Positions 1-64,000 of a stretch of 64,000 nucleotides of DNA are shown one piece after another; the first letter of the stretch is position 1, and every line of letters starts with the position of its first letter. Both the position numbers and the translations under genes were made by a program. This DNA is from Clostridia bacterium (GTDB taxonomy: Bacteria > Bacillota > Clostridia > UMGS1883 > UMGS1540): contig JAFZQX010000007.1 of the NCBI GenBank assembly GCA_017620205.1, positions 1-64,000 of the forward strand, written 5' to 3'. The notes below the pieces were generated by a model that did not search any database, was not told where the DNA came from, and worked only from the letters and a program-made list of their open reading frames with translations.

Positions 1-1
1 C

Positions 2-187
2 GGCGACTACATTGCTGTTAAGAAAATCGCTCTCGGAAAAGTTAATGCTCCGACAGACAAACAGCTCCTTTCAGCAGACGTTGCGGACGGCGTTATGGAC
101 GGTTTAATTGACAACGGTGACTATATTGCCGTTAAGAGAGTCGCTCTTCGCAAAGACGCTGATTTTGAAATAAACAGCAAAAACTAA
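2..187 (+). CDS. C-terminal end of a dockerin-like surface protein (5' part outside window)
   Basis: The reading frame is open from the window edge to a TAA at 185-187 and encodes about 61 residues. It closely resembles the last 60 residues of the secreted protein at 21684-23180. Both contain a calcium-loop-like repeat, here DGVMDGLIDNGD, which fits the dockerin/EF-hand pattern with acidic residues at loop positions 1, 5, 9 and 12. A hydrophobic/basic helix with a VKRVAL motif follows. A preceding half-repeat (GDYIAVKKIALGKV) has lost most loop acids. By family knowledge, dockerins bind cohesins, and a cohesin-like protein lies at 23284. The rest of the protein, and so its function, is not visible. 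Assignment as dockerin-like is by pattern only. Confidence 0.75.
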   Translation, partial: GDYIAVKKIALGKVNAPTDKQLLSADVADGVMDGLIDNGDYIAVKRVALRKDADFEINSKN

Positions 188-192
188 ACATA

Positions 193-228
193 ATAAGTGG
201 GTATGCAAATTTTTGCGTACCCACTTAT
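193..228 (+). terminator. Long hairpin just after the dockerin-like gene
   Basis: A 17-bp stem (193-209 with 212-228, one G-U pair) begins 5 bases after the stop codon. No T-run follows, so it could be a processed 3' end or mRNA-stabilising hairpin rather than a classical intrinsic terminator. The paralogous gene at 21684 also has a hairpin without a T-run directly downstream. Confidence 0.6.
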
Positions 229-509
229 CACCGGCAAAACAGGTCTGCCGCAATGGAAACTTATTTTTTGACCGCTATCGGTAATATTGATTGAAATATT
301 GCGCTTTAAGATTAAGCCCCGGGAGATTTTAACAATCCTTGGGGCTTTTAATTTATGGCTTGCATATGCAGCATGGCAAATGTGTTCTGCACAATTTTTC
401 CTGCGCCAATGGCTTGTTAAAACCGCGCGCAGAGCGAAAACCGGTTTATTTCATTTCTTTTTGCGCATCAAAAAACCGAGTACCTTTTTGGTCTCGTTTT
501 TTTCGGTAT
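229..509. other. Gene-poor stretch with a short dispersed repeat
   Basis: I see no convincing gene here. Bases 242-267 (starting GGTCTGCCGCAA) recur with about four differences at 25322-25346. Both copies lie just downstream of a cohesin/dockerin-type surface gene. The plus-strand open frames starting at 287 and 339 have no ribosome site and poor composition, so I do not call them. Confidence 0.4.
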
Positions 510-686
510 CTACATTTTTCCTACTTCTTTTATCAAGCGTTCGGCTATCCGTTCCTTCTCTTCCTCTGATTTGCCTCTCATAGGCTCGACTATCTTCAAA
601 ATTTCTGATTACGGCAGATGCTTCTCCGTAAATAATCTCACTAATTTGTTTCGCATATTGTAAGTTGTTTCCGTCTCGTTCTGCAT
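510..686 (-). pseudogene. Tiny ORF with its own RBS, interrupted by an in-frame TAA
   Basis: An AAGGAGG site lies about 9 bases upstream of the ATG at 686-684. The frame runs 25 codons, hits TAA (611-609), then continues open for 32 codons to TAG at 512-510. Read across the stop it would be a 58-residue charged protein ending in a helix-like segment (ERIAERLIKEVGKM). The good RBS suggests a real small gene damaged by one substitution, or a short functional peptide. An alternative minus-strand frame offset by one is open from about 884 to 451 but has no usable start, so the reading is not settled. No family recognised. Confidence 0.35.
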
Positions 687-719
687 TAGTTACGCCTCCT
701 TGTTCGGCATTTGACTCGA

Positions 720-890
720 TTATTTGTCTGGTGTTTTCATTAGCTTCGCTATGCGATGTGCTCTCTCCCAGTCTATCTCTCTGTCCATGTCGTCCAGCAG
801 TGCCTGTGTGCTCGGAGATAATTTTATCAAGGGCTTCTCTTCCGTCTTCCGTTCTCCAAATAAGTTTTGGCTCTTGTCCGAGTTAGGCAT
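720..890 (-). CDS. Small hypothetical protein, 56 aa
   Basis: I start at the internal ATG at 890-888 because GGAGG lies 7 bases upstream; a longer frame reaches 959 but has no ribosome site there. The 56 residues are hydrophilic and mostly helical in character (LDDMDREIDWERAHRIAKLM), with no signal peptide or membrane segment. It is followed 33 bases later by another small ORF with its own RBS (510-686), so the two probably form a small operon. I do not recognise the family. Small charged genes of this kind are common in mobile or accessory islands, but no mobility gene is visible. Confidence 0.45.
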   Translation of the reverse strand: MPNSDKSQNLFGERKTEEKPLIKLSPSTQALLDDMDREIDWERAHRIAKLMKTPDK

Positions 891-961
891 CGTTATTCCT
901 CCATTCCATATAATCAAAAAGTGCGTTACACTTTGCGACGTTCCCGTTTTGTGTATCATAT

Positions 962-2194
962 TTAAGGTTTACATATGCCGCAGGGCGAATAGCCTTCTGC
1001 TATCAGTTCGTTGCGTGTTTTGTTTGATTCCCTTCTGTTTCTCTCGCTGATAAGCGCGGCGGATGTGCAGGAGGGATAGTGAAATTTCTTTGAGTTTGTA
1101 TTTAAAATATACGCGGAGGTTACCTGTCTTGTAACAGCGGCGTTCGCGCTTTCTTGGCAGCTGTCGCCGTTTGCGTAGTTTATGTAAATTCCGGGGTGTG
1201 CGTTATAGCAGAAAACGCAAAAGCATATACCCGCGCCGTTGTCTTCAACAGAAAACGCTTCAAGCAAAACGCCGGAGGCGAGTGAATTGCTGCCGCCAAA
1301 TATCGGCATTGCGCGGTACATTACGTGGTTGCCCGTGCGCCTAACATAGTTTCCTACTTTGTTTTCAAACGGGAGCATGCCTTCTTTGTTTAAATATCTT
1401 GTGCCCGTTATAAGGTTTTTTTCGTTTGCGTTTTCGCCCGTCAGCTGAAAACCTATAAGGTGGCATCTGTTATAAAGATATTTGCCGTCAACTATGTCGT
1501 ATTTTACCGTGTGCCAGCCGCTGGGCTTTATCATACCAATCTCGCCGCGCTCTTCCGTCGGCATAATATCGCGCCCGACAGAGGCTATACAGCCCGTGCA
1601 TCTGCCGAGGGAATCAAGTTCGCCGTAGTATTCATACGAAGCGGATGAAATCTGACCGCCCGAAAACATCGGGATATTGCTGTTGTATGTAACATACGGA
1701 CTGCCCGAAAACGCGGGAATATCGCAAAGCGAGAAGTGCCAGCCTGTATTTGTGATGGTAATCTGCCTTGTGTCCCCGTTCCATGAAACCGCAAAGCCGA
1801 AGCTTTCCGCTATAAAGCGGATGGGGAGCATCGTTCTGCCGCTTATTATTTCGGGAGCTGCGTCAAGCGTTTGCTTGGCGGCGCCGAAGTACGCTTCCGT
1901 GCTGCCAATTGTCAGCTTTACCGTTTTGCCGTCAAGTGCGAGCGCTGCGGTTTTTTGTGAGCTGTCCCAATCTGCCGTGCCGCCCATGCTTTCTATTACG
2001 GCGCGAACGGGCACAAGCGTGCGGCTGTTTCTTATAACCGGCGGCGCGTCAAGAGCAATATTTGCGCCGTTTACCGTCATCTGCGGATTGTCTATCTGCA
2101 GTATAATATTTGTGCCGTCAGCCGCCGCCGGAACAAAAAACGACAGCAAAACTGCGAGTATTAATGATATCGAAATAAGCTTTTTGTTTTTCAT
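962..2194 (-). CDS. Secreted DNA/RNA non-specific endonuclease with stalk and Cys-rich domains
   Basis: This 410-residue protein begins with a signal peptide (about 1-26, ending AAADG). Residues 28-152 match two copper-amine-oxidase-N-like stalk units (NSRTLVPVRAVIES and SGRTMLPIRFIAES), which usually act as extracellular spacers. Residues 160-345 are an EndA/streptodornase-type nuclease, with the catalytic-histidine region NRCHLIGFQLTGENANEKNL and downstream blocks GMLPFENKV and SVEDNGAGICF. The last 55 residues carry the HYPSC...CGIC cysteine motif often found at the end of such proteins, probably a metal-binding Ada-like fold. It likely degrades extracellular DNA/RNA for nutrition or in connection with uptake. 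It is a single gene, divergent from the aromatic operon. Confidence 0.88.
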   Translation of the reverse strand: MKNKKLISISLILAVLLSFFVPAAADGTNIILQIDNPQMTVNGANIALDAPPVIRNSRTLVPVRAVIESMGGTADWDSSQKTAALALDGKTVKLTIGSTEAYFGAAKQTLDAAPEIISGRTMLPIRFIAESFGFAVSWNGDTRQITITNTGWHFSLCDIPAFSGSPYVTYNSNIPMFSGGQISSASYEYYGELDSLGRCTGCIASVGRDIMPTEERGEIGMIKPSGWHTVKYDIVDGKYLYNRCHLIGFQLTGENANEKNLITGTRYLNKEGMLPFENKVGNYVRRTGNHVMYRAMPIFGGSNSLASGVLLEAFSVEDNGAGICFCVFCYNAHPGIYINYANGDSCQESANAAVTRQVTSAYILNTNSKKFHYPSCTSAALISERNRRESNKTRNELIAEGYSPCGICKP

Positions 2195-2273
2195 GGGTTT
2201 ATTCTACACCAAATAAATATAAAATTCAATACCTATAAAAATGTAAACAAACGATAAATTAATGCCTATCTTA

Positions 2274-2302
2274 TTGACGGGTATTAAAAAAACTGATATA
2301 AT
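2274..2302 (+). promoter_or_regulatory. Sigma-A promoter of the aromatic amino acid operon
   Basis: TTGACG (2274-2279) and TATAAT (2297-2302) are separated by exactly 17 bp, with an extended -10 TG at 2294-2295. The predicted start near 2309 leaves a leader of only about 30 bases, so there is no room for a T-box or peptide attenuator. Confidence 0.85.
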
Positions 2303-2341
2303 CAATTAAATAAACTCAAAAACTCAAAAGGGATGATATAT

Positions 2342-3439
2342 GTGAATAATTCCTTAAACGATGCGCGCGATGAGATAAGGCGCGTTGACAAAGAAATGGC
2401 GGCGCTTTTTGAAAAGAGAATGGAAGCGGCAAAGAAAGTTGCCGAGTATAAAAAAGAGCACGGTCTGCCTATATACGACGCGAAGCAGGAAGAAAGTGTA
2501 TTGGAGCGTAACTCCGCTTTGATAGAAGGTCCTGCGCTTAAGGTTTACTATAAAGATTTTATCAAAAATATGATGAACATTTCAAAGCAGTATCAGCACG
2601 CTTTGACGGACGGCGTTAAAATCGCTATAAACGGAGAAGAAGGCGCGTTTGCGCATGTTGCCGCAAAGCGCATTTTTAAGGGCGCAGAAGCCGTGTTTTA
2701 TAAATCATTTGCCGAGGCATACGAAGCCGTTGAAAAGGGCGAGTGCGAAAGCGCTGTTATCCCCATAGAAAACAGCTATGCCGGCGAAGTGGGCCAGGTT
2801 ATGGACATCATGTTTCAGGGCGATTTATATGTTTCCGGCATGTACACTCTGCCCATATCGCAAAACCTTTTATCACTTCCGGGCGCAAAGCTTTCGGATA
2901 TAAAAGAAGTTATAAGCCATCCGCAGGCTTTAGCGCAATGCGGAGAGTATATAAAAGAGCATGGGTTTAAAACGGCGGCATTTACCAGTACGGCGGCTGC
3001 GGCGCATGAAGTAGCAAAGAGAAACGACAGAACGGTTGCCGCTATAGCAAATAAGGAAACTGCTGATATTTACGGTCTTGCCGTTTTGGATCATGATATA
3101 AACGAGAGCGCATTAAATACAACAAAGTTTGCCGTTTTTTCGAGAAAAGAGAATAAAGAGCGCGGCAAGATGTTTGTTTTGATGTTTACAGTAAATGACG
3201 CGGCGGGAACACTTGCAAAGGCAATAAGCGTTATAAGCTCGCACGGGTTTAACATGAAAGCTCTGCGCAGCCGCCCCGTTAAAGATGCCGCATGGCAGTA
3301 TTATTTCTATGTTGAAGCCGAGGGCGATGACAGTTCGGATAAAGGGCGCGAAATGCTCGGGGAGCTTTCAAAGGTTTGCGAAAAACTTAAAGTAGTGGGA
3401 AGATACGGCGCGGAAATAGATTTGGGGAACGGAAAATGA
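2342..3439 (+). CDS. pheA: Bifunctional chorismate mutase / prephenate dehydratase
   Basis: It converts chorismate to prephenate and then phenylpyruvate for phenylalanine. The N-terminal ~85 residues are an AroQ-type mutase helix bundle, about 90-275 the dehydratase, and about 283-360 an ACT regulatory domain with the phenylalanine-binding block RSRPVKDAAWQYYFYVEAEG. The dehydratase TRF motif reads NTTKF, a conservative Arg-to-Lys change at an important position. I prefer the GTG at 2342 because AAGGGATGAT sits at proper spacing; an ATG at 2333 directly abuts that site. It is first gene of the operon and overlaps aroB by ATGA. Feedback inhibition by Phe through the ACT domain is expected from the family. 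Confidence 0.93.
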   Translation: MNNSLNDARDEIRRVDKEMAALFEKRMEAAKKVAEYKKEHGLPIYDAKQEESVLERNSALIEGPALKVYYKDFIKNMMNISKQYQHALTDGVKIAINGEEGAFAHVAAKRIFKGAEAVFYKSFAEAYEAVEKGECESAVIPIENSYAGEVGQVMDIMFQGDLYVSGMYTLPISQNLLSLPGAKLSDIKEVISHPQALAQCGEYIKEHGFKTAAFTSTAAAAHEVAKRNDRTVAAIANKETADIYGLAVLDHDINESALNTTKFAVFSRKENKERGKMFVLMFTVNDAAGTLAKAISVISSHGFNMKALRSRPVKDAAWQYYFYVEAEGDDSSDKGREMLGELSKVCEKLKVVGRYGAEIDLGNGK

Positions 3440-4449
3440 TATTAAATCTTGATTTGGGTGTAAATTCATACGATATAGTTATAGAGCGCGGAAGTATAAA
3501 TAAAGCGGGAGAGCTTTTAAACTTAAACCGCAAAACGCTTATTGTAACAGATGACGGCGTGCCGCGCGAATATGCCGAGACGGTCGCAAAAGCTTCGGCG
3601 GAGCCGTATATAATAACCGTCTCCGAGGGCGAGGACAGCAAAAGCTTTGAAACGCTTCAAAAGCTCCTTTCAAAAATGCTTTCGGAAAGCTTTACAAGGC
3701 GCGACTGCGTTGTGGCTGTAGGCGGCGGCGTAATAGGCGATTTATCGGGCTTTGCGGCATCGGTTTATATGCGCGGCGTTGATTTTTATAATATCCCTAC
3801 AACTGTTTTATCGCAGGTGGACTCGTCAATAGGCGGCAAAACGGCAATAAATTTTGAGGGGATAAAGAATAACATAGGCGCTTTTTATCAGCCTAAAAAG
3901 GTTTTGATTGATACGGATGTTTTAAAAACGCTTCCCGGAAGACAGATATCAAACGGACTCTCCGAAGCTGTTAAAATGTCACTCACATCGGACAAAGACC
4001 TTTTTGAATTATTCGAAAAGGGCGATTATATGGAAAACATAGACCTTATAATAGAAAAGTCTTTAAGGATAAAGAAAGACGTTGTAATGGAGGACGAAAA
4101 GGAAACGGGCCTTCGCAGAATACTCAATTTCGGTCACACGATAGGTCACGGAATTGAAAGCCTTAAATTGGGGCTTTACCACGGCGAATGCGTTGCACTC
4201 GGTATGATACCCATGTGCAGCGACAGTGTGCGCGAAAGGCTTGTTCCCGTTTTGGAAAAATTAAATCTTCCGACAAGGCTTTCGTTTGACGAAAACCGTG
4301 TACTCTCCGCCATGACGCACGATAAAAAAGCGGGCGGCGGCAAAATATGCGCCGTTTTCGTAAACGAAATTGGCAGTTTCGAAATGAAAGAGCAAACGGC
4401 GGAGGAACTTATTGCGCGCGTGGGCGTTATTAAAGGAGAAAAGAAATGA
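3436..4449 (+). CDS. aroB: 3-dehydroquinate synthase
   Basis: Second shikimate step: DAHP to 3-dehydroquinate, using NAD and a divalent metal. The NAD-binding block VAVGGGVIGDLSGFAAS lies near residue 95. Metal ligands are recognisable as the Glu of NGLSEAVKM, the His of LNFGHTIGHGIE and the His of YHGECVALGM. Length (337 aa) is close to the family's usual 350-360. The start ATG overlaps the pheA stop by four bases, and the stop overlaps aroC, so translation is probably coupled along the operon. Confidence 0.96.
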   Translation: MILNLDLGVNSYDIVIERGSINKAGELLNLNRKTLIVTDDGVPREYAETVAKASAEPYIITVSEGEDSKSFETLQKLLSKMLSESFTRRDCVVAVGGGVIGDLSGFAASVYMRGVDFYNIPTTVLSQVDSSIGGKTAINFEGIKNNIGAFYQPKKVLIDTDVLKTLPGRQISNGLSEAVKMSLTSDKDLFELFEKGDYMENIDLIIEKSLRIKKDVVMEDEKETGLRRILNFGHTIGHGIESLKLGLYHGECVALGMIPMCSDSVRERLVPVLEKLNLPTRLSFDENRVLSAMTHDKKAGGGKICAVFVNEIGSFEMKEQTAEELIARVGVIKGEKK

Positions 4450-5546
4450 AAAACACATTCGGACAAAGCGTTTCGGTTACGCTTTTCGGCGAGAGCCACG
4501 GTAAGGCTATCGGCGCCGTTATAGACGGACTTGCGCCGGGAATTGAAGTTTCGGAAGATTTCATAGAAAGTCAGCTTACAAAAAGACGTCCCGCCGGCAA
4601 AACCGGTACGGCGAGAAGGGAAGCGGACAAGTTTCAGATTTTAAGCGGCGTATTTGAAGGCAAAACAACGGGCACTCCCTTGTGCATTATAATCCCAAAT
4701 GAGGACACAAAAAGCCGCGACTATTTAAAAACACGCTTTCTTGCAAGACCGGGCCATGCGGATTATACGGCAAACTGCAAATATCACGGATTTGAGGACT
4801 ATCGCGGAGGAGGCCATTTCAGTGGCAGAATAACTGCGGCGCTTGTTGCGGCGGGAGCTATAGCTATATCCGCTTTGCGCCCAAAAGGCATTTATATAGG
4901 CACGCACGTTATGCGCTGTGCGGGAGTTTCCGACAGAAAATTTGAAAATATAAATAGTGATTTAGAAAAGCTGAATTCTTTGGATTTCGCGGTTTTGGAC
5001 GATACAGCAAAAGACAAAATGATAAAAGAGATAGAAAAAGCGGCGGCAGACGGCGACAGCGTAGGCGGCATACTGGAGACGGCGGTTTGCGGTGTTCCTG
5101 CGGGCGTCGGCGAGCCTTGGTTTGACACAATGGAGAGCGTTTTGTCGCACATACTCTTTTCAATTCCCGCGATAAAGGGCGTTGAGTTTGGCGCAGGCTT
5201 TGCGGCGGCTGATATGCGCGGCAGCGAGGATAATGATGATTTCATAGCGGAAAACGGAAAGGTTATTACAAAAACCAATCATAGCGGCGGCATAAACGGC
5301 GGCATTACAAACGGCATGCCCATAATTATTAAATGCGCCGTGAAACCCACGCCGTCCATATACAAAAAGCAAAATACGGTTGATTTTTCAAAAGGCGAAA
5401 ACGCGGAGCTTTTAATAGAGGGCAGACACGATCCTGCCATAATTCACCGTGCGCGCGTTGTTGTTGACAGCGCGGTGGCGCTGACTTTATGCGATATGCT
5501 TTCGCTTCGCTTTGGCACGGATTACCTTTCGGGAGGCAGTATATGA
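4446..5546 (+). CDS. aroC: Chorismate synthase
   Basis: Last common step: EPSP to chorismate, needing reduced FMN. Signature blocks are FGESHGKAIGAVIDGLAPG at the N-terminus, the KRRPAGKTGTARRE phosphate/flavin-binding segment, and ARPGHADYTANCKY followed by YRGGGHFSGR. Length (366 aa) is normal. The ATG overlaps the aroB stop; the following aroE-aroK frame begins inside its last codons. No flavin reductase domain is fused, so the protein is monofunctional and relies on a separate flavin reductase. Confidence 0.96.
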   Translation: MKNTFGQSVSVTLFGESHGKAIGAVIDGLAPGIEVSEDFIESQLTKRRPAGKTGTARREADKFQILSGVFEGKTTGTPLCIIIPNEDTKSRDYLKTRFLARPGHADYTANCKYHGFEDYRGGGHFSGRITAALVAAGAIAISALRPKGIYIGTHVMRCAGVSDRKFENINSDLEKLNSLDFAVLDDTAKDKMIKEIEKAAADGDSVGGILETAVCGVPAGVGEPWFDTMESVLSHILFSIPAIKGVEFGAGFAAADMRGSEDNDDFIAENGKVITKTNHSGGINGGITNGMPIIIKCAVKPTPSIYKKQNTVDFSKGENAELLIEGRHDPAIIHRARVVVDSAVALTLCDMLSLRFGTDYLSGGSI

Positions 5547-6796
5547 ACTACGGACTTATCGCAGAGCGCCTCGGTCACAGCTTTTCAAAGACCGTGCACT
5601 CCATGATAGATAATTATGATTATACGATGCGCGAGCTTCCCAAAGATGAGTTTGACGCGTTTATGACATCGCGTGATTTTAAAGGCATAAACGTAACTAT
5701 CCCGTACAAGCAGGACGTAATACCGTACCTTGACGAAATCAGCGATACTGCAAAGGAGATAGGCGCTGTTAATACTATTGTGAATAAAGACGGCAAGCTC
5801 TGCGGCTACAATACGGATTTTGGCGGTCTTTGGTCTCTTATACTTAAAAATAGAATAGAAATAAAAAACAGAAAGGTGTTAATTTTAGGCACGGGCGGCA
5901 CAAGCAAAACTGCGGCGGCTGTTGCCGCAACAATCGGCGCAAGAGAGATAATAAAACTCAGCCGAAGCGGCAAGGACGGCGCTGTGACATATGAAGAAGC
6001 GTATGAAAGACACGCGGACGCAGATGTTATAATAAACACTACGCCTTGCGGCATGTTTCCGAAAAACGAAGGCATTCCGTGCGATATAGAAAAGTTTCAA
6101 AATCTCAGCGGCGTAGTTGACGTTATATTTAACCCGCTTCAGACAAACCTCGTATTGAATGCTAAAAAAAGAGGAATTAAAGCTGCGGGCGGGCTTTATA
6201 TGCTTATAGCGCAGGCTGTTTTGGCGGCAGAAAAATTCACAGGTAAAAGATATACCGAAAGCCTGACGGACAAGATCTACGAAAAGATTTTAAAGGACAA
6301 GCAAAACATTGTTTTATGCGGCATGCCCGCCAGCGGAAAAACGACTGTCGGCAAAAAGATTGCCGAAAAGCTCGGGCGTGAGTTTATAGATCTTGACAAA
6401 GAAATAGTTAAAAACAGCGGCAGGGAAATAACCGATATTTTTGCAAAAGACGGCGAAAAATATTTCAGGGATTTGGAAACGGAAGCCGCAGCGGAAAATT
6501 CACAAAAAACAGGTGCCGTAATTTCAACCGGCGGCGGCTGTGTTTTAAGAGAGAAAAACGTAATGCTTTTAAAGCAAAACGGCATGCTTTTCTTTCTTGA
6601 CAGACCGCTTTGTGATTTGCTTCCCACAGATGACAGACCGCTTGCAAACTCGGCTGACAAAATAATAAATTTATATAAAGAGAGATACCACATATACGAA
6701 AAAGCCGCCAATACAAAAATAGAGGTTTCGGGCGGCATAGACGAAACCGTTTCGGAAGTCATCGAAAAATTTTTTAACGACGGTGAATATATATGA
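5543..6796 (+). CDS. aroE-aroK: Fused shikimate dehydrogenase - shikimate kinase
   Basis: One 417-residue frame carries two enzymes. Residues 1-250 are AroE: substrate-binding GHSFSKTVHSM, catalytic Lys in NVTIPYKQDV, Asp in YNTDFGGL and an NADPH loop LGTGGTSKTAAA. Residues 255-417 are AroK: Walker A GMPASGKTTVGKK, the DxD region FIDLDKEIVK, arginine of YFRDLETEA, STGGGCVL and the lid RPL. Together they convert 3-dehydroshikimate to shikimate 3-phosphate. I start at the ATG at 5543, overlapping the aroC stop and preceded by GGGAGGC; an upstream in-frame ATG at 5489 lies inside aroC. No stop or RBS lies between the halves, so the fusion is real in this sequence. Confidence 0.95.
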   Translation: MNYGLIAERLGHSFSKTVHSMIDNYDYTMRELPKDEFDAFMTSRDFKGINVTIPYKQDVIPYLDEISDTAKEIGAVNTIVNKDGKLCGYNTDFGGLWSLILKNRIEIKNRKVLILGTGGTSKTAAAVAATIGAREIIKLSRSGKDGAVTYEEAYERHADADVIINTTPCGMFPKNEGIPCDIEKFQNLSGVVDVIFNPLQTNLVLNAKKRGIKAAGGLYMLIAQAVLAAEKFTGKRYTESLTDKIYEKILKDKQNIVLCGMPASGKTTVGKKIAEKLGREFIDLDKEIVKNSGREITDIFAKDGEKYFRDLETEAAAENSQKTGAVISTGGGCVLREKNVMLLKQNGMLFFLDRPLCDLLPTDDRPLANSADKIINLYKERYHIYEKAANTKIEVSGGIDETVSEVIEKFFNDGEYI

Positions 6797-7233
6797 AAAT
6801 ACTTATTATAAACGGCCCAAACATAAACATGCTCGGCATACGCGAGCCCGGTATTTACGGAAAGACGGACTATAAAGCACTCTGTACAATGATTAAAGAG
6901 CACGGTGAAAAGCTCGGCGCAGAAACCGAATGTTTCCAGTCAAATCACGAGGGCGATATAGTTGATAAAATCCAGGAAGCCTTTGGAAAGGTTGACGGTA
7001 TTGTTATAAACCCCGCGGCGTATACGCACACAAGCGTAGCGATTTTGGACGCTTTAAAGGCGGTTTCCATACCCGCCGTTGAAGTTCACATTTCAAAGGT
7101 TGATGAGAGGGAAGATTTCAGGCAGATAAGCTATGTGCGCCTCGCGTGCGATACGGTAATAACGGGGCACGGCGCAGACGGCTATTTAGAGGCTATGGAT
7201 TATTTAGTCAAAAAATACGGAGACAAAAAATGA
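6793..7233 (+). CDS. aroQ: Type II 3-dehydroquinate dehydratase
   Basis: Third shikimate step, 3-dehydroquinate to 3-dehydroshikimate. The 146-residue length is typical of the dodecameric type II enzyme. Visible motifs are NGPNINMLGIREPGIYG (with the catalytic Tyr and Arg), the FQSNHEGDIVDKIQ block, the substrate loop INPAAYTHTSVAI and the HISKVDEREDFR segment with the catalytic His region. It overlaps the preceding fusion gene by ATGA and the following aroA by four bases. Confidence 0.96.
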   Translation: MKILIINGPNINMLGIREPGIYGKTDYKALCTMIKEHGEKLGAETECFQSNHEGDIVDKIQEAFGKVDGIVINPAAYTHTSVAILDALKAVSIPAVEVHISKVDEREDFRQISYVRLACDTVITGHGADGYLEAMDYLVKKYGDKK

Positions 7234-8432
7234 AGATAAGAATAAACCCCTCAAAGCTTTGCGGCAGCACGGAAGCACCGCCTTCAAAAAGTATGGCGCA
7301 CAGGCTCCTTATATGCGCGGGGCTTTCAAAGGGAGAAAGTAGCATTTCGGGCGTTGCGCCGTCTGAAGATATGAATGCTACAATGGACTGCTTAAAGGCG
7401 CTCGGCGCGGAAATAAAATACGACGGTGAAAATGCGGAAATCCGCGGTATAGATTTAAATACATCGGGTGCAGAGCTTCCTTGCCGCGAATGCGGCAGTA
7501 CGCTTCGCTTTTTTATCCCGATAGCGCTCCTTACCGACAAAGAAATAAAATTTACGGGCAGCGAAAGGCTATATGCCAGAAACATGTCCGTTTATGAGAC
7601 AATATGTAAAGAGCAGAATATGCAATTTGAGCTTTTAAAGAACGGCCTTACGGTTTGCGGAAGGCTTAAAAGCGGAATATATGAAGTGCGCGGCGATATA
7701 AGCAGCCAGTTTATAAGCGGACTGCTGTTCTCATTGCCGCTGACATCGGGCAACAGCGAAATCCGTATTTTGCCGCCCGTGGAGAGCAGGCCTTATATAG
7801 ATATGACAATATCGGCGCTTTCATCGTTTGGCGTAAAAGCTGAGTTTACGGATGAAAACACAATAGCTGTAAAAGGAAATCAGGAATATAAGGCAAAAGA
7901 GCTTACGGTTGAAGGCGACTATTCAAACGCCGCGTTTTTTGACGCTTTAAACCTGCTCGGCGCGGATGTAAAGGTTACGGGGCTAAACCCCGAAAGTTTA
8001 CAGGGCGACAGAGTGTATAAAAATTTATTTAAAAAGATAAAAAACGGCGCGGCCGAGATAGATTTATCGGATTGTCCGGATTTGGGACCCGTATGCATGG
8101 CGCTTGCGGCAGAGTGCGGCGGAGCGAAGTTTACGGGCACGAAAAGACTGCGTATAAAAGAAAGCGACAGATGCGCCGCAATGGCAGATGAGCTTTTAAA
8201 GTTTGGCGCAGAAAGCAAAGTTTACGAAAACGAAATGACGGTTTTCCCCTCGGAACTTAAAGCGCCGGAAGAAGCGCTTTCGGGGCATAACGATCACAGA
8301 ATAGTCATGGCGCTGTCATGCTTACTTACGAAATACGGCGGAGAGATAGAAGGCGCGGAGGCGGTTTCAAAGAGCCTGCCGGATTTCTTCACGCGGCTTA
8401 AAAAACTTGGGGCGGAGGTGACGGGAATATGA
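7230..8432 (+). CDS. aroA: 3-phosphoshikimate 1-carboxyvinyltransferase (EPSP synthase)
   Basis: It joins shikimate 3-phosphate and PEP to give EPSP. The start at 7230 overlaps the aroQ stop; a longer frame opens at 7146 but lies in aroQ. Active-site blocks: PPSKSMAHR near the N-terminus, CGSTLRFFIPIALL in place of the longer PEP-site loop of enteric enzymes, SSQFISGLLF, ESRPYIDMT, KESDRCAAM and GHNDHRIVMA. Length is 400 aa, slightly short for the family (about 425). The PEP-site loop differs from E. coli AroA and looks like the clostridial form; I do not infer inhibitor sensitivity from it. Confidence 0.95.
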   Translation: MKIRINPSKLCGSTEAPPSKSMAHRLLICAGLSKGESSISGVAPSEDMNATMDCLKALGAEIKYDGENAEIRGIDLNTSGAELPCRECGSTLRFFIPIALLTDKEIKFTGSERLYARNMSVYETICKEQNMQFELLKNGLTVCGRLKSGIYEVRGDISSQFISGLLFSLPLTSGNSEIRILPPVESRPYIDMTISALSSFGVKAEFTDENTIAVKGNQEYKAKELTVEGDYSNAAFFDALNLLGADVKVTGLNPESLQGDRVYKNLFKKIKNGAAEIDLSDCPDLGPVCMALAAECGGAKFTGTKRLRIKESDRCAAMADELLKFGAESKVYENEMTVFPSELKAPEEALSGHNDHRIVMALSCLLTKYGGEIEGAEAVSKSLPDFFTRLKKLGAEVTGI

Positions 8433-9289
8433 AATGGATAAGCGACAGTAAAATACTTATTGTGGGTCTCGGCCTTATGGGCGGCAGTTACGCTATGGGA
8501 CTCCGCCGGCTCGGGTATTATGTTTCGGGCATTGACACCGATAAAGAAACAGTAGAATACGCCCTTTCAAACGGAATAATAGACGAAGGGCATACCGAGA
8601 CGGACGAGGGCTGCGTAAAAGAGGCGGACGCCGTTATCTTCGCGCTTTATCCTACAGCCTTTAAAAACTGGATAGAAAAATATCAGAAGTTTTTAAAGCC
8701 CGGCGCGTATATTACGGACGTTACGGGCGTTAAATCATGTATTGTTTACGATATTCAGAACATGCTTCGCGAAGACGTTGAGTTTATCGCGGCGCACCCC
8801 ATGGCGGGGCGCGAGGTTTCGGGCATACGCGGATGTGACGATAAAATTTTCAGAGACGCAAACTATATAGTAGTCCCCACAGAGAAAAACACCAAAGAGG
8901 GAATAGCTTGGTGCAAGCGTCTCGGACAGATACTCGGCTTTAAGAATATTTCCGTTTTATCGCCCGAAGAGCACGATAAAATGATAGGCTTTGTGTCACA
9001 GCTTACGCACTGCATCGCGGTTGCGCTTATGACGTGCAGCGACAACAGGCATCTTGCCGATTACACGGGCGATTCGTTTCGGGATTTAACCAGAATTGCG
9101 AGGATAAACGACAAAATGTGGAGCGAGCTTTTCGATTTAAACAAAGATGCGCTCCTTTCGGAAATGGAAAAATTCATAAAAGAATTTGAAGAGCTTAAAA
9201 GCTTAATTAAAAACGGCGACAGGGAAGGTATGAGAGACAAGATGCGCCTTTCTACCGAACGCCGCGGATATTTTGATAAGAAAGAATAG
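8429..9289 (+). CDS. tyrA: Prephenate dehydrogenase
   Basis: It oxidatively decarboxylates prephenate to 4-hydroxyphenylpyruvate for tyrosine. A Rossmann NAD loop (IVGLGLMGGSYAMGLR) opens the 286-residue protein, with the acidic residue IDTD ending the second strand, and the substrate-site block AAHPMAGREVSGI follows. The helical dimer domain contains SQLTHCIAVALM. There is no C-terminal ACT domain, unlike B. subtilis TyrA, so feedback control would have to act elsewhere. The ATG overlaps the aroA stop. Confidence 0.93.
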   Translation: MKWISDSKILIVGLGLMGGSYAMGLRRLGYYVSGIDTDKETVEYALSNGIIDEGHTETDEGCVKEADAVIFALYPTAFKNWIEKYQKFLKPGAYITDVTGVKSCIVYDIQNMLREDVEFIAAHPMAGREVSGIRGCDDKIFRDANYIVVPTEKNTKEGIAWCKRLGQILGFKNISVLSPEEHDKMIGFVSQLTHCIAVALMTCSDNRHLADYTGDSFRDLTRIARINDKMWSELFDLNKDALLSEMEKFIKEFEELKSLIKNGDREGMRDKMRLSTERRGYFDKKE

Positions 9290-9299
9290 GTAATCTAAA

Positions 9300-10328
9300 A
9301 TGAATATGGAATTTGAAAAAAAACTCGCGCTTCCCGTAGAGCTTAAGGAGATGTATCCCATCTCCGCAGAGCAGACAAAAACGGTTGAAAAAAGAGTTGC
9401 GGAGATTAAAAAAATACTTAGCGGAAAATCGGACAGACTTATGCTTATTATAGGTCCGTGCTCCGCAGACAATGAGGACAGCGTACTAGATTACATTTCG
9501 CGCCTTAAAAATATTGAGGAAAAGGTTTCGGATAAAATTTTTATAGTTCCGCGTGTTTTTACGAATAAACCGAGAACAACGGGCGAAGGCTATAAGGGAA
9601 TGCTTCACCAGCCCGACCCCAACGAAAAGCCGGATCTTTTTAAGGGCATTGTAGCTATTCGCGAGCTGCACATGCGCGTTTTGGCCGAAACGGGATTTGC
9701 CTGTGCGGACGAAATGCTCTATCCCGAAAACTATAAATATCTTGACGACGTTTTGGGTTATGTAACGGTAGGCGCAAGATCGGTAGAAAACCAGCAGCAC
9801 CGCTTAACCGCAAGCGGACTTGAAATACCTGTCGGCATGAAAAACCCGACGAGTGGTGACATAAACGTTATGATGAACTCCATTATAGCCGCACAGCACG
9901 GTCACACTTTTATATATCGCGGTTGGCAGGTGCATACAAGCGGAAATCCGTATGCGCACGCAATACTCCGCGGTTCCGTAAATAAACACGGACAGCCCAT
10001 CACAAATTACCACTATGAGGATTTACAAAGACTTTGCGATGAATACGCTGAAAGCGGTCTTAAAAACCCGGCCGTTGTTGTTGATACAAACCATTCAAAT
10101 TCCGGTAAAGACCCGTTCCAGCAGATAAGAATTGCAAAAGAAATTTTAAAGAGCAGAAGCTACAGCGATGATATCCATAAAATACTTAAAGGTCTTATGA
10201 TTGAAAGCTATATAGAAGACGGCAGACAAGAGGTGGGCGGCGGATGCTACGGAAAATCCATAACAGATCCGTGTCTCGGATGGGAGAAGACAGAAAGGCT
10301 TATTTTCGAACTTGCGGACATAGTTTAA
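9300..10328 (+). CDS. aroF: 3-deoxy-7-phosphoheptulonate synthase, class I (AroF/G/H type)
   Basis: First shikimate step: PEP plus erythrose 4-phosphate to DAHP. Class I-alpha signatures are [37 protein letters not shown], the [11 protein letters not shown] block and [15 protein letters not shown]. The N-terminal ~45 residues correspond to the extension that carries feedback regulation in enteric enzymes. It closes the operon, 10 bases after tyrA, so entry and both exit branches are encoded together. Many Bacillota use the chorismate-mutase-fused or class II enzymes instead. Which amino acid inhibits it cannot be read from the sequence. Confidence 0.93.
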
Positions 10329-10383
10329 TTACCGCACCGCAAAAGGTTTTAAACAAAAAATTATAAGCTTTGACATTTTTTCC

Positions 10384-10412
10384 TTGACATTTTATGTTGA
10401 TTGGGTTATAAT
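10384..10412 (+). promoter_or_regulatory. Consensus sigma-A promoter of rpsU
   Basis: TTGACA (10384-10389), 17-bp spacer, TATAAT (10407-10412): a perfect match to the sigma-A consensus, fitting a highly expressed ribosomal gene. A second TTGACA-like hexamer starts at 10371. Confidence 0.92.
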
Positions 10413-10458
10413 ATATGCGTATGTTTATACATTCCAAATGCCGGAGGGAGGGAATGAC

Positions 10459-10635
10459 ATGTCAGAGATTAGAGTAAAAGACAGCGAGTCTTTAGATAGC
10501 GCTTTGAGACGTTTCAAACGTCAGTGCGCAAAATCAGGTGTTTTATCTGAAATCAGAAAAAGGGAACACTACGAGAAACCGAGTGTTAGACGTAAAAAGA
10601 AATCAGAAGCAGCAAGAAAACGTAAATTCAGATAA
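10459..10635 (+). CDS. rpsU: 30S ribosomal protein S21
   Basis: A 58-residue basic protein with the S21 signature: [18 protein letters not shown] followed by an Arg/Lys-rich tail ([15 protein letters not shown]). I choose the ATG at 10459 because GGAGGGAGG precedes it; an upstream in-frame ATG at 10384 lies on the promoter. It is a single-gene unit with its own promoter and terminator. Confidence 0.95.
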
Positions 10636-10652
10636 AAAAGAAAATTAAAGGG

Positions 10653-10711
10653 ACTGTGACAAGTCGGTTCGGGACATATACCGTCCCAAATCGGTTGTCG
10701 CAGTTTTTTTG
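10653..10711 (+). terminator. Intrinsic terminator after rpsU
   Basis: A two-tier hairpin: outer stem ACTGTGACAA/TTGTCGCAGT (10653-10662 with 10695-10704) and inner stem GGGAC/GTCCC, followed by TTTTTTT (10704-10710). Confidence 0.88.
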
Positions 10712-10728
10712 TTAGGACTGATATTTCC

Positions 10729-13002
10729 GTGAACAGAAAACTGATGTACGCGGTGCTTTCGCTGACTGCGGGCATTTTGCTTCAAAGCGTCAGAACGGTT
10801 GAAGCGTCAATTGCCATATCCGTTATATTACTCGCTTTTCTTATATATTGTATTTTCAGGAAAGAGTATGAAGCGGTAATACTCTGTACTGCCGCTGCTG
10901 CTTTCGGATTTTTGTATATGTGGTTTTACACCGCCGGCATCAATACAAAGGCTTCATTTTATGAGGGGCATGAAGTTTTTGTGACCGGACGCGTTGTGGG
11001 CGTATACGAAAACGAAGGCTCGTATTATGCGGATGTCAAAACGGAGAAAGCGGTATCGGACGGTAAAGAAACAAATGATAAAATAAAGATAAGATTATAT
11101 TTTTACGATGAGCCCGATGTAAAATACGGAGATATTATTGATTTTTCCGCAAAGTTTAGCAAACAGAGCGATTTGATAAAAAGAGCCTCAAAGCTAAACG
11201 GTGCGCTTTTATCGTGTTCGGTGTCTTCAGATAAAGTTGAAATATGCGGAAATAAAATGTCACGTTTCAGTCCTTTTGATATTGCTTATAAATTAAGGTC
11301 TTTTACGGAAGACAGAATAAATAGATATCTTGACGGAGATGCGGCGGGGCTCTTGCTCGGAATACTGACGGGCAACACCAAAAACTTAAGCGATTCCGTT
11401 AAAAACAGTTTCAGAATATGCTCTCTTTCGCATATCACCGCAGTTTCCGGCATGCATGTCGGTATAGTATTGATGCTCGCGATGAGCGTTTTTTCCGTGC
11501 TCAGAATTAAGAAACACAAAGTATCGATCGTTTGTTATATTGCGGTAATTTGGCTTTTTGCGGTTTTCGCGGGGTTCGGTGCCTCCGCCGTAAGAGCATC
11601 GCTTATGATGACGCTCTTTTTCACGGCCTATATGCTTAAAAGGGATAACGATGCTTGTGCATCACTCTCCGCTGCGGCAATGTTTATGCTTCTTATAAAC
11701 CCTGCTGTTATATACGATTTGGGGTTTGAGCTCTCAGTTTTGTCATCGGCGGGTATTATAATATTTCAGCCGCTTATATACGAAAAAATCAAAAAGTATA
11801 CGGGCGCTTTGGCGGCGCTTATTTCAGTTGCCGTGTCGGCGCAGGCGGCAACTATCCCCGTTGTCGTATACTATTTCGGTTATATTTCGATACTCGGACT
11901 TTTGGCAAATGTTTTGATTTGCCCCGCAATACCTGTTATAATGGGTTTGGGAATTGCATTTTTGGCGCTTGCGAAAATTGCACCCATAGCGGCGGCGCTT
12001 ACATGCGTTTTAAAACTAATTCTTACAGTTGTTATTTATATAGTGATTTTTATTTCAAACGTTCCTTTTGCCGTAGTTTCAATTGGATTTAACGCACTGT
12101 GGGCATGTGCATATATTGTTTTTGCCGCGGCACTTTATTTCTTTCTGATAAAAAAGAGAAGGCGCGCTTTGTATCTTTCAACGCTGTCTGCAGCGCTTTT
12201 CATGGTCTTTGCGCTTGTATCGTGTTTCGGCACAAACGCAGAACTGTCGTTTGTAAGTGTAGGCAACGGCGACTGTGCCGTTTTTAAAATGTCTAAAGCC
12301 GTTATTATGATTGACTCGGGCGGCAATAAAGATAGGGATGTCGGAAGAAAAACGGTTTTGCCGTATTTAAGAAGCGAGGGGATATCAAAAGTGGACGTGG
12401 CGTTTTTAACGCATCCGCACATGGATCACGGGCAGGGTTTTGTTCCGCTTTTGCAGGACGGTATAATAAAAATCATAGTTTTGCCGTACGGCAGTGAAAG
12501 AAACGAGCTCACGGCGGAAATTGAAAAAGCCGCAAAGATCGGCGGCGCGAAAGTGTTTTATTTAAACGGAGACAAGAGTCTTAAGTTTTGCGGCATACAG
12601 ATTGACGCCGTAAACACAGAGGACGGAGAAGAAGAGAATAACGGCTATGTGTATTTTCTGACATACGGCGCAAACAGAATTTGCATAACGGGCGATATAA
12701 ATAAAGAAGCGGAAAGAAAACTTGCGGGAAGTAAGGGCTTTATGGAATGCAAAATCCTTAAAGTATCGCATCACGGTTCAAAAACATCGAGCGACAGTGA
12801 GTTTTTAAAAGCCACGGGTGCGGGATTTGCGGTGGTTTCGTGCGCGGGTGAGAAATTTCCTGCAGACGAAACGGTTGAAACGATAAAAAACGTGGGCATG
12901 GACTTTGCAACTACCAAGGCAAACGGCGATATTAAGTTTATAATGGACAGAAACAGAATTAAGAAAATCCGCCTTGAAAGGGGCAGCATAAATGAGCTAT
13001 GA
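10729..13002 (+). CDS. comEC: ComEC/Rec2-family DNA uptake channel
   Basis: A 757-residue inner-membrane protein. An N-terminal soluble segment (about 50-170, DUF4131-like) is followed by the Competence domain with about ten membrane helices, including the conserved HITAVSGMHVG block near residue 240. A C-terminal metallo-beta-lactamase-like domain (about 505-750) has the metal motif THPHMDHGQG. By family knowledge it moves one DNA strand across the membrane and may degrade the other. The start is a GTG at 10729 with an AGGA upstream; an ATG at 10744 is the alternative. It overlaps holA by 11 bases. No comEA is adjacent. Confidence 0.92.
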   Translation: MNRKLMYAVLSLTAGILLQSVRTVEASIAISVILLAFLIYCIFRKEYEAVILCTAAAAFGFLYMWFYTAGINTKASFYEGHEVFVTGRVVGVYENEGSYYADVKTEKAVSDGKETNDKIKIRLYFYDEPDVKYGDIIDFSAKFSKQSDLIKRASKLNGALLSCSVSSDKVEICGNKMSRFSPFDIAYKLRSFTEDRINRYLDGDAAGLLLGILTGNTKNLSDSVKNSFRICSLSHITAVSGMHVGIVLMLAMSVFSVLRIKKHKVSIVCYIAVIWLFAVFAGFGASAVRASLMMTLFFTAYMLKRDNDACASLSAAAMFMLLINPAVIYDLGFELSVLSSAGIIIFQPLIYEKIKKYTGALAALISVAVSAQAATIPVVVYYFGYISILGLLANVLICPAIPVIMGLGIAFLALAKIAPIAAALTCVLKLILTVVIYIVIFISNVPFAVVSIGFNALWACAYIVFAAALYFFLIKKRRRALYLSTLSAALFMVFALVSCFGTNAELSFVSVGNGDCAVFKMSKAVIMIDSGGNKDRDVGRKTVLPYLRSEGISKVDVAFLTHPHMDHGQGFVPLLQDGIIKIIVLPYGSERNELTAEIEKAAKIGGAKVFYLNGDKSLKFCGIQIDAVNTEDGEEENNGYVYFLTYGANRICITGDINKEAERKLAGSKGFMECKILKVSHHGSKTSSDSEFLKATGAGFAVVSCAGEKFPADETVETIKNVGMDFATTKANGDIKFIMDRNRIKKIRLERGSINEL

Positions 13003-13978
13003 GGTTTTGAAAAACAGAATAAAAACAAATAATCTTCCGCATTTTATGCACTTTTACGGCGAGGAAACATATCTTTTGTCGCATTCTTTGAATGCGGTCA
13101 AAAAAATGATTGCAGAGGGCTTTGAAGATTTCAATCTCGTTTTACTTGAAGGCGATGTAACGGTTGATGATATTGATGTTTCGGTAAATACGCCGCCTAT
13201 GATGGGCGACAAAAAGCTTCTCATATTAAAAGAAACGGGCCTTTTCACGGCAAAAGCCGCAAACAAAGACGTATGGAGGGCCGCTTTTTCAGAACCGGCA
13301 GACTTTTTGTATGTAGTGGCATGCGAGAATAATTTTGACAAACGCAGCGCGGTATATAAAGCTTTTTCGGAAACGGCGCTGTCCGTCAATTTTGAAAAGA
13401 GAACAAAGGCCGAGATAAAGTCATGGATCGCAAAGTTTGCGGCGAAAAAAGGCAAAATAATGAAAAATGACGCGGCGGAATACTTTGTTGATTCCGTCGG
13501 CGTTGATATGAATACGGCGTCGCTTCAGCTTGAAAAACTTGTAAACTATATAGGCGAAAGACAGGAGATATCAAAAGAAGATATTGACGCATCCGTTACG
13601 CGCGAGTATTTCACAAAAGAATATATGCTGACGGACGCGCTTTTAAACCACAAAAAAAGCGAGGCGGTACGCGCTCTTTCCGAACTGTTAATAATGAGAT
13701 ACGAGCCTATAGCGCTGCTTTTTGCGATAGCTTCGTCATACATGTCGGTTTTTAAAGCAAAGCTCGTGCTGCTTGGCGACGGAAGCGAGGCGGACGCTGT
13801 GAAATATTTGAAAATCCCGAACGCTTTTGTTGCGAAAAAATGCGTTTCGTTTGCAAAGAAAAACGACGAAAACTATTTAAGGCGTGCCATAGAGCTTATT
13901 AAAGACGCGGATTTCCGCATGAAATCAGGTCTTTCGGATCCGAAAGTATGTATAGAAACGCTTGTTTTCATGCTGTAG
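12992..13978 (+). CDS. holA: DNA polymerase III delta subunit
   Basis: This clamp-loader subunit opens the beta clamp. The 328-residue length is typical. The N-terminal third shows the HFYGEETYLL-type block (here MHFYGEETYLLSHSLNAVKK), followed by the degenerate AAA+ domain with SWIAKFAAKKG and a C-terminal collar domain ending in KSGLSDPKVCIETLVFML. It follows comEC directly, an arrangement common in Bacillota, although rpsT, often found beside holA, is absent. Confidence 0.93.
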   Translation: MSYEVLKNRIKTNNLPHFMHFYGEETYLLSHSLNAVKKMIAEGFEDFNLVLLEGDVTVDDIDVSVNTPPMMGDKKLLILKETGLFTAKAANKDVWRAAFSEPADFLYVVACENNFDKRSAVYKAFSETALSVNFEKRTKAEIKSWIAKFAAKKGKIMKNDAAEYFVDSVGVDMNTASLQLEKLVNYIGERQEISKEDIDASVTREYFTKEYMLTDALLNHKKSEAVRALSELLIMRYEPIALLFAIASSYMSVFKAKLVLLGDGSEADAVKYLKIPNAFVAKKCVSFAKKNDENYLRRAIELIKDADFRMKSGLSDPKVCIETLVFML

Positions 13979-13994
13979 TTTTTGGGGATAGATT

Positions 13995-16949
13995 ATGTTT
14001 ACACAATTTGTATTTTTGCTGATATATATACTGTTTGCAGCTTGTATCTGCCGCTTTTTAAAAGAAAAATACTGCAGCCGTGCCTTCGCTTTGGGCATGT
14101 TTTTGGCGGCGCTTTTATTAAGGATTGTCATTTCGTTTTCGGCACAGGGCTATCAGACGGACATGAACTGCTTCAGATATTGGAGCATGCATGTAGCGTC
14201 AACTGCGCCTTGGCGTTTTTATGACAGTATATGGTGCGACTATCCGCCGGGTTACCTTTATTTTTTGGCGCCCGTAGGATTTCTTAAAAACATTTTTCCT
14301 GCAATGCCCGACAGGATATTTAATGTACTTATAAAGCTTCCTGCGTGCATTTGCGATATTTTGGGCGGATTTGTTATTTACAAGCTTGCGAAAAAACACT
14401 TGAGCGAAAGCGCCTCTTTAAAAACAGCCGCACTGTATATTTTCTGCCCTGCGGTTATATTAAACAGCGCCGTATGGGGGCAGGCAGATTCCGTGTTTGC
14501 GCTCTTTTTGCTGCTTTCGCTTTTGGCGCTTTCGGAAGAAAAGTATTATAAAAGCGCGGCGCTTTTAGGACTTTCCATGGCGGTTAAATTTCAGACCGTA
14601 ATGTTTGCGCCCGTGTTTTTGTTTGTATTTTTGGAGTGTGTTAAAAAGGATAGAAGCCGTTTCAAAACGTTTCTTATCTGTATAGGCATATTCCTTGCGG
14701 TGCCGTGTGTTTCGGCGCTTCCTTTTGCGGGATTTAACGCCCCCGCGTTTCTTACTGAGCTCGGTCTGTCTGCGGTGGGAGAATATCCGTATGCATCGCT
14801 TAATGCGTTTGGGTTTTTCTCAATACTCGGTGCAAACCTTTCGTCTGCGGACGAGCCTTTCCTTTTCCTGACATATGCGCAGTGGGGTATAATATTTACC
14901 GTAATAATAATTTTACTTACGGGAAGATTGTATTTAAAAGGAGAAGGAAAAGGAAAAATAATTTACACCGCTGCCGTTTTTATTACGCTTATATACGTAT
15001 TCTCTTCGGGTATGCATGAGAGATATCTTTTCCCCGCGGTGTTGCTTTTTACGGCGGCTTATTGCTGCTCATATGACAGAAAAACGCTTTATATCGCAGG
15101 CGCTTTAGCCCTGTCGCAGTATATAAACGTGGGTTATCTTTATAACATGGCTCAAGGCGGCGTGTTTCATATACCGCCGGATGATATACTTCTTAAAGCC
15201 GGCAGCTTGTTTACTCTCGGCACCGCCGTTTTTGCCGTTTATAATTTCAGACGGCTTTATATGGGATGTGAGAAAACATTCGAGCTTAAAGAAGAAAATG
15301 AAAAGCATATCACAAGGAAAGACGTTTTGTTTATAGCGGTTATTGCGGCGCTTTATTCGGTTGTTGCGTTTATAAACCTCGGAGATAAAGCGGCACCCGA
15401 AACGGCTTATTCCGGTGACGGTACGCATGAGGCGCTCATAACTTTTGATAAAGAAGAGTATATCGGCAGCGTTATATATTATAAAGGTCTCGGAGACGGC
15501 AGTGTTGAGATTTTATCGTCAACGGACGGAGTTGATTTCCAAAACGAAGGCGAATATGAAACGGACGATTGCTTCAGATGGCAAAGAATTCCGTGTGCAT
15601 TTAAGGCAAAGTACGTATGGCTCCGTACGCTTAATAAGGGAATAGATATTTACGAGGCGGGCTTTACGGATATTGAAACAGGGGAGATAATAACCTCTTT
15701 TGAAAGTGACAGTCCCTGGTTTGACGAACAAAATCTTGTGCCGGACGCAATATCTTTTAAAAACGGAACATACTTTGATGAAATATACCATGTAAGAACG
15801 GCGTACGAAAACCTTAAGGGTATTTATCCATATGAGATATCACATCCGCCGCTGGGGAAGCTTTTGATCGCGGCCGGCATAAAAATGTTTGGCATGAACC
15901 CGCTGGGGTGGCGCTTTATGGGCACGCTTTTCGGTATTTTTATGCTGCCGCTGATGTATGTTTTGGCAAAAAGAATCTTTAAAAATTCAAATGCGGCACT
16001 GATCGCAACACTGCTTTTGGCGTTTGATTTTATGCATTTTACGCAGACGAGAATTGCCACGATAGACTCTTTCGGCGTGTTTTTTATAATGCTTATGTAC
16101 TATTTTATGTATATTTATTATGACAGCAGCGTGCGGGAACTGCCTTATAAAAAGGCTCTTGGCACTCTGGCGCTTTGCGGACTTTCGTTTGCGCTCGGCG
16201 CGGCAACGAAATGGATATGCGTATACTCCGGTCCCGGACTTGCGGTGCTTTTTGCGGCTGCTGTGTACAGACGCGAAAAAGAGGATAGGGGCACGTGGTT
16301 TAAAACATGCCTGTGGTGTATTTTGTTTTTTACAGTAGTACCCGCTTTGGTGTACTTTGTTTCATACATGCCGTACTATTCGGCTGACGGCACAAGAAGC
16401 AAACTCGCGATACTTTGGGAAAATCAAAAGTATATGTTATCCTATCACGGAAGTCTTACCGCAACGCACCCGTTTCAGTCAAAATGGTTCACATGGCCGT
16501 TTGATATTAAGCCCATCTGGTATTACGGGGCGGAGGACAGAGTTTTGGACGGCGTGGTTTCAAGCATAGTAGGCTTCGGAAATCCCGTAATATGGTGGTT
16601 TGGCGCGGCGGCGGTATTGGCTGCTGTTGTCCTCGGAATGCGGAATAAAAAGCTTTTCTTTATTTGCACGGCGTTTTTGTCGCAGTATTTGCCTTGGGCG
16701 CTTATAACGAGAGCAGCTTTTATATATCACTATTTCGCAAGCGTACCTTTTGTGATACTGACGGCGACTTTTGCTTTAAGATATATATATGAAAAAAACA
16801 GATGGGGCAGAATTGCCGTCTTTGAGTTTTTGGTGATCTGCGGCATGGTTTTTTATATGTTTTATCCGGTGCTTTCGGGAATGCCCGTAAGCCGCTTATA
16901 TGTCAAAACTATACTGACTTGGCTTGAAACATGGAAGCTGAGCTATTAG
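13995..16949 (+). CDS. Fused double GT-C membrane glycosyltransferase (GT39/PMT-like C-terminal half)
   Basis: This 984-residue protein appears to be two polytopic glycosyltransferases joined end to end. Residues 1-430 form a GT-C-type membrane domain with an acidic first-loop motif (GYQTDMNCFRYW, about residue 55) and a DYPPGYLYF block. Residues 450-590 are a soluble, beta-rich, discoidin-like stretch. Residues 590-984 match the PMT (protein O-mannosyltransferase) domain: FDEIYHVRTAYE, SHPPLGKLLIAAGI and a FTQTRIATIDSF loop. By family, PMT enzymes move a sugar from a polyprenyl-phosphate donor to extracytoplasmic proteins. The following GT2 gene probably makes that donor. No RBS or stop lies between the halves. 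Donor sugar and target are unknown. Confidence 0.85.
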   Translation: MFTQFVFLLIYILFAACICRFLKEKYCSRAFALGMFLAALLLRIVISFSAQGYQTDMNCFRYWSMHVASTAPWRFYDSIWCDYPPGYLYFLAPVGFLKNIFPAMPDRIFNVLIKLPACICDILGGFVIYKLAKKHLSESASLKTAALYIFCPAVILNSAVWGQADSVFALFLLLSLLALSEEKYYKSAALLGLSMAVKFQTVMFAPVFLFVFLECVKKDRSRFKTFLICIGIFLAVPCVSALPFAGFNAPAFLTELGLSAVGEYPYASLNAFGFFSILGANLSSADEPFLFLTYAQWGIIFTVIIILLTGRLYLKGEGKGKIIYTAAVFITLIYVFSSGMHERYLFPAVLLFTAAYCCSYDRKTLYIAGALALSQYINVGYLYNMAQGGVFHIPPDDILLKAGSLFTLGTAVFAVYNFRRLYMGCEKTFELKEENEKHITRKDVLFIAVIAALYSVVAFINLGDKAAPETAYSGDGTHEALITFDKEEYIGSVIYYKGLGDGSVEILSSTDGVDFQNEGEYETDDCFRWQRIPCAFKAKYVWLRTLNKGIDIYEAGFTDIETGEIITSFESDSPWFDEQNLVPDAISFKNGTYFDEIYHVRTAYENLKGIYPYEISHPPLGKLLIAAGIKMFGMNPLGWRFMGTLFGIFMLPLMYVLAKRIFKNSNAALIATLLLAFDFMHFTQTRIATIDSFGVFFIMLMYYFMYIYYDSSVRELPYKKALGTLALCGLSFALGAATKWICVYSGPGLAVLFAAAVYRREKEDRGTWFKTCLWCILFFTVVPALVYFVSYMPYYSADGTRSKLAILWENQKYMLSYHGSLTATHPFQSKWFTWPFDIKPIWYYGAEDRVLDGVVSSIVGFGNPVIWWFGAAAVLAAVVLGMRNKKLFFICTAFLSQYLPWALITRAAFIYHYFASVPFVILTATFALRYIYEKNRWGRIAVFEFLVICGMVFYMFYPVLSGMPVSRLYVKTILTWLETWKLSY

Positions 16950-16963
16950 AAAGGATTAATGTC

Positions 16964-17887
16964 ATGACTAAAATATCTGTTGTAGTTCCTCTTTATAATG
17001 AAGAAAAGGTGATAAACGAGTGTTATACGCGAATAAAAAACGTACTCTCGGGCATTTCCATGTCTCACGAAATTATATTTGTAAATGACGGAAGCCGCGA
17101 TAAGACAGAGGCTTTGGCGCGTTCTTTGGCGGAAAATGACGGCGATTTGAAGCTTATCAACTTTTCCAGAAATTTCGGACATCAAACGGCTATAACGGCA
17201 GGCCTTGATTTCTGCGAAGGCGACGTCGTTGTTATAATGGACGCCGATATGCAGGATCCGCCTGAGCTTATACCGCAAATGATTGAAAAGTGGCGGGAAG
17301 GCTATGAGGTTGTTTACGGAAAACGCGCGCAAAGGCGCGGAGAAAGCGCATTTAAACTTATTACGGCAAAAATATTTTACCGTTTCTTGAAACTGATGAC
17401 AAGTATCGACATACCTCTTGATACAGGTGATTTCAGACTGATAGACAAGAAAGTCGTAAAAGAAATCAATAAAATGCGGGAAAATAACCGTTATGTAAGA
17501 GGTCTTATGAGTTTTGCAGGATTTAAGCATGTGAGTGTCGAATATATAAGACAGGAGAGGTTTGCGGGAGAAGCTAAGTACAGTTTATCGAAAATGCTAA
17601 AACTTGCTTCGGACGGAATAATATCCTTTTCAAACCGGCCATTGAAGCTTTCTTATATATTAGGCAGTATAACGTGTCTTGGCGCGGTAATATATTTCTT
17701 CGTGAATCTTTACCGCTGGGAGGCAATGGAGAAGCTTCCATACACAATATTGCTGTTGCTGCAGGGCTTTATACTTATATGTATAGGTATTCTGGGTGAA
17801 TATGTAGGAAGAATATACGATGAGTGCAAAGGCAGACCGATCTATATTATAAAGGATACGGTAGGGCTTTCAAAACCGGAAAAATAA
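16964..17887 (+). CDS. Polyprenyl-phosphate glycosyltransferase (GT2, DPM1/GtrB type)
   Basis: It probably transfers a sugar from a nucleotide donor to undecaprenyl phosphate at the inner membrane face. The GT-A domain has the opening block VVVPLYNEEKV, the metal-binding MDADMQDPPELI and TGDFRLIDKKVV. About residues 230-300 contain two membrane helices, as in GtrB/DpgS. I start at the ATG at 16964 (AAGGA 9 bases upstream) rather than the in-frame ATG at 16931 inside the previous gene. Its place 14 bases after the PMT-like gene indicates a donor-maker/user pair. Confidence 0.9.
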   Translation: MTKISVVVPLYNEEKVINECYTRIKNVLSGISMSHEIIFVNDGSRDKTEALARSLAENDGDLKLINFSRNFGHQTAITAGLDFCEGDVVVIMDADMQDPPELIPQMIEKWREGYEVVYGKRAQRRGESAFKLITAKIFYRFLKLMTSIDIPLDTGDFRLIDKKVVKEINKMRENNRYVRGLMSFAGFKHVSVEYIRQERFAGEAKYSLSKMLKLASDGIISFSNRPLKLSYILGSITCLGAVIYFFVNLYRWEAMEKLPYTILLLLQGFILICIGILGEYVGRIYDECKGRPIYIIKDTVGLSKPEK

Positions 17888-17926
17888 CGTAAACACTTCA
17901 ATATTAATATAGAAGGAGAGAGTAAA

Positions 17927-18448
17927 ATGAAGGTAAACATCATAGGAAGAAAAGTTGAAATCACGGACAAACTCAGAAACATCACGGAAAAGAAGATTGA
18001 GAAGCTTTCCAAGTTTTTCAAGGACGACGCGGAAGCAAAAGTTACTTTCTCGGAACAGAAGCTTGATAAAACCGTTGAGGTAACAATCTTCCAGAGTGGA
18101 ATGATTTATCGCGCGGAGGAAACAGACCGTGACGAATTTGCCGCAATCGATAACGTTGTTGACGTAATCGAAAGACAGATTCGTAAAAACAAGACAAGAC
18201 TTGAAAAGAAACTGCGTGAAACTGCCTTCACGGCTCCTGCCGAGATTGATGACGCTGAGGAAGAAACAGAATTCAAAATCGTGAAAACAAAGAAATATGC
18301 AGTTAAACCCATGAGTCCGGATGAAGCAATACTTCAGATGAACCTTTTGGGACACGAGTTCTTCCTTTTCAAAAACTCAAACACCGATGAGAATAACATC
18401 GTTTATAAGAGGCACGACGGAAACTACGGCCTTATAGAAACCGAGTAG
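17927..18448 (+). CDS. hpf: Ribosome hibernation promoting factor, long form
   Basis: A 173-residue protein with the N-terminal HPF/RaiA domain (MKVNIIGRKVEITDKLRNIT, about 1-100) and the C-terminal dimerisation domain of long HPF (KPMSPDEAILQMNLLGHEFFLF..., about 118-173). The long form drives 100S ribosome dimers in stationary phase in Bacillota. It has a strong GAAGGAGAG ribosome site. I see no clear separate promoter in the 39-bp gap, so co-transcription with the glycosyltransferases is possible. Confidence 0.95.
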   Translation: MKVNIIGRKVEITDKLRNITEKKIEKLSKFFKDDAEAKVTFSEQKLDKTVEVTIFQSGMIYRAEETDRDEFAAIDNVVDVIERQIRKNKTRLEKKLRETAFTAPAEIDDAEEETEFKIVKTKKYAVKPMSPDEAILQMNLLGHEFFLFKNSNTDENNIVYKRHDGNYGLIETE

Positions 18449-18454
18449 TTGCGA

Positions 18455-18770
18455 CGCGGAGGGCAAACGTATATTTGGCAGCACACACCAAGTGTGCCCG
18501 GCATAGCCTGCCTTAAGGTTTTGTTTGCCCTTTCGCCGCTTTAAGCAGTTGCTTAGAAAATCTTTGCGGGCGGCGCGACGGCGCCTGCAAGTTTTAATGG
18601 AGCTGCGGCTTTGTGCCGCAGCTCTAACGATATAGAGTGGTTTAACGTGGAAATTTTTCACGTTAAGCCTCCGGCGGATTTGATTGCGCGTGCGAAATTT
18701 TCGGCATATGCCGAAACGCACATGCGCACTTTAATCTCTTTCATTCCTCTGCACCGCTTGAAAGAGAAAT
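18455..18770. other. Hairpin-rich non-coding gap, candidate structured RNA
   Basis: The 370 bases between hpf and rnmV hold no credible ORF but a run of stems. AGGGCAAAC/GTTTGCCCT (18460-18468 with 18523-18531) encloses GCACAC/GTGTGC. Then TTGCGGGCG/CGCCTGCAA (18564/18582), GAGCTGCGGC/GCCGCAGCTC (18600-18624, 10 perfect bp), TTAACGTG/CACGTTAA (18642-18666), a 16-bp palindrome at 18700-18715 inside a longer arm (18685-18728), and TCTCTTTCA/TGAAAGAGA (18735-18767). None is followed by a clear T-run. It could be an uncharacterised RNA, a decayed palindromic element, or a long 3'/5' UTR. Strand is undetermined. Confidence 0.5.
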
Positions 18771-18818
18771 ATTTAATAGCTATTTGTGCCGACGCGAAGC
18801 GACGGAATGGAGATTAAA

Positions 18819-19406
18819 ATGAAGATTTCACAGGCTATAATAGTTGAAGGCACATACGATAAAATAAAGCTGTCCGGAGTTGTTGACGCGCTTATAGTCA
18901 CAACGGACGGATTTGATATTATTAATAATAAAGAAAAGCTTTCATATATAAAAACGCTTGCAAAGACGTGCGGCATAGTAATTTTAACCGATTCCGACAG
19001 GGCGGGGTTTTTGATACGGAATCATATAAAAGGCGCCGTTTCCGAAGGACAGGTTTTAAATGCCTATATTCCCGACGTAAAGGGAAAAGAGCACCGGAAG
19101 CGAAAGCCTTCAAAAGAAGGGTTTTTGGGCGTTGAGGGTTTGACGGACGAGATTATTAAAAACGCCCTGATTTCTGCCGGCTGTACGGAAGATAAGCCAA
19201 AAAGCGCCGGCATAACAAAAACCGATTTGTATGAGGACGGACTTTTGGGCGGAAACGACAGCAGAAATAAGAGAATAGAAATATCCGAAAAACTCGGCCT
19301 TCCCGGAAGACTTTCGGCAAACGCTTTTTTGGACGCGTTAAACCGTCTGTTGAGTTATGATAAGTACAAAGAAATCACACGAGGTGACAGTGATGAAAAT
19401 TTATGA
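18819..19406 (+). CDS. rnmV: Ribonuclease M5
   Basis: It matures 5S rRNA. A Toprim domain covers the N-terminal ~95 residues: Glu in AIIVEGTYDKIKL and the DSDRAG motif in ILTDSDRAGF. A C-terminal M5-specific domain follows, with EHRKRKPSKEGFLGVEGL. I use the ATG at 18819 (TGGAGA upstream); the frame also reaches 18786 without a ribosome site. The usual partner ksgA is not next to it; instead a flavoprotein overlaps its end by 14 bases. Confidence 0.9.
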   Translation: MKISQAIIVEGTYDKIKLSGVVDALIVTTDGFDIINNKEKLSYIKTLAKTCGIVILTDSDRAGFLIRNHIKGAVSEGQVLNAYIPDVKGKEHRKRKPSKEGFLGVEGLTDEIIKNALISAGCTEDKPKSAGITKTDLYEDGLLGGNDSRNKRIEISEKLGLPGRLSANAFLDALNRLLSYDKYKEITRGDSDENL

Positions 19407-20310
19407 CAGTATAATAATAGGCGGCGGCCCGGCGGGACTGTGCGCAGGACTTTATCTTTCAAGAGGAGGGTATGACGCGCTTCTTTTGGAGAGTGGCTTT
19501 ATAGGCGGACAGGCGTCGCTTACTTCTAATATTGAAAACTATCCGGGCTTTGAAAACGGAATTTCCGGCATTGACCTCGCGATGAAAATGGAAGAGCAGG
19601 CAAAAAGGTTCGGCTTAAATATATTATATAATGAAGTGAAAAATATAAATCTTTCGGGAGACATAAAAACGCTTCTTACGGCGGACGGTGAGCTTCATGC
19701 AAAAACAGTAATAATCGCCTGCGGCGCGTCGCCCAGGAAACTCGGCTTGCCGAATGAAGAAAACCTCACGGGCAGCGGCGTATCATACTGTGCAACTTGT
19801 GACGGCGCCTTTTTTAAAGGTATGGACGTTGCTATAATAGGCGGCGGCAACACGGCGGCTGAGGATGCGCTTTTCCTTTCGAAAATAGTAAATAAGGTTT
19901 ATATTATACATAGGCGCGATAATCTCCGCGCGGAGCAGTCTTATAAAAACAAGATTTCCGAAACAGCTAATATAGAAGTCGTTTACAACAGTAAAATAAA
20001 GCAGATAGTTGAAAAAGACGGCGCCGTAAACGGTATTGAGATAGACAAAAACGGCGAAAGCGCGGCGCTTTTTGTGCGCGGTGTGTTTGTTGCAATAGGA
20101 ACCGAGCCGAGAAGCGGACTTTTCAAAGAAATAAAAAAAGACGAAAACGGATACATAATAACCGATGAAAATATGAAAACATCACTTCCGGGCGTTTATG
20201 CGGCGGGCGATATACGTAAGAAGTCTTTAAGGCAGGTAGTAACAGCCGTAGCGGACGGCGCGGTTGCGGCAAATTCCGCGGCTCTCTTTTTAAGCGGAGG
20301 TATAGTATGA
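19393..20310 (+). CDS. trxB: Thioredoxin-reductase-like flavoprotein
   Basis: A 305-residue pyridine nucleotide-disulfide oxidoreductase. FAD-binding IIGGGPAGLCAGLYLSR opens the protein, the redox-active cysteine pair is CATC (in GVSYCATCDGAFF, about residue 135), an NADPH loop IIGGGNTAAEDALFL follows, and the C-terminal FAD block is GVYAAGDI. It should reduce thioredoxin or a related dithiol protein. No thioredoxin gene is adjacent, so a paralogous or ferredoxin-dependent role is not excluded. The ATG at 19393 has GAGGTGA upstream and overlaps rnmV; its stop overlaps the next gene. Confidence 0.9.
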   Translation: MKIYDSIIIGGGPAGLCAGLYLSRGGYDALLLESGFIGGQASLTSNIENYPGFENGISGIDLAMKMEEQAKRFGLNILYNEVKNINLSGDIKTLLTADGELHAKTVIIACGASPRKLGLPNEENLTGSGVSYCATCDGAFFKGMDVAIIGGGNTAAEDALFLSKIVNKVYIIHRRDNLRAEQSYKNKISETANIEVVYNSKIKQIVEKDGAVNGIEIDKNGESAALFVRGVFVAIGTEPRSGLFKEIKKDENGYIITDENMKTSLPGVYAAGDIRKKSLRQVVTAVADGAVAANSAALFLSGGIV

Positions 20311-21425
20311 AACTGTATAAAAACTGCAGAATAATAACCTGCGCGGATAAAGACTTTGAAAACGGTTATATTTTAACCGACAACGGTAAAATATCGGGAA
20401 TAGGCGATATGAAAGATATGCCGGAGTGCGAAAACGCGCTTGATTTAAAAGGCAAAACGGTTTGCCCCGGCTTTGTTGACGCGCACTCGCACATAGGCCT
20501 TTTCCATGACAGTGAAAGCTATGACATGGCGGACGCAAACGAGAGTACGGACGCGGTAACGCCGCACCTTCGCGCTATAGACGGCATAAACCCGCTTGAC
20601 AGGTGCTTTCGCGAAGCGCTTTTGTCGGGCGTTACAACAGTTGCGGCGGGTCCCGGCAGTGCAAACCCCATAGGCGGCACGTTTGCGGTACTAAAAACAG
20701 CCGGCAAAAGGATTGACGATATGGTTATAAACAGCTCGGCGGCCATGAAGTTTGCATTCGGCGAAAATCCGAAAAAGTGTCACGGCAAAGGCGGCTCAGC
20801 ACCCAAAACGCGTATGGCGACGGCTGCTGTTATAAGAGAAGCGCTTTTTAAAGCAAAGAATTATGACGGCACAAGCTTTGATATGAAATGCGAAGCTTTA
20901 AAACCCGTTGTTGACGGGAAAATGCTTGTCAAAGCGCATGCTCACAGGGCGGACGATATATTCACTGCAATAAGAATTGCGAAAGAGTTCGGGCTCTGTA
21001 TGACGATAGAACATTGCACAGACGGCGCTCTTATAGCTGATGAACTCAAAAAAGAGAACGTTGCCGTAATACTCGGCCCGCTTATGGGCGACAGGGGAAA
21101 GCCGGAGCTTTGTAATAAATCATATGAAACGGCGCGGGCGCTTTACAAAGCGGGATTAAGCTTTGCGCTGATGTCTGACCATCCCGAAGTGACGGAGAGC
21201 GACCTTTTGATGCAGGCACAGCTTTTGGTAAAGCACGGCGTGCCCGGAAAAGAAGCTCTTTATGCAATAACCATAAACGCCGCAAAAGCCATTGGCGCGG
21301 AAGACAGGGTGGGAACGCTCGAAGACGGTAAAGACGCAGATTTTTGCGTGTTTACAGGTGATCCTTTGTCGTTTGACGGCAAAATAAATTTTGTTGTATG
21401 CAGCGGTGTTGAATATCGCGCATGA
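20307..21425 (+). CDS. Amidohydrolase, imidazolonepropionase-like
   Basis: A 372-residue metal-dependent hydrolase. The beta-sandwich start (MKLYKNCRIITCADK) is followed by the metal motif VCPGFVDAHSHIGL, later histidines in VKAHAHRADDI and TIEHCTDG, and the catalytic Asp in MSDHPEVTESD. These fit the amidohydrolase superfamily; the C-terminal GTLEDGKDADFCVFTGDPL block is typical. Substrate is unknown. No histidine-degradation genes surround it, so it should not be named HutI. It overlaps the flavoprotein by four bases. Confidence 0.87.
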   Translation: MKLYKNCRIITCADKDFENGYILTDNGKISGIGDMKDMPECENALDLKGKTVCPGFVDAHSHIGLFHDSESYDMADANESTDAVTPHLRAIDGINPLDRCFREALLSGVTTVAAGPGSANPIGGTFAVLKTAGKRIDDMVINSSAAMKFAFGENPKKCHGKGGSAPKTRMATAAVIREALFKAKNYDGTSFDMKCEALKPVVDGKMLVKAHAHRADDIFTAIRIAKEFGLCMTIEHCTDGALIADELKKENVAVILGPLMGDRGKPELCNKSYETARALYKAGLSFALMSDHPEVTESDLLMQAQLLVKHGVPGKEALYAITINAAKAIGAEDRVGTLEDGKDADFCVFTGDPLSFDGKINFVVCSGVEYRA

Positions 21426-21513
21426 TGCTTGTTAAAAACAGATAAAAACCGGGGCTGTAATTATGGCATTTTAACAATTCAATAAAAAAATTATGGAAAT
21501 TTTCATTTTCCTA

Positions 21514-21541
21514 TTGCAAAAAATAAAAAAAATGTTATAAT
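21514..21541 (+). promoter_or_regulatory. Promoter of the dockerin/cohesin gene pair
   Basis: TTGCAA (21514-21519), 16-bp spacer, TATAAT (21536-21541). The leader of about 135 bases to the ATG contains AAGGAGG at 21614-21620 that is not next to a start, and an ATCTTC/GAAGAT pairing just before the true RBS. No known riboswitch class recognised. Confidence 0.75.
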
Positions 21542-21683
21542 AAGAGTGTATTGTTAGATTGGTGAAACGTGCTTTGTTAGAAATTAGTGCAGTTACTCGA
21601 TTTAGCACATCGGAAAGGAGGACAGTTCGTATCTTCAAAACTGCACAGTAAGTACATATTTAGAAGATTGAAAGGAGAAGGAA

Positions 21684-23180
21684 ATGACAAAATCAAGAAA
21701 TTTTAAAAGAGCATTGATTGTTATTGCGGCTCTTGCCTTGATAATTTGCTTTGCTCAGACGGTTGTTTTTGCTGCTAATACCGTAAATGTTAAAGACGGT
21801 TCATACAGCAACGGTACAATATCAGTTACCGGCTCCATCGGCACAAAAGGAGCAGAAATGACAATGTTGGCTGTCAGAACGAACAATGAAAACGTTCAGC
21901 TTAGCGACTATGAAACCCCCGACGCTTTAGCTGCAGACGTTCAGTATATCGATCAGGTTACAGCTACAGATGATAACTTTGAAAAGACATGGACATTCGA
22001 ACTCAGAGAAAATACCGAAGGAAGTTATTCCCATGTTGTAGTATTTGTATCAGGTACAGATGCAAACACTGTAAGTCTTGCTATTCCGCTTGACGAGAAA
22101 AACGGCGTAAACGGTACTGTTACATTTGCAAACGGTTCCGATTTCGTAGACAATGCTCCTACATTCGAAGCTGCAGGCGGCGACGATAACTGGAAAGGTC
22201 AGCTCGAAGGTACGGTTAAAGACGCTTCCGGCAATCCTGTTGAAGCTACGGTTGATATCACGGCAGGAACTATCACAATGGAAGCTCCGTTTGAGAAAAC
22301 ATCATATACAGTTACAATCACAAACACTTCTGATGATTATCCGGACTTCACAGCATCAAAGACATTCACATTGATTTCCGCAGACGGCGCAGCAGCTGCA
22401 GAAGCTATCGAAGAGCTCAATGCATTGCCCGCTGATCTCGGTGTTAATGTTGATAAGGGTGACGATGCTTATACAATCACAATTCCTGATAATACAGACA
22501 ACATCACATATACTGTAACTGTTGCAGGTGAAGAAGTAACAGACAGACCGGTTGTTGTTAACAGAGCAGAAGAAGGCGGAGATACACAGGTTGTTACTGT
22601 TAAAGCAGCAGCTAACGGTACAGACGCTGTAAAGACACACAGTGTAAACGTTCCCGCTAAGGGCGTTGTTGGCCCCGCAATCACAGAAGCTGATGTTACA
22701 ATCATCGCTGACGAAGAAGGCGAAACTATTACAGACGTTTACAAGAAGTTCATCGGAAAGGGCAACATAATCGTTACAATCGCTGAAGGCGAAATCGATC
22801 CTGAAACACAGAACGTAAAAGTAAACGGCAAAGATTTCTACTACGTTGCAAAACGTAACTACTTCGTAGGTATCGTTCCCGCAGCTGATAAAGCAGCTAT
22901 AATAGATGCTGTTGAAATCGGTGACGGCGCATCAGATGCAATCGAATACGGTAAAGATCCTATAGAGGGCGACCCCGGAACAAGACTTGACAACGGTGAC
23001 TGGGCTGCTATCAAGAAGATTTCGCTTAATAAGGTTGCACACCCGACAGATAAACAGCTTCTCGCATCAGACGTATCTGACGGCGTTATGGACGGCGTAA
23101 TCGATAACGGTGACTTTGCAGACGTTAAGAAAGTTGCACTCAGAAAAGTAAAAGATCTCTTAATTAACACCGTACAATAA
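21684..23180 (+). CDS. Secreted multi-domain protein with C-terminal dockerin-like module
   Basis: A 498-residue exported protein: signal peptide about 1-31 (ending VVFAANTV), then several beta-sandwich/Ig-like segments without any catalytic motif I recognise, then a dockerin-like end at about 432-498. The second dockerin repeat has the loop DGVMDGVIDNGD, fitting D-x-x-x-D-G-x-I-D-x-x-D, followed by a helix FADVKKVALRKV; the first repeat keeps only the later acids (LDNGD). The next gene encodes a cohesin-like protein. Codon choice (GCA/GCT, ACA, ATC) matches the ribosomal genes rather than neighbouring metabolic genes, which suggests high expression. Function is inferred to be surface attachment. 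Confidence 0.8.
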   Translation: MTKSRNFKRALIVIAALALIICFAQTVVFAANTVNVKDGSYSNGTISVTGSIGTKGAEMTMLAVRTNNENVQLSDYETPDALAADVQYIDQVTATDDNFEKTWTFELRENTEGSYSHVVVFVSGTDANTVSLAIPLDEKNGVNGTVTFANGSDFVDNAPTFEAAGGDDNWKGQLEGTVKDASGNPVEATVDITAGTITMEAPFEKTSYTVTITNTSDDYPDFTASKTFTLISADGAAAAEAIEELNALPADLGVNVDKGDDAYTITIPDNTDNITYTVTVAGEEVTDRPVVVNRAEEGGDTQVVTVKAAANGTDAVKTHSVNVPAKGVVGPAITEADVTIIADEEGETITDVYKKFIGKGNIIVTIAEGEIDPETQNVKVNGKDFYYVAKRNYFVGIVPAADKAAIIDAVEIGDGASDAIEYGKDPIEGDPGTRLDNGDWAAIKKISLNKVAHPTDKQLLASDVSDGVMDGVIDNGDFADVKKVALRKVKDLLINTVQ

Positions 23181-23201
23181 AAGCTTAATGACGTTTTTAA
23201 T

Positions 23202-23231
23202 CCGGGAAAACCTGTTTCAGGGTTTTCCCGG
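23202..23231 (+). terminator. Hairpin between the dockerin-like and cohesin-like genes
   Basis: An 11-bp perfect stem, CCGGGAAAACC/GGTTTTCCCGG, with an 8-base loop and no T-run. It may allow partial readthrough or protect the upstream mRNA. Confidence 0.55.
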
Positions 23232-23283
23232 CTTAAATAATAAAAAACATTAAAGATATTAAAGCAAGGAGAGTAAGAAAATC

Positions 23284-25242
23284 ATGAACAAAAAAATTCT
23301 TTCAATTTTTGTTGTTGCATTCATGCTTCTTTCTGTGTTCTCAACAGTTGCATTTGCAGATACTACAGATGTAACATTTGATTTCACAGTTCCGAACGTA
23401 ACAGCAGCACTCGGTAATGCCGAAAACGGAACAAAAACATTAGTAGCAGTACCGGTAATCGTTACATCCTCTGCGGCTTCTGATGCCGTAGGCTGTGACC
23501 TTATTTTTGATCCCACAGTACTTAATTATGTTAGTTGGGAGAACGTAAAAAACTATAAAGAGCAAGACTGCAGCGATCCTTATATTGATGAAGAAGCACC
23601 CACTATAATCGAACTCAATTTTGGTGCTGCATGGGATACCGGTTATGACAACGAAGCGTTTGTTGTATTAACGTTCGAATTTTTAGGTGAAATACCTGAA
23701 GGAGAAACTTCAGTTTCAACAACTATCACACCTGTCTTCCACAAAAACGTTTGTATCGATAGCGAACAGAACAAAATTCCCGCAGCTAATGAGACATTTA
23801 CTGCAGGTACAATCACAATCGCTAAACAGCATCAGACACCTGTTATCGGCAGCGTAACAATTAACGGTACAGGCGAAGTTGGTTCAGCTCTCACAGCTAC
23901 ACCCGCTGATTTCGAAGATAACTGGGACCTCGAACCCACATATTCATATGAATGGAAAATAGGCAGCAGCGTTGTTTCTACAGAAGCAACATACACACCT
24001 GTTGCAGCTGATATCGACAAAACAGTTACAGTTTCCGTTAAAGCTACAGTAGATGCTGATGAAAACGCTGAAAGTGATGCTAAAACAGCTACAAAAGCAA
24101 TCAAAGCTAACGAAACAGCTACAGCTTCAGTTGCAAACTTTGCAATTGCTCCCGAAGAAGCTTCTGTTGGTGAACCCATAACAGTATCTTATGCCTTCAC
24201 ACCTTCCATAAACGGCGGTGAAGACGCTTCAGAAATCGTATGGTACAACGCAGCTGAGCCCGAAGAAGGCGAGCCCGCTGCACTTTCCGGTGAAGTTAGT
24301 GCAGACGGCAAAACATATACACCTTCCGTAGAAGACTATGAAAACGGCGTTGTAGTTGGCGTTGCTGTTACACCTAAGGGTGACAAAGACGTGGCTGCAG
24401 GCAGAGCTGTTACAGCTGAAGCTGCAGGCGCAGTTGCAGTTCAGAAACCTGTTGTAACAGAAGTTACACTCGGCACAGTAACAGCAGGTAAACCCGCTAC
24501 AGTTTCCTACAAATATGACGGTGTTGGCGATTCCGATGCTTGCAAAGAAGGCAACACAATCATTGAATTCTACATGGTAAATGAAGATGAAGAAGCTGAA
24601 GAAGATATCCTCTTAACAGGCGAAGAAGAAGGCGTTACAATCGAAGGCGACACAATCACGCTTTCTAAAGATTTCAAAGGTGCAGAAATCTACGCAGTAG
24701 TTACACCTGTTAACGCAGCAGGCGTTGCCGGTGAACCCGTTGCTTCTAACGGTAAAGTTGTAAAATCCAAGAAGGGCGGCTCCGGCGGCCTTAACGGTCC
24801 TTCACTCGCTCCCAGCAAGCAGGATGAAAACAACAACAATAACAACAATAACAACACAGTAGACACAGATAAATTCATCCTTACAATAGACAGCAAAGAA
24901 GCTTCTGTTTGGGGCGTTGTAAAGACAACTGATGTTGCTCCTATCATCGTAAAAGACAGAACAATGCTTCCGATCAGATTCGTTGCTGAAAACCTCGGCT
25001 TCGAAGTTGAATGGGATAACGATGCTAGAAAAGTTACAATCACAAAGGGCGAAGACGTATTAACACTCGTTATTGATTCTGACATAGCAACTGTAAACGG
25101 CGAAGAAGTTAAACTCGACAGCGCAGCTTATATCGACGTTGAAGCAAGCAGAACAATGGTTCCGCTTAGATTCATCGCTGAAAACCTCGGCTACAATGTT
25201 GAATGGGTTAACGCTACAAGACAGGTTGTTATCACAAAATAA
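23284..25242 (+). CDS. Secreted cohesin-like protein with stalk-domain C-terminus
   Basis: A 652-residue exported protein. After the signal peptide (about 1-25, VAFADTT) residues 28-180 resemble a cohesin: VAVPVIVTSS, VGCDLIFDPTVLNYV, FVVLTFEFLGEIPEG and a final GTITI strand. Residues 185-505 are Ig-like repeats rich in Ala/Glu. A run of nine asparagines lies near residue 517. Residues 530-652 carry two copper-amine-oxidase-N-like units (VKDRTMLPIRFVAENLG and EASRTMVPLRFIAENLG). I infer a scaffoldin-like surface receptor for the dockerin-like protein encoded upstream. No SLH or sortase signal is present, so the stalk units may be what holds it at the wall. Codon use indicates high expression. 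Confidence 0.8.
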   Translation: MNKKILSIFVVAFMLLSVFSTVAFADTTDVTFDFTVPNVTAALGNAENGTKTLVAVPVIVTSSAASDAVGCDLIFDPTVLNYVSWENVKNYKEQDCSDPYIDEEAPTIIELNFGAAWDTGYDNEAFVVLTFEFLGEIPEGETSVSTTITPVFHKNVCIDSEQNKIPAANETFTAGTITIAKQHQTPVIGSVTINGTGEVGSALTATPADFEDNWDLEPTYSYEWKIGSSVVSTEATYTPVAADIDKTVTVSVKATVDADENAESDAKTATKAIKANETATASVANFAIAPEEASVGEPITVSYAFTPSINGGEDASEIVWYNAAEPEEGEPAALSGEVSADGKTYTPSVEDYENGVVVGVAVTPKGDKDVAAGRAVTAEAAGAVAVQKPVVTEVTLGTVTAGKPATVSYKYDGVGDSDACKEGNTIIEFYMVNEDEEAEEDILLTGEEEGVTIEGDTITLSKDFKGAEIYAVVTPVNAAGVAGEPVASNGKVVKSKKGGSGGLNGPSLAPSKQDENNNNNNNNNTVDTDKFILTIDSKEASVWGVVKTTDVAPIIVKDRTMLPIRFVAENLGFEVEWDNDARKVTITKGEDVLTLVIDSDIATVNGEEVKLDSAAYIDVEASRTMVPLRFIAENLGYNVEWVNATRQVVITK

Positions 25243-25260
25243 TTAAATCGTAAGATTTTA

Positions 25261-25295
25261 CAGAGCTGCGGCATTGCCGCGGCTCTGTTTTTTTT
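25261..25295 (+). terminator. Intrinsic terminator after the cohesin-like gene
   Basis: A 12-bp stem, CAGAGCTGCGGC/GCCGCGGCTCTG (one G-U), with a three-base loop, followed by eight T. Confidence 0.95.
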
Positions 25296-25394
25296 GCTTT
25301 CGCACCTGATTGCTGAAACCCGGTCTGCCGCAAAGAAACGTATTTTAAGCATATTTTAAAGATTATTAGGAAGTTTATCGCCGCACTTTCTTAT

Positions 25395-25423
25395 AAAAAA
25401 ACCTTCCCCTAAAAAGGGGAAGG
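25395..25423 (-). terminator. Intrinsic terminator of the DUF378 gene
   Basis: CCTTCCCC/GGGGAAGG stem (25402-25409 with 25416-25423). On the minus strand it is followed by seven T (plus-strand A-run 25395-25401). Confidence 0.88.
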
Positions 25424-25472
25424 AGGGTTGGAAAGTACTTCGAATGAGGTGTGTCATCCGCAGCGCTTCTAA

Positions 25473-25679
25473 TTAAGATCTGTCTTTAATAGGTAGTTTT
25501 TCTTTAAACAACAGTGTTATTGACCAAAGTCCCGCAAGACCTACAATTGAAAAAACAATTCTCGAAAGCATTGAGAGCTGGCCTCCTAAAATGGTTCCGA
25601 GTATGTCAACTCCGAAAAGACCTATAGAGCCCCAGTTGAGCGCTCCGAGTATTACAAGTACCAAAGCTACGTTATCCAT
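25473..25679 (-). CDS. DUF378 family small membrane protein
   Basis: A 68-residue protein with two membrane helices and the DUF378/YuzA pattern LVLVILGALNWGSIGLFGVD. Function of the family is unknown. I start at the ATG at 25679, where GGAGA lies upstream; the frame runs on to 25760 but lacks a ribosome site there. It is a single gene with its own terminator. Confidence 0.85.
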   Translation of the reverse strand: MDNVALVLVILGALNWGSIGLFGVDILGTILGGQLSMLSRIVFSIVGLAGLWSITLLFKEKLPIKDRS

Positions 25680-25747
25680 ACAAAAAAATCTCCGTTTCTG
25701 CTCCGCTGATATTTTTCTCTTATAGGCGGAGCTTCCGATAAGAGATA

Positions 25748-25790
25748 AAAATAAAGTCAATATATTTAATATTAAAAATATACTGACTTT
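25748..25790 (-). terminator. Terminator of the dnaX-ybaB-recR operon
   Basis: A 15-bp A/T-rich stem (25776-25790 with 25753-25767, one G-U on the minus strand) with an 8-base loop, followed on the minus strand by ATTTTTAT. It lies 37 bases beyond recR. Confidence 0.7.
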
Positions 25791-25826
25791 TATTATCGCT
25801 ATTAAGTTTTTCCGTTTTTTAATTTT

Positions 25827-26435
25827 TTATTCATTAAAAAGGTTGTGTCTTCCTATTAATGCGCGGGCAAGAGTTACTTCGTCCGCAAACTCCAAATCTC
25901 CTCCTACGGGAATGCCGTGCGCAATTCTTGATAGTTTAACGCCGAACGGCTTTAAAAGTTTACCTATGTACATTGCCGTAGCTTCGCCTTCAACAGTTGG
26001 GTTTGTCGCCATAATAACTTCCGAAATATCGTTTTCGGAAACGCGGCGGACAAGCTCGTTTATTTTTATGTTATCGGGGCCTATGCCTTCCATAGGCGAA
26101 ATTGCGCCGTGAAGTACATGGTAAACGCCTTTATACTCATTAGTCTTTTCCATTGCGATAACGTCTTTCGGCGATTCCACAACGCATATAATATTCTGCT
26201 GTCTTTTGGCGTTTGTGCAGATCGAGCAGGGTTTAATATCCGTATAGTTCTGGCATATGGGACAAAGATCTATATCCTTTTTAGCGGAAATTATCGCTTC
26301 AGAAAGCTTTTTAGCTTCGTCATCAGATATACTCAGTAAGTAAAACGCGAGCCTGTGAGCGCTTTTTCTGCCTATTCCGGGCATTTTTGAAAGCTCATCA
26401 ACAAGGCGGGCGAGAGGTGGTACATACTCGTTCAT
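25827..26435 (-). CDS. recR: Recombination mediator RecR
   Basis: It acts with RecO in loading RecA at single-strand gaps. Visible parts are the helix-hairpin-helix [18 protein letters not shown], the zinc finger [16 protein letters not shown], and a Toprim domain with [12 protein letters not shown] and [19 protein letters not shown]. The 202-residue length is typical. I start at the ATG at 26435 with GAGAGGAT upstream. Third gene after dnaX and ybaB, the usual Bacillota order. Confidence 0.96.
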
Positions 26436-26450
26436 TTTATATCCTCTCAA

Positions 26451-26792
26451 TTAAAACAGGCCGGGAATGCTGAAACCGCCCGTAAGCTTTCCGAGTTCTG
26501 CCGCAGAGCTTTCTTCAGCTTTGCGCAAAGCTTCGTTTACAGCCGCCATAATAAGGTCTTGAAGCATTTCGATATCGTCGGGATCTACAACATCAGGCGA
26601 GATTGCAACGTCAATAAGCTCTTTTTTACCCGATACCTTAACTGTTACCGCGCCGCCGCCTGCAGCCGCTTCATATTCCTTTTCTTCGAGTTCCTGCTGA
26701 GCTTTAAGCATGTCCTGCTGCATCTTCTGCGCCTGCCTCAGCATATTGTTCATGTTTCCGGGCATGCCGCCGCTGAATTTTCCTTTTGCCAT
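26451..26792 (-). CDS. YbaB/EbfC nucleoid-associated protein
   Basis: A 113-residue DNA-binding protein of the YbaB family: N-terminal Gly/Met/Gln-rich segment ([16 protein letters not shown]), then [29 protein letters not shown]. It lies between dnaX and recR with a GGAGAT ribosome site. The homologue in B. subtilis is YaaK. Confidence 0.94.
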
Positions 26793-26846
26793 TTTCTTAT
26801 CTCCTTTTTATTCGTTATTGATTTTATTATAACACAGTAAACTGCT

Positions 26847-28421
26847 TTACCCCACAGACTCAGGACCGGGGGATTGTAGCGTTTTTTTATATAAAATAAG
26901 TAAGTTATCGTTTTTCTCCACGCCGTCTTCTTTATATTTAACAGTAATATCTGGAAATGCGCCGACTGCCTTGCTGATAGCGGCCGAGATTATGTCCGCG
27001 TCGTCGGAAATAGTTTGCCTATAGCTTAAATATTCGTCTTTGCCCTGATAAACAAACGCTATTTTTCCGTTATCTTCGGAAAGCTCAACATTTTGGAGCG
27101 CTATGTGCGAAGCTATGTTGTTTGAAGAGAAGAGCGTTTCGAGTATGTCGCTCCATGAGTTTTTAATCTTAGTAAAAACGGCGCTGTTAACTTTTGTTTT
27201 TTCGGGCGCTTTCTTTTCGGGCGCCTTTGTCTCAGGCGCAGCCGGAGTGCTTTGAGAAACAGCAAAATTGCCTGAAGCCAACCTATCTTCCAATGCATTG
27301 ATTCTTGCAACAAGCCCTTCAAAAGACGAGTCAAAAGCGGGATTTACCATTTTAACGACTGCCATCTCAAAAGTAAGCCGCGGGTTTATTCCCGTGCGGA
27401 AAAGCGTTTGCGCTTCTGTTGCCCTGTTTATAATTTGAAGCAGACGTTCTGCCGAAAACTTTGCTGCAATACCTTCTATCGCTTCCGTATCGTCTTTTGA
27501 AAGATTTAAAGACGAGGCGGGATTTGCAGAGTATTTGCACAAAAGCATATTTCTCAGAAGCGAAACAAAACCATCAGCAAACGACGGTATGTTTTTACCG
27601 CTTTCAACAATTTTGCCTATCACGGAAAAGGCCGATGTTATATTGCCTTCCGCAATTGCTTCAAGAAGCTCAAACGAGCTGTCGGATGAGTCCGTGCCGA
27701 AAAACGACGCTACATCTTCATAAGATAAATCGCCGGAGCCTATAGACAAGCACTGGTCTAAGAGACTTAAAGCGTCTCGCATTGAGCCGTCTGCTTTCTC
27801 GGCAATAAGGCGTATTGCCCTGTCTTCTATGGCGTCGCCTGTTTGCGTTATGATTTTTTTAATCTGTTTTTCTGTATCCGCTATCGTAATTCTGTGAAAA
27901 TCAAACCTCTGGCAGCGCGAAAGAATCGTCTGCGGCACCTTGTGCGACTCTGTTGTTGCCAATATAAAATGCACATGCGCGGGCGGCTCTTCAAGTATTT
28001 TTAAAAGTGCGTTAAAAGCCGAGGTTGAAAGCATATGCACCTCGTCAACAATATAAACCTTATCAGAGAGCATAGAGCCCGCAAAGCGCGCTTCTTCGCG
28101 CAGAGAACGTATATTGTCAACGCCGTTATTTGACGCCGCGTCAATTTCCGTTATATCGGGGATGGAGCCGTCTAAAATGCCCCTGCAGTTTTCGCATTCG
28201 TTACAAGGGTTGCCGCCTTTGGGATTCAGGCAATTTATAGCGCGCGAAAGTATTCGCGCCGTTGAGGTTTTTCCCGTTCCGCGTGAGCCGCAGAAAAGGT
28301 AAGCGTGACCTACTCTGCCTTGTTCAATTTCGTTTTTAAGGGTGTTTGTGACGTGTTCCTGTCCTACAACATCGTCAAACGTCAAAGGACGCCACTGTCT
28401 GTATAAAGCTTCGTAAGCCAT
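26847..28421 (-). CDS. dnaX: DNA polymerase III subunit gamma/tau
   Basis: Clamp-loader ATPase, 524 aa. AAA+ domain with Walker A FCGSRGTGKTSTAR, a four-cysteine zinc module (INCLNPKGGNPCNECENC), Walker B VYIVDEVHML, and sensor 1 FILATTESHKVP. Domain III follows, then a linker rich in Ala/Pro/Lys (about 390-415) and a tau-like C-terminus. I see no slippery A-run suggesting a frameshifted gamma form. The start at 28421 has GAGGTG. There is little room for a promoter behind the SRP RNA terminator, so the gene may rely on readthrough. Confidence 0.95.
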   Translation of the reverse strand: MAYEALYRQWRPLTFDDVVGQEHVTNTLKNEIEQGRVGHAYLFCGSRGTGKTSTARILSRAINCLNPKGGNPCNECENCRGILDGSIPDITEIDAASNNGVDNIRSLREEARFAGSMLSDKVYIVDEVHMLSTSAFNALLKILEEPPAHVHFILATTESHKVPQTILSRCQRFDFHRITIADTEKQIKKIITQTGDAIEDRAIRLIAEKADGSMRDALSLLDQCLSIGSGDLSYEDVASFFGTDSSDSSFELLEAIAEGNITSAFSVIGKIVESGKNIPSFADGFVSLLRNMLLCKYSANPASSLNLSKDDTEAIEGIAAKFSAERLLQIINRATEAQTLFRTGINPRLTFEMAVVKMVNPAFDSSFEGLVARINALEDRLASGNFAVSQSTPAAPETKAPEKKAPEKTKVNSAVFTKIKNSWSDILETLFSSNNIASHIALQNVELSEDNGKIAFVYQGKDEYLSYRQTISDDADIISAAISKAVGAFPDITVKYKEDGVEKNDNLLILYKKTLQSPGPESVG

Positions 28422-28450
28422 GCGCTTTCACCTCGTTTCAAACAAAAAAA

Positions 28451-28718
28451 GTCGTACATTCCCAGAATCGAAGTTTTCTTATATACGGTATTTTTGCAGC
28501 TTGCTATTGCCGAGTTTCCCCGCGGCACACACAAATAACCGTTTATCGCTGCTTAGTTCCCTACCTGACGAGGTTCACGGGTTCGTATTGCGCAGGACCC
28601 GACCGTCATCACTGCTCACAAAAGCCAAGCTATACAAGAAAAGCCCTCAAAAGGGATTTCGCCCCTGCTGTAGCGGATTGCAGGTACAGGGCACCGCTAA
28701 CTCCCCGACTAGTACGAC
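28451..28718 (-). ncRNA. ffs: Signal recognition particle RNA, large bacterial type
   Basis: On the minus strand the ~268-nt RNA is closed by GTACGAC/GTCGTAC (28712-28718 with 28451-28457). Near the 5' end are the Alu-domain blocks GGGGAGTTAGCGGTGCCCTG and CTGCAATCCGCTACAGCAGG. The S-domain shows GGTCCTGCGCAA, CGTGAACCTCGTCAGG and AAGCAGCGATAA. This is the Bacillus-type scRNA with an Alu domain. Seven T follow on the minus strand (28444-28450), giving an intrinsic stop. Position just upstream of dnaX matches other Bacillota. Confidence 0.93.
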
Positions 28719-28724
28719 TTTATT

Positions 28725-28753
28725 ATTATACACCATTTTCATAAAATAATCAA
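28725..28753 (-). promoter_or_regulatory. Promoter of the SRP RNA
   Basis: On the minus strand, TTGATT (28753-28748), 17-bp spacer, TATAAT (28730-28725). It places the transcript start close to the first base of the closing helix. Confidence 0.8.
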
Positions 28754-28770
28754 TAGAAATTTGGATTTAT

Positions 28771-29829
28771 TTATATTTCAATAAGCTCTTTCGTTAAAGT
28801 TGTTAAGATTTCTGCGCGGTTTTCTCCTATATATGCCATATCCTCAATTCTGACTCCGCCGAAATCCTCTATATAAATGCCGGGCTCTATTGTCACTATG
28901 TCGCCCTCCCCTAAAACAGCTTCGCTTTTAGGGGAAAGGTTTGGAAACTCGTGAATCTCGATTCCAACGCCGTGACCTAAAGAATGCGTAAAGTTTTTTC
29001 CGTATCCGGCGCTATCTATCAAATCGCGCGCGGTCTTGTCAATATCCGCGGCGCGCTTATCCGGCGCTATTTCTTTCTCGGCTTTAGCCTGCGCCTTTAG
29101 TACCGTTTCGTATATTTCTTTTTGGCGCGCATCTGCTTTGCCTATAACAACTGTTCTTGTTATATCCGAGCAGTATCCGTCCAGAATACAGCCGTAGTCC
29201 ATAACCAGAAAATCGCCTTTTTGAATTTCTTTGTCCGATGCCGTATGGTGCGGCATCGCGCTAAACATGCCCGATGCGCAGATGGTATCGAAAGACGGCT
29301 TTAAAGCGCCGCCGCGCCGCATAAAGTTTTCAATCTCCGCCGCCGCTTCGCATTCTTTCATGCCTTCATGCAGCTTGGGTAAAACATAAAGGAAAGCGCT
29401 TTCTGCGAGCGATAGAGCCGCCTTTATTTTTTTGACTTCGGCGGGGGTTTTGGATCTGCGCAGATGAGAAATCTTTTCACCGCACGGCAATAGTTCTGTT
29501 TTGGGCAAGGCGTCTTTTAAAGCGGAGAACGTAAAAACGCTCATGCGCGTGTCTTCATACAAAAGGCTTTTGATATTTTCCGCTGTTTCCGCAATGGGCG
29601 AAAAGTCCGTTTCCGCTTTTGTGATAACATGGAAATCCTTTGCCTGCTCTTTAGCCTGCAGTGTATAGCGGCTGTCGGTTATAAGATATGCCGACTCTTT
29701 TGTAATCAGCAGGTATCCTGCCGTTCCGTAAAAACCGCTTAAATAAAATCTGTTTTCGTGCGATGTTACAAGAAGCGCATCGGCACCCGTTTTATTTATC
29801 AGTTTTCTTGCTTTATCCAAATTAGACAT
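28771..29829 (-). CDS. M24 family aminopeptidase (Xaa-Pro type)
   Basis: A 352-residue metallopeptidase. Residues 1-120 are the creatinase-like N-terminal domain. The pita-bread catalytic domain has dinuclear-metal ligands in VMDYGCILDGYCSDITRT, HSLGHGVGIEIHE, VTIEPGIY and GGVRIEDM. It likely releases N-terminal residues preceding proline from peptides in the cytoplasm. It follows htpG on the same strand, 59 bases away; a CAAAATGC/GCATTTTG hairpin lies in the gap. Confidence 0.92.
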   Translation of the reverse strand: MSNLDKARKLINKTGADALLVTSHENRFYLSGFYGTAGYLLITKESAYLITDSRYTLQAKEQAKDFHVITKAETDFSPIAETAENIKSLLYEDTRMSVFTFSALKDALPKTELLPCGEKISHLRRSKTPAEVKKIKAALSLAESAFLYVLPKLHEGMKECEAAAEIENFMRRGGALKPSFDTICASGMFSAMPHHTASDKEIQKGDFLVMDYGCILDGYCSDITRTVVIGKADARQKEIYETVLKAQAKAEKEIAPDKRAADIDKTARDLIDSAGYGKNFTHSLGHGVGIEIHEFPNLSPKSEAVLGEGDIVTIEPGIYIEDFGGVRIEDMAYIGENRAEILTTLTKELIEI

Positions 29830-29888
29830 ATAATAAACCTTTCAAAATACAGAACAAAATGCTTTGCATTTTGCACCACAATTATTAA

Positions 29889-31721
29889 TTATTCATTTGC
29901 GTCAGCGCCGAGCGCTATATTCATAATATCCGCCGAGCGTTTTAAGAATGCGCTTAAAGATTCCGTATCAAGCGGCGACTGCGTAAGGCGCGCTATGTCG
30001 TATATCTGCTTGCAAAGTGTATTGCATATATCCTTGTTTTCGAGATTTTCAGAAAGCTTTTTGATAAGCGGATTAGAGAGGTTTAAAGTAAGCGTTACAT
30101 CGGACGGGAACATATCCGGTGACATTCCAATAGAGCCGTAAACAAGCGCCATATCGCGAAGTCTTCTGCTGTCCTCGCCTATAAGCAGAACTGCCGGCAC
30201 ATCATCGGATTTTAAAAGCGATGTTTCAATTTTAAGTTTTTCATCGCCGATGGCTTCTTTAAATGCCTCAACCAGTTTTTCATCTCCCGCGTCGCCGTCT
30301 TTTAAAGAGGAGGCGAGTGCGGAGTCTATTCTTTTAAATTTAACGCCTTCGTTCTGCGATTCCATATATGCTATAAAAGCATTGTCTATCATCATGGGCA
30401 TAATTACAACTTCCGTGCCCTGCCTTTTAAACATTTCTATATACTGCGCCTGCTGCAGTGCGTCGGAAGCATAGTATACCTCGTTTTCGTGACCGTTTTC
30501 TTTGGCTTTTTCAAGGTATTCCGGAAGCGTTTCATATTTATCTTCCGTTGTTTTGTAAATAATTATGTCTTTTATCTTGTCATAGAATTTGGGGTCTTTA
30601 AGACAGCCGTATTTTACAAACGGAGCAATATCGTCCCAGTAGCTTTCAAAGCTTTCGCGCTGTGTGTTGTATAAAGACGTAAGCTTATCCGCAACCTTCT
30701 TTGTTATGTGCGCGGAAACCTTCGCGGCATAACCGTCGTTTTGAAGAAAGCTTCTTGATACGTTTAAAGGCAAATCGGGGCAGTCTATAACGCCTTTTAA
30801 CAAGAGAAGAAATTCGGGAATAATCTCTTTGACGTTATCGGCAACGAACACCTGGTTGTTAAAGAGCTTTATCTGACCTTCGCTTGGCTGAAACTCGTGC
30901 CCCAGTTTCGGGAAATAGAGTATACCCTTTAAATTAAACGGATACTCCACGTTTAAATGTATATAAAAGAGAGGATCGTTAAAATCGGGAAATACTTTCT
31001 TGTAAAACTCGTTATATTCCTCTTCCTTGCAGTCTGCGGGCTTACGCAGCCATAACGGGTCGGTATCGTTTATCATGTCGCCGCGCTCTTCGCCCTTTTC
31101 GTAAAAGTATATCGGGATAGGGAAGAAAGCACAGTATTTCTGAAGGATAGCGGAGAGAGCTTCTTTTTCTAAAAACTCTTTGCTGTCGTCTGCTATGTGC
31201 AGAATGACTTCCGTTCCTCGCGAAGTTTTTGTGCCGTCGCTTATTTCGTATTCCGTGCTGCCGTCGCACGTCCAGAAAACGCTTTTCGCGCCGTCTTCAA
31301 ACGAGAGCGTGTTTATATCAACGCGTTCGGAAACCATAAAAGCGGAATAAAAACCGAGACCGAAATGACCTATTATCTTGTTGTCCTCGTTTTCATCTTC
31401 CTGATACTTCTTTACAAACTCTTCCGCGCCCGAAAACGCAACGCTTGCTATATAGTCTATGACTTCGCTCTCCGTCATGCCGAGACCGTTGTCAATTACT
31501 TTAATTGTTTTATCTTCTTTGTCAAGTATAACCTCAATGGAGTATTCTTCGTTTTCATCTGCTTTCGCGTTTCCCATTGCTACGAGCTTTTTAAACTTCG
31601 TTACCGCGTCGCAGCCGTTTGAAACAAGCTCGCGCAGGAAAATGTCCTTATCCGAATAGAGCCATTTTTTAATGACAGGGAAAATATTCTCGGTATCTAC
31701 CGATATTGTACCGTGTTTCAT
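29889..31721 (-). CDS. htpG: HSP90 chaperone HtpG
   Basis: A 610-residue ATP-dependent chaperone. N-terminal GHKL ATPase motifs: ELVSNGCDAVTKFKKL, VIDNGLGMTESEV and IGHFGLGFYSAFMV. The middle domain carries LPLNVSRSFLQ, and a dimerisation domain ends near LTQSPLDTES. There is no C-terminal MEEVD, as expected in bacteria. It is divergent from ktrB. No CIRCE element is visible upstream. Confidence 0.96.
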   Translation of the reverse strand: MKHGTISVDTENIFPVIKKWLYSDKDIFLRELVSNGCDAVTKFKKLVAMGNAKADENEEYSIEVILDKEDKTIKVIDNGLGMTESEVIDYIASVAFSGAEEFVKKYQEDENEDNKIIGHFGLGFYSAFMVSERVDINTLSFEDGAKSVFWTCDGSTEYEISDGTKTSRGTEVILHIADDSKEFLEKEALSAILQKYCAFFPIPIYFYEKGEERGDMINDTDPLWLRKPADCKEEEYNEFYKKVFPDFNDPLFYIHLNVEYPFNLKGILYFPKLGHEFQPSEGQIKLFNNQVFVADNVKEIIPEFLLLLKGVIDCPDLPLNVSRSFLQNDGYAAKVSAHITKKVADKLTSLYNTQRESFESYWDDIAPFVKYGCLKDPKFYDKIKDIIIYKTTEDKYETLPEYLEKAKENGHENEVYYASDALQQAQYIEMFKRQGTEVVIMPMMIDNAFIAYMESQNEGVKFKRIDSALASSLKDGDAGDEKLVEAFKEAIGDEKLKIETSLLKSDDVPAVLLIGEDSRRLRDMALVYGSIGMSPDMFPSDVTLTLNLSNPLIKKLSENLENKDICNTLCKQIYDIARLTQSPLDTESLSAFLKRSADIMNIALGADANE

Positions 31722-31760
31722 TTATAAACATCGCCTTTCTTATTGATTGATTAATTTAAT

Positions 31761-31789
31761 ATTTTATCACAAATCGTCCCAAAAAACAA
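31761..31789 (-). promoter_or_regulatory. Probable htpG promoter
   Basis: On the minus strand, TTGTTT (31789-31784), 17-bp spacer, TAAAAT (31766-31761), about 40 bases before the htpG start. A moderate match to sigma-A. Confidence 0.55.
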
Positions 31790-31872
31790 TTAAAAAAATT
31801 TGAATAAATGTTTTACTTTTTTCTCCGTATGTGATAAAATTAAATATAATACTAAAATATGACGGTGTAAAA

Positions 31873-33210
31873 ATGAAATTAAAGAAAAAGATAACATACA
31901 AACGTTTTATAATCCTCGGCTTTTTAATACTTATAGCTGTAGGCACTCTGCTTTTGACGCTTCCCATAGCTTCAAAAGACAGAAGCATGACGTCGCTCTT
32001 TGACGCGCTCTTTACCGCGACGTCCGCGTCATGCGTTACCGGCCTTGTTGTTTTTGATACGTTTTCGCACTGGTCGCTTTTCGGACAAACAGTAATTCTT
32101 TTGCTTGTTCAGATAGGCGGCCTCGGCGTTATAAGCGTTATATCTATGTTTTCGATAGCGCTCGGCAGAAGGATAGGCCTGCAGGAGCGTCAGCTTATAG
32201 CCGAAACTGCCGGAAACGGTCAGATAGGCGGTATGGTGCGCCTTATAAAAAGAATTTTTCTTATAACGCTTATAGTTGAAAGCACGGGTGCCGTGCTGCT
32301 CTTTATAAAGTTTTATCCGATGCTGGGCGTAGGGCGCGGCATATACTATGCTATTTTTCATTCCGTTTCGGCTTTTTGCAACGCGGGCTTTGACCTTTTC
32401 GGCGTCCGCGGCGAATACGCTTCATTAACGCCTTTCGCGGGAGATGTTTTGGTAAACGTTGTAATTATGCTTCTTATTATAATAGGCGGCATAGGTTTCC
32501 CCGTTTGGGACGATTTAATAAAAAAGAAACTGAAATTCAAAAAATACGATTTGCATACCAAGATAGTTTTATGCGTTTCGTTTATACTCATATTCGGCGG
32601 CGCGGCTCTTTTCTATATATTTGAAAGAAACGCTTCTCTCGGCGGCATGAAGGGCGGCACAAAGATATTATCGTCGCTTTTCCAATCCGTTACGGCCCGA
32701 ACGGCGGGATTTAACACGGTAGACCTTACAAAGCTTTCAAAAAGCGGAAGCTTACTTATGACGTCTTTGATGGCTGTCGGCGGCTCACCGGCGTCTACTG
32801 CGGGCGGTATTAAAACAACAACGCTTGCGGTGCTTTTCTTAAACGCGTATGCGGCTGCAAGGCATACGAAGAGCATAACGCTCTTCAGCCGCCGTCTGCA
32901 CGATAACGTAGCGGAGCAGGCCGGCGCAGTTATAACTATATTTGCAACAGCGGTATTCGCGTCGCTCCTTTTCATGTGTGCGAAAGAGAGCGCAGGGGCG
33001 GGTGATATCCTTTTTGAAATTGTTTCTGCGGCGGGTACGGTAGGTCTTGCCAAAACAGTTACGGCGGCGTTTTTGCCCGCGTCAAAGATAATACTTATCT
33101 TGCTTATGTTCTGCGGCAGGGTGGGCGGCGTTACGCTTATGCTCTCGCTTGCTGAAAAATGCGATTTTGCGCCCGTAAACAGGCCCGAAGAAAAAATACT
33201 TATAGGTTAG
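31873..33210 (+). CDS. ktrB: Potassium uptake protein KtrB (TrkH family)
   Basis: A 445-residue membrane ion-conducting subunit. Four pore-loop repeats are visible by their filter glycine: ATSASCVTGLVVFD, HSVSAFCNAGFDLF, QSVTARTAGFNTVD and SAAGTVGLAKTV. These fit KtrB/TrkH K+ uptake, often Na+-dependent. The start at 31873 is preceded by GGTG; the longer frame from 31831 is less likely. The regulatory subunit follows 11 bases after the stop. Confidence 0.93.
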   Translation: MKLKKKITYKRFIILGFLILIAVGTLLLTLPIASKDRSMTSLFDALFTATSASCVTGLVVFDTFSHWSLFGQTVILLLVQIGGLGVISVISMFSIALGRRIGLQERQLIAETAGNGQIGGMVRLIKRIFLITLIVESTGAVLLFIKFYPMLGVGRGIYYAIFHSVSAFCNAGFDLFGVRGEYASLTPFAGDVLVNVVIMLLIIIGGIGFPVWDDLIKKKLKFKKYDLHTKIVLCVSFILIFGGAALFYIFERNASLGGMKGGTKILSSLFQSVTARTAGFNTVDLTKLSKSGSLLMTSLMAVGGSPASTAGGIKTTTLAVLFLNAYAAARHTKSITLFSRRLHDNVAEQAGAVITIFATAVFASLLFMCAKESAGAGDILFEIVSAAGTVGLAKTVTAAFLPASKIILILLMFCGRVGGVTLMLSLAEKCDFAPVNRPEEKILIG

Positions 33211-33221
33211 GAGAACAGACT

Positions 33222-33875
33222 ATGAAATCATTTTTGGTTTTAGGCATGAGCACATTCGGAAAACACCTCGCTTTTAAACTGCAGGAGATGGGGAACGAGG
33301 TTGTTATAGTAGACAGAAATGAAGATCTTATAGAAGAACTTGCGCAGTATTTTACGGACGCGCAGGCGGGTGACTGCTGTAACGAGGCTGTGCTTCGCAC
33401 GCTTGGCATAAACGATTATGATATATGTTTTGTAACTGTCGGCGGCGATTTTCAGTCTTCGCTTGAAATAACGGCGTCACTTAAAGAACTCGGCGCAAAT
33501 TACGTTGCGGCGGAAGCCAAGCAGGACAGACAGATGAAGATTCTGCAAAGAATAGGGGCGGACGAGGTTTTGTATCCCGCGCGCGAAGCTGCGGACAAAA
33601 CGGCAGTAAGGTTTTCCGCAAGCAATATAACGGACTTTTTCCAGATAACTGATGAGTATTCCGTTTTCGAAGTCCCGGCGCCTGCGCAGTGGATAGGTAA
33701 AAGTATTGCGGATTTAAATGTCAGAAAAAAATACAGACTCAGCATTATAGCCGTTAAAAACGGTGATAATCTCATATCAATGCCCGACAGCGAATATGTC
33801 TTTTCCGAAAACGACAAGATCGTGGCGATTGCAAAAGACGAGGACGCTGTGGCATTTGCAAACAAAGAGAAGTAA
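33222..33875 (+). CDS. ktrA: Potassium uptake regulatory subunit KtrA
   Basis: A 217-residue cytoplasmic RCK protein: TrkA_N Rossmann domain (LVLGMSTFGKHLA, with acidic IVDRNED ending strand 2) and a TrkA_C ligand domain at about 135-217. By family it gates KtrB in response to ATP/ADP and often c-di-AMP. The ATG at 33222 has TTAGGAG upstream. Confidence 0.93.
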   Translation: MKSFLVLGMSTFGKHLAFKLQEMGNEVVIVDRNEDLIEELAQYFTDAQAGDCCNEAVLRTLGINDYDICFVTVGGDFQSSLEITASLKELGANYVAAEAKQDRQMKILQRIGADEVLYPAREAADKTAVRFSASNITDFFQITDEYSVFEVPAPAQWIGKSIADLNVRKKYRLSIIAVKNGDNLISMPDSEYVFSENDKIVAIAKDEDAVAFANKEK

Positions 33876-33900
33876 AACGCCTTGTAAAAATGCACAAAAA

Positions 33901-33917
33901 CCCGCCTTACGGGCGGG
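33901..33917 (+). terminator. Probable terminator after ktrAB
   Basis: CCCGCC/GGCGGG stem with a short loop, 25 bases after the ktrA stop, followed by CTTTCATCACTTTT. The T-run is broken, so strength is uncertain. Confidence 0.6.
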
Positions 33918-33973
33918 CTTTCATCACTTTTTAGCCAAATTTCAGTTTTTTTCAAACTTTTTTCAAAAAAAGC

Positions 33974-34002
33974 TTGCAATATAAAAAAAACTGTATTATA
34001 AT
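33974..34002 (+). promoter_or_regulatory. Promoter of the S10-spc-alpha ribosomal operon
   Basis: TTGCAA (33974-33979), 17-bp spacer, TATAAT (33997-34002). It is the only strong promoter I see before rpsJ. Confidence 0.85.
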
Positions 34003-34008
34003 GTATCG

Positions 34009-34330
34009 TGCTGTGACATGGCATACGATGAAGCGGGAGGTTGCCGGATTTGATCCGGGTTTTTCCGTGGAGAATGTCCGATTCTTGAAACCGGGCGACA
34101 GTCACTGTACGTTAAGATGCATAGAGAGGAAACTGTAAGCTTATTTTTACGGTTTATAAGTCCTGTCAGCTTCTTGTGTGCCCAGTTATGCCTTTGAGCG
34201 TAAGCTGGGTTTAATCATGAAAAGCCGTGAAACGCACGGCTCTGTGTACAGTATTTTCTCGTCTGTCGGCGTGTCAGTAAATAAAGTTCCCTTCATTATT
34301 ATATGTGCGGGGACGCGAAAAATCTTTTAG
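34009..34330 (+). promoter_or_regulatory. Structured 5' leader of the ribosomal operon
   Basis: About 330 transcribed bases precede rpsJ. Stems: CCGGAT/ATCCGG (34044-34058), AAACTGTAA/TTACGGTTT (34130-34155), a bulged 11-bp arm CCCAGTTATGC/GCGTAAGCTGGG (34181-34209), and AGCCGTG/CACGGCT (34223-34241). Unpaired-looking conserved-type blocks GGGAGGTTGCC and AAACCGGGCGAC lie around the first stem. I infer an autoregulatory ribosomal-protein leader; such leaders are known for S10 operons, but I cannot match this one to a defined family by eye. Confidence 0.6.
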
Positions 34331-34341
34331 GAGGCGAGATT

Positions 34342-34668
34342 ATGGCAAAGCAAAAAATCAGAATACGCTTAAAGGCGTATGACCACGCGCTGCTTGATCA
34401 GTCCGCAGCGAAAATTGTTGAAACGGCAAAAAGAACAGGTTCTTCTGTGTCAGGACCTATTCCGTTGCCCACAGAAAAAGAAGTTGTAACAATTTTGCGT
34501 GCGGTACACAAGTACAAAGATTCCAGAGAGCAGTTTGAAATGAGAACTCATAAGAGACTCATCGATATAACTTCTCCCACAGCTAAAACAGCTGAAGCGC
34601 TTGGACGCATAGTTGTTCCTGCCGGTGTAAGCATTGAGATTAAGCTTGTCGGCAAGGACGCAAGGTAA
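34342..34668 (+). CDS. rpsJ: 30S ribosomal protein S10
   Basis: A 108-residue protein with the S10 block [18 protein letters not shown] and [17 protein letters not shown]. The ATG at 34342 follows TAGGAGG; an upstream in-frame start at 34303 lies in the leader. First gene of the ribosomal cluster; S10 also joins transcription antitermination complexes through NusB. Confidence 0.97.
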
Positions 34669-34714
34669 ATGTTGGTGGAAAACCATCAACCAATAACCGA
34701 AAGGAAGGATTAAA

Positions 34715-35347
34715 ATGTTAGAAAAAGCAATAATAGGTAAGAAAATCGGCATGACTCAGATTTTTTCACCTGAAGGCAGACTTATTCCTGTTACAGTAAT
34801 TGAAGCAGGTCCCTGCCCCGTAGTACAGAAAAAGACGGAAGAAAATGACGGATATGAGGCTGTTCAGCTCGGCTTTGACGTTAAAAAGGAAAAGAGAGTT
34901 AACAAACCCGAAAAAGGTCATTTCGCAAAATCCGGCGCAGCTGTTACAAGAGTTTTGAGAGAATTCAAACTTGCAAATGCAGCTGAAATGAATTTAGGTG
35001 ACGTTATAAAAGTTGATGTTTTCGCGGAAGACGATAAGGTTGACGTTACGGGAACATCAAAAGGTCACGGTTACGCAGGTACCGTTAAGCGTTTCGGAAC
35101 TCACAGAGGTCCCATGGCTCACGGTTCCAAATACCACAGAGGCCCCGGTTCCCTCGGCGCTTGCTCAACACCTTCAAAGGTTATGAAGGGCAAGAAGCTC
35201 GCAGGTCACATGGGTGTTGACAAAGTTACAGTTCAGAACTTAAACGTTGTGCGTGTTGACGCTGAAAGAAATCTTCTTTTAGTTAAAGGCGCAATTCCCG
35301 GCCCCAAAGGCGGATATGTAACTGTAAAGAATACGGTTAAAGCGTAA
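34715..35347 (+). CDS. rplC: 50S ribosomal protein L3
   Basis: A 210-residue protein with the L3 loop GTSKGHGYAGTVKRFGTHRG and the HMGVDKVTVQNL end. It lies near the peptidyl transferase centre. Start has GGAAGGATT upstream. Confidence 0.97.
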   Translation: MLEKAIIGKKIGMTQIFSPEGRLIPVTVIEAGPCPVVQKKTEENDGYEAVQLGFDVKKEKRVNKPEKGHFAKSGAAVTRVLREFKLANAAEMNLGDVIKVDVFAEDDKVDVTGTSKGHGYAGTVKRFGTHRGPMAHGSKYHRGPGSLGACSTPSKVMKGKKLAGHMGVDKVTVQNLNVVRVDAERNLLLVKGAIPGPKGGYVTVKNTVKA

Positions 35348-35366
35348 GGGAAGGAGGAAATAGCAG

Positions 35367-35990
35367 ATGCCAAAAACAGATTTATATAAAATAGACGGCA
35401 GCAAGGCAGGCACAATAGAACTCAGCGAAAGCGTTTTCGGTCAGAAAGTTAACGGCTCCGCGCTTCACGCTGTAGTAGTTAACCACCTTGCAAACAAAAG
35501 ACAGGGTACTCAGAGCGCTAAAACAAGAAGCGAAGTATCCGGCGGCGGTATCAAACCTTTCAGACAGAAGGGTACAGGCCGCGCAAGACAGGGTAGCTCA
35601 CGTGCTGTTCAGTACTACCACGGCGGCGTAGCTTTCGCTCCGAAGCCGAGAGATTACAGCTACTCTCTCAATAAGAAGCTTAAAAAGGTTGCAATGCGCA
35701 GCGCCTTAAGCGACAAGTTAGCATCGGGCGAACTCATCGTTTTGGAAGATCTCGCTTTTAGCGAAATCAAAACAAAACAGGTTGCAGACATGCTCAAAAA
35801 CTTGAACGTTGATGCTAAAGCTCTTATAGTAACGGGCGAAAACGACAAAAACGTATACTGCTCAGCAAGAAACATCAAAGGTGTTGACGCTTCCTTCGTA
35901 GGAATGCTGAATGTCTACGATATCTTAAATCATGACAAGCTCATCGTAGCGAAAGAAGCTATTGAGAAAATTGAGGAGGTGTATGCATAA
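35367..35990 (+). CDS. rplD: 50S ribosomal protein L4
   Basis: A 207-residue protein with the extended tunnel loop [17 protein letters not shown] and [14 protein letters not shown]. In several bacteria L4 represses its own operon via the leader, which is relevant to the structured leader at 34009. Stop and the rplW start overlap by one base. Confidence 0.96.
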
Positions 35991-36286
35991 TGGCAAACGC
36001 ACACGATATTATAATACGCCCCATAATCTCAGAAAACAGCATGGAACAGCTTGCCGACAGAAAATACACATTCGAAGTTGCAAAAAACGCTAACAAAATC
36101 GAAATCAAAAAAGCCATTGAGGAAGTTTTCCCCGGCGTTTCGGTTGAACGCGTTACAACAATGAACATGCTCGGTAAAGTTAAGAGAATGGGCAGAACAG
36201 AAGGCAAAAGAGCCGACTGGAAAAAAGCTGTTGTTAAACTTAAGGAAGACAGCAAGACTATCGAATTCTTTGAGGGTCTTATATAA
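35990..36286 (+). CDS. rplW: 50S ribosomal protein L23
   Basis: A 98-residue protein, with the L23 pattern IIRPIISENSMEQLADRKYTFEV split by the YTFEVAKNANKIEIKKAIE block. It forms the docking site for SRP and trigger factor at the tunnel exit. Confidence 0.96.
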   Translation: MANAHDIIIRPIISENSMEQLADRKYTFEVAKNANKIEIKKAIEEVFPGVSVERVTTMNMLGKVKRMGRTEGKRADWKKAVVKLKEDSKTIEFFEGLI

Positions 36287-36307
36287 TTTAAGTGAGGAGT
36301 GAACAAA

Positions 36308-37141
36308 ATGGCGATAAAAAAGTATAAACCGACTTCTCCGGCGCGCAGATTCATGACAGTGTCCGCCTTCGAAGAAATCACGAAATTTGAGCCTGAACGC
36401 TCATTGCTCGAGCCTTTGAAGAAGAACGCCGGCAGAAACTCATACGGCAGAATCACCGTTCGTCATCGCGGCGGCGGTAACAAACAGAAATACAGAGTTA
36501 TCGATTTTAAACGTAATAAATTCGATATCCCCGCAACGGTAATCGGTATCGAATACGATCCGAACCGCAGCGCAAACATCGCGCTTTTACAGTACGAAGA
36601 CGGCGAGAAGAGATATATCATAGCTCCCCTCGGTCTTACAGACGGCGATGTAGTAATATCAAGCGCAAAAGCTGATATCAAACCCGGAAACACACTTCCG
36701 ATAAGCGCTATCCCCGTTGGTACGCTTATTCATAACATAGAGCTTTCACCCGGCAAGGGCGGCCAGCTCGTACGTTCCGCAGGCAACAGCGCACAGCTGA
36801 TGGCTAAGGAAGGCGACTACGCGCAGGTAAGACTTCCTTCGGGCGAAGTTCGTATGGTAAGACTTAACTGTCTTGCTACAATAGGCCAGGTCGGAAACAT
36901 AGACCATGAAAACATTTCAATCGGTAAAGCCGGCAGAAAACGTCACATGGGTATCCGTCCTACTGTTCGTGGTGTTGTTATGAACCCGAATGACCACCCG
37001 CACGGCGGTGGTGAAGGTAAATCACCTGTTGGTATGCCGAGTCCGGTAACTCCTTGGGGTAAACCTGCTTTGGGTCTCAAGACACGTAAGAAGAACAAGA
37101 TGAGCAATAAGTTCATCGTTAAACGCCGCAACCAGAAATAA
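36308..37141 (+). CDS. rplB: 50S ribosomal protein L2
   Basis: A 277-residue protein with [30 protein letters not shown] and the C-terminal [16 protein letters not shown] block next to the peptidyl transferase centre. I use the ATG at 36308 with GAGGAGT upstream; a GTG at 36299 overlaps that site. Confidence 0.97.
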
Positions 37142-37181
37142 TTAATGCTGCGGCATCAGTAGTGAGAGGAGGATTTATCTT

Positions 37182-37460
37182 ATGGGAAGATCTGTTAAAA
37201 AAGGACCTTTCGTCGAAGAAAGACTTTTAAAGCGTATAATAGCTATGAACGAGAGTGGTAAGAAACAGGTTGTTAAGACCTGGTCAAGAAGCTCTACAAT
37301 CTTTCCTGACATGGTCGGACATACAATAGCTGTTCATGACGGCAGAAAACATGTTCCGGTATATGTTACAGAGGATATGGTTGGTCATAAGCTTGGTGAA
37401 TTTGCACCTACAAGAACATACAGAGGTCATGCCGGTGCAAAAACTACAGGTAATAAATAA
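37182..37460 (+). CDS. rpsS: 30S ribosomal protein S19
   Basis: A 92-residue protein: [40 protein letters not shown] and [16 protein letters not shown] are S19 signatures. Start preceded by GAGAGGAGG. Confidence 0.97.
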
Positions 37461-37500
37461 TTATTATTCACTTTAGAATTAAGTGAAGGGAGGATTAGTC

Positions 37501-37848
37501 ATGAGTGAAAGAACAGGGGCTAAGGCCACATTGCGTTACGCAAGAATTTCACCCAGAAAAGTTAAAATTGTTTTAGACCTGATTCGAAACAAACCCGCTT
37601 TGACAGCGCTTGGTATTTTAAAGAATACTCCGAAAGCAGCGTCTGAAATTCTTATAAAGCTTTTAAATTCTGCAATTGCTAATGCCGAAAACAATTTCGG
37701 TTTAAGTGCAGACAATCTTTATGTTTCGGAAGCATACGCAAATGAAGGTCCTACTTTAAAGCGTATACGTCCGAGAGCTCAGGGAAGAGCTTTCAGAATA
37801 AGAAAGAGAACCAGCCACATCACACTGGCGGTTTCAGAGAAACAGTAA
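37501..37848 (+). CDS. rplV: 50S ribosomal protein L22
   Basis: A 115-residue protein with the [17 protein letters not shown] block and the tunnel-lining hairpin [20 protein letters not shown]. The ATG at 37501 has GGGAGGATT upstream; the frame extends to a non-ATG start at 37483 that would cover this site. Confidence 0.96.
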
Positions 37849-37860
37849 GGGGGCGAATTA

Positions 37861-38541
37861 ATGGGTCAGAAAGTAAATCCGCACGGTCTTAGAGTCGGTA
37901 TTATTAAAGACTGGGATTCCCGTTGGTATGCCGAAGAACGTGCGTTCGGTGAAAATCTTGTAGAAGACTACAAGATAAGAAATTATGTAAAAAAACAGCA
38001 GTTTGCGGCAGGTATCGCAAAGATTGAAATCGAAAGAACCGCAAACAAAGTTACAGTATTTGTTCATGCTGCAAAACCCGGTGTTGTAATCGGTAAAAGC
38101 GGCGTGGAAATAGAAAAACTTAAAAATTCGCTTGAAGCGATGACAGGCAAGAAAGTTGCCGTAAACATTGTAGAGGTTAAAAATGCCGATACAAATGCAC
38201 AGCTCGTTGCAGAGAACATCGCAGCACAGCTCGAAAAGAGAATATCTTTCCGCCGTGCTATGAAGTCCTGCATGCAGAGAGCTATGAAACTGGGCGTTAA
38301 GGGTATTAAAACAACTTGTTCGGGCCGCTTGGGCGGCGCAGAAATCGCGCGTTCCGAGCACTACCATGAAGGTACTATCCCGCTTCAGACCTTAAGAGCA
38401 GACATCGATTACGGTTTTGCTGAAGCTGATACAACATACGGCAAAATCGGCGTTAAGGTTTGGATTTACAAAGGCGAAGTACTTCCCGAAAGCAAAAATA
38501 CCCCTAAAGCGGAGGGAGGCAAAAAAAATGTTAATGCCTAA
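37861..38541 (+). CDS. rpsC: 30S ribosomal protein S3
   Basis: A 226-residue protein with an N-terminal KH domain ([16 protein letters not shown]) and C-terminal S3 domain ([20 protein letters not shown]). It sits at the mRNA entry channel. Its last 14 bases overlap rplP. Confidence 0.97.
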
Positions 38542-38968
38542 AAGAGTAAAATACAGAAGAGTTATGAGAGGCAGACTTAAAGGTCAGGCAACCCGCGGTA
38601 ATAAAGTTACTTACGGTGATTTCGGTCTTCAGGCTTTAGAGCCGGCTTGGATAACATCCAACCAGATCGAAGCAGCCCGTGTCGCTATGACTCGTTATAT
38701 CAAAAGAGGCGGACAGGTTTGGATTAAAATCTTCCCGGATAAGCCTATAACAGAAAAACCTGCTGAAACACGTATGGGTAGCGGTAAAGGTTCTCCCGAA
38801 TACTGGGTAGCTGTTGTAAAGCCCGGAAGAGTTATGTTTGAAATAGGCGGAGTTGCAGAAGATGTTGCCCGCGAAGCTATGCGTCTTGCGGCACACAAAC
38901 TCCCGATCAAATGTAAAGTCATAGCCGCCGAATCTGAGGAAACGGAGGTTAACGCAGATGAAAATTAA
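38528..38968 (+). CDS. rplP: 50S ribosomal protein L16
   Basis: A 146-residue protein: [37 protein letters not shown] and [20 protein letters not shown] start at 38528, 9 bases after GGAGGGAGG; the ATG at 38534 is possible and would give the more usual MPKRV start. Confidence 0.96.
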
Positions 38969-39164
38969 TGAAATCAGAGATTTAGGAACCGAAGAACTCG
39001 AAATCCAGGTTCTTGATTTGAAGAAAGAGCTTTTTAACTTGCGTTTTCAGCATGCGACCAACCAGCTTGATAACCCCCAGAGAATCGGAGAGGTTAAAAA
39101 GTCAATCGCTAAGATTAAGACGGTTATAAGAGAACGCCAGATAGCGGAAAGCAAAACCGTTTAA
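38958..39164 (+). CDS. rpmC: 50S ribosomal protein L29
   Basis: A 68-residue, two-helix protein ([36 protein letters not shown]). It overlaps rplP by 11 bases with its RBS inside that gene. Confidence 0.95.
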
Positions 39165-39183
39165 TTGAAAGGAGGAAGCTTAA

Positions 39184-39441
39184 ATGGCTGAAAGAAACGC
39201 ACGCAAGGTTAGAATCGGTACTGTTGTAAGCGACAAAATGGATAAGACAATTGTCGTTGCAATAGCGTATAATATGAAACATCCTCTTTACGGTAAGGTT
39301 GTTAAAAGAACATACAAACTCAAAGCTCACGATGAAAACAATATATGTGGCATAGGTGACAGAGTTAAGGTTATGGAAACAAGACCTTTAAGCCGTGATA
39401 AAAGATGGAGACTCGTTGAGATTGTCGAAAAGGCAAGATAA
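39184..39441 (+). CDS. rpsQ: 30S ribosomal protein S17
   Basis: An 85-residue OB-fold protein with the S17 blocks [27 protein letters not shown] and [18 protein letters not shown]. Start preceded by GAAAGGAGG. Confidence 0.96.
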
Positions 39442-39464
39442 TTTTTTGGAAGGAGTGAATGTAA

Positions 39465-39833
39465 GTGGTACAGCAACAGACGCTTCTTAAAGTAGCCGAC
39501 AATACAGGCGCAAAAGAAATTATGTGCATTCGTTGTATGGGCGGTTCGCTTAAGAGATACGCAGGCGTTGGGGACGTTATTATTGCTTCTGTAAAGAAGG
39601 CAACCCCGGGCGGCGTTGTTAAAAAAGGTGAAGTTGTTAAAGCTGTTGTAGTTCGTACTGTTGGGGCTATTAAAAGACCTGACGGCAGCTACCTTAGATT
39701 CGATGAGAATGCAGCTGTATTAATAAGAGACGATAAGAATCCGAGAGGTACTCGTATATTCGGACCCGTAGCACGTGAGCTGCGTGATAAGGACTATATG
39801 AAGATTATATCCTTGGCTCCGGAAGTACTGTAA
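39465..39833 (+). CDS. rplN: 50S ribosomal protein L14
   Basis: A 122-residue protein with [19 protein letters not shown] and [23 protein letters not shown] split around the L14 consensus. It starts at GTG (39465) after GGAGTGAATG. It forms an intersubunit bridge and is a docking site for RsfS. Confidence 0.96.
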
Positions 39834-39846
39834 GGAGGTGCAAAGG

Positions 39847-40170
39847 TTGAAGATGCATATAAAAAAGGGTGACATGGTTCAGGTTATGAGCGGTGTCGAT
39901 AAGAATAAAAAAGGCAAAGTTCTGGAAGTTATTCCTTCCGAAGGAAAGGTGCTTGTTGAAGGTATAGCAATGGCAACCAAACATACAAAACCTCGCAGAC
40001 AGGGTGAAAGCGGCGGTATTGTAAGACAGGAAGCTCCGATATACGCTTCAAAGGTTATGCACATTTGCGCAAAATGCGGCAAACCCACCCGTATCGGAAG
40101 AAAAGTTCTGGAAAACGGCGACAAGGTTAGAGTTTGCAAAAACTGCAACGAAACCTTTAACGACAAATAA
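39847..40170 (+). CDS. rplX: 50S ribosomal protein L24, zinc-ribbon form
   Basis: About 107 residues: a KOW domain (MHIKKGDMVQVMSGVDKNKKG) followed by a C-terminal CAKC...CKNC pair that should bind zinc. AAGGAGG at 39832-39838 is best spaced (8 bases) for the TTG at 39847; the ATG at 39853 and the GTG at 39838 fit less well. Confidence 0.93.
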   Translation: MKMHIKKGDMVQVMSGVDKNKKGKVLEVIPSEGKVLVEGIAMATKHTKPRRQGESGGIVRQEAPIYASKVMHICAKCGKPTRIGRKVLENGDKVRVCKNCNETFNDK

Positions 40171-40189
40171 TTGAAAGGAGGCATTGCCG

Positions 40190-40732
40190 GTGTCTGGTTT
40201 GAAGGATAGATATGTAGGCGAGGTTGCACCCGCGCTTATGAAAAAGTTTGAATATAAAAGTCCTATGCAAATACCGAAACTTGACAAAGTTGTTATAAAC
40301 ATAGGTCTCGGTGAAGCAAAAGACAATCCTAAAGCTGTTGAAGCGGCTTGCGGCGACTTGGCTCTTATAACAGGTCAGAAGCCCGTTGTAACAAAAGCTA
40401 AAAAGTCCGTAGCCAATTTCAAAATAAGACAGGGCATGAATATAGGCTGCAAAGTTACTCTCAGAAGTGACAAAATGTATGAATTTGTAGACAGGTTGTT
40501 CAATGTTGCTCTTCCGCGAGTACGTGACTTCAGAGGAATTAACGTAAATTCCTTTGACGGCAGAGGAAATTACTCCATGGGACTTAAAGAACAGCTGATA
40601 TTCCCCGAAATAGAGTATGATAAGGTTGACAAGGTAAGAGGTATGGATATCATATTCGTAACTACTGCCAAGACCGACGAAGAAGCCCGCGAGCTCTTAA
40701 CACTTATGGGCGCTCCGTTTGCAAGAGATTGA
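40190..40732 (+). CDS. rplE: 50S ribosomal protein L5
   Basis: A 180-residue protein that binds 5S r[39 protein letters not shown] and [28 protein letters not shown] is spaced for the GTG at 40190 rather than the TTG at 40184. Confidence 0.95.
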
Positions 40733-40748
40733 GGGGAGGTTATTATAA

Positions 40749-40934
40749 ATGGCTAAAAAAGCAATGGTAATAAAACAGCAGCGTACACCTAAGTTCAGCA
40801 CAAGAGCTTATAACAGGTGTAACATATGCGGCAGACCCCATGCGTTCCTCAGAAAATACGGAATATGCCGTATCTGCTTCAGGGAGCTGGCATATAAAGG
40901 TCAAATCCCCGGCGTGAAGAAAGCAAGCTGGTAA
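40749..40934 (+). CDS. rpsN: 30S ribosomal protein S14, zinc type
   Basis: A 61-residue S14 of the short zinc-binding (C+) form: [20 protein letters not shown] gives two CxxC pairs, then [19 protein letters not shown] zinc-free paralogue may exist elsewhere, but none is in the window. Confidence 0.97.
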
Positions 40935-40988
40935 AAAGAGCTCCTTTAAGGAGAATATTTTCGAAGTTACGGAAAAGGAGGTAGTAAC

Positions 40989-41387
40989 ATGCATGTAACA
41001 GATCCTGTTGCTGATATGCTCACACGTATCAGAAATGCGAATTCCGCAAAACACGAAACTGTTGATGTTCCCGCTTCAAACATGAAAAAGGCGATAGCCG
41101 AGATTCTTACTGAAGAAGGTTACATCAAAGGTTATCAGATAATCGATGACGGAAAACAGGGTATCATAAAGATTACTCTTAAGTACGGTGCAAATAAAGA
41201 AAAGGTATTATCGGGACTTAAAAGAATTTCAAAACCCGGTCTCAGGGTTTATGCAAGTCGCGATGAGCTGCCCAGAGTATTAAAAGGTCTCGGCATTGCT
41301 ATTATTTCTACATCTCAGGGTATCATGACAGACAAAAAAGCAAGAGCTAAGAACATCGGCGGCGAAGTACTCGCATTTATTTGGTAA
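40989..41387 (+). CDS. rpsH: 30S ribosomal protein S8
   Basis: A 132-residue protein: [38 protein letters not shown] and [18 protein letters not shown]. In E. coli S8 represses the spc operon. Start preceded by AAAAGGAGG. Confidence 0.97.
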
Positions 41388-41421
41388 TTTTTTTAAACTT
41401 TAGAAATGGTGGTGAATTAAA

Positions 41422-41970
41422 GTGTCAAGAATAGGAAGAATGCCTATTACCATTCCCGCAGGCGTTGATATCAAAATATCAGACGACAATACGGTTACGG
41501 TAAAAGGACCCAAGGGCACATTAACTCAGAAGCTTCATCCCGATATGACTTTTGATATGAAGGACGGGGTTATAAACGTAGTGCGCCCCTCTGAAAATAA
41601 AAATCATAAATCACTCCACGGACTTACACGTTCGCTTCTCAACAACATGGTTGAAGGCGTTACAAACGGTTTCTCAAAGGAACTTGAAATTAACGGTGTA
41701 GGTTACAGAGCTGCTATGCAGGGCAAGAAGCTCGTTATGAACCTGGGATATTCTCATCAGGTTGAGATGGAACCCATTGCAGGTATTGACATAGAAGTTC
41801 CGAACCCCAACAAGATTATTGTTAGCGGTCCGGATAAACAGCTTGTAGGTCATGTGGCTGCGATAATTCGTGAAAAGAGACCGCCGGAGCCGTATAAAGG
41901 CAAAGGTATTAAATATGTTACAGAACATATTCGTCGTAAGGAAGGTAAAGCCGGTAAGGCTAAAGCTTAA
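41422..41970 (+). CDS. rplF: 50S ribosomal protein L6
   Basis: A 182-residue protein with [29 protein letters not shown] and the C-terminal [20 protein letters not shown] region. The start is GTG (41422) after TGGTGGTG. Confidence 0.96.
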
Positions 41971-41989
41971 AGAAAGGGGGAAGTAAAAA

Positions 41990-42352
41990 ATGATAAAAAG
42001 AAAAGACAGTAACAAAGCAAGACAAAAACGTCATTACAGAATCCGTGCTAAAATAAACGGCACCTCTGAATGTCCGAGACTTAACGTTTTCAGAAGTCTT
42101 AACAACATCTACGCTCAGATTATTGACGATTCCAAAGGCGTAACACTCGTAGCCGCTTCTTCCCTTGATAAAGAGCTTAAGGGAACTTACGGCGGTAACA
42201 AATCAGCTGCACGCGAGGTTGGAAAGCTCATAGCTAAGAAAGCTCTTGATAAAGATATCAAGTCGGTTGTATTCGACCGTGGCGGATATATTTATCACGG
42301 AAGAGTTGCAGAGCTTGCCGAAGGCGCTCGCGAAGGCGGATTGGAATTTTAA
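41990..42352 (+). CDS. rplR: 50S ribosomal protein L18
   Basis: A 120-residue 5S-rRNA-binding protein: [38 protein letters not shown] and AREGGLEF at the end. Start has AGAAAGGGGGAAG upstream. Confidence 0.96.
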
Positions 42353-42366
42353 GGAGGAGGTAGAAC

Positions 42367-42864
42367 ATGGCAGAAAGATTTGTCTCCGAAGAGAACGAAA
42401 TCAAAGAAAAAGTTGTTGCAATAAATCGTGTTGCCAAGGTTGTTAAGGGCGGACGTAACATGCGCTTCACGGCACTCGTTGTTGTAGGCGATGAAAACGG
42501 CAAAGTAGGCTGCGGACTCGGTAAAGCGGCTGAAATCTCCGATGCTATCAGAAAAGGCATCGAAGACGCTAAAAAGAACATGGTAACCGTTCCGATTAAG
42601 GATGGCACAGTTCCTCATGAAATCACAGGTATTTTCGGCGCAGGCACAGTTTTAATTAAACCTGCTGCAGAAGGTACAGGTATTATCGCGGGCGGTCCCG
42701 TTCGTGCGGTAATGGAGCTTGCAGGAATTAAAAATATCCGTACAAAGTGTCTCCGCAGCAACAACCCGAAAAACGTTGTTTGCGCAGCAATTGAAGGTCT
42801 TAAGAACCTTAAATGTGCGGAAGAAGTATCACGTCTTCGCGGTATTCCCGTAGAGGAACTTTAA
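42367..42864 (+). CDS. rpsE: 30S ribosomal protein S5
   Basis: A 165-residue protein: [40 protein letters not shown] and [20 protein letters not shown]. Located in the accuracy centre of the small subunit. GGAGGAGG precedes the ATG. Confidence 0.97.
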
Positions 42865-42886
42865 TTTATGGCAAGGAGGGTTTACA

Positions 42887-43066
42887 TTGGCTAAACTCAA
42901 GATTACACTCAAAAAGAGCGTCATCGGAAGTAAGAAAGACCAGATAGCAACAGTTAAGGCGCTTGGTCTCCATAAAATCCGTGATGAAAAAGTGCATGAA
43001 GATACTCCTCAGATAAGGGGTATGGTTAATAAAGTAATACACTTACTTTCTGTTGAGGAAGTATAA
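42887..43066 (+). CDS. rpmD: 50S ribosomal protein L30
   Basis: A 59-residue protein starting at TTG (42887), 7-8 bases after AAGGAGGG. The sequence [19 protein letters not shown] and [11 protein letters not shown] match bacterial L30. It is short and uses a rare start, so it is easily missed. Confidence 0.95.
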
Positions 43067-43088
43067 ACTAAAAAGGAGGTGTGGCACA

Positions 43089-43529
43089 ATGAAACTAGGT
43101 GAACTTAAACCTGCGTCCGGCAGCGTTACCGCAGCTTTCAGAAAAGGCAGAGGTGCGGCAACAGGCAACGGCAAAACGTCAGGCAGAGGTCATAAAGGTC
43201 AGAAAGCACGTTCAGGCGGCGGCGTACGTCCCGGCTTTGAAGGCGGTCAGATGCCGCTTTACAGACGTTTACCTAAACGTGGCTTTACAAATATATTTGC
43301 AAAGAAGTATGTGTCAATCAATGTATCGGATCTTAATAAGTTTGATGCCGATACAGTTGTAACACCCGAACTTCTTAAAGAAACAGGTGTTATCAGTAAG
43401 ATAATGGACGGTGTTGTAATTCTCGGCAGAGGCGATCTCGACAAGAAACTCACCGTAAAAGCTGCAAGATTTTCAGAATCTGCAAAGAGCAAAATAGAAG
43501 CTGCAGGCGGAAAGGCAGAGGTGATGTAA
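43089..43529 (+). CDS. rplO: 50S ribosomal protein L15
   Basis: A 146-residue protein: [32 protein letters not shown] and [15 protein letters not shown]. The ATG at 43089 follows AAAGGAGGTG; an upstream frame start at 43053 lies in rpmD. Confidence 0.96.
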
Positions 43530-43530
43530 G

Positions 43531-44802
43531 GTGATACAGGTACTCAGAAACGCATGGAAAATTCCGGATCTGAGAAAGAAGATGCTTTACACCTTACTTC
43601 TTCTTGTAGTATTCAGATTTGGTTCATATATCCCGGTTCCGTGGCTCGATCCTACAAAGCTCAAAGAGCTTGTTGAATCAAGCAACTCAATATTCGGAAT
43701 TATGAACACATTCTCGGGCGGTGCTTTTGAAAACGCAACTATTTTCGCAATGAGTATAACACCGTATATCAACGCTTCAATTATTATTCAGCTCCTCACT
43801 GTTGCTATTCCCGCTTTAGAGCGTTTAAGCAAAGAGGGCGAAGAAGGAAGAAAGAAGATAAACAATATTATCCGTTACGTAACAGTTGTTCTTGGTTTTA
43901 TCCAGGCTGCAGGCCTTTACATCGGCCTCAGAAATGCAGGTTCTGTTGTTAACCCCAGCCTTCTCACATTTATAACGATTACAGCAAGTTTTACGGCAGG
44001 TACTGCGTTTCTTATGTGGCTCGGCGAACAGATATCCGAAAAGGGTATCGGTAACGGTATCTCAATGCTCATTTTCGCAGGTATCGTTGCAAGAATCCCG
44101 TCAATGGCACGCCAGGTATGGGCAAACTATCATTCAAACTGGATTGCAATAGCTTTAATCATTGCGTTTGCAATTATTATGATAGGTCTCATTGTTATAT
44201 TCAATGACGCCGAAAGAAGAATTCCCGTTCAATACGCTAAACGCGTAGTAGGCAGAAAAATGTACGGCGGTCAGAACACGCATATCCCGCTTAAGGTTAT
44301 AATGGCAGGCGTTATCCCGATCATCTTCGCTATGAGTATCATGGCATTCCCGGGAACGATTTCCGCCCTTGTAAACCCCGATGCAACAAAGGGATTTGCG
44401 GCATGGATGGCTAACTTTTTCAGACAGTCTAATCCTTGGTATGCGGTAATTTACTTCTTCCTCATTATAGCGTTTACTTACTTCTATACATCAATCACGT
44501 TTAATCCTATAGAAGTATCCAACAACTTAAAGAAAAACGGCGGTTTTATACCGGGTATCCGTCCCGGCAAACCCACGAGTGATTTTATAGCAAGGATTCT
44601 TTCAAAAGTTACATTTATCGGAGCTATCTTCTTAGCGCTTGTAGCTATTATCCCGATAGTTGCTACAATATTCCAGCCCGGTCTTTCGGGTGTTGCACTC
44701 GGCGGTACATCGCTCCTCATCGTTGTTGGTTTTGCACTTGAAACGGTTAAACAGCTTGAGAGCCAGATGCTTATGAGACACTATAAAGGATTTTTGGAGT
44801 AG
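43531..44802 (+). CDS. secY: Protein translocase subunit SecY
   Basis: A 423-residue protein with ten membrane helices, the channel of the Sec translocon. Signatures: GGAFENATIFAMSITPYINA, PALERLSKEGEEGRKKI, ERRIPVQYAKR and GFIPGIRPGKPT. Start is GTG (43531), two bases after the rplO stop. Confidence 0.97.
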   Translation: MIQVLRNAWKIPDLRKKMLYTLLLLVVFRFGSYIPVPWLDPTKLKELVESSNSIFGIMNTFSGGAFENATIFAMSITPYINASIIIQLLTVAIPALERLSKEGEEGRKKINNIIRYVTVVLGFIQAAGLYIGLRNAGSVVNPSLLTFITITASFTAGTAFLMWLGEQISEKGIGNGISMLIFAGIVARIPSMARQVWANYHSNWIAIALIIAFAIIMIGLIVIFNDAERRIPVQYAKRVVGRKMYGGQNTHIPLKVIMAGVIPIIFAMSIMAFPGTISALVNPDATKGFAAWMANFFRQSNPWYAVIYFFLIIAFTYFYTSITFNPIEVSNNLKKNGGFIPGIRPGKPTSDFIARILSKVTFIGAIFLALVAIIPIVATIFQPGLSGVALGGTSLLIVVGFALETVKQLESQMLMRHYKGFLE

Positions 44803-44811
44803 GTGAGCATA

Positions 44812-45447
44812 TTGAAAATGATATTACTCGGCCCTCCCGGAGCAGGGAAGGGTACTCAGGCAGAGGTTTTGTCAAAGCATTTTGACATACCTACGATCTC
44901 AACAGGGGCAATGATCAGAGCAGAAATAAGAGCTGAGTCTCCTCTCGGTCTGTCGGCAAAAAAGCTGATAGAAGAAGGACAGCTCGTAAACGATGAAGTA
45001 ATTCTCGGAATGCTCAAAGAAAGACTTAAAGCCCCCGACTGCAAAAACGGATTTATCTTAGACGGCGTACCGCGTACTATTGCACAGGCAGAAGCTATTA
45101 AGGGCTTTGCCGATATAGACTGCGCAGTAAGCATAGACCTTGCCGATGAAGTTATAGTAGAAAGACTCAGCGGCAGGAGAGAATGCGCAAAATGCGGCGC
45201 GACATTCCATATGATTTTTAATCCGTCAGCTAAAGGTGAGATTTGCGACAAATGCGGCGCGGAGCTTACACAGAGATCGGATGATATGCCGGAAACAATA
45301 AGAAAAAGACTTGATGTATATCATAAGCAGACAGAACCGCTTATAGATTTCTATACAAAAGAAGGTTTGCTTAAAACAATAGACGGTGCAAACGACATAG
45401 GTAAGATTACTGAAGATATTATAAAAGCCGTAGAGGTGACTGCATAA
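44812..45447 (+). CDS. adk: Adenylate kinase, zinc LID type
   Basis: Interconverts AMP+ATP and 2 ADP. About 211 residues: P-loop LLGPPGAGKGTQAEVL, AMP-binding DGVPRTIAQA, and a LID domain with CAKC...CDKC zinc cysteines. I favour the TTG at 44812 (AGGTGA upstream), which gives MKMILLGPPG; GTG at 44803 and ATG at 44818 are alternatives. Confidence 0.94.
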   Translation: MKMILLGPPGAGKGTQAEVLSKHFDIPTISTGAMIRAEIRAESPLGLSAKKLIEEGQLVNDEVILGMLKERLKAPDCKNGFILDGVPRTIAQAEAIKGFADIDCAVSIDLADEVIVERLSGRRECAKCGATFHMIFNPSAKGEICDKCGAELTQRSDDMPETIRKRLDVYHKQTEPLIDFYTKEGLLKTIDGANDIGKITEDIIKAVEVTA

Positions 45448-46196
45448 TGGTATGGCTTAAAAGCAAGCATGAGATTGATTTGATGCGGGTTTCGGGAAAA
45501 CTCACGGAACAGACGCTAAACGCGGTGCGGGATATTATAAAGCCCGGCATCACAACAAAAGAAATCGATGCTTTTGCGGAAGACTTTATTTTGCAGCACG
45601 GCGGTAAGCCTTCATTTAAAAATTACAACGGTTATCCTGCATCGGTGTGTGCGTCTGTAAACGACGTGGTTGTCCACGGTATACCCGGTAACACAAAGCT
45701 TTGTGAGGGTGATATAATCAGTGTGGACATCGGCGTATTAAAAGACGGATTTCACGGCGATGCTGCAAGAACTTTTGCGGTAGGAAGTATATCGGATGAG
45801 GCAAAACGCCTCATAGAGGTAACAGAGAAATGCTTCTTTGAAGGCATAAAATTCGCTAAAGACGGACAGCGTTTAGGAGATATCGGAAGCGCTATACAGG
45901 ATTTGGCGGAGAGCAACGGCTACGGAGTAGTCAGAAAGCTTGTAGGTCACGGAATAGGAACGAAGATGCATGAAGATCCGGATGTGCCGAACTTCGGCAG
46001 AGCCGGACACGGAATGCGGCTGCGCTCCGGCATGACGATAGCCGTAGAGCCCATGATAAATATGGGAACCTACGATGTTTTCATGGAAAGCGATGGCTGG
46101 ACTGTAAGAACAAAAGACGGGAAACTTTCTGCGCATTATGAAAATACTATTGCGATAACAGACGGAGAACCCGAAATTCTGACGCTTACAGATTAA
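45447..46196 (+). CDS. map: Methionine aminopeptidase type I
   Basis: A 249-residue enzyme that removes the initiator Met. Metal ligands: VDIGVLKDGFHGDAARTF, GHGIGTKMHEDPDVPNFG, IAVEPMINMG and HYENTIAIT. No N-terminal zinc-finger extension. The start overlaps the adk stop by one base. Confidence 0.96.
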   Translation: MVWLKSKHEIDLMRVSGKLTEQTLNAVRDIIKPGITTKEIDAFAEDFILQHGGKPSFKNYNGYPASVCASVNDVVVHGIPGNTKLCEGDIISVDIGVLKDGFHGDAARTFAVGSISDEAKRLIEVTEKCFFEGIKFAKDGQRLGDIGSAIQDLAESNGYGVVRKLVGHGIGTKMHEDPDVPNFGRAGHGMRLRSGMTIAVEPMINMGTYDVFMESDGWTVRTKDGKLSAHYENTIAITDGEPEILTLTD

Positions 46197-46208
46197 GAGG
46201 TGAATTAC

Positions 46209-46487
46209 TTGAGTATTGTTACGGGCAGTTTGGTTTTAGCTACTGCCGGACGCGACAAGGACGGAATATTCCTTGTTCTGCAGACGGACGGCGTATATTG
46301 CTATATGGCAAACGGCAGAGAGCGAAAAGCCGAAAACCCCAAAAAGAAAAAGTTAAAGCATATTCGCCCCGTTGGCATTGCGTCCGAAGAGATTCTTGAA
46401 AAACTTACAAACGGAATTTCACTTACGAATGCCGAAATAAGAAGAAGCATAAGACGGTTTGCGGAAGATGGCGAACCGCAGTTATAA
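46209..46487 (+). CDS. KOW-domain RNA-binding protein (L14e-like)
   Basis: About 92 residues: a KOW-type start (IVTGSLVLATAGRDKDGIFL) then a Lys-rich turn (KAENPKKKKLKHIRPVG). In Bacillota this ribosomal-protein-like gene sits between map and infA; its role is not established. The TTG at 46209 is 6-8 bases from AAGAGGTG; a GTG at 46200 overlaps that site. Confidence 0.88.
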   Translation: MSIVTGSLVLATAGRDKDGIFLVLQTDGVYCYMANGRERKAENPKKKKLKHIRPVGIASEEILEKLTNGISLTNAEIRRSIRRFAEDGEPQL

Positions 46488-46501
46488 GGAGGTAATAAGC
46501 C

Positions 46502-46720
46502 TTGGCTAAAGACGATGTATTAGAGCTTGAAGGTACAGTGCTTGAAGCACTGCCCAATGCTATGTTTAGGGTTGAACTTCCCAACGGTCATGTAATACTT
46601 GCGCATATCTCCGGAAAGCTCAGAATGAATTTTATAAGAATTCTTCCCGGTGATAAAGTTACCGTTGAGTTGTCTCCGTATGACCTTACAAAAGGAAGGA
46701 TAACCTGGAGAGCTAAGTAA
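46502..46720 (+). CDS. infA: Translation initiation factor IF-1
   Basis: A 72-residue OB-fold protein: [40 protein letters not shown] and [18 protein letters not shown]. The start is TTG (46502), 7 bases from AAGGAGG. Confidence 0.97.
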
Positions 46721-46763
46721 TTTATTTTACGGACATACAGTTTTAAGAAAGGAATGATTTTAG

Positions 46764-46877
46764 ATGAAAGTCAGACCATCAGTAAAACCCATTTGCGAAA
46801 AATGCAAAATCATCAAAAGAAAAGGCAGAATCATGGTAATCTGCGAAAATCCGAAGCACAAACAGAAACAGGGTTGA
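46764..46877 (+). CDS. rpmJ: 50S ribosomal protein L36, zinc type
   Basis: A 37-residue protein, [20 protein letters not shown] with CxxC, a later Cys (VICENPKH) and His as zinc ligands. GAAAGGAATG lies upstream. Followed by a 100-bp gap with a small CGTGA/TCACG hairpin before rpsM. Confidence 0.97.
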
Positions 46878-46978
46878 TTAAATATTTTAGTCCCGCTAAG
46901 TGCGGCTGCGTGATTATCACGGCTTAGAGGTTTTAAAATACAAAACAACTAATGTATTTTAGGAGGTGTAAGTTCAGT

Positions 46979-47347
46979 ATGGCAAGAATAGCCGGTATTG
47001 ACCTGCCGAGAGAGAAAAGAATTGAAATAGGACTTACCTATATTTTCGGTATTGGCAGGAGTAGTGCTGATAAGATTCTCAAAGAAACGGGAATCAATCC
47101 GGACACAAGAGTAAAAGATCTGACAGAAGAAGAAGTCGGTAAACTCAGAGAGATTATCGATAAAGACTATAAGGTGGAAGGCGATTTGCGCAGAAGCGTA
47201 GCGCTTGACATCAAACGTTTGGTTGAAATTGGCTGCTACCGCGGAATAAGACACAGAAAAGGTCTCCCGGTAAGAGGTCAGAACACAAAGACAAACGCTC
47301 GTACCCGCAAAGGTCCGAAGAGAACTATTGCAGGTAAGAAAAAGTAA
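46979..47347 (+). CDS. rpsM: 30S ribosomal protein S13
   Basis: A 122-residue protein: [31 protein letters not shown] and [20 protein letters not shown]. The ATG at 46979 has TAGGAGGTG about 9 bases upstream. Confidence 0.97.
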
Positions 47348-47363
47348 GAGGAGGGGAATTTAA

Positions 47364-47762
47364 ATGGCTAAAGGTACTGTTAAAAAGACGGGACACAGAA
47401 GACGCGAACGCAAAAACATTGAACGCGGCGCAGCTCATATTCGTTCCTCTTTCAATAACACAATAGTTACAATCACCGACACAGCCGGCAACGCTCTTTC
47501 ATGGGCAAGTGCAGGCGGTTTGGGATTCAGAGGTTCTAAAAAGAGTACTCCTTTCGCAGCTCAGACTGCTGCTGAAACAGCTGCAAAAGCTGCTATGGAG
47601 CACGGACTTAAAACTGTTGAAGTTTACGTTAAGGGACCCGGTGCAGGCAGAGAAGCTGCAATCAGAGCATTGCAGGCAGCAGGACTTGAAGTTAGCATGA
47701 TCAAAGATGTAACTCCTATCCCGCACAACGGATGCCGCCCGCCCAAACGCAGAAGAGTTTGA
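47364..47762 (+). CDS. rpsK: 30S ribosomal protein S11
   Basis: A 132-residue protein: [34 protein letters not shown] and [18 protein letters not shown] at the C-terminus. Start has GAGGAGGGG upstream. Confidence 0.97.
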
Positions 47763-47782
47763 TTTGGAGGTGAAGGTAAGAT

Positions 47783-48409
47783 ATGGCAAGATATACTGAC
47801 AGTGTGTGCAGACTTTGCCGCAGAGAAGGTCAGAAACTTTTCTTAAAAGGTACAAGATGCTACACAGATAAATGTGCATTAACAAGAAGAAATTACGCTC
47901 CCGGTCAGCACGGTCAGGGACGTAAGAAACTTTCAGAATACGGACTGCAGCTCAGAGAAAAACAGAAAGCAAAAAGATTTTACGGTGTACTCGAAAGCCA
48001 GTTCGCAAAATACTATGAAATGGCAAACAAAAAAGCAGGCGTTACAGGTGAAAACCTGCTCCAGATTCTTGAAAGCAGACTCGATAACGTTGTTTACCGT
48101 CTCGGATTTGCGCTTTCAAGAGCAGAAGCACGCCAGCTTGTAAGACACGGACATTTTCTTGTAAACGGTAAAAGAGTTAACATTCCGTCCTTCCTCGTAA
48201 AAGCAGGAGACGTTGTTGAAATTGCCGACAAAAGCAAGAGCATGCCGAAGATAAAGGCTGTTCTTGAAACTACAGACGGAAAAACAATTCCGAAGTGGCT
48301 TGAGCTTGACAAGGATAACGCAAAGGGTAAGGTAGTAACTCTCGCAGACCGTGAAGACATCGATCTCGATATTCAGGAAACACTCATCGTCGAGTTGTAC
48401 TCCAAATAA
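47783..48409 (+). CDS. rpsD: 30S ribosomal protein S4, zinc type
   Basis: A 208-residue protein with an N-terminal cysteine set (CRLCRREGQ ... CYTDKC) of the zinc-binding S4 form, then an S4 RNA-binding domain ([37 protein letters not shown]). In B. subtilis rpsD is a separate autoregulated gene; here it lies in the alpha operon. Confidence 0.97.
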
Positions 48410-48456
48410 TGCGTTAACCCTCAACATAAAATTATATATTGACAGGGGGGTATTTT

Positions 48457-49410
48457 GTGATAGAAATAGAAAAACCCAGAATAGAGTGTACAGAAGTAAA
48501 CGAGGATTCACACTATGGCAGATACGTTGTAGAACCACTCGAAAGAGGATACGGTACAACACTTGGTAATTCTCTCCGCAGAATTATGCTGTCATCTTTG
48601 CCCGGTGCAGCTGTTACATCTATAAAAATAGACGGAATTCTTCACGAATTTTCCAGCATTCCCGGAGTGAAAGAGGATGTTACGGAAATTATATTAAATA
48701 TAAAGCAGCTCGTTGTAAAGCTTCACACAGACGGCCCCAAAACCGTATTCATCGAAGCTAACGGTGCTTGTGAAGTAACCGCAGCAGATATTAAAGTTGA
48801 TGCGGACGTTGAAATATTCAACCCGTCCCTTCATATTGCAACTTTAAACGAAGATGCAAAGCTTTATATGGAAATCACAATAAACAAAGGCAGAGGTTAT
48901 GTTTCGGCTGAACGCAACAAGCAGCTTAACCAGCCTGTTATCGGTCTTATCCCGGTTGATTCTATTTATACGCCGGTTCCGAAGATAAACTTCACGGTTG
49001 AAGATACCCGTGTAGGTCAGATAACAGACTTCGACAAGCTCACGCTTGATGTTTGGACAAACGGAACTTTAACGCCTAACGAAGCGATAAGTCTTGCAGC
49101 AAAAATATTAAACGAACACTTAAATCTCTTCATTGAGCTTTCAGATAACGCTATGAACGCTGAAATCATGGTAGAGAAGGAAGAAACAAAGAAAGAAAAA
49201 GTTCTTGAAATGACAATAGAAGAGCTTGACCTTTCAGTTCGTTCTTATAACTGCTTAAAGCGCGCTTCAATAAACACTGTTGAAGAACTCATTAAGAGAA
49301 CGGAAGAAGATATGATGAAGGTAAGAAACCTTGGCAGAAAATCACTTGAAGAAGTTATCAATAAGCTTCATGCTCTCGGTTTATCCTTGCCTTCCGAAGA
49401 CGATATGTAA
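48457..49410 (+). CDS. rpoA: RNA polymerase alpha subunit
   Basis: A 317-residue protein: N-terminal assembly domain ([39 protein letters not shown]) and C-terminal domain ([33 protein letters not shown]) that binds UP elements and activators. I use the GTG at 48457, spaced 6 bases after GGGGGG; the longer frame to 48439 begins before that site. Confidence 0.97.
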
Positions 49411-49438
49411 TATTAATACTATTTGGAGGTGAGTGTAT

Positions 49439-49777
49439 ATGCCGAGAAAATTAGGAAGACCTACTGATCATCGCAATCTTATGCTGAGAAGCATGGCTAC
49501 CGCTTTTATCGAAAACGGTAAAATGGTTACAACAGAAACACGCGCTAAAGAGCTTCGTCCTATCGTTGAAAAGCTCATAACGCTTGGTAAGAAAAATACT
49601 CTTCACACAAGACGTCAGGCTTTGGCTTACATGACAAAGTCAAGCGCAGTTGATAAGCTTTTTTCTGATGTTGCACCGAAGTTTGCTGAAAGAAACGGCG
49701 GTTACACAAGAATTATAAAAATGTCACCGAGACGCGGCGACGCGGCTCCCATGGCAGTAATCTCATTAGTAGACTAA
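49439..49777 (+). CDS. rplQ: 50S ribosomal protein L17
   Basis: A 112-residue protein: [40 protein letters not shown] and [20 protein letters not shown]. Last gene of the ribosomal cluster. ATG at 49439 after TTTGGAGGTG. Confidence 0.97.
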
Positions 49778-49783
49778 TTTAGG

Positions 49784-50038
49784 ACTGTGACAAAATGCAC
49801 AGACCGCATAAAGCAAAAAAAGGATAAAATATAGCTTTGTTAACAACATATTTTTGTTATTTAAAAGGTTAAATTTGCTTGCGCAAATAATATGATTTGA
49901 TGCTTTATGCTGCGAACAAACGTCGCCTCTCGCTGTATCTATATACAGCTTCGGGTTCCGTTTGTCGGTTCTGCGCTATTTTCTCTTCGCCCTAAAAGGT
50001 TTGCGGCAATTATATGAAAATTGCTATAACCGGATTTT
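49784..50038. other. Second hairpin-rich non-coding gap
   Basis: No credible ORF between rplQ and the Asp23 gene. Stems: GCATAAAGCA/TGCTTTATGC (49806-49815 with 49901-49910) enclosing ATTTGC/GCAAAT; ACAAACG/CGTTTGT around GCTGTAT/ATACAGC (about 49915-49965); GCAATT/AATTGC (50006-50024). The layout looks like a long structured 3' UTR of the ribosomal operon or an independent small RNA ending at the terminator 50041-50098. Confidence 0.45.
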
Positions 50039-50040
50039 GA

Positions 50041-50098
50041 CACGGTATTTTGCGGATGTATACATAGTTTATGCATCTTCAAAATACCGTGTTTTTTT
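50041..50098 (+). terminator. Strong terminator downstream of the ribosomal operon
   Basis: A perfect 12-bp stem CACGGTATTTTG/CAAAATACCGTG (50041-50052 with 50080-50091) followed by seven T. Confidence 0.93.
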
Positions 50099-50102
50099 GT
50101 GC

Positions 50103-50131
50103 TTGCATTTTATTTTGATGTTTGCTATAAT
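50103..50131 (+). promoter_or_regulatory. Promoter of the Asp23 gene
   Basis: TTGCAT (50103-50108), 17-bp spacer, TATAAT (50126-50131), immediately after the preceding terminator. Confidence 0.82.
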
Positions 50132-50164
50132 TAAGATACAGAATTTAAGAAAGGGAAGATGAAA

Positions 50165-50644
50165 ATGGCAGACAAAAAAGATATAACAATAGACGAGAAT
50201 ATTTTTGAAGAGACTATAGAAAACGAAAAAGGAAATGTTAAAATATCAGATGAGGTTATCTCGATAATCGCTACAATGGCTACAAGCGAAGTTCCCGGCG
50301 TTCACTCAATGAGTGGCAATATCACAAGCGGGATCGTAGAGTTTTTAGGCGGTAAAAAAAGCCCTTCAAAAGGCATAAAAGTAACCGTTGACGATCTCGG
50401 TAACATTACTCTCGATATTCACATTACAATCACATACGGATATAAAATCCCCGATATCGCATGGGAAGTTCAGGAGAAGGTTAAAAAAGCCGTTGAAGAG
50501 CTCACCGGTATGCCCGTTGCAAAAGTCAATATCCACGTTGACGGCGTAAGCATCGATAAGAGCAAAAAAGAAGAGGAAGAGGCGCCTGCGGACGATCCCG
50601 AAGAAGCGGCTGAAACAGAAGAAAAAGAAGAAACGGAAGAATAA
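50165..50644 (+). CDS. Asp23/Gls24 family envelope stress protein
   Basis: A 159-residue protein. An Asp23 domain occupies about 25-125 (GNVKISDEVISIIATMATSE, GVHSMSGNITSGIVEFLGG, VQEKVKKAVEELTGMPV). The C-terminal 30 residues are almost all Glu/Lys/Ala/Asp, an acidic tail. Asp23 proteins are abundant, membrane-associated and linked to alkaline or cell-wall stress in Bacillota. AAGGGAAG is better spaced for the ATG at 50165 than 50159. Own promoter and terminator. Confidence 0.92.
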   Translation: MADKKDITIDENIFEETIENEKGNVKISDEVISIIATMATSEVPGVHSMSGNITSGIVEFLGGKKSPSKGIKVTVDDLGNITLDIHITITYGYKIPDIAWEVQEKVKKAVEELTGMPVAKVNIHVDGVSIDKSKKEEEEAPADDPEEAAETEEKEETEE

Positions 50645-50654
50645 GAATAAACTA

Positions 50655-50687
50655 AAAAAGGCTGTGACTTAAGTCACAGCCTTTTTT
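50655..50687. terminator. Bidirectional terminator between convergent genes
   Basis: A 22-bp perfect palindrome (50660-50681, centre CTTAAG) flanked by five A upstream and six T downstream. It can stop the Asp23 transcript (plus) and the ABC permease transcript (minus). Confidence 0.95.
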
Positions 50688-50699
50688 GTTTTTGAAGGT

Positions 50700-52583
50700 T
50701 TATTCTGCGGCAAAGCTGTCTCCGTTTTCAAAATAGAAATAATACAAATCATTGCCCGATAAATTGTTTTCAAATGAGTATTTAACTTTTCCGGCAATTT
50801 CAAGGATCTGAGCCTTGTCTGTAATTTCACTGCCGTTTGTTTCTATCTTTGTAATACATTCGGGCGTATAGCCTTCCGCGCTGAATTTAAACCTGTCTAA
50901 AATTTTATTTGTCTCTGTAAACCCTTCTGTTATAAGTATACCCGGAACAGCCTGTATTTTTACGTAATTTATATTACCGTCGCCGGAAACATCGATTACT
51001 GCTGTTGCGCGGGCGCCTCCTACGCCGAGAGAGGCGTCGTCGTCATACGACAGGTTTTCAATGTCTTTTTGAAGGGCGTTATAAAGGTCTGTAAAGGTTT
51101 TGCTGTCGGGCGATACAGTTACATAAGGCGAATCATACAATTCACTCGATGAGGGGTGCACTTCAAATGACACAATATTTTTTTCGCTGTTTTTGTAAAT
51201 GTCATATCTTTGACGCTTTAAAGTGTCCGTTCCGGCAATCGCTTCGAAATACTCTTTATCGGCATTTTTGTTAAAGCTGTACCGTCTTAAAAGCGTTTTT
51301 CCGCCCGAAAGCTTATACTCTATACATATATGCTCTATACTGCCGTTGCGTTTTTCTTCTTCTATTTTGAACTTGTGATAGTTTAAAACATCTTCAATTT
51401 CCTTTTTGTCTGTAAGGTAAAAGTCCGGCAGGTTTTCTTTTTCAGTTGCAAAACCTTTAACTTGGTATGAGATATAGTCATTTGGATTTGCTATATAGGG
51501 GTTATCCGAGTAAATCATAACGCCTTCGATTTTATCGGCAGACGGCATTCTTTTTTCAAAACCGGTAAAATCGATTTTAAATAAGCCGTATATCAGCAGT
51601 ACGGCAAGTATGAATATTCCCGTATACAGCGGCGCTTTTTTTATAGTAATGCTTTTTTGGTTTATCATGTTTGCGATTATGATTGACACAATACCAAACG
51701 GCAGCATAAAGAATATGCTCCTGTCAAACCATATTGAAAAGTACCAATAGCTTATAATGCCGCCGAGCAGAGCCGCCGCGTAAATAAATATAACTTTTGC
51801 CGTTTTGAATGTTAAGGCTTCGCCGCATCTTTCAAGCGGGCGCGCTTTGTAAATGAAAAACGCCGCAAGTAAAAAGAGAGCCGCTAATATAATATAAATA
51901 AGTATATACCGCGATGCCATTATATAAGGCGTTAAATAAATGTACTCTAATTTCTCTATCAGGTTTCCCTCATATCCCAAAAGATAGAGAGAGCCCATTT
52001 CGTCCAAAAAGCCGAGTATCAAACCCGGGGCCACAAGGCATGCGCCGCCTATAAGCAAAAGCGAAAATATGTTACCCGTAAAGCTTGCGATAAGCGTTAT
52101 TAAAGAAAACGCGATAAAGCTGTAAACTATCTGAATGCCTGCCCAAATTAAAACATGTATGTATCTTACGGGCACTCCCGAACCGCAGATTTTTGTAAAT
52201 ATTACAAGCGCCGCGTTTGCCAAAACGGGCAAAATAAGGAGAGCTGCGGCGGAGAGCAGCTTACTTCTGAATATTTTTCCGCGGCTTTGCGGAAGACCGT
52301 GATAAAACGATACGGCGCTTTCGCTTTTTAAAAACGAAAAGAGCGCGGCCGCTAAAATTCCGCCAAATAAAACGCCTGAAAAATTTGAAAACAAAGCATA
52401 CGAGTAGAGCATTGAGCCTGCGTAAGTTCTGCCGTCAAAGCTTATGTGCGCGCCCTTATCAAGGTATAAAGCGAAGAAAGTTGTAAGGAATATCAAACCA
52501 GCATATATAACGCCGGAAACCCAGAATCTTTTAAGGTCGGCTTTTATAAGGCCTTTGCTAAATAATTTCGTTTTTGAGTTCAT
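50700..52583 (-). CDS. ABC-2 type transporter permease with large extracytoplasmic C-terminal part
   Basis: A 627-residue membrane protein. Residues 1-370 hold about nine membrane helices of an ABC-2 permease, with a VSFYHGLPQSRGKIFRSKLL block after the second helix. Residues 380-627 are mostly soluble, with repeated charged segments and no recognised motif. I start at the ATG at 52583 (GGGAGGT upstream), which overlaps the ATPase gene by 26 bases; the longer frame to 52667 is inside that gene. Together with the ATPase and the YtrA-like regulator it forms a probable cell-envelope stress or drug-response exporter. Substrate unknown. Confidence 0.87.
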   Translation of the reverse strand: MNSKTKLFSKGLIKADLKRFWVSGVIYAGLIFLTTFFALYLDKGAHISFDGRTYAGSMLYSYALFSNFSGVLFGGILAAALFSFLKSESAVSFYHGLPQSRGKIFRSKLLSAAALLILPVLANAALVIFTKICGSGVPVRYIHVLIWAGIQIVYSFIAFSLITLIASFTGNIFSLLLIGGACLVAPGLILGFLDEMGSLYLLGYEGNLIEKLEYIYLTPYIMASRYILIYIILAALFLLAAFFIYKARPLERCGEALTFKTAKVIFIYAAALLGGIISYWYFSIWFDRSIFFMLPFGIVSIIIANMINQKSITIKKAPLYTGIFILAVLLIYGLFKIDFTGFEKRMPSADKIEGVMIYSDNPYIANPNDYISYQVKGFATEKENLPDFYLTDKKEIEDVLNYHKFKIEEEKRNGSIEHICIEYKLSGGKTLLRRYSFNKNADKEYFEAIAGTDTLKRQRYDIYKNSEKNIVSFEVHPSSSELYDSPYVTVSPDSKTFTDLYNALQKDIENLSYDDDASLGVGGARATAVIDVSGDGNINYVKIQAVPGILITEGFTETNKILDRFKFSAEGYTPECITKIETNGSEITDKAQILEIAGKVKYSFENNLSGNDLYYFYFENGDSFAAE

Positions 52584-53457
52584 AGCCCATACCTCCCAGT
52601 TCATAAATAAATACTTCCTCAAGCGAGAGGGGCAAGATGTCGCATATAAGCGGCTTGTACGGCGCAAGCTTATCTTTTATATCATCATAATTTCCGCGCA
52701 CAATGTAAAGACAAACGCTTCCAAACTTTTCCTCTTTGAGTATTTCGAGCTTGTCTTTTAAGTCTGTGGGCGTATCGCCGCTAAAGGCAAGCTGAAGCTT
52801 ATGTATATTTCCCTTAACGTCGTCAAGAGATTTTTCTATAACTATTTTCCCATCGTGCATAATTCCGACATGGTCGCAGATATCTTCAAGCTCACGCAGG
52901 TTGTGGCTTGAAATTAAAACGGTCATCTGCCTTTTTTCAACCTCCTGCAAAACGACGTTCATGATATTTCTTCTCATAACGGGGTCAAGACCGTCTATCG
53001 GCTCGTCAAGCACGAGCAAATCGGGTTTTGAGGAAAGCGCCAAAAGGAACGCAACTTGTTTTTTCATGCCCTTTGAAAGCTTTGACGCTCTGCGCTTTAT
53101 GTCAAGTCCGAAAAGCGAGGCAAGACGTTTAAATGTTTCATCATCCCATGCCTTATAAACGTCCTTGTAAAACGACGCCATCTGCTTTACGGAGAATGTG
53201 GGGTAGAAGTATAAATCGTCGCTTATATACACCGTTTTTTGCTTTATATCCTCGCTGATAAAATCCTGCCTGCCGTCAATTTCAAACGATCCGCCGTCAG
53301 GCTTGTAAATACCCGTAAGAATTTTTATAAGCGTTGTTTTGCCTGCACCGTTAGGACCTACAAGACCGTATACCGCACCTTTTTCAATATTTATGTTTAA
53401 ATTGTCAAGCGCTGTGAATCCGTCAAATGTTTTTATAATATCTCTGCCTTTTATCAT
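52558..53457 (-). CDS. ABC transporter ATP-binding protein (YtrB-like)
   Basis: A 299-residue ATPase: Walker A VGPNGAGKTTLIKIL, signature LSKGMKKQVAFLLAL, Walker B DLLVLDEPIDGLDP and switch His in ISSHNLRELEDI. About 215-299 is a C-terminal extension typical of ABC-2 drug or bacitracin-type exporters. The start overlaps the regulator stop by four bases, so the three genes are translated in tandem. Confidence 0.94.
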   Translation of the reverse strand: MIKGRDIIKTFDGFTALDNLNINIEKGAVYGLVGPNGAGKTTLIKILTGIYKPDGGSFEIDGRQDFISEDIKQKTVYISDDLYFYPTFSVKQMASFYKDVYKAWDDETFKRLASLFGLDIKRRASKLSKGMKKQVAFLLALSSKPDLLVLDEPIDGLDPVMRRNIMNVVLQEVEKRQMTVLISSHNLRELEDICDHVGIMHDGKIVIEKSLDDVKGNIHKLQLAFSGDTPTDLKDKLEILKEEKFGSVCLYIVRGNYDDIKDKLAPYKPLICDILPLSLEEVFIYELGGMGYELKNEII

Positions 53458-53828
53458 CGTTTCATCTCCTTCCAGATATCATCGACCATACGGGTTACCG
53501 TATCTTTTTCCGTGCCGAGGAAACAAAGCTCCGAAAGAGTGGCGCGCGCAGTATCAAACAGGGCGCCGAAATCCGCGTCCTTTGCCGCGCTTTTTCTTCC
53601 TGCCACAAAATACCCTTTTCCTTGTACGGAATAGATATAGCCCTCGTTTTCAAGCTGCTTGTAAGCTTTTACTATCGTGTTGGGATTAATGGTAAGACTT
53701 GAAGCCAGCTCTCTGACGGACATTATTTTGTCGCCTTCTGACAAAGCGCCTTCAAGAATGAGCTTTTTGACTTTATCGCAAATCTGCTCATAGATAGATC
53801 TGCTGTCACGGAAATCAAGACTTATCAT
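53454..53828 (-). CDS. GntR-family transcriptional repressor, YtrA subfamily
   Basis: A 124-residue regulator: winged-helix DNA-binding domain (SIYEQICDKVKKLILEGAL, SVRELASSLTINPNTIVKAY, EGYIYSVQGKGYFV) and a short C-terminal helix pair instead of a large ligand domain. This size and its neighbouring ABC genes define the YtrA subfamily, which by known examples represses its own operon and is released by cell-wall-active antibiotics. AAAGGAGG precedes the ATG. An operator-like inverted repeat covers its promoter. Confidence 0.93.
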   Translation of the reverse strand: MISLDFRDSRSIYEQICDKVKKLILEGALSEGDKIMSVRELASSLTINPNTIVKAYKQLENEGYIYSVQGKGYFVAGRKSAAKDADFGALFDTARATLSELCFLGTEKDTVTRMVDDIWKEMKR

Positions 53829-53855
53829 TGCATCGCCTCCTTTTAGAGTGTACTA

Positions 53856-53880
53856 ACTGTACTATTACATATAATACAGT
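53856..53880 (-). promoter_or_regulatory. Predicted YtrA-type operator
   Basis: A perfect inverted repeat ACTGTA-N13-TACAGT (53856-53861 and 53875-53880). The geometry matches the AGTGTA-N13-TACACT type reported for YtrA-like regulators. It overlaps the -10 hexamer and the transcription start, so binding should block initiation. Confidence 0.75.
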
Positions 53881-53899
53881 ATATTCTTTCCTTTGTCAA
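53871..53899 (-). promoter_or_regulatory. Promoter of the GntR-ABC operon
   Basis: On the minus strand, TTGACA (53899-53894), 17-bp spacer, TATTAT (53876-53871), about 40 bases before the regulator start. Confidence 0.85.
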
Positions 53900-53908
53900 T
53901 ACTTTTAG

Positions 53909-53944
53909 CAAAAAAAACAAGCAGTTGTAAAAAACAACTGCTTG
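53909..53944 (-). terminator. Intrinsic terminator of the SLH gene
   Basis: An 11-bp stem CAAGCAGTTGT/ACAACTGCTTG (53918-53928 with 53934-53944), followed on the minus strand by eight T. It lies 28 bases beyond the SLH stop and just upstream of the GntR promoter. Confidence 0.92.
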
Positions 53945-53972
53945 TAAGTCTGTGCATTTTGTCGAGCCCCGA

Positions 53973-55889
53973 CTATTTTATAGCATTTTTAATTCTATGC
54001 AAGATGGCCGATGCCTGCGCACGCGATGCGTTTCCGCGGGGTGCGAGAGACGTTTTAGTGATACCGTTTATAAAGCTCTTTGCAACTGCCCAGCGCAGAG
54101 GTTTTACGGCGTATTCCTGAACTTCCGCTTCGTCTTCGTATCCGGAAATATCAGCTTCTTCTTCCGTGTCATAGCCTTTATACTGCGCATATCTGTATAG
54201 GATTGCCGCAAACTGCTCACGTGTAATTGTTGCGTCGGGAGCAAACTCGGTATCTGTAATACCTTTTACTATTCCGAAACCGCTTGCCCATTTGATGGCG
54301 TTTGCATACCATGCGTCTTCTGCAACATCGGTGAAGGGATTTGCCGTATATACTTCGGGTTCGCCTTCTATTCTGTAAAGAATTGTAACTATCATAGCGC
54401 GCGTTGTGTCGGCAGACGGTGCGAATGTGTCGTCCGTAACGCCCTTCATGAGATTGTTATCGTATGCGTAACGTACGTCTTCAATAAACCAATCATCATC
54501 TTTTACGTCATTGAAGGGAAGAGCCTTTTTGCCGTTTGAGTTATTGTTAGTGTTCGAATTTGTGTTAGTGTTATAATTTGTTTTTGTGCTGCCTGAGGTT
54601 TTTGAACCGGAACTTGTTTTGGTGCTTGAACTACTGCTTGAATCACTGCTTGATTCCGATGCTCTGAATTCGGCTTCTATCGTAACATCTGCCGCAGGCA
54701 TTTTGAATGTTCGCTGTGTTGTTCCTGTTCCGCTGACTTTTACAGAAACTTCTTCTTCATCCTCGTCTTCATAATAAACATAAACTTTCTTAATTGTATA
54801 ACCGCTTTTTGCAGAGATTGAAATGGTAACCTTTTCATCCTCGTGTGCTGAAGACATATCGGTTGAGATACTGCCGTGAGTCGGCTTGTCGATTTTAATA
54901 TCGTATTTTTCGCCTTCAACAAATTTTGCACTTACCGTAACATCGCTTTCGGGCATAACAAATGAATAAACAACTACGCCGTCATCGTCATCTTCTTTAA
55001 CTTTAATTTTGTTATCGTCATCATCGGTAACGGTGAGGCTGCCAAGTTTATAATTCTGATCCGGATCAACTTCCAGCACTACCTTCGTATCGGCAACAGC
55101 TTTGGCTTTTTTAACAGAAACGTTACCGTGTTTAATATTCTCATTAATTGTGATAGAATAGGGAGTATCTGATTTTTCCTTAAATGAAAAATAAACAGTT
55201 ACATCGCTTTCCGGCATTTTGAAAGTATAAACATTTGCAGATACTTTTGAAAGCTCAACTTCGTTTTCGTTGGTATCTTTTACGGAAACTTCATCTGTTT
55301 TATAGCCGTTTTCGGGAGTAAGCGTTATTTTAACCGTATCTCCGGCTTTAGCCTCTTCAACATCTGTTTTGGCAGAGCCGTTTTCTACATTTTCTTCTAA
55401 AGATATACTAAAGCTTTGCGGTTCAACTTCTTTAAACGATGCACTTACAATTACATTCTTTTCGGGCATTATAAATGTGTATTTTTCTGTTAAATCTTCA
55501 CCGGCGCCGCCTTCCTCGCCTTCTTCGCCTGCTTCACCTTCGTCATCATTTTCTTCTTCTTCGTTGTTATCCTCTATATCTTCTTCCGGGTCTTCTTCTG
55601 CAGCCTCTTCAACTTTTTTAAACTCCGTTTCTTCTTTAAGATCGTTGCCTTCTTCGTCAGTTACGGTAATTTCGTCAATTTCGTAACCTCTTTCGGGTGC
55701 AACATTGAGGGTTACTTCTGTACCGCTTTCAATTTCTTCAAGGACGGGGCTTGCTGCACTCACGCTGCCGTGTTCGGTGTTTTCATCAATAGTCAGCTTA
55801 TAAGCATCGGCAAAAACAGCCGCAGGCACAAGAGACAGGAGCATAAAAACTGCGAGTAAAACAGCAAATAATTTTGTTGACTTCATCAT
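53973..55889 (-). CDS. S-layer-homology surface protein with four beta-repeats
   Basis: A 638-residue exported protein. Signal peptide about 1-27 (AAVFADAYK). Residues 28-400 hold four InlB-B/bacterial-repeat-like units, each beginning with an ENxxHGSVS-type turn and ending MPESDVTVxxxFKE. The first unit carries an inserted run of about 35 Glu/Asp/Gly residues (about 96-130). A Ser/Thr/Asn-rich linker lies at 405-455. Three SLH domains (about 456-638) should bind pyruvylated wall polymer. I start at 55889 where AAGGAGG lies upstream. The linker is a plausible O-glycosylation target, which is inference only. Confidence 0.92.
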   Translation of the reverse strand: MMKSTKLFAVLLAVFMLLSLVPAAVFADAYKLTIDENTEHGSVSAASPVLEEIESGTEVTLNVAPERGYEIDEITVTDEEGNDLKEETEFKKVEEAAEEDPEEDIEDNNEEEENDDEGEAGEEGEEGGAGEDLTEKYTFIMPEKNVIVSASFKEVEPQSFSISLEENVENGSAKTDVEEAKAGDTVKITLTPENGYKTDEVSVKDTNENEVELSKVSANVYTFKMPESDVTVYFSFKEKSDTPYSITINENIKHGNVSVKKAKAVADTKVVLEVDPDQNYKLGSLTVTDDDDNKIKVKEDDDDGVVVYSFVMPESDVTVSAKFVEGEKYDIKIDKPTHGSISTDMSSAHEDEKVTISISAKSGYTIKKVYVYYEDEDEEEVSVKVSGTGTTQRTFKMPAADVTIEAEFRASESSSDSSSSSSTKTSSGSKTSGSTKTNYNTNTNSNTNNNSNGKKALPFNDVKDDDWFIEDVRYAYDNNLMKGVTDDTFAPSADTTRAMIVTILYRIEGEPEVYTANPFTDVAEDAWYANAIKWASGFGIVKGITDTEFAPDATITREQFAAILYRYAQYKGYDTEEEADISGYEDEAEVQEYAVKPLRWAVAKSFINGITKTSLAPRGNASRAQASAILHRIKNAIK

Positions 55890-55924
55890 TTTCAAATCCT
55901 CCTTAAAATCAAATAATATGGCAA

Positions 55925-55961
55925 CCGACAGAGCCTCAAAGGTCATTTGAAGCTCTGCCGG
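55925..55961 (-). terminator. Hairpin between PFOR and the SLH gene
   Basis: A stem of about 16 bp (55925-55940 with 55946-55961, two non-Watson-Crick positions) directly after the PFOR stop. On the minus strand it is followed by TTGCCATATT, not a T-run, so it may be a weak terminator or a 3'-end stabiliser. Confidence 0.55.
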
Positions 55962-55972
55962 CGATTTAAAAC

Positions 55973-58900
55973 TTATTCAAACAGTTTACCGTATTTTGTC
56001 CAATGTTCGTATTTCTCCTTAGCCTGCTTTTCTGCGAGGTCGAAGAGCTCTTTTGCCTTTTCGGGGAACTTGCGGGCAAGTGAGCTGTAACGAACTTCGT
56101 TCATAATAAACTCGTTATAAGAAGCTGAGGGCTCTTTGGAATCCATAGTAAACGGATTTTTGCCTTCTGCAGCGTTTCTCGGGTCAAATCTGAATGTATG
56201 CCAGTAGCCTGCCATAACTGCGTTTTTGATTATCTTCTGAGTATCTGTCATGCCGCCCTTGATACCGTGGTTGATACAGGGAGCGTAACCGATGATAAGA
56301 GAAGGACCGTTATAGCTTTCTGCTTCTTTAATAGCTTTAACTGTCTGAGCCATGTTATAGCCGAGAGCAACCTGAGCTACATATACATAACCGTAAGACA
56401 TAGCGATTTCGGCGAGGTTTTTCTTCTTTATCGGCTTACCGCCTGCAGCGAACTGTGCAACAGCGCCCGTAGGTGTTGATTTAGAAGCCTGACCGCCTGT
56501 GTTGGAGTAAACTTCTGTATCGAATACCATAACGTTTACATCTTCGCCGGATGCGAGAACGTGGTCAAGACCGCCGAAGCCGATATCGTATGCCCAACCG
56601 TCGCCGCCGAATATCCAAACGGATTTCTTAGCGAGGTATTCTTTGAATTTAAGAATTTCTTTTGCTTCCGCGCTTGAGCATTTTTCGAGAGCAGCAACGA
56701 GCTTTTCTGTAGCTGCGGCATTTTCGTCGCCGTTTTCGTATGTTGCGTGCCACTCTGCTGCAGCTTCTTTAACTTCTGCGCATTCGAGTGCGTCAATCTG
56801 CTCGGAAAGTCTGAGTCTCAGCTGTTTAGCGGCAATTTCCATACCCAAGCCGTGTTCCGCGTTGTCTTCAAACAGTGAGTTTGCCCAAGCGGGGCCGTGA
56901 CCTTTGTGGTCCACCGTGTACGGTGTTGAGGGTGCGGAGCCGCCCCAGATTGATGAACAGCCTGTTGCGTTTGAGATATATGCGCGGCTTCCGCAAATCT
57001 GTGTAATGAGTTTTGCGTAAGGTGTTTCGCCGCAGCCTGCGCAAGCGCCCGAGAATTCGAGAAGCGGTTTGCGGAACTGACTTGTTTTAGCGTTTAAGGG
57101 CTGTGCCAAAACGTCAGCCTTCGGAGCGAGCGTTACGCCGTAATCAAAGCCTGCCTGCTCAGCTCTCTGTGAATCGATCGGAACCATTGTGAGAGCCGGT
57201 TCACCGGGACAAACCTTAGCACAGTTTCCGCAGCCGGAGCAATCCATAACGCTTACGGAGATACCGTATTCGTATGCTTCCATGCCCTTGCCTGTCATCT
57301 GCATGTGCTTCATGCCCTCGGGAGCAGCGGAAACTTCGTCTGCGTTCATTACAACGGGACGGATACAAGCGTGAGGACAAACGAGTGAACACTGGTTACA
57401 CTGGATACATTTTTCGGGATTCCATTCGGGAACGTCAACGGCAATGCCTCTCTTTTCGTATGCTGCCATACCCTGGGGGAGATGACCGTCAACCATACCT
57501 TCAAATGCCGATACCGGAACCTTGTCACCGAGCTGCTTGTTGCAGGGCTCAAGGATTGTTTTAACAAATTCGGGAACGTCGCGTTCAGCCTTGGGAGCGT
57601 CAACTGCGTCTTTCCAGTCAGCGGGAACAGCGATTTCTTTGATGTTCTTCTGACCTTCTTCGATAGCCTGATGGTTCATGTTAACTATCTTTTCGCCTTT
57701 AGCGCCGAATGATTTTACAACGGCGTCTCTCATGTAGCCTACGGCGTCTTCAAACGGGATAACGTTTGCGAGCTTGAAGAAAGCGGACTGTAAAACTATA
57801 GAAGTTTTGTTTCCGAGGCCGATTTCTTTTGCTATGCCGATAGCGTCAACCGTGTAGAGAGAGATGTTGTTTTCAGCGATGTATTTCTTCATTTTTGCGG
57901 GAAGTCTCTTTGAAAGCTCGTCAACATCCCATGCGCAGTTTAAGAGGAATTTACCGCCGGGAACCAAATCTTCTACCATATCGTATTTATCAACGTATGA
58001 GGGGTTGTGGCAGGCAACGAAGTTTGCCTTGTTGATAAGGTATGTTGATTTGATCGGTTTTTTACCGAATCTGAGGTGTGATACCGTGATACCGCCACTC
58101 TTTTTGGAGTCATATGCGAAATATGCCTGAGCGTAAAGGTCGGTATGGTCACCGATGATTTTGATGGAGTTTTTGTTGGCACCAACAGTACCGTCGGAGC
58201 CGAGACCCCAGAACTTACAAGCTGTGTTGCCTTCAGCGGATGTATCGGGATTTTCTTCTCTGGGAAGTGAAAGACCTGTTACATCATCTGTGATTGAAAG
58301 TGTGAAGCCCTGTATGGGTTCTGCTTTGTCAAGGTTTCTGTATGTTGCGATGATATCAGCGGGGATAGTGTCTTTTGAACCGAGACCGTATCTGCCGCCT
58401 ACGATTACGGGAGCGTCTGCTTTGCCTGCGAAGCAAGCGCAAACGTCGAGGTAAAGCGGTTCGCCTATTGAGCCGGGCTCTTTTGTTCTGTCAAGTACAG
58501 CAATCTTCTTGCATGTAGCGGGAACTGCTTTAAGGAACGCTTCTGTCGGGAAGGGACGGTAAAGATGAACTTTGATAAGACCGAGCTTCTCGCCTTTAGC
58601 GTTTAAGTAATCGATTGTTTCTTCTATTGTTTCACAAACGCTGCCCATAGCAACAATAACTTTGTCTGCGTCGGGTGCGCCGTAGTAATTAACAAGAGAA
58701 TAGTTTGTGCCGATTTTGGCATTAACTTTGTTCATGTATTCTTCTACAACAGCGGGGATAGCTGTGTAATATTTGTTACAAGCTTCTCTGTTCTGGAAGA
58801 ATATGTCGGGGTTCTGAGCGCTGCCGCGGAGTACCGGGTGCTCAGGATTTAATGCGTTGTTACGGAAAGCAGTAACTGCGTCCATATCAACCATTTCTTT

Positions 58901-59473
58901 AAGATCTTCATAGTCCCAGCATTCAACCTTGTCGATTTCGTGAGAAGTTCTGAAACCGTCAAAGAAATGAAGGAAAGGAACTTTGCCTTTTATTGCTGCA
59001 AGATGTGCAACGGCACCGAGATCCATAACTTCCTGCGGGCTGTTTGAACAGAGCATTGCATAGCCTGTCTGGCGGCATGCCATAACGTCCGAATGATCGC
59101 CGAAGATATTAAGCGCGTGGGAAGCAACACAGCGCGCACTTACGTGGATAACGGAAGGGAGCTGTTCGCCTGCCATTTTGTACATATTCGGAATCATAAG
59201 AAGTAAACCCTGGGATGCTGTGTAAGTTGTTGTGAGAGCACCTGCAGCGAGCGAACCGTGAACCGCACCTGCGGCGCCGGCTTCTGACTGCATCTCTACA
59301 ACCTTTACAGGCTGTCCGAAGATATTTTCTTTCTTTTCTACTGCCCATTCATCTGTAACCTCAGCCATAACCGAGGAAGGAGTAATGGGATAGATGGCAG
59401 CAACGTCTGTGAAAGCGTATGACGCCCAAGCAGCGGCGTTGTTACCGTCCATGGTTTTCATTTTTCTTGCCAT
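55973..59473 (-). CDS. nifJ: Pyruvate:ferredoxin (flavodoxin) oxidoreductase
   Basis: A 1166-residue single-chain PFOR that oxidises pyruvate to acetyl-CoA and CO2 and reduces ferredoxin, central to anaerobic metabolism. In order: substrate domain I (YTASQGLLLMIPNMYKMAGE, FGDHSDVMACRQTG), domain II/III, two 4Fe-4S clusters (CIQCNQCSLVCPHAC and CSGCGNCAKVCPGEP), and the TPP domain (CAGCGETPY, GCSSIWGGS, GDGWAYDIGFGGLDH, NTGGQASKSTPTG). The ATG at 59473 has AAGGAGG upstream; the frame extends to 59500. The EDNAEHGLGM stretch before the TPP Asp region fits the family. Confidence 0.97.
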   Translation of the reverse strand: MARKMKTMDGNNAAAWASYAFTDVAAIYPITPSSVMAEVTDEWAVEKKENIFGQPVKVVEMQSEAGAAGAVHGSLAAGALTTTYTASQGLLLMIPNMYKMAGEQLPSVIHVSARCVASHALNIFGDHSDVMACRQTGYAMLCSNSPQEVMDLGAVAHLAAIKGKVPFLHFFDGFRTSHEIDKVECWDYEDLKEMVDMDAVTAFRNNALNPEHPVLRGSAQNPDIFFQNREACNKYYTAIPAVVEEYMNKVNAKIGTNYSLVNYYGAPDADKVIVAMGSVCETIEETIDYLNAKGEKLGLIKVHLYRPFPTEAFLKAVPATCKKIAVLDRTKEPGSIGEPLYLDVCACFAGKADAPVIVGGRYGLGSKDTIPADIIATYRNLDKAEPIQGFTLSITDDVTGLSLPREENPDTSAEGNTACKFWGLGSDGTVGANKNSIKIIGDHTDLYAQAYFAYDSKKSGGITVSHLRFGKKPIKSTYLINKANFVACHNPSYVDKYDMVEDLVPGGKFLLNCAWDVDELSKRLPAKMKKYIAENNISLYTVDAIGIAKEIGLGNKTSIVLQSAFFKLANVIPFEDAVGYMRDAVVKSFGAKGEKIVNMNHQAIEEGQKNIKEIAVPADWKDAVDAPKAERDVPEFVKTILEPCNKQLGDKVPVSAFEGMVDGHLPQGMAAYEKRGIAVDVPEWNPEKCIQCNQCSLVCPHACIRPVVMNADEVSAAPEGMKHMQMTGKGMEAYEYGISVSVMDCSGCGNCAKVCPGEPALTMVPIDSQRAEQAGFDYGVTLAPKADVLAQPLNAKTSQFRKPLLEFSGACAGCGETPYAKLITQICGSRAYISNATGCSSIWGGSAPSTPYTVDHKGHGPAWANSLFEDNAEHGLGMEIAAKQLRLRLSEQIDALECAEVKEAAAEWHATYENGDENAAATEKLVAALEKCSSAEAKEILKFKEYLAKKSVWIFGGDGWAYDIGFGGLDHVLASGEDVNVMVFDTEVYSNTGGQASKSTPTGAVAQFAAGGKPIKKKNLAEIAMSYGYVYVAQVALGYNMAQTVKAIKEAESYNGPSLIIGYAPCINHGIKGGMTDTQKIIKNAVMAGYWHTFRFDPRNAAEGKNPFTMDSKEPSASYNEFIMNEVRYSSLARKFPEKAKELFDLAEKQAKEKYEHWTKYGKLFE

Positions 59474-59527
59474 AAACTTGTCCTCCTTGTATTTAAACAA
59501 TAAATTAAGCTATTTCAACCACCCTTT

Positions 59528-59556
59528 AGTATATCAATTTTTCGCATTAATGTCAA
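59528..59556 (-). promoter_or_regulatory. Promoter of the PFOR gene
   Basis: On the minus strand, TTGACA (59556-59551), 17-bp spacer, TATACT (59533-59528), giving a leader of about 50 bases. Confidence 0.88.
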
Positions 59557-59594
59557 CTGTTTTTTCTTATATTATATAAATAGGAAACTATATT

Positions 59595-60593
59595 CTAAAG
59601 AGATGGGTCTACTGTCATAAATTCGTTTGACGGCTGCGTTTCCGAAGGTTCCGTCTGCGAATTTTCCTGCATGATTACGGGCTTGTGCGAACAGCTGTGA
59701 ATAAAAGACATTAAAAATGCCGATAAAACCGCCGCGGCGATAACGCCCATAACCGTTTTTACAATTGCCGAAACTTTGTTTTTCTGAATAAACGGCTTGC
59801 CGCCGTCGCGGATAAGTAAAACTGTAAGTTCGCCGACAGCGCCTCTTGCCAAAGCTTCGTTTATGAGTCTTCTTACCATTTTGTCATCAGAAATCGGGAG
59901 GGAGAGAATATAAGATATCCTCGACTGCGGAAGCTTGTCGCAAAGCTCTCCCGAACAGAGCAGAAAAACGTCGTCACGGTCAATATCAACCGTCTCGGAA
60001 ATAAACGGAGCCAGAATATCGCCGCTTGAGAGAGAACCGGCGTATTTTGTGGGCATCAGTTTTTGACGCATTACAGGTATGTTGTCGAGTATGTTGCCTG
60101 CGGGAACAGCGCTTTCCGTTCTTTCGGAATTATTTTCGCTCATCTGGCGGAGCGTTTTGTTATGATAGAAAAAACCCAAAACGTTTCCTACGTTAAAAAA
60201 CGTAGCCTTTCCGTCTATTATGGAAAGCGTAGTGCATGATGCGCCGTAATCGGTAAGTCCGTTTGCGGATGCATACGAGCTGAGTTCTCCGTTTGCGTCT
60301 GTCAGAAACGCCCTTGTGGCATCTTCAATTCTGCTTTGGTCCGATGATATTACTTTATGTGTATCCTCGGAAAGCATGCCTATGATCTTGTGCGCGGGGG
60401 AATCTTGATCAAAAACGGGTTCAACGTTTTCCGCAACTGCAAAAAACGCGCTTTTTCCGCGTATTGTGCGCTGAACATATTTGCTCATAGCCTTGCCTTC
60501 AGGCGGGCATGAGTCATTTAAGCAAAAGCTGCTTTGCAAAGTGGGGGATTCCGAATTTATGCCTGCGGTTACGTTAAACCTTGGTATAAACAT
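59595..60593 (-). CDS. Membrane-anchored PP2C-like protein lacking metal-binding aspartates
   Basis: A 332-residue protein. Residues 1-260 follow the PP2C phosphatase plan: SIIDGKATFFNVGN in place of the NVGDSR strand, DDVFLLCSGELCDKL in place of LLCSDGL, and ALARGAVGELTVLLI in place of the GGxDNxTV end. The first-motif DGxGG is absent, and at the other two sites the metal Asp is replaced. A membrane helix at about 275-297 and a short Gln/Thr/Pro/Ser-rich tail end the protein. I infer a catalytically dead phosphatase-like domain facing the cytoplasm. GGAGATG precedes the ATG. Its partner may be the lipoprotein upstream. Exact family is uncertain. Confidence 0.65.
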   Translation of the reverse strand: MFIPRFNVTAGINSESPTLQSSFCLNDSCPPEGKAMSKYVQRTIRGKSAFFAVAENVEPVFDQDSPAHKIIGMLSEDTHKVISSDQSRIEDATRAFLTDANGELSSYASANGLTDYGASCTTLSIIDGKATFFNVGNVLGFFYHNKTLRQMSENNSERTESAVPAGNILDNIPVMRQKLMPTKYAGSLSSGDILAPFISETVDIDRDDVFLLCSGELCDKLPQSRISYILSLPISDDKMVRRLINEALARGAVGELTVLLIRDGGKPFIQKNKVSAIVKTVMGVIAAAVLSAFLMSFIHSCSHKPVIMQENSQTEPSETQPSNEFMTVDPSL

Positions 60594-60612
60594 ATCATCA
60601 TCTCCAATTATG

Positions 60613-60648
60613 TTTTGAGGCCGCCCAAAGTTTCAGACAGCCTCAAAA
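60613..60648 (-). other. Hairpin between the lipoprotein and PP2C-like genes
   Basis: A 9-bp stem TTTTGAGGC/GCCTCAAAA (60613-60621 with 60640-60648) with an 18-base loop in the 68-bp gap. No T-run follows, so readthrough to the PP2C-like gene is likely. Confidence 0.45.
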
Positions 60649-60661
60649 TTCATTCTATTAA

Positions 60662-61678
60662 TTATTCATTGTCACCGCTGTCGGTGTTTTCTGTTTCTTC
60701 TTCCGCGCCGGGTGTTACAAAATCTTCCGCAGCGTCCTTTATGTCTTCCGTAATGTTTTCGGCTTTTTCCTTAACGTCTTCTACGATTTCTTCGGCTTTT
60801 TCCTTAACGCCTGCCGCAAAATCCGATACCGTATCTTTTGCGTTTTCAAAAGCATCCGAAATGCCTTCGAAAACAGCGGGCGCCTGGAGCTCGGCAATCT
60901 TTTTCGTGAGTTTTTTAATCTTGGTGCCGAAAACAAGGAGCATTATAAGAAGCGCGAGTATAATAAGGGCCGCAATAAGCATGGGAACACTTATTGCAAA
61001 TGCACGGATGTTTAAGGGAACCAAAGGATTATCTTTAGTTGCAGTAAACTTAAAGGTATGACGGAAAAGTTTCAGTTTGCCGTTTGCCTTTGCAATGGAA
61101 ACAAACGGTAATTTAAATGTCATATTAACCGCTGCGTTTGTGGGATCCGGCGTGGGATCCTCGGAAAACATACCGAGTTCGTGCTGGTATCTTTCGTCTG
61201 AAATATCAAGACTGCCGTCAATAAAGTAGTCCGTACCGAACCAATGCTGAACACTGCGGAGGCTGATTCCGCTTTGTCCTTCCTGAAGTTTCTGGGAAGA
61301 AAGCGAAGCGGGAACATTGGAGTTGAAATAATTAAAGATTTCGCTTGCAAACATTTCGTCAAGGCTTTTGAAATCGGCTTTGTATTTAACGCCGTTCATT
61401 TCCTCGCCGTTTATTGTTTCGGATATCTGCTCAACAGACTCTTTTGAACCTTTCTCCGATATTGCGCTGTTTATTTCGGATACAAGGCCGTCCATGAGTT
61501 CGGCACGGTCCTGACCGCCGGTAATTAAACCGAAAGCCTGATCGGTTCCAATCATGGAAGATTCAACCTTGGCATTGCCAAGCGATGATAATTTTATTGT
61601 TGTTTCCTGCTTAAAGCAGCCTGTTAAAAGACACATGAGCGCCGCTGCGATAAGAAGAAGTTTTAATGTTTTTTTCAT
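60662..61678 (-). CDS. Membrane-anchored lipoprotein of unknown function
   Basis: A 338-residue protein with a lipoprotein signal (LMCLLTGCFKQ, Cys about 20). Residues 21-225 form a beta-rich extracytoplasmic domain resembling the LppM-like group, an impression only. A membrane helix lies at about 228-250. The cytoplasmic C-terminus (255-338) has heptad/11-mer amphipathic repeats (VKEKAEEIVEDVKEKAENI) and an acidic end. I start at the ATG at 61678, nine bases after AGGAGA; the GTG at 61687 overlaps that site. It lies upstream of the PP2C-like gene on the same strand. Confidence 0.75.
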   Translation of the reverse strand: MKKTLKLLLIAAALMCLLTGCFKQETTIKLSSLGNAKVESSMIGTDQAFGLITGGQDRAELMDGLVSEINSAISEKGSKESVEQISETINGEEMNGVKYKADFKSLDEMFASEIFNYFNSNVPASLSSQKLQEGQSGISLRSVQHWFGTDYFIDGSLDISDERYQHELGMFSEDPTPDPTNAAVNMTFKLPFVSIAKANGKLKLFRHTFKFTATKDNPLVPLNIRAFAISVPMLIAALIILALLIMLLVFGTKIKKLTKKIAELQAPAVFEGISDAFENAKDTVSDFAAGVKEKAEEIVEDVKEKAENITEDIKDAAEDFVTPGAEEETENTDSGDNE

Positions 61679-61709
61679 TGTTATCACTCTCCTGAAATTA
61701 TTCTATAAT

Positions 61710-61738
61710 ATTATAGCAGTGTTTTTGTATTTTGGCAA
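61710..61738 (-). promoter_or_regulatory. Promoter of the lipoprotein gene
   Basis: On the minus strand, TTGCCA (61738-61733), 17-bp spacer, TATAAT (61715-61710), about 30 bases before the start codon. Confidence 0.82.
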
Positions 61739-61775
61739 TATCAAAAGTACACAAAATTACAGAATAATTGTTTTT

Positions 61776-62564
61776 TCATTTTAAATAAGGAGAGCAGACG
61801 CCGCAGCCGTCACAAAATTTCACTCTGGTTCCGAAAACCTCTTTAATTGTTTCGGCAAGGTGAGGGCATTTTATATGCTGCGCACCGTGAATAACTGTTT
61901 TTTGCGGAGCTGACGATAAAAGCACATATAAGATGATGTCGTCAAATCCTATTTCATCACACATAAACGATAACGCAATGCTGTTTGCGCATTCCCTGGT
62001 TATATCCCTTTCTTTTTCATCAAGAATATAATATCCGCCGCAGCTTGTAACTACTATGTGAAGGACGTCGAAAAACGGCTCGCGCTGTGTTACGAATTCC
62101 CTCAAAAGCCTTAAAAAATCTTTGGATTCTCTGTCGGCGAGCATGCGCTCGGTAATATCGGCGGAGAGATTTTGTATTTCTTTGCGGAACGCAGTCAGCC
62201 TGAAATTGATAAAACCGTCTATTGAAAGCGAATCGGAGTCTTTTAAAAATATTTTCAATTTATCTTTTATAAAGCTGTCCGTATAAGTGTGGTTTTTAAC
62301 AAAATCCGCTGCGCTAAGCAGTTCGCTTTCGGTAAAAAGCGGCTCGACAGCGCGGAATTCACGTTTTATCAATTCGTGCTTGTAATGTGTTTTGATAGTG
62401 TTTGCTATGGGGTTTATCAGAGTTTCCTTAAACCGGTCAAGCTCACTTTTTTCGGCTGAGGAAAAAAACACCGTGTTTTTGCGTGTTTCGGCCTTTATAT
62501 TATCGGGGATTTTAATTTTCGGCAAAAAGGTTTCCAAATCCCCTGTTATAGATATTTTGTGCAA
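61776..62564 (-). CDS. ytxC: YtxC-like sporulation family protein
   Basis: A 262-residue soluble protein. The middle part matches the YtxC pattern: SIDGFINFRLTAFRKEIQNL followed by ESKDFLRLLREFVTQREPF and a LHIVVTSCGGYYILDE block. The C-terminal CDGCGVC cysteines are an unusual ending, possibly metal-binding. YtxC is a putative sporulation protein of unknown biochemical role. The start is a TTG (62564-62562) 6 bases from GGAGG. The gene upstream ends 24 bases away, and the two are likely co-transcribed. Confidence 0.8.
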   Translation of the reverse strand: MHKISITGDLETFLPKIKIPDNIKAETRKNTVFFSSAEKSELDRFKETLINPIANTIKTHYKHELIKREFRAVEPLFTESELLSAADFVKNHTYTDSFIKDKLKIFLKDSDSLSIDGFINFRLTAFRKEIQNLSADITERMLADRESKDFLRLLREFVTQREPFFDVLHIVVTSCGGYYILDEKERDITRECANSIALSFMCDEIGFDDIILYVLLSSAPQKTVIHGAQHIKCPHLAETIKEVFGTRVKFCDGCGVCSPYLK

Positions 62565-62588
62565 AAGATACCTCCGTTTTTTGTCTGT

Positions 62589-63317
62589 TTAAACTACTAT
62601 AAGAGAACCGATGTCTGCGGGAGCCTTGTCCGCACCTTCGATAATCTTCACGTTTTGTTTTTCCAAGAACGGTATGATTTTATGCCTTGACGGATGATTT
62701 TTTATACTGCCGTTTATAAATAATTTGTTTTTTGATATTTTTCCGCAGCAGCCGCCGAAAAAACCGTATGAAAAGCCTTCAAGCGTAACGCCGCCCGGCT
62801 CTGTTAAAAGTACGTCAAAACCGGCGGTGTGAGCTGCCTTGTAAATACCCGTGTCCGCCGTAATTACGGCGCTTTCCGATATAACCGCGGTTGAGCATTT
62901 GGTGTACCCTTGATTTACGTGGATAATATTAAATCCGTTATCCGAGAGTATGGAAAGCGCGGTTTTGTCCGCCGTTTTCGTGTTGCAGAAAGCCGTTTTT
63001 CCGGCTACACAAATATTATATGCCGCGTCATAGGGGTACGTACCTTGAAGGGAAGAGGTGCCGCAAATAACCTCGGCGCCAAGCGGCGCAAGCCGTTCCT
63101 TGTAATAATCGAAGCATTCGGGGCAGGTTAAGAATAAATTGTTTCCTATATATAATATCTGCAAATCCGCGTGTGCACGCATGGACGGAGGCAGAATATC
63201 TATGGGCTTCGTTTTTATGTAATGCTTAAAATTAAGTTTTAAAAGCGCCGGGCAGTCCTGCGCAATTAAAAGCAAAGCCCCGTCACCGGGGCAGTTTGAA
63301 AGTTTTGATAAAGTCAT
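62589..63317 (-). CDS. DUF6873-like protein (guanidino-modifying-enzyme fold)
   Basis: A 242-residue protein. I recognise a conserved pattern of small Bacillota proteins: ILYIGNNLFLTCPECFDYYK, GTYPYDAAYNICVAGK, HVNQGYTKCSTAV and TEPGGVTLEGFSYGFFGGCC. It looks like the DUF6873 group, which has the pentein/GME fold; the Cys in GGCCGK and the HVNQGY His could be catalytic. The reaction is not known. It lies between tsaD and the ytxC-like gene, 10 bases from tsaD. Confidence 0.65.
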   Translation of the reverse strand: MTLSKLSNCPGDGALLLIAQDCPALLKLNFKHYIKTKPIDILPPSMRAHADLQILYIGNNLFLTCPECFDYYKERLAPLGAEVICGTSSLQGTYPYDAAYNICVAGKTAFCNTKTADKTALSILSDNGFNIIHVNQGYTKCSTAVISESAVITADTGIYKAAHTAGFDVLLTEPGGVTLEGFSYGFFGGCCGKISKNKLFINGSIKNHPSRHKIIPFLEKQNVKIIEGADKAPADIGSLIVV

Positions 63318-63327
63318 AGTATTACCT

Positions 63328-64000
63328 TCATATATTTAATGTAGCTTTCGCGTTTAGATTAAGCTCCGCGCGCTCGCCTGCCATAAACGCATAATATCCG
63401 GCGCACGAAATCATGGCGCCGTTGTCCGTACAAAGGCGTGGGGGAGGCAGGAAAAACTCAAAGCCGTTTTCTGCTGCCGCATCCGAGAGCGAGCTGCGCA
63501 AAGCTGCGTTTGAAGCGACGCCGCCTGCGATGGCAATTTTCTTTAAACCGCTTTCTTTTGCCGCGCGTATTGTAACATCGGTTAAAACGTCGCATACAGC
63601 CGCTTGAAAAGACGCGGCAATATCGGCGCGCGGGATGTCCGCGCCGGTCTGCTTAAGATTGTGTACATAATTTATAACGGAAGTTTTAACTCCGCTGAAG
63701 CTGAAATTAAAACCGTTTACGGGGCGGGGGAAATGGGTAGCTTTTGGGTTGCCGTCCTCCGCGAGACGGCTGAGCCCCGGCCCTCCGGGGTAACCGATAC
63801 CCAGAACGCGCGCCACCTTGTCAAATGCTTCGCCCGCGGCGTCGTCAAGCGTTGCGCCGAGTATTTCGCAGGTTTCATAGTCTTTTACGAGAGCGACGTG
63901 GCTGTGTCCGCCGGACGCCACAAGACAGATAAAAGGCGGTTCCAAAGTGGGGGACGCTATATAGTTTGCGCATATATGGCCGTTTATGTGGTTTACGGGC
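63328..64000 (-). CDS. tsaD: tRNA N6-adenosine threonylcarbamoyltransferase TsaD (5' end outside window)
   Basis: The C-terminal ~220 residues of TsaD, which with TsaB/TsaE makes the t6A37 modification on tRNAs reading ANN codons. The frame continues to the window edge and carries the metal-binding histidines of VNHINGHI, then FICLVASGGHSHVAL, the DDAAGEAFDKVARVLG block, FNFSFSGVKTSVINY, IAIAGGVASNAALR and PRLCTDNGAMI. An apparent TTG start at about 63945 is internal; the true start lies beyond 64000. Confidence 0.95.
   Translation of the reverse strand, partial: PVNHINGHICANYIASPTLEPPFICLVASGGHSHVALVKDYETCEILGATLDDAAGEAFDKVARVLGIGYPGGPGLSRLAEDGNPKATHFPRPVNGFNFSFSGVKTSVINYVHNLKQTGADIPRADIAASFQAAVCDVLTDVTIRAAKESGLKKIAIAGGVASNAALRSSLSDAAAENGFEFFLPPPRLCTDNGAMISCAGYYAFMAGERAELNLNAKATLNI

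Follow-up and report, generated by a model that had tools for sequence, protein, structure and literature searches.

A probable operon for a proposed abundant, wall-anchored cohesin-dockerin surface assembly in a Clostridia bacterium

Two adjacent genes, P0001 and P0002, form a probable operon, and we consider it likely that they encode an abundant, enzyme-free, wall-anchored cohesin-dockerin surface assembly. Dockerins bind cohesins, classically in cellulosomes. In the assembly that we propose, P0002 would be secreted and, like OlpC, would attach to the wall by a copper-amine-oxidase-N module at its C-terminus, presenting one cohesin held off the wall on Ig-like spacers. P0001 would likewise be secreted; this Ig-domain protein would plug its C-terminal X-dockerin (an X-like domain followed by a dockerin) into the P0002 cohesin and may be displayed at about 1:1 with P0002, forming a coat or an adhesive layer. 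The observations comprise domain identities, homology, gene order in several genomes and codon bias.

The window, meaning the whole stretch of 64,000 nucleotides that was analysed, is included in contig C28 of a 2.34-Mb genome. The host is an uncharacterised bacterium of gut-type Clostridia. P0001 (21684-23180, + strand, 498 aa) and P0002 (23284-25242, + strand, 652 aa) lie exactly where the preliminary description had placed them, and their features are collected in Table 1. No terminator-like site was found between the two genes. One group of flanking genes encodes GT2, a ribosome hibernation factor, an RNase M5-like protein, thioredoxin reductase and an amidohydrolase, the last directly upstream of P0001; a second group encodes DUF378, RecR, YbaB and an M24 peptidase. 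A Pfam scan of ten neighbours revealed housekeeping or unrelated genes throughout and no glycoside hydrolase, as had been claimed for the vicinity.

Table 1. Features of the P0001-P0002 locus and of the start of the window
Feature	Positions	Strand	Basis or remark
3' end of another X-dockerin	2..178	+	Continues the P0001 paralogue of contig C10 or C3; profile match
Promoter-like site TTGCAA-16-TATAAT, extended -10 TG	21514..21541	+	5' of P0001; consensus match only, 10/12
P0001 putative signal peptide, residues 1-30, ...QTVVFA|A	21684..21773	+	Sequence: charged start, hydrophobic core
P0001 N-terminal Ig-like domain, about residues 31-145	21774..22118	+	Common to G001, G003, G047 and G340 proteins
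P0001 central region, residues 146-333, probable beta domains	22119..22682	+	Kept in the G001 orthologue and in two paralogues (C10, C3)
P0001 X-like domain, residues 334-431	22683..22976	+	Immediately N-terminal to the dockerin
P0001 divergent dockerin, residues 432-493, two repeats	22977..23162	+	Profile comparison with controls; canonical relatives
P0002 putative signal peptide, residues 1-25, ...STVAFA|D	23284..23358	+	Sequence
P0002 cohesin domain, residues 28-180	23365..23823	+	PF00963 at cut-off; PDB profile matches; AF2 + Foldseek
P0002 Ig/PKD-like domain, residues 187-278	23842..24117	+	Cohesin-Ig alignment; accompanies every cohesin of P0002 type
P0002 further Ig-like linker domains, residues 279-490	24118..24753	+	Weak IG_AIR9 match; common to the C34 scaffold
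P0002 Gly/Lys/Asn-rich flexible linker	24754..24867	+	Sequence
P0002 double copper-amine-oxidase-N module (PF07833), probable wall-binding	24868..25239	+	166 bits; OlpC precedent
Intrinsic terminator, 13-bp stem, T7	25260..25288	+	Strong; closes the P0001-P0002 operon

A PDB profile search and a predicted fold indicate that P0002 begins with a real cohesin. PF00963 (cut-off 24.1 bits) scored P0002 at 23.3 bits, or at 24.1 bits with its neighbours in a six-frame scan, where the match spans residues 43-155; it went unreported in the direct Pfam scan of P0001 and P0002, in which the double PF07833 unit of P0002 was the only recognised domain. We built a profile from seven aligned cohesin-Ig segments of the host genome and of G001 (Clostridia bacterium RGIG3586 from goat rumen, of another genus) and compared it with 177,635 PDB sequences. 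Seven cohesins ranked first, with a best E of 3.7e-6; phmmer of the single proteins against PDB was uninformative. An AlphaFold model of residues 25-187, made from two sequences only, reached a pLDDT of 73.5 and a pTM of 0.71. When it was compared with PDB by Foldseek, the best 32 matches were all cohesin entries (E 6e-8 to 3.5e-5, TM mostly 0.55-0.69), the OlpC cohesin (4dh2) being among the best. The modelled domain has the nine-stranded jelly roll of cohesins. The preliminary description had called it cohesin-like and had named absence of the fold as grounds for refutation; the fold predicted is that of a cohesin.

The regions that follow the cohesin recur in a C34 scaffold, which shares P0002 residues 30-492 and whose copy of the Ig/PKD-like domain lies above the PKD_3 cut-off. 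At the C-terminus, the presumed two copper-amine-oxidase-like stalk units proved to be PF07833. The copper-amine-oxidase-like domain of OlpC binds secondary cell-wall polymers (PMC4582956), and single-cohesin scaffoldins with PF07833 are wall anchors in C. thermocellum (OlpC) and probably in relatives (PMC4582956, PMC3413522). By analogy with OlpC and ScaG, this precedent argues for the suggested role of the stalk units as wall anchor.

We then turn to P0001, whose C-terminal module, judged by sequence comparison, is a dockerin by descent, homologous to known dockerins. It consists of two tandem F-hand repeats of about 22 residues, R/E-[IL]DNGD..xxKKxxLxK and xIDNGD..xVKKVALRK, joined by a PTDKQLLxSDV segment. 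The loop DGVMDGVIDNGD by which the module had been picked out as dockerin-like is present at residues 466-477 (23079-23114), and homology upholds the assignment; however, relatives do not conserve its initial D, and the acidic positions that the alignments show to be conserved in the second repeat are D463, D470 and D477. Of the proposed Pfam checks, that for the cohesin was thus borderline, and PF00404 (Dockerin type I, cut-off 22.9 bits) found no match in P0001 in the direct scan; one related X-dockerin copy, on C44, scored 15.8 bits, below that cut-off. When six X-dockerin modules were aligned by hhalign with 24 Pfam-positive dockerins of the order, the score was 28.1 (P 1.7e-5), compared with a maximum of 16.4 among 300 column-permuted control alignments, and it was stable on leaving out any member. 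A profile of the X domain and dockerin found proteins in G236 (E 2.5e-17) and G340 (E 1.1e-8), which belong to other families of the class and align with P0001 along both modules. Both are small secreted proteins that start with an Ig-like region, followed by an X-like domain and a Pfam-positive Dockerin_1. Because of the profile comparison and of these relatives, in which the Ig-X-dockerin layout ends in a canonical dockerin, P0001 appears to carry a derived dockerin. Against PDB, the X-dockerin profile placed two CelS dockerin sequences on top, weakly (E 0.036).

The X-like domain, of about 95 residues, precedes the dockerin in all six copies of the host genome and also in G001 and G236. An AlphaFold model of the X-dockerin from three sequences had a pLDDT of only 37 and was discarded, so that its fold rests on homology. 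Further upstream, the central region of P0001 has no Pfam match, and an N-terminal Ig-like domain of P0001 type is directly fused to a canonical Dockerin_1 in G047. The divergent X-dockerin was found only in the host genome and G001 among the collections searched, and a phylum-wide search returned ordinary dockerin matches and no further X-dockerins, pointing to a lineage-specific dockerin variant missed by Pfam.

The calcium-ligand pattern Dx[ND]xDGxxxxxD is intact in neither loop of this dockerin. Loop 1 has lost ligands 1, 3 and 5 and keeps position 12 (D439) alone; loop 2 has a 3-residue insert and keeps positions 1, 5 and 12 (D463, D470 and D477). As the loops are degenerate, classical calcium dependence should not be assumed. 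The loss in loop 1, together with the failure of Pfam to recognise the module, would suit a relic that no longer binds cohesins, with P0001 simply an abundant secreted Ig protein, but we regard this as very unlikely. D463, D470, D477 and the KQLL..DV segment are conserved between genera. The last 141 nt of dockerin DNA are identical in C10 and C3, whose gene bodies differ (53-68% nucleotide identity over most of their length), which suggests that the dockerin is still in use. Moreover, dockerins of Ruminococcus flavefaciens with inserts in loop 2 (12 residues in ScaA, 13 in CttA) do bind their cohesins (PMC5934362). A functional P0001 dockerin could bind in either orientation, since its two repeats have near-identical helices, though the asymmetric loops may favour one.

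Next, we ranked the codon adaptation of 68 ORFs of the window against a reference of 19 ORFs from its ribosomal-protein block. P0002 ranked second (CAI 0.846, z 13.6 against background codon choice) and P0001 fourth (CAI 0.815, z 10.6), on a par with pyruvate:ferredoxin oxidoreductase. An SLH protein encoded in the window itself had a z of 4.6, and no bias was seen in the cohesin proteins of LRR and SLH type. The G001 orthologues of P0001 and P0002 were also biased (z 3.7 and 9.2), and two of their neighbours were unbiased. Both proteins are therefore predicted to be made in large amounts, and the ribosomal-protein-like bias of both genes bears out, as a forecast, the earlier mention of an abundant protein. 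As only Ig-like domains and high predicted abundance are seen, the most likely role of a displayed P0001 is coat, adhesion or shielding; catalytic activity could conceivably reside in its regions without an assigned domain. A bolder version, that the pair is the main surface coat, an S-layer-like array of a non-catalytic protein docked on a wall-anchored one, with calcium dependence of the dockerin reduced or absent, is in our view rather doubtful. If it were true, the cohesin-dockerin lock would be a general joint for coat building and not for enzyme display.

The pair is not alone in its genome. It had been described as a minimal scaffold pair, a term that does not stand, as the genome has at least four more X-dockerin genes and about a dozen cohesins, and uniqueness of the pair was rejected. 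A six-frame PF00963 scan located P0002 and eleven other cohesin places. In total, the count came to six or more X-dockerins, carried by five genes, and to six cohesins of P0002 type. An X-dockerin ends two P0001 paralogues (contigs C10 and C3) and a C34 protein with at least two cohesin-Ig units (an adaptor scaffoldin), and it occurs twice in a LamG protein of C44, whose N-terminus is missing, the contig starting inside the LamG domain. The X-dockerin at the start of the window overlaps the ends of C10 and C3 alike by 113 identical nt. The cohesin-Ig unit of P0002 type is also found in SLH (C18) and LRR (C30, C34) proteins. Two further sets are separate. On C43, copper-amine-oxidase-N, Big_2, cohesin and canonical dockerin are encoded, with a cohesin gene coming next. 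The other, a cluster on C45-C13, encodes a dockerin protein, a cohesin-MBG-dockerin protein, a triple cohesin, a cohesin-SLH protein and an SLH protein, the triple cohesin continuing into an SLH protein where the contigs overlap by 80 nt. The host genome also has one surface protein of cohesin-dockerin-cohesin type, on C43. P0001-P0002 would be the most highly codon-adapted node of this larger network.

No Pfam enzyme domain (GH, PL and CE included) was present on the dockerin-bearing ORFs found and scanned, the C44 protein being without its N-terminus; within this scope, the dockerin-bearing glycoside hydrolases of a cellulosome were not seen, in keeping with the non-cellulosomal setting proposed at the outset. 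The C44 protein, cut off by the contig start inside its LamG domain, could conceivably be a dockerin-bearing glycoside hydrolase. A cellulosome-like complex could have been missed if X-dockerin enzymes lay in contig gaps or belonged to unrecognised families, and the assembly does break at dockerin repeats, the truncated LamG-X-Doc-X-Doc protein being a case in point. Yet the genome is rated 100% complete, all X-dockerin matches are accounted for without a Pfam enzyme domain, and the P0001 paralogues and relatives are short Ig proteins, making such a complex extremely improbable.

The same counts of X-dockerins and P0002-type cohesins also speak for a mixed network, in which P0001 docks mainly on cohesins of the C34 adaptor, C18-SLH and C30-LRR proteins, P0002 receives the C34 adaptor, the LamG protein or other X-dockerin proteins, and adjacency reflects co-regulation and not one-to-one pairing. 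Promiscuity among the cohesins of one type is common within a species, as is established for cellulosomes. We nevertheless consider a mixed network unlikely. The codon bias of P0001 matches that of P0002, in contrast to the unbiased LRR and SLH cohesin proteins, and G001 has exactly one X-dockerin and one cohesin-Ig of the respective types, which adjoin.

Consistent with the preferred one-to-one pairing of P0001 with P0002, a dockerin gene also neighbours a cohesin gene in two other genera, one of them from a different family. The G001 order of HPF, RNase M5 and the P0001 and P0002 orthologues is that of the window, and within a set of 28 genomes of the order, both the X-dockerin and the full cohesin-Ig type are confined to the host genome (G000) and G001. 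G236, of another family, has in a row genes for an amidohydrolase (49% identical to the product of the window gene directly upstream of P0001), an Ig-X-Doc protein, a cohesin-like/dockerin protein and a Pfam-positive Cohesin. No copper-amine-oxidase-N module was recognised beside the G236 dockerin gene, the case for OlpC-like anchoring being thus confined to the f1 family. A G340 protein encoded after the Ig-X-Doc gene looked cohesin-like by eye and was left uncounted, as neither a PDB search nor a local cohesin HMM supported it.

Reports of non-cellulosomal cohesins and dockerins go back years and mostly concern isolated modules of unclear role, and the present pair makes the role of such modules without cellulase directly testable. 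Pfam misses the X-dockerin, and counts of non-cellulosomal dockerins are therefore probably too low. Among known systems, P0002 resembles OlpC (Cthe_0452, Clostridium thermocellum) and ScaG (Acetivibrio cellulolyticus / C. clariflavum) in combining a single cohesin with PF07833 in one protein with a predicted secretion signal. Unlike them, it has the reverse module order, cohesin first and anchor last, and Ig/PKD spacers; no cellulosomal enzymes were seen, and its gene lies beside that of its presumed ligand. The P0001 dockerin, like those of R. flavefaciens ScaA and CttA, has an insert that alters its second calcium loop, and its X-like domain recalls the X-module before the CttA dockerin (PMC5934362). 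By contrast, its insert has 3 residues instead of 12-13, its loop 1 is also degenerate, its X domain is not recognisably the same, and there is no cellulosome. Paenibacillus guangzhouensis and Lachnoclostridium sp. MSJ-17, non-cellulolytic scaffoldin bearers, likewise have cohesins, dockerins and SLH anchors without conventional cellulosomes (PMC11557425); their enzymes are linked to dockerins or cohesins, whereas here the dockerin proteins were seen without enzymes and with a ribosomal-protein-like codon bias. Four genomes of the same order (G009, G010, G013 and G016) encode surface proteins of cohesin-dockerin-cohesin type, which carry Cohesin and Dockerin_1 along with Ig, LRR, FN3 and List_Bact repeats, but with both modules in one chain, canonical loops and dockerins not of X-dockerin type. 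Cohesin-dockerin assemblies, OlpC-type anchors, dockerins with atypical loop 2 and non-cellulolytic scaffoldin bearers (PMC11557425) are thus already known; what is new is the combination of an operon-like, codon-optimised pair, no recognised enzyme cargo and a lineage-specific X-dockerin.

Comparison of contig ends revealed that C10 and C3, two contigs of the same genome carrying paralogues of P0001 (the Ig protein with a C-terminal divergent dockerin), both terminate in the same 141-nt dockerin DNA. The start point of the window's own contig also lies inside a dockerin, and the C10 and C3 ends share a 113-nt overlap with it. Because the dockerin DNA of the C10 and C3 genes is the same while the DNA identity of their gene bodies is only 53-68% over most of the length, their dockerin module has been homogenised recently, and their ends form an assembly fork with the window start.

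In two different families, an amidohydrolase (imidazolonepropionase/PTE-like) adjoins, directly upstream, an Ig-X-Doc gene, whose product has an Ig-like N-terminus and an X-like domain before the dockerin. The PMT and GT2 genes lie a few kb upstream of P0001 and its cohesin-bearing partner P0002; their products could glycosylate surface proteins. The PF07833-endonuclease protein is probably a wall-anchored nuclease.

Features of the window and related loci
Feature	Position	Strand	Remark
3' end of a dockerin	window 1-178
Double PF07833 (copper-amine-oxidase-N) module joined to DNA/RNA non-specific endonuclease domain	window 965-2194	-
Protein-O-mannosyltransferase (PMT) gene, then GT2 gene	window 13995-17887
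Amidohydrolase gene	window 20307-21425		49% identity to L171 gene
Large SRP RNA	window 28452-28717	-
S10-Clostridia ribosomal leader	window 34020-34101	+
Secreted protein, 5 InlB-like B-repeats + 3 SLH domains	window 53976-55919	-
Amidohydrolase gene, other family	L171:4254-5411
Scaffoldin-like cluster, L065	G000:C45:1-6560
Scaffoldin-like cluster, L066	C13:44423-50611
Large secreted LamG-domain proteins	G000:C7:116000-137000

The same genome holds a scaffoldin-like cluster (L065 and L066), to which a second dockerin type is confined. It encodes a dockerin protein, a cohesin-MBG-dockerin protein, a triple cohesin joining an SLH protein, a cohesin-SLH protein and an SLH protein; no enzyme domain was seen in this cluster. 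Elsewhere, the LamG proteins clustered on C7 are related to the LamG part of a double X-dockerin protein on C44.

Single surface proteins bearing both cohesin and Dockerin_1 are common in the order (loci L158-L162 of genomes G009, G010, G013 and G016). They carry LRR, List_Bact, Big_2 or FN3 repeats, and one G009 protein additionally has a peptidase M23 domain. Their modules are mostly arranged cohesin-dockerin-cohesin, and head-to-tail polymers of these proteins are possible.
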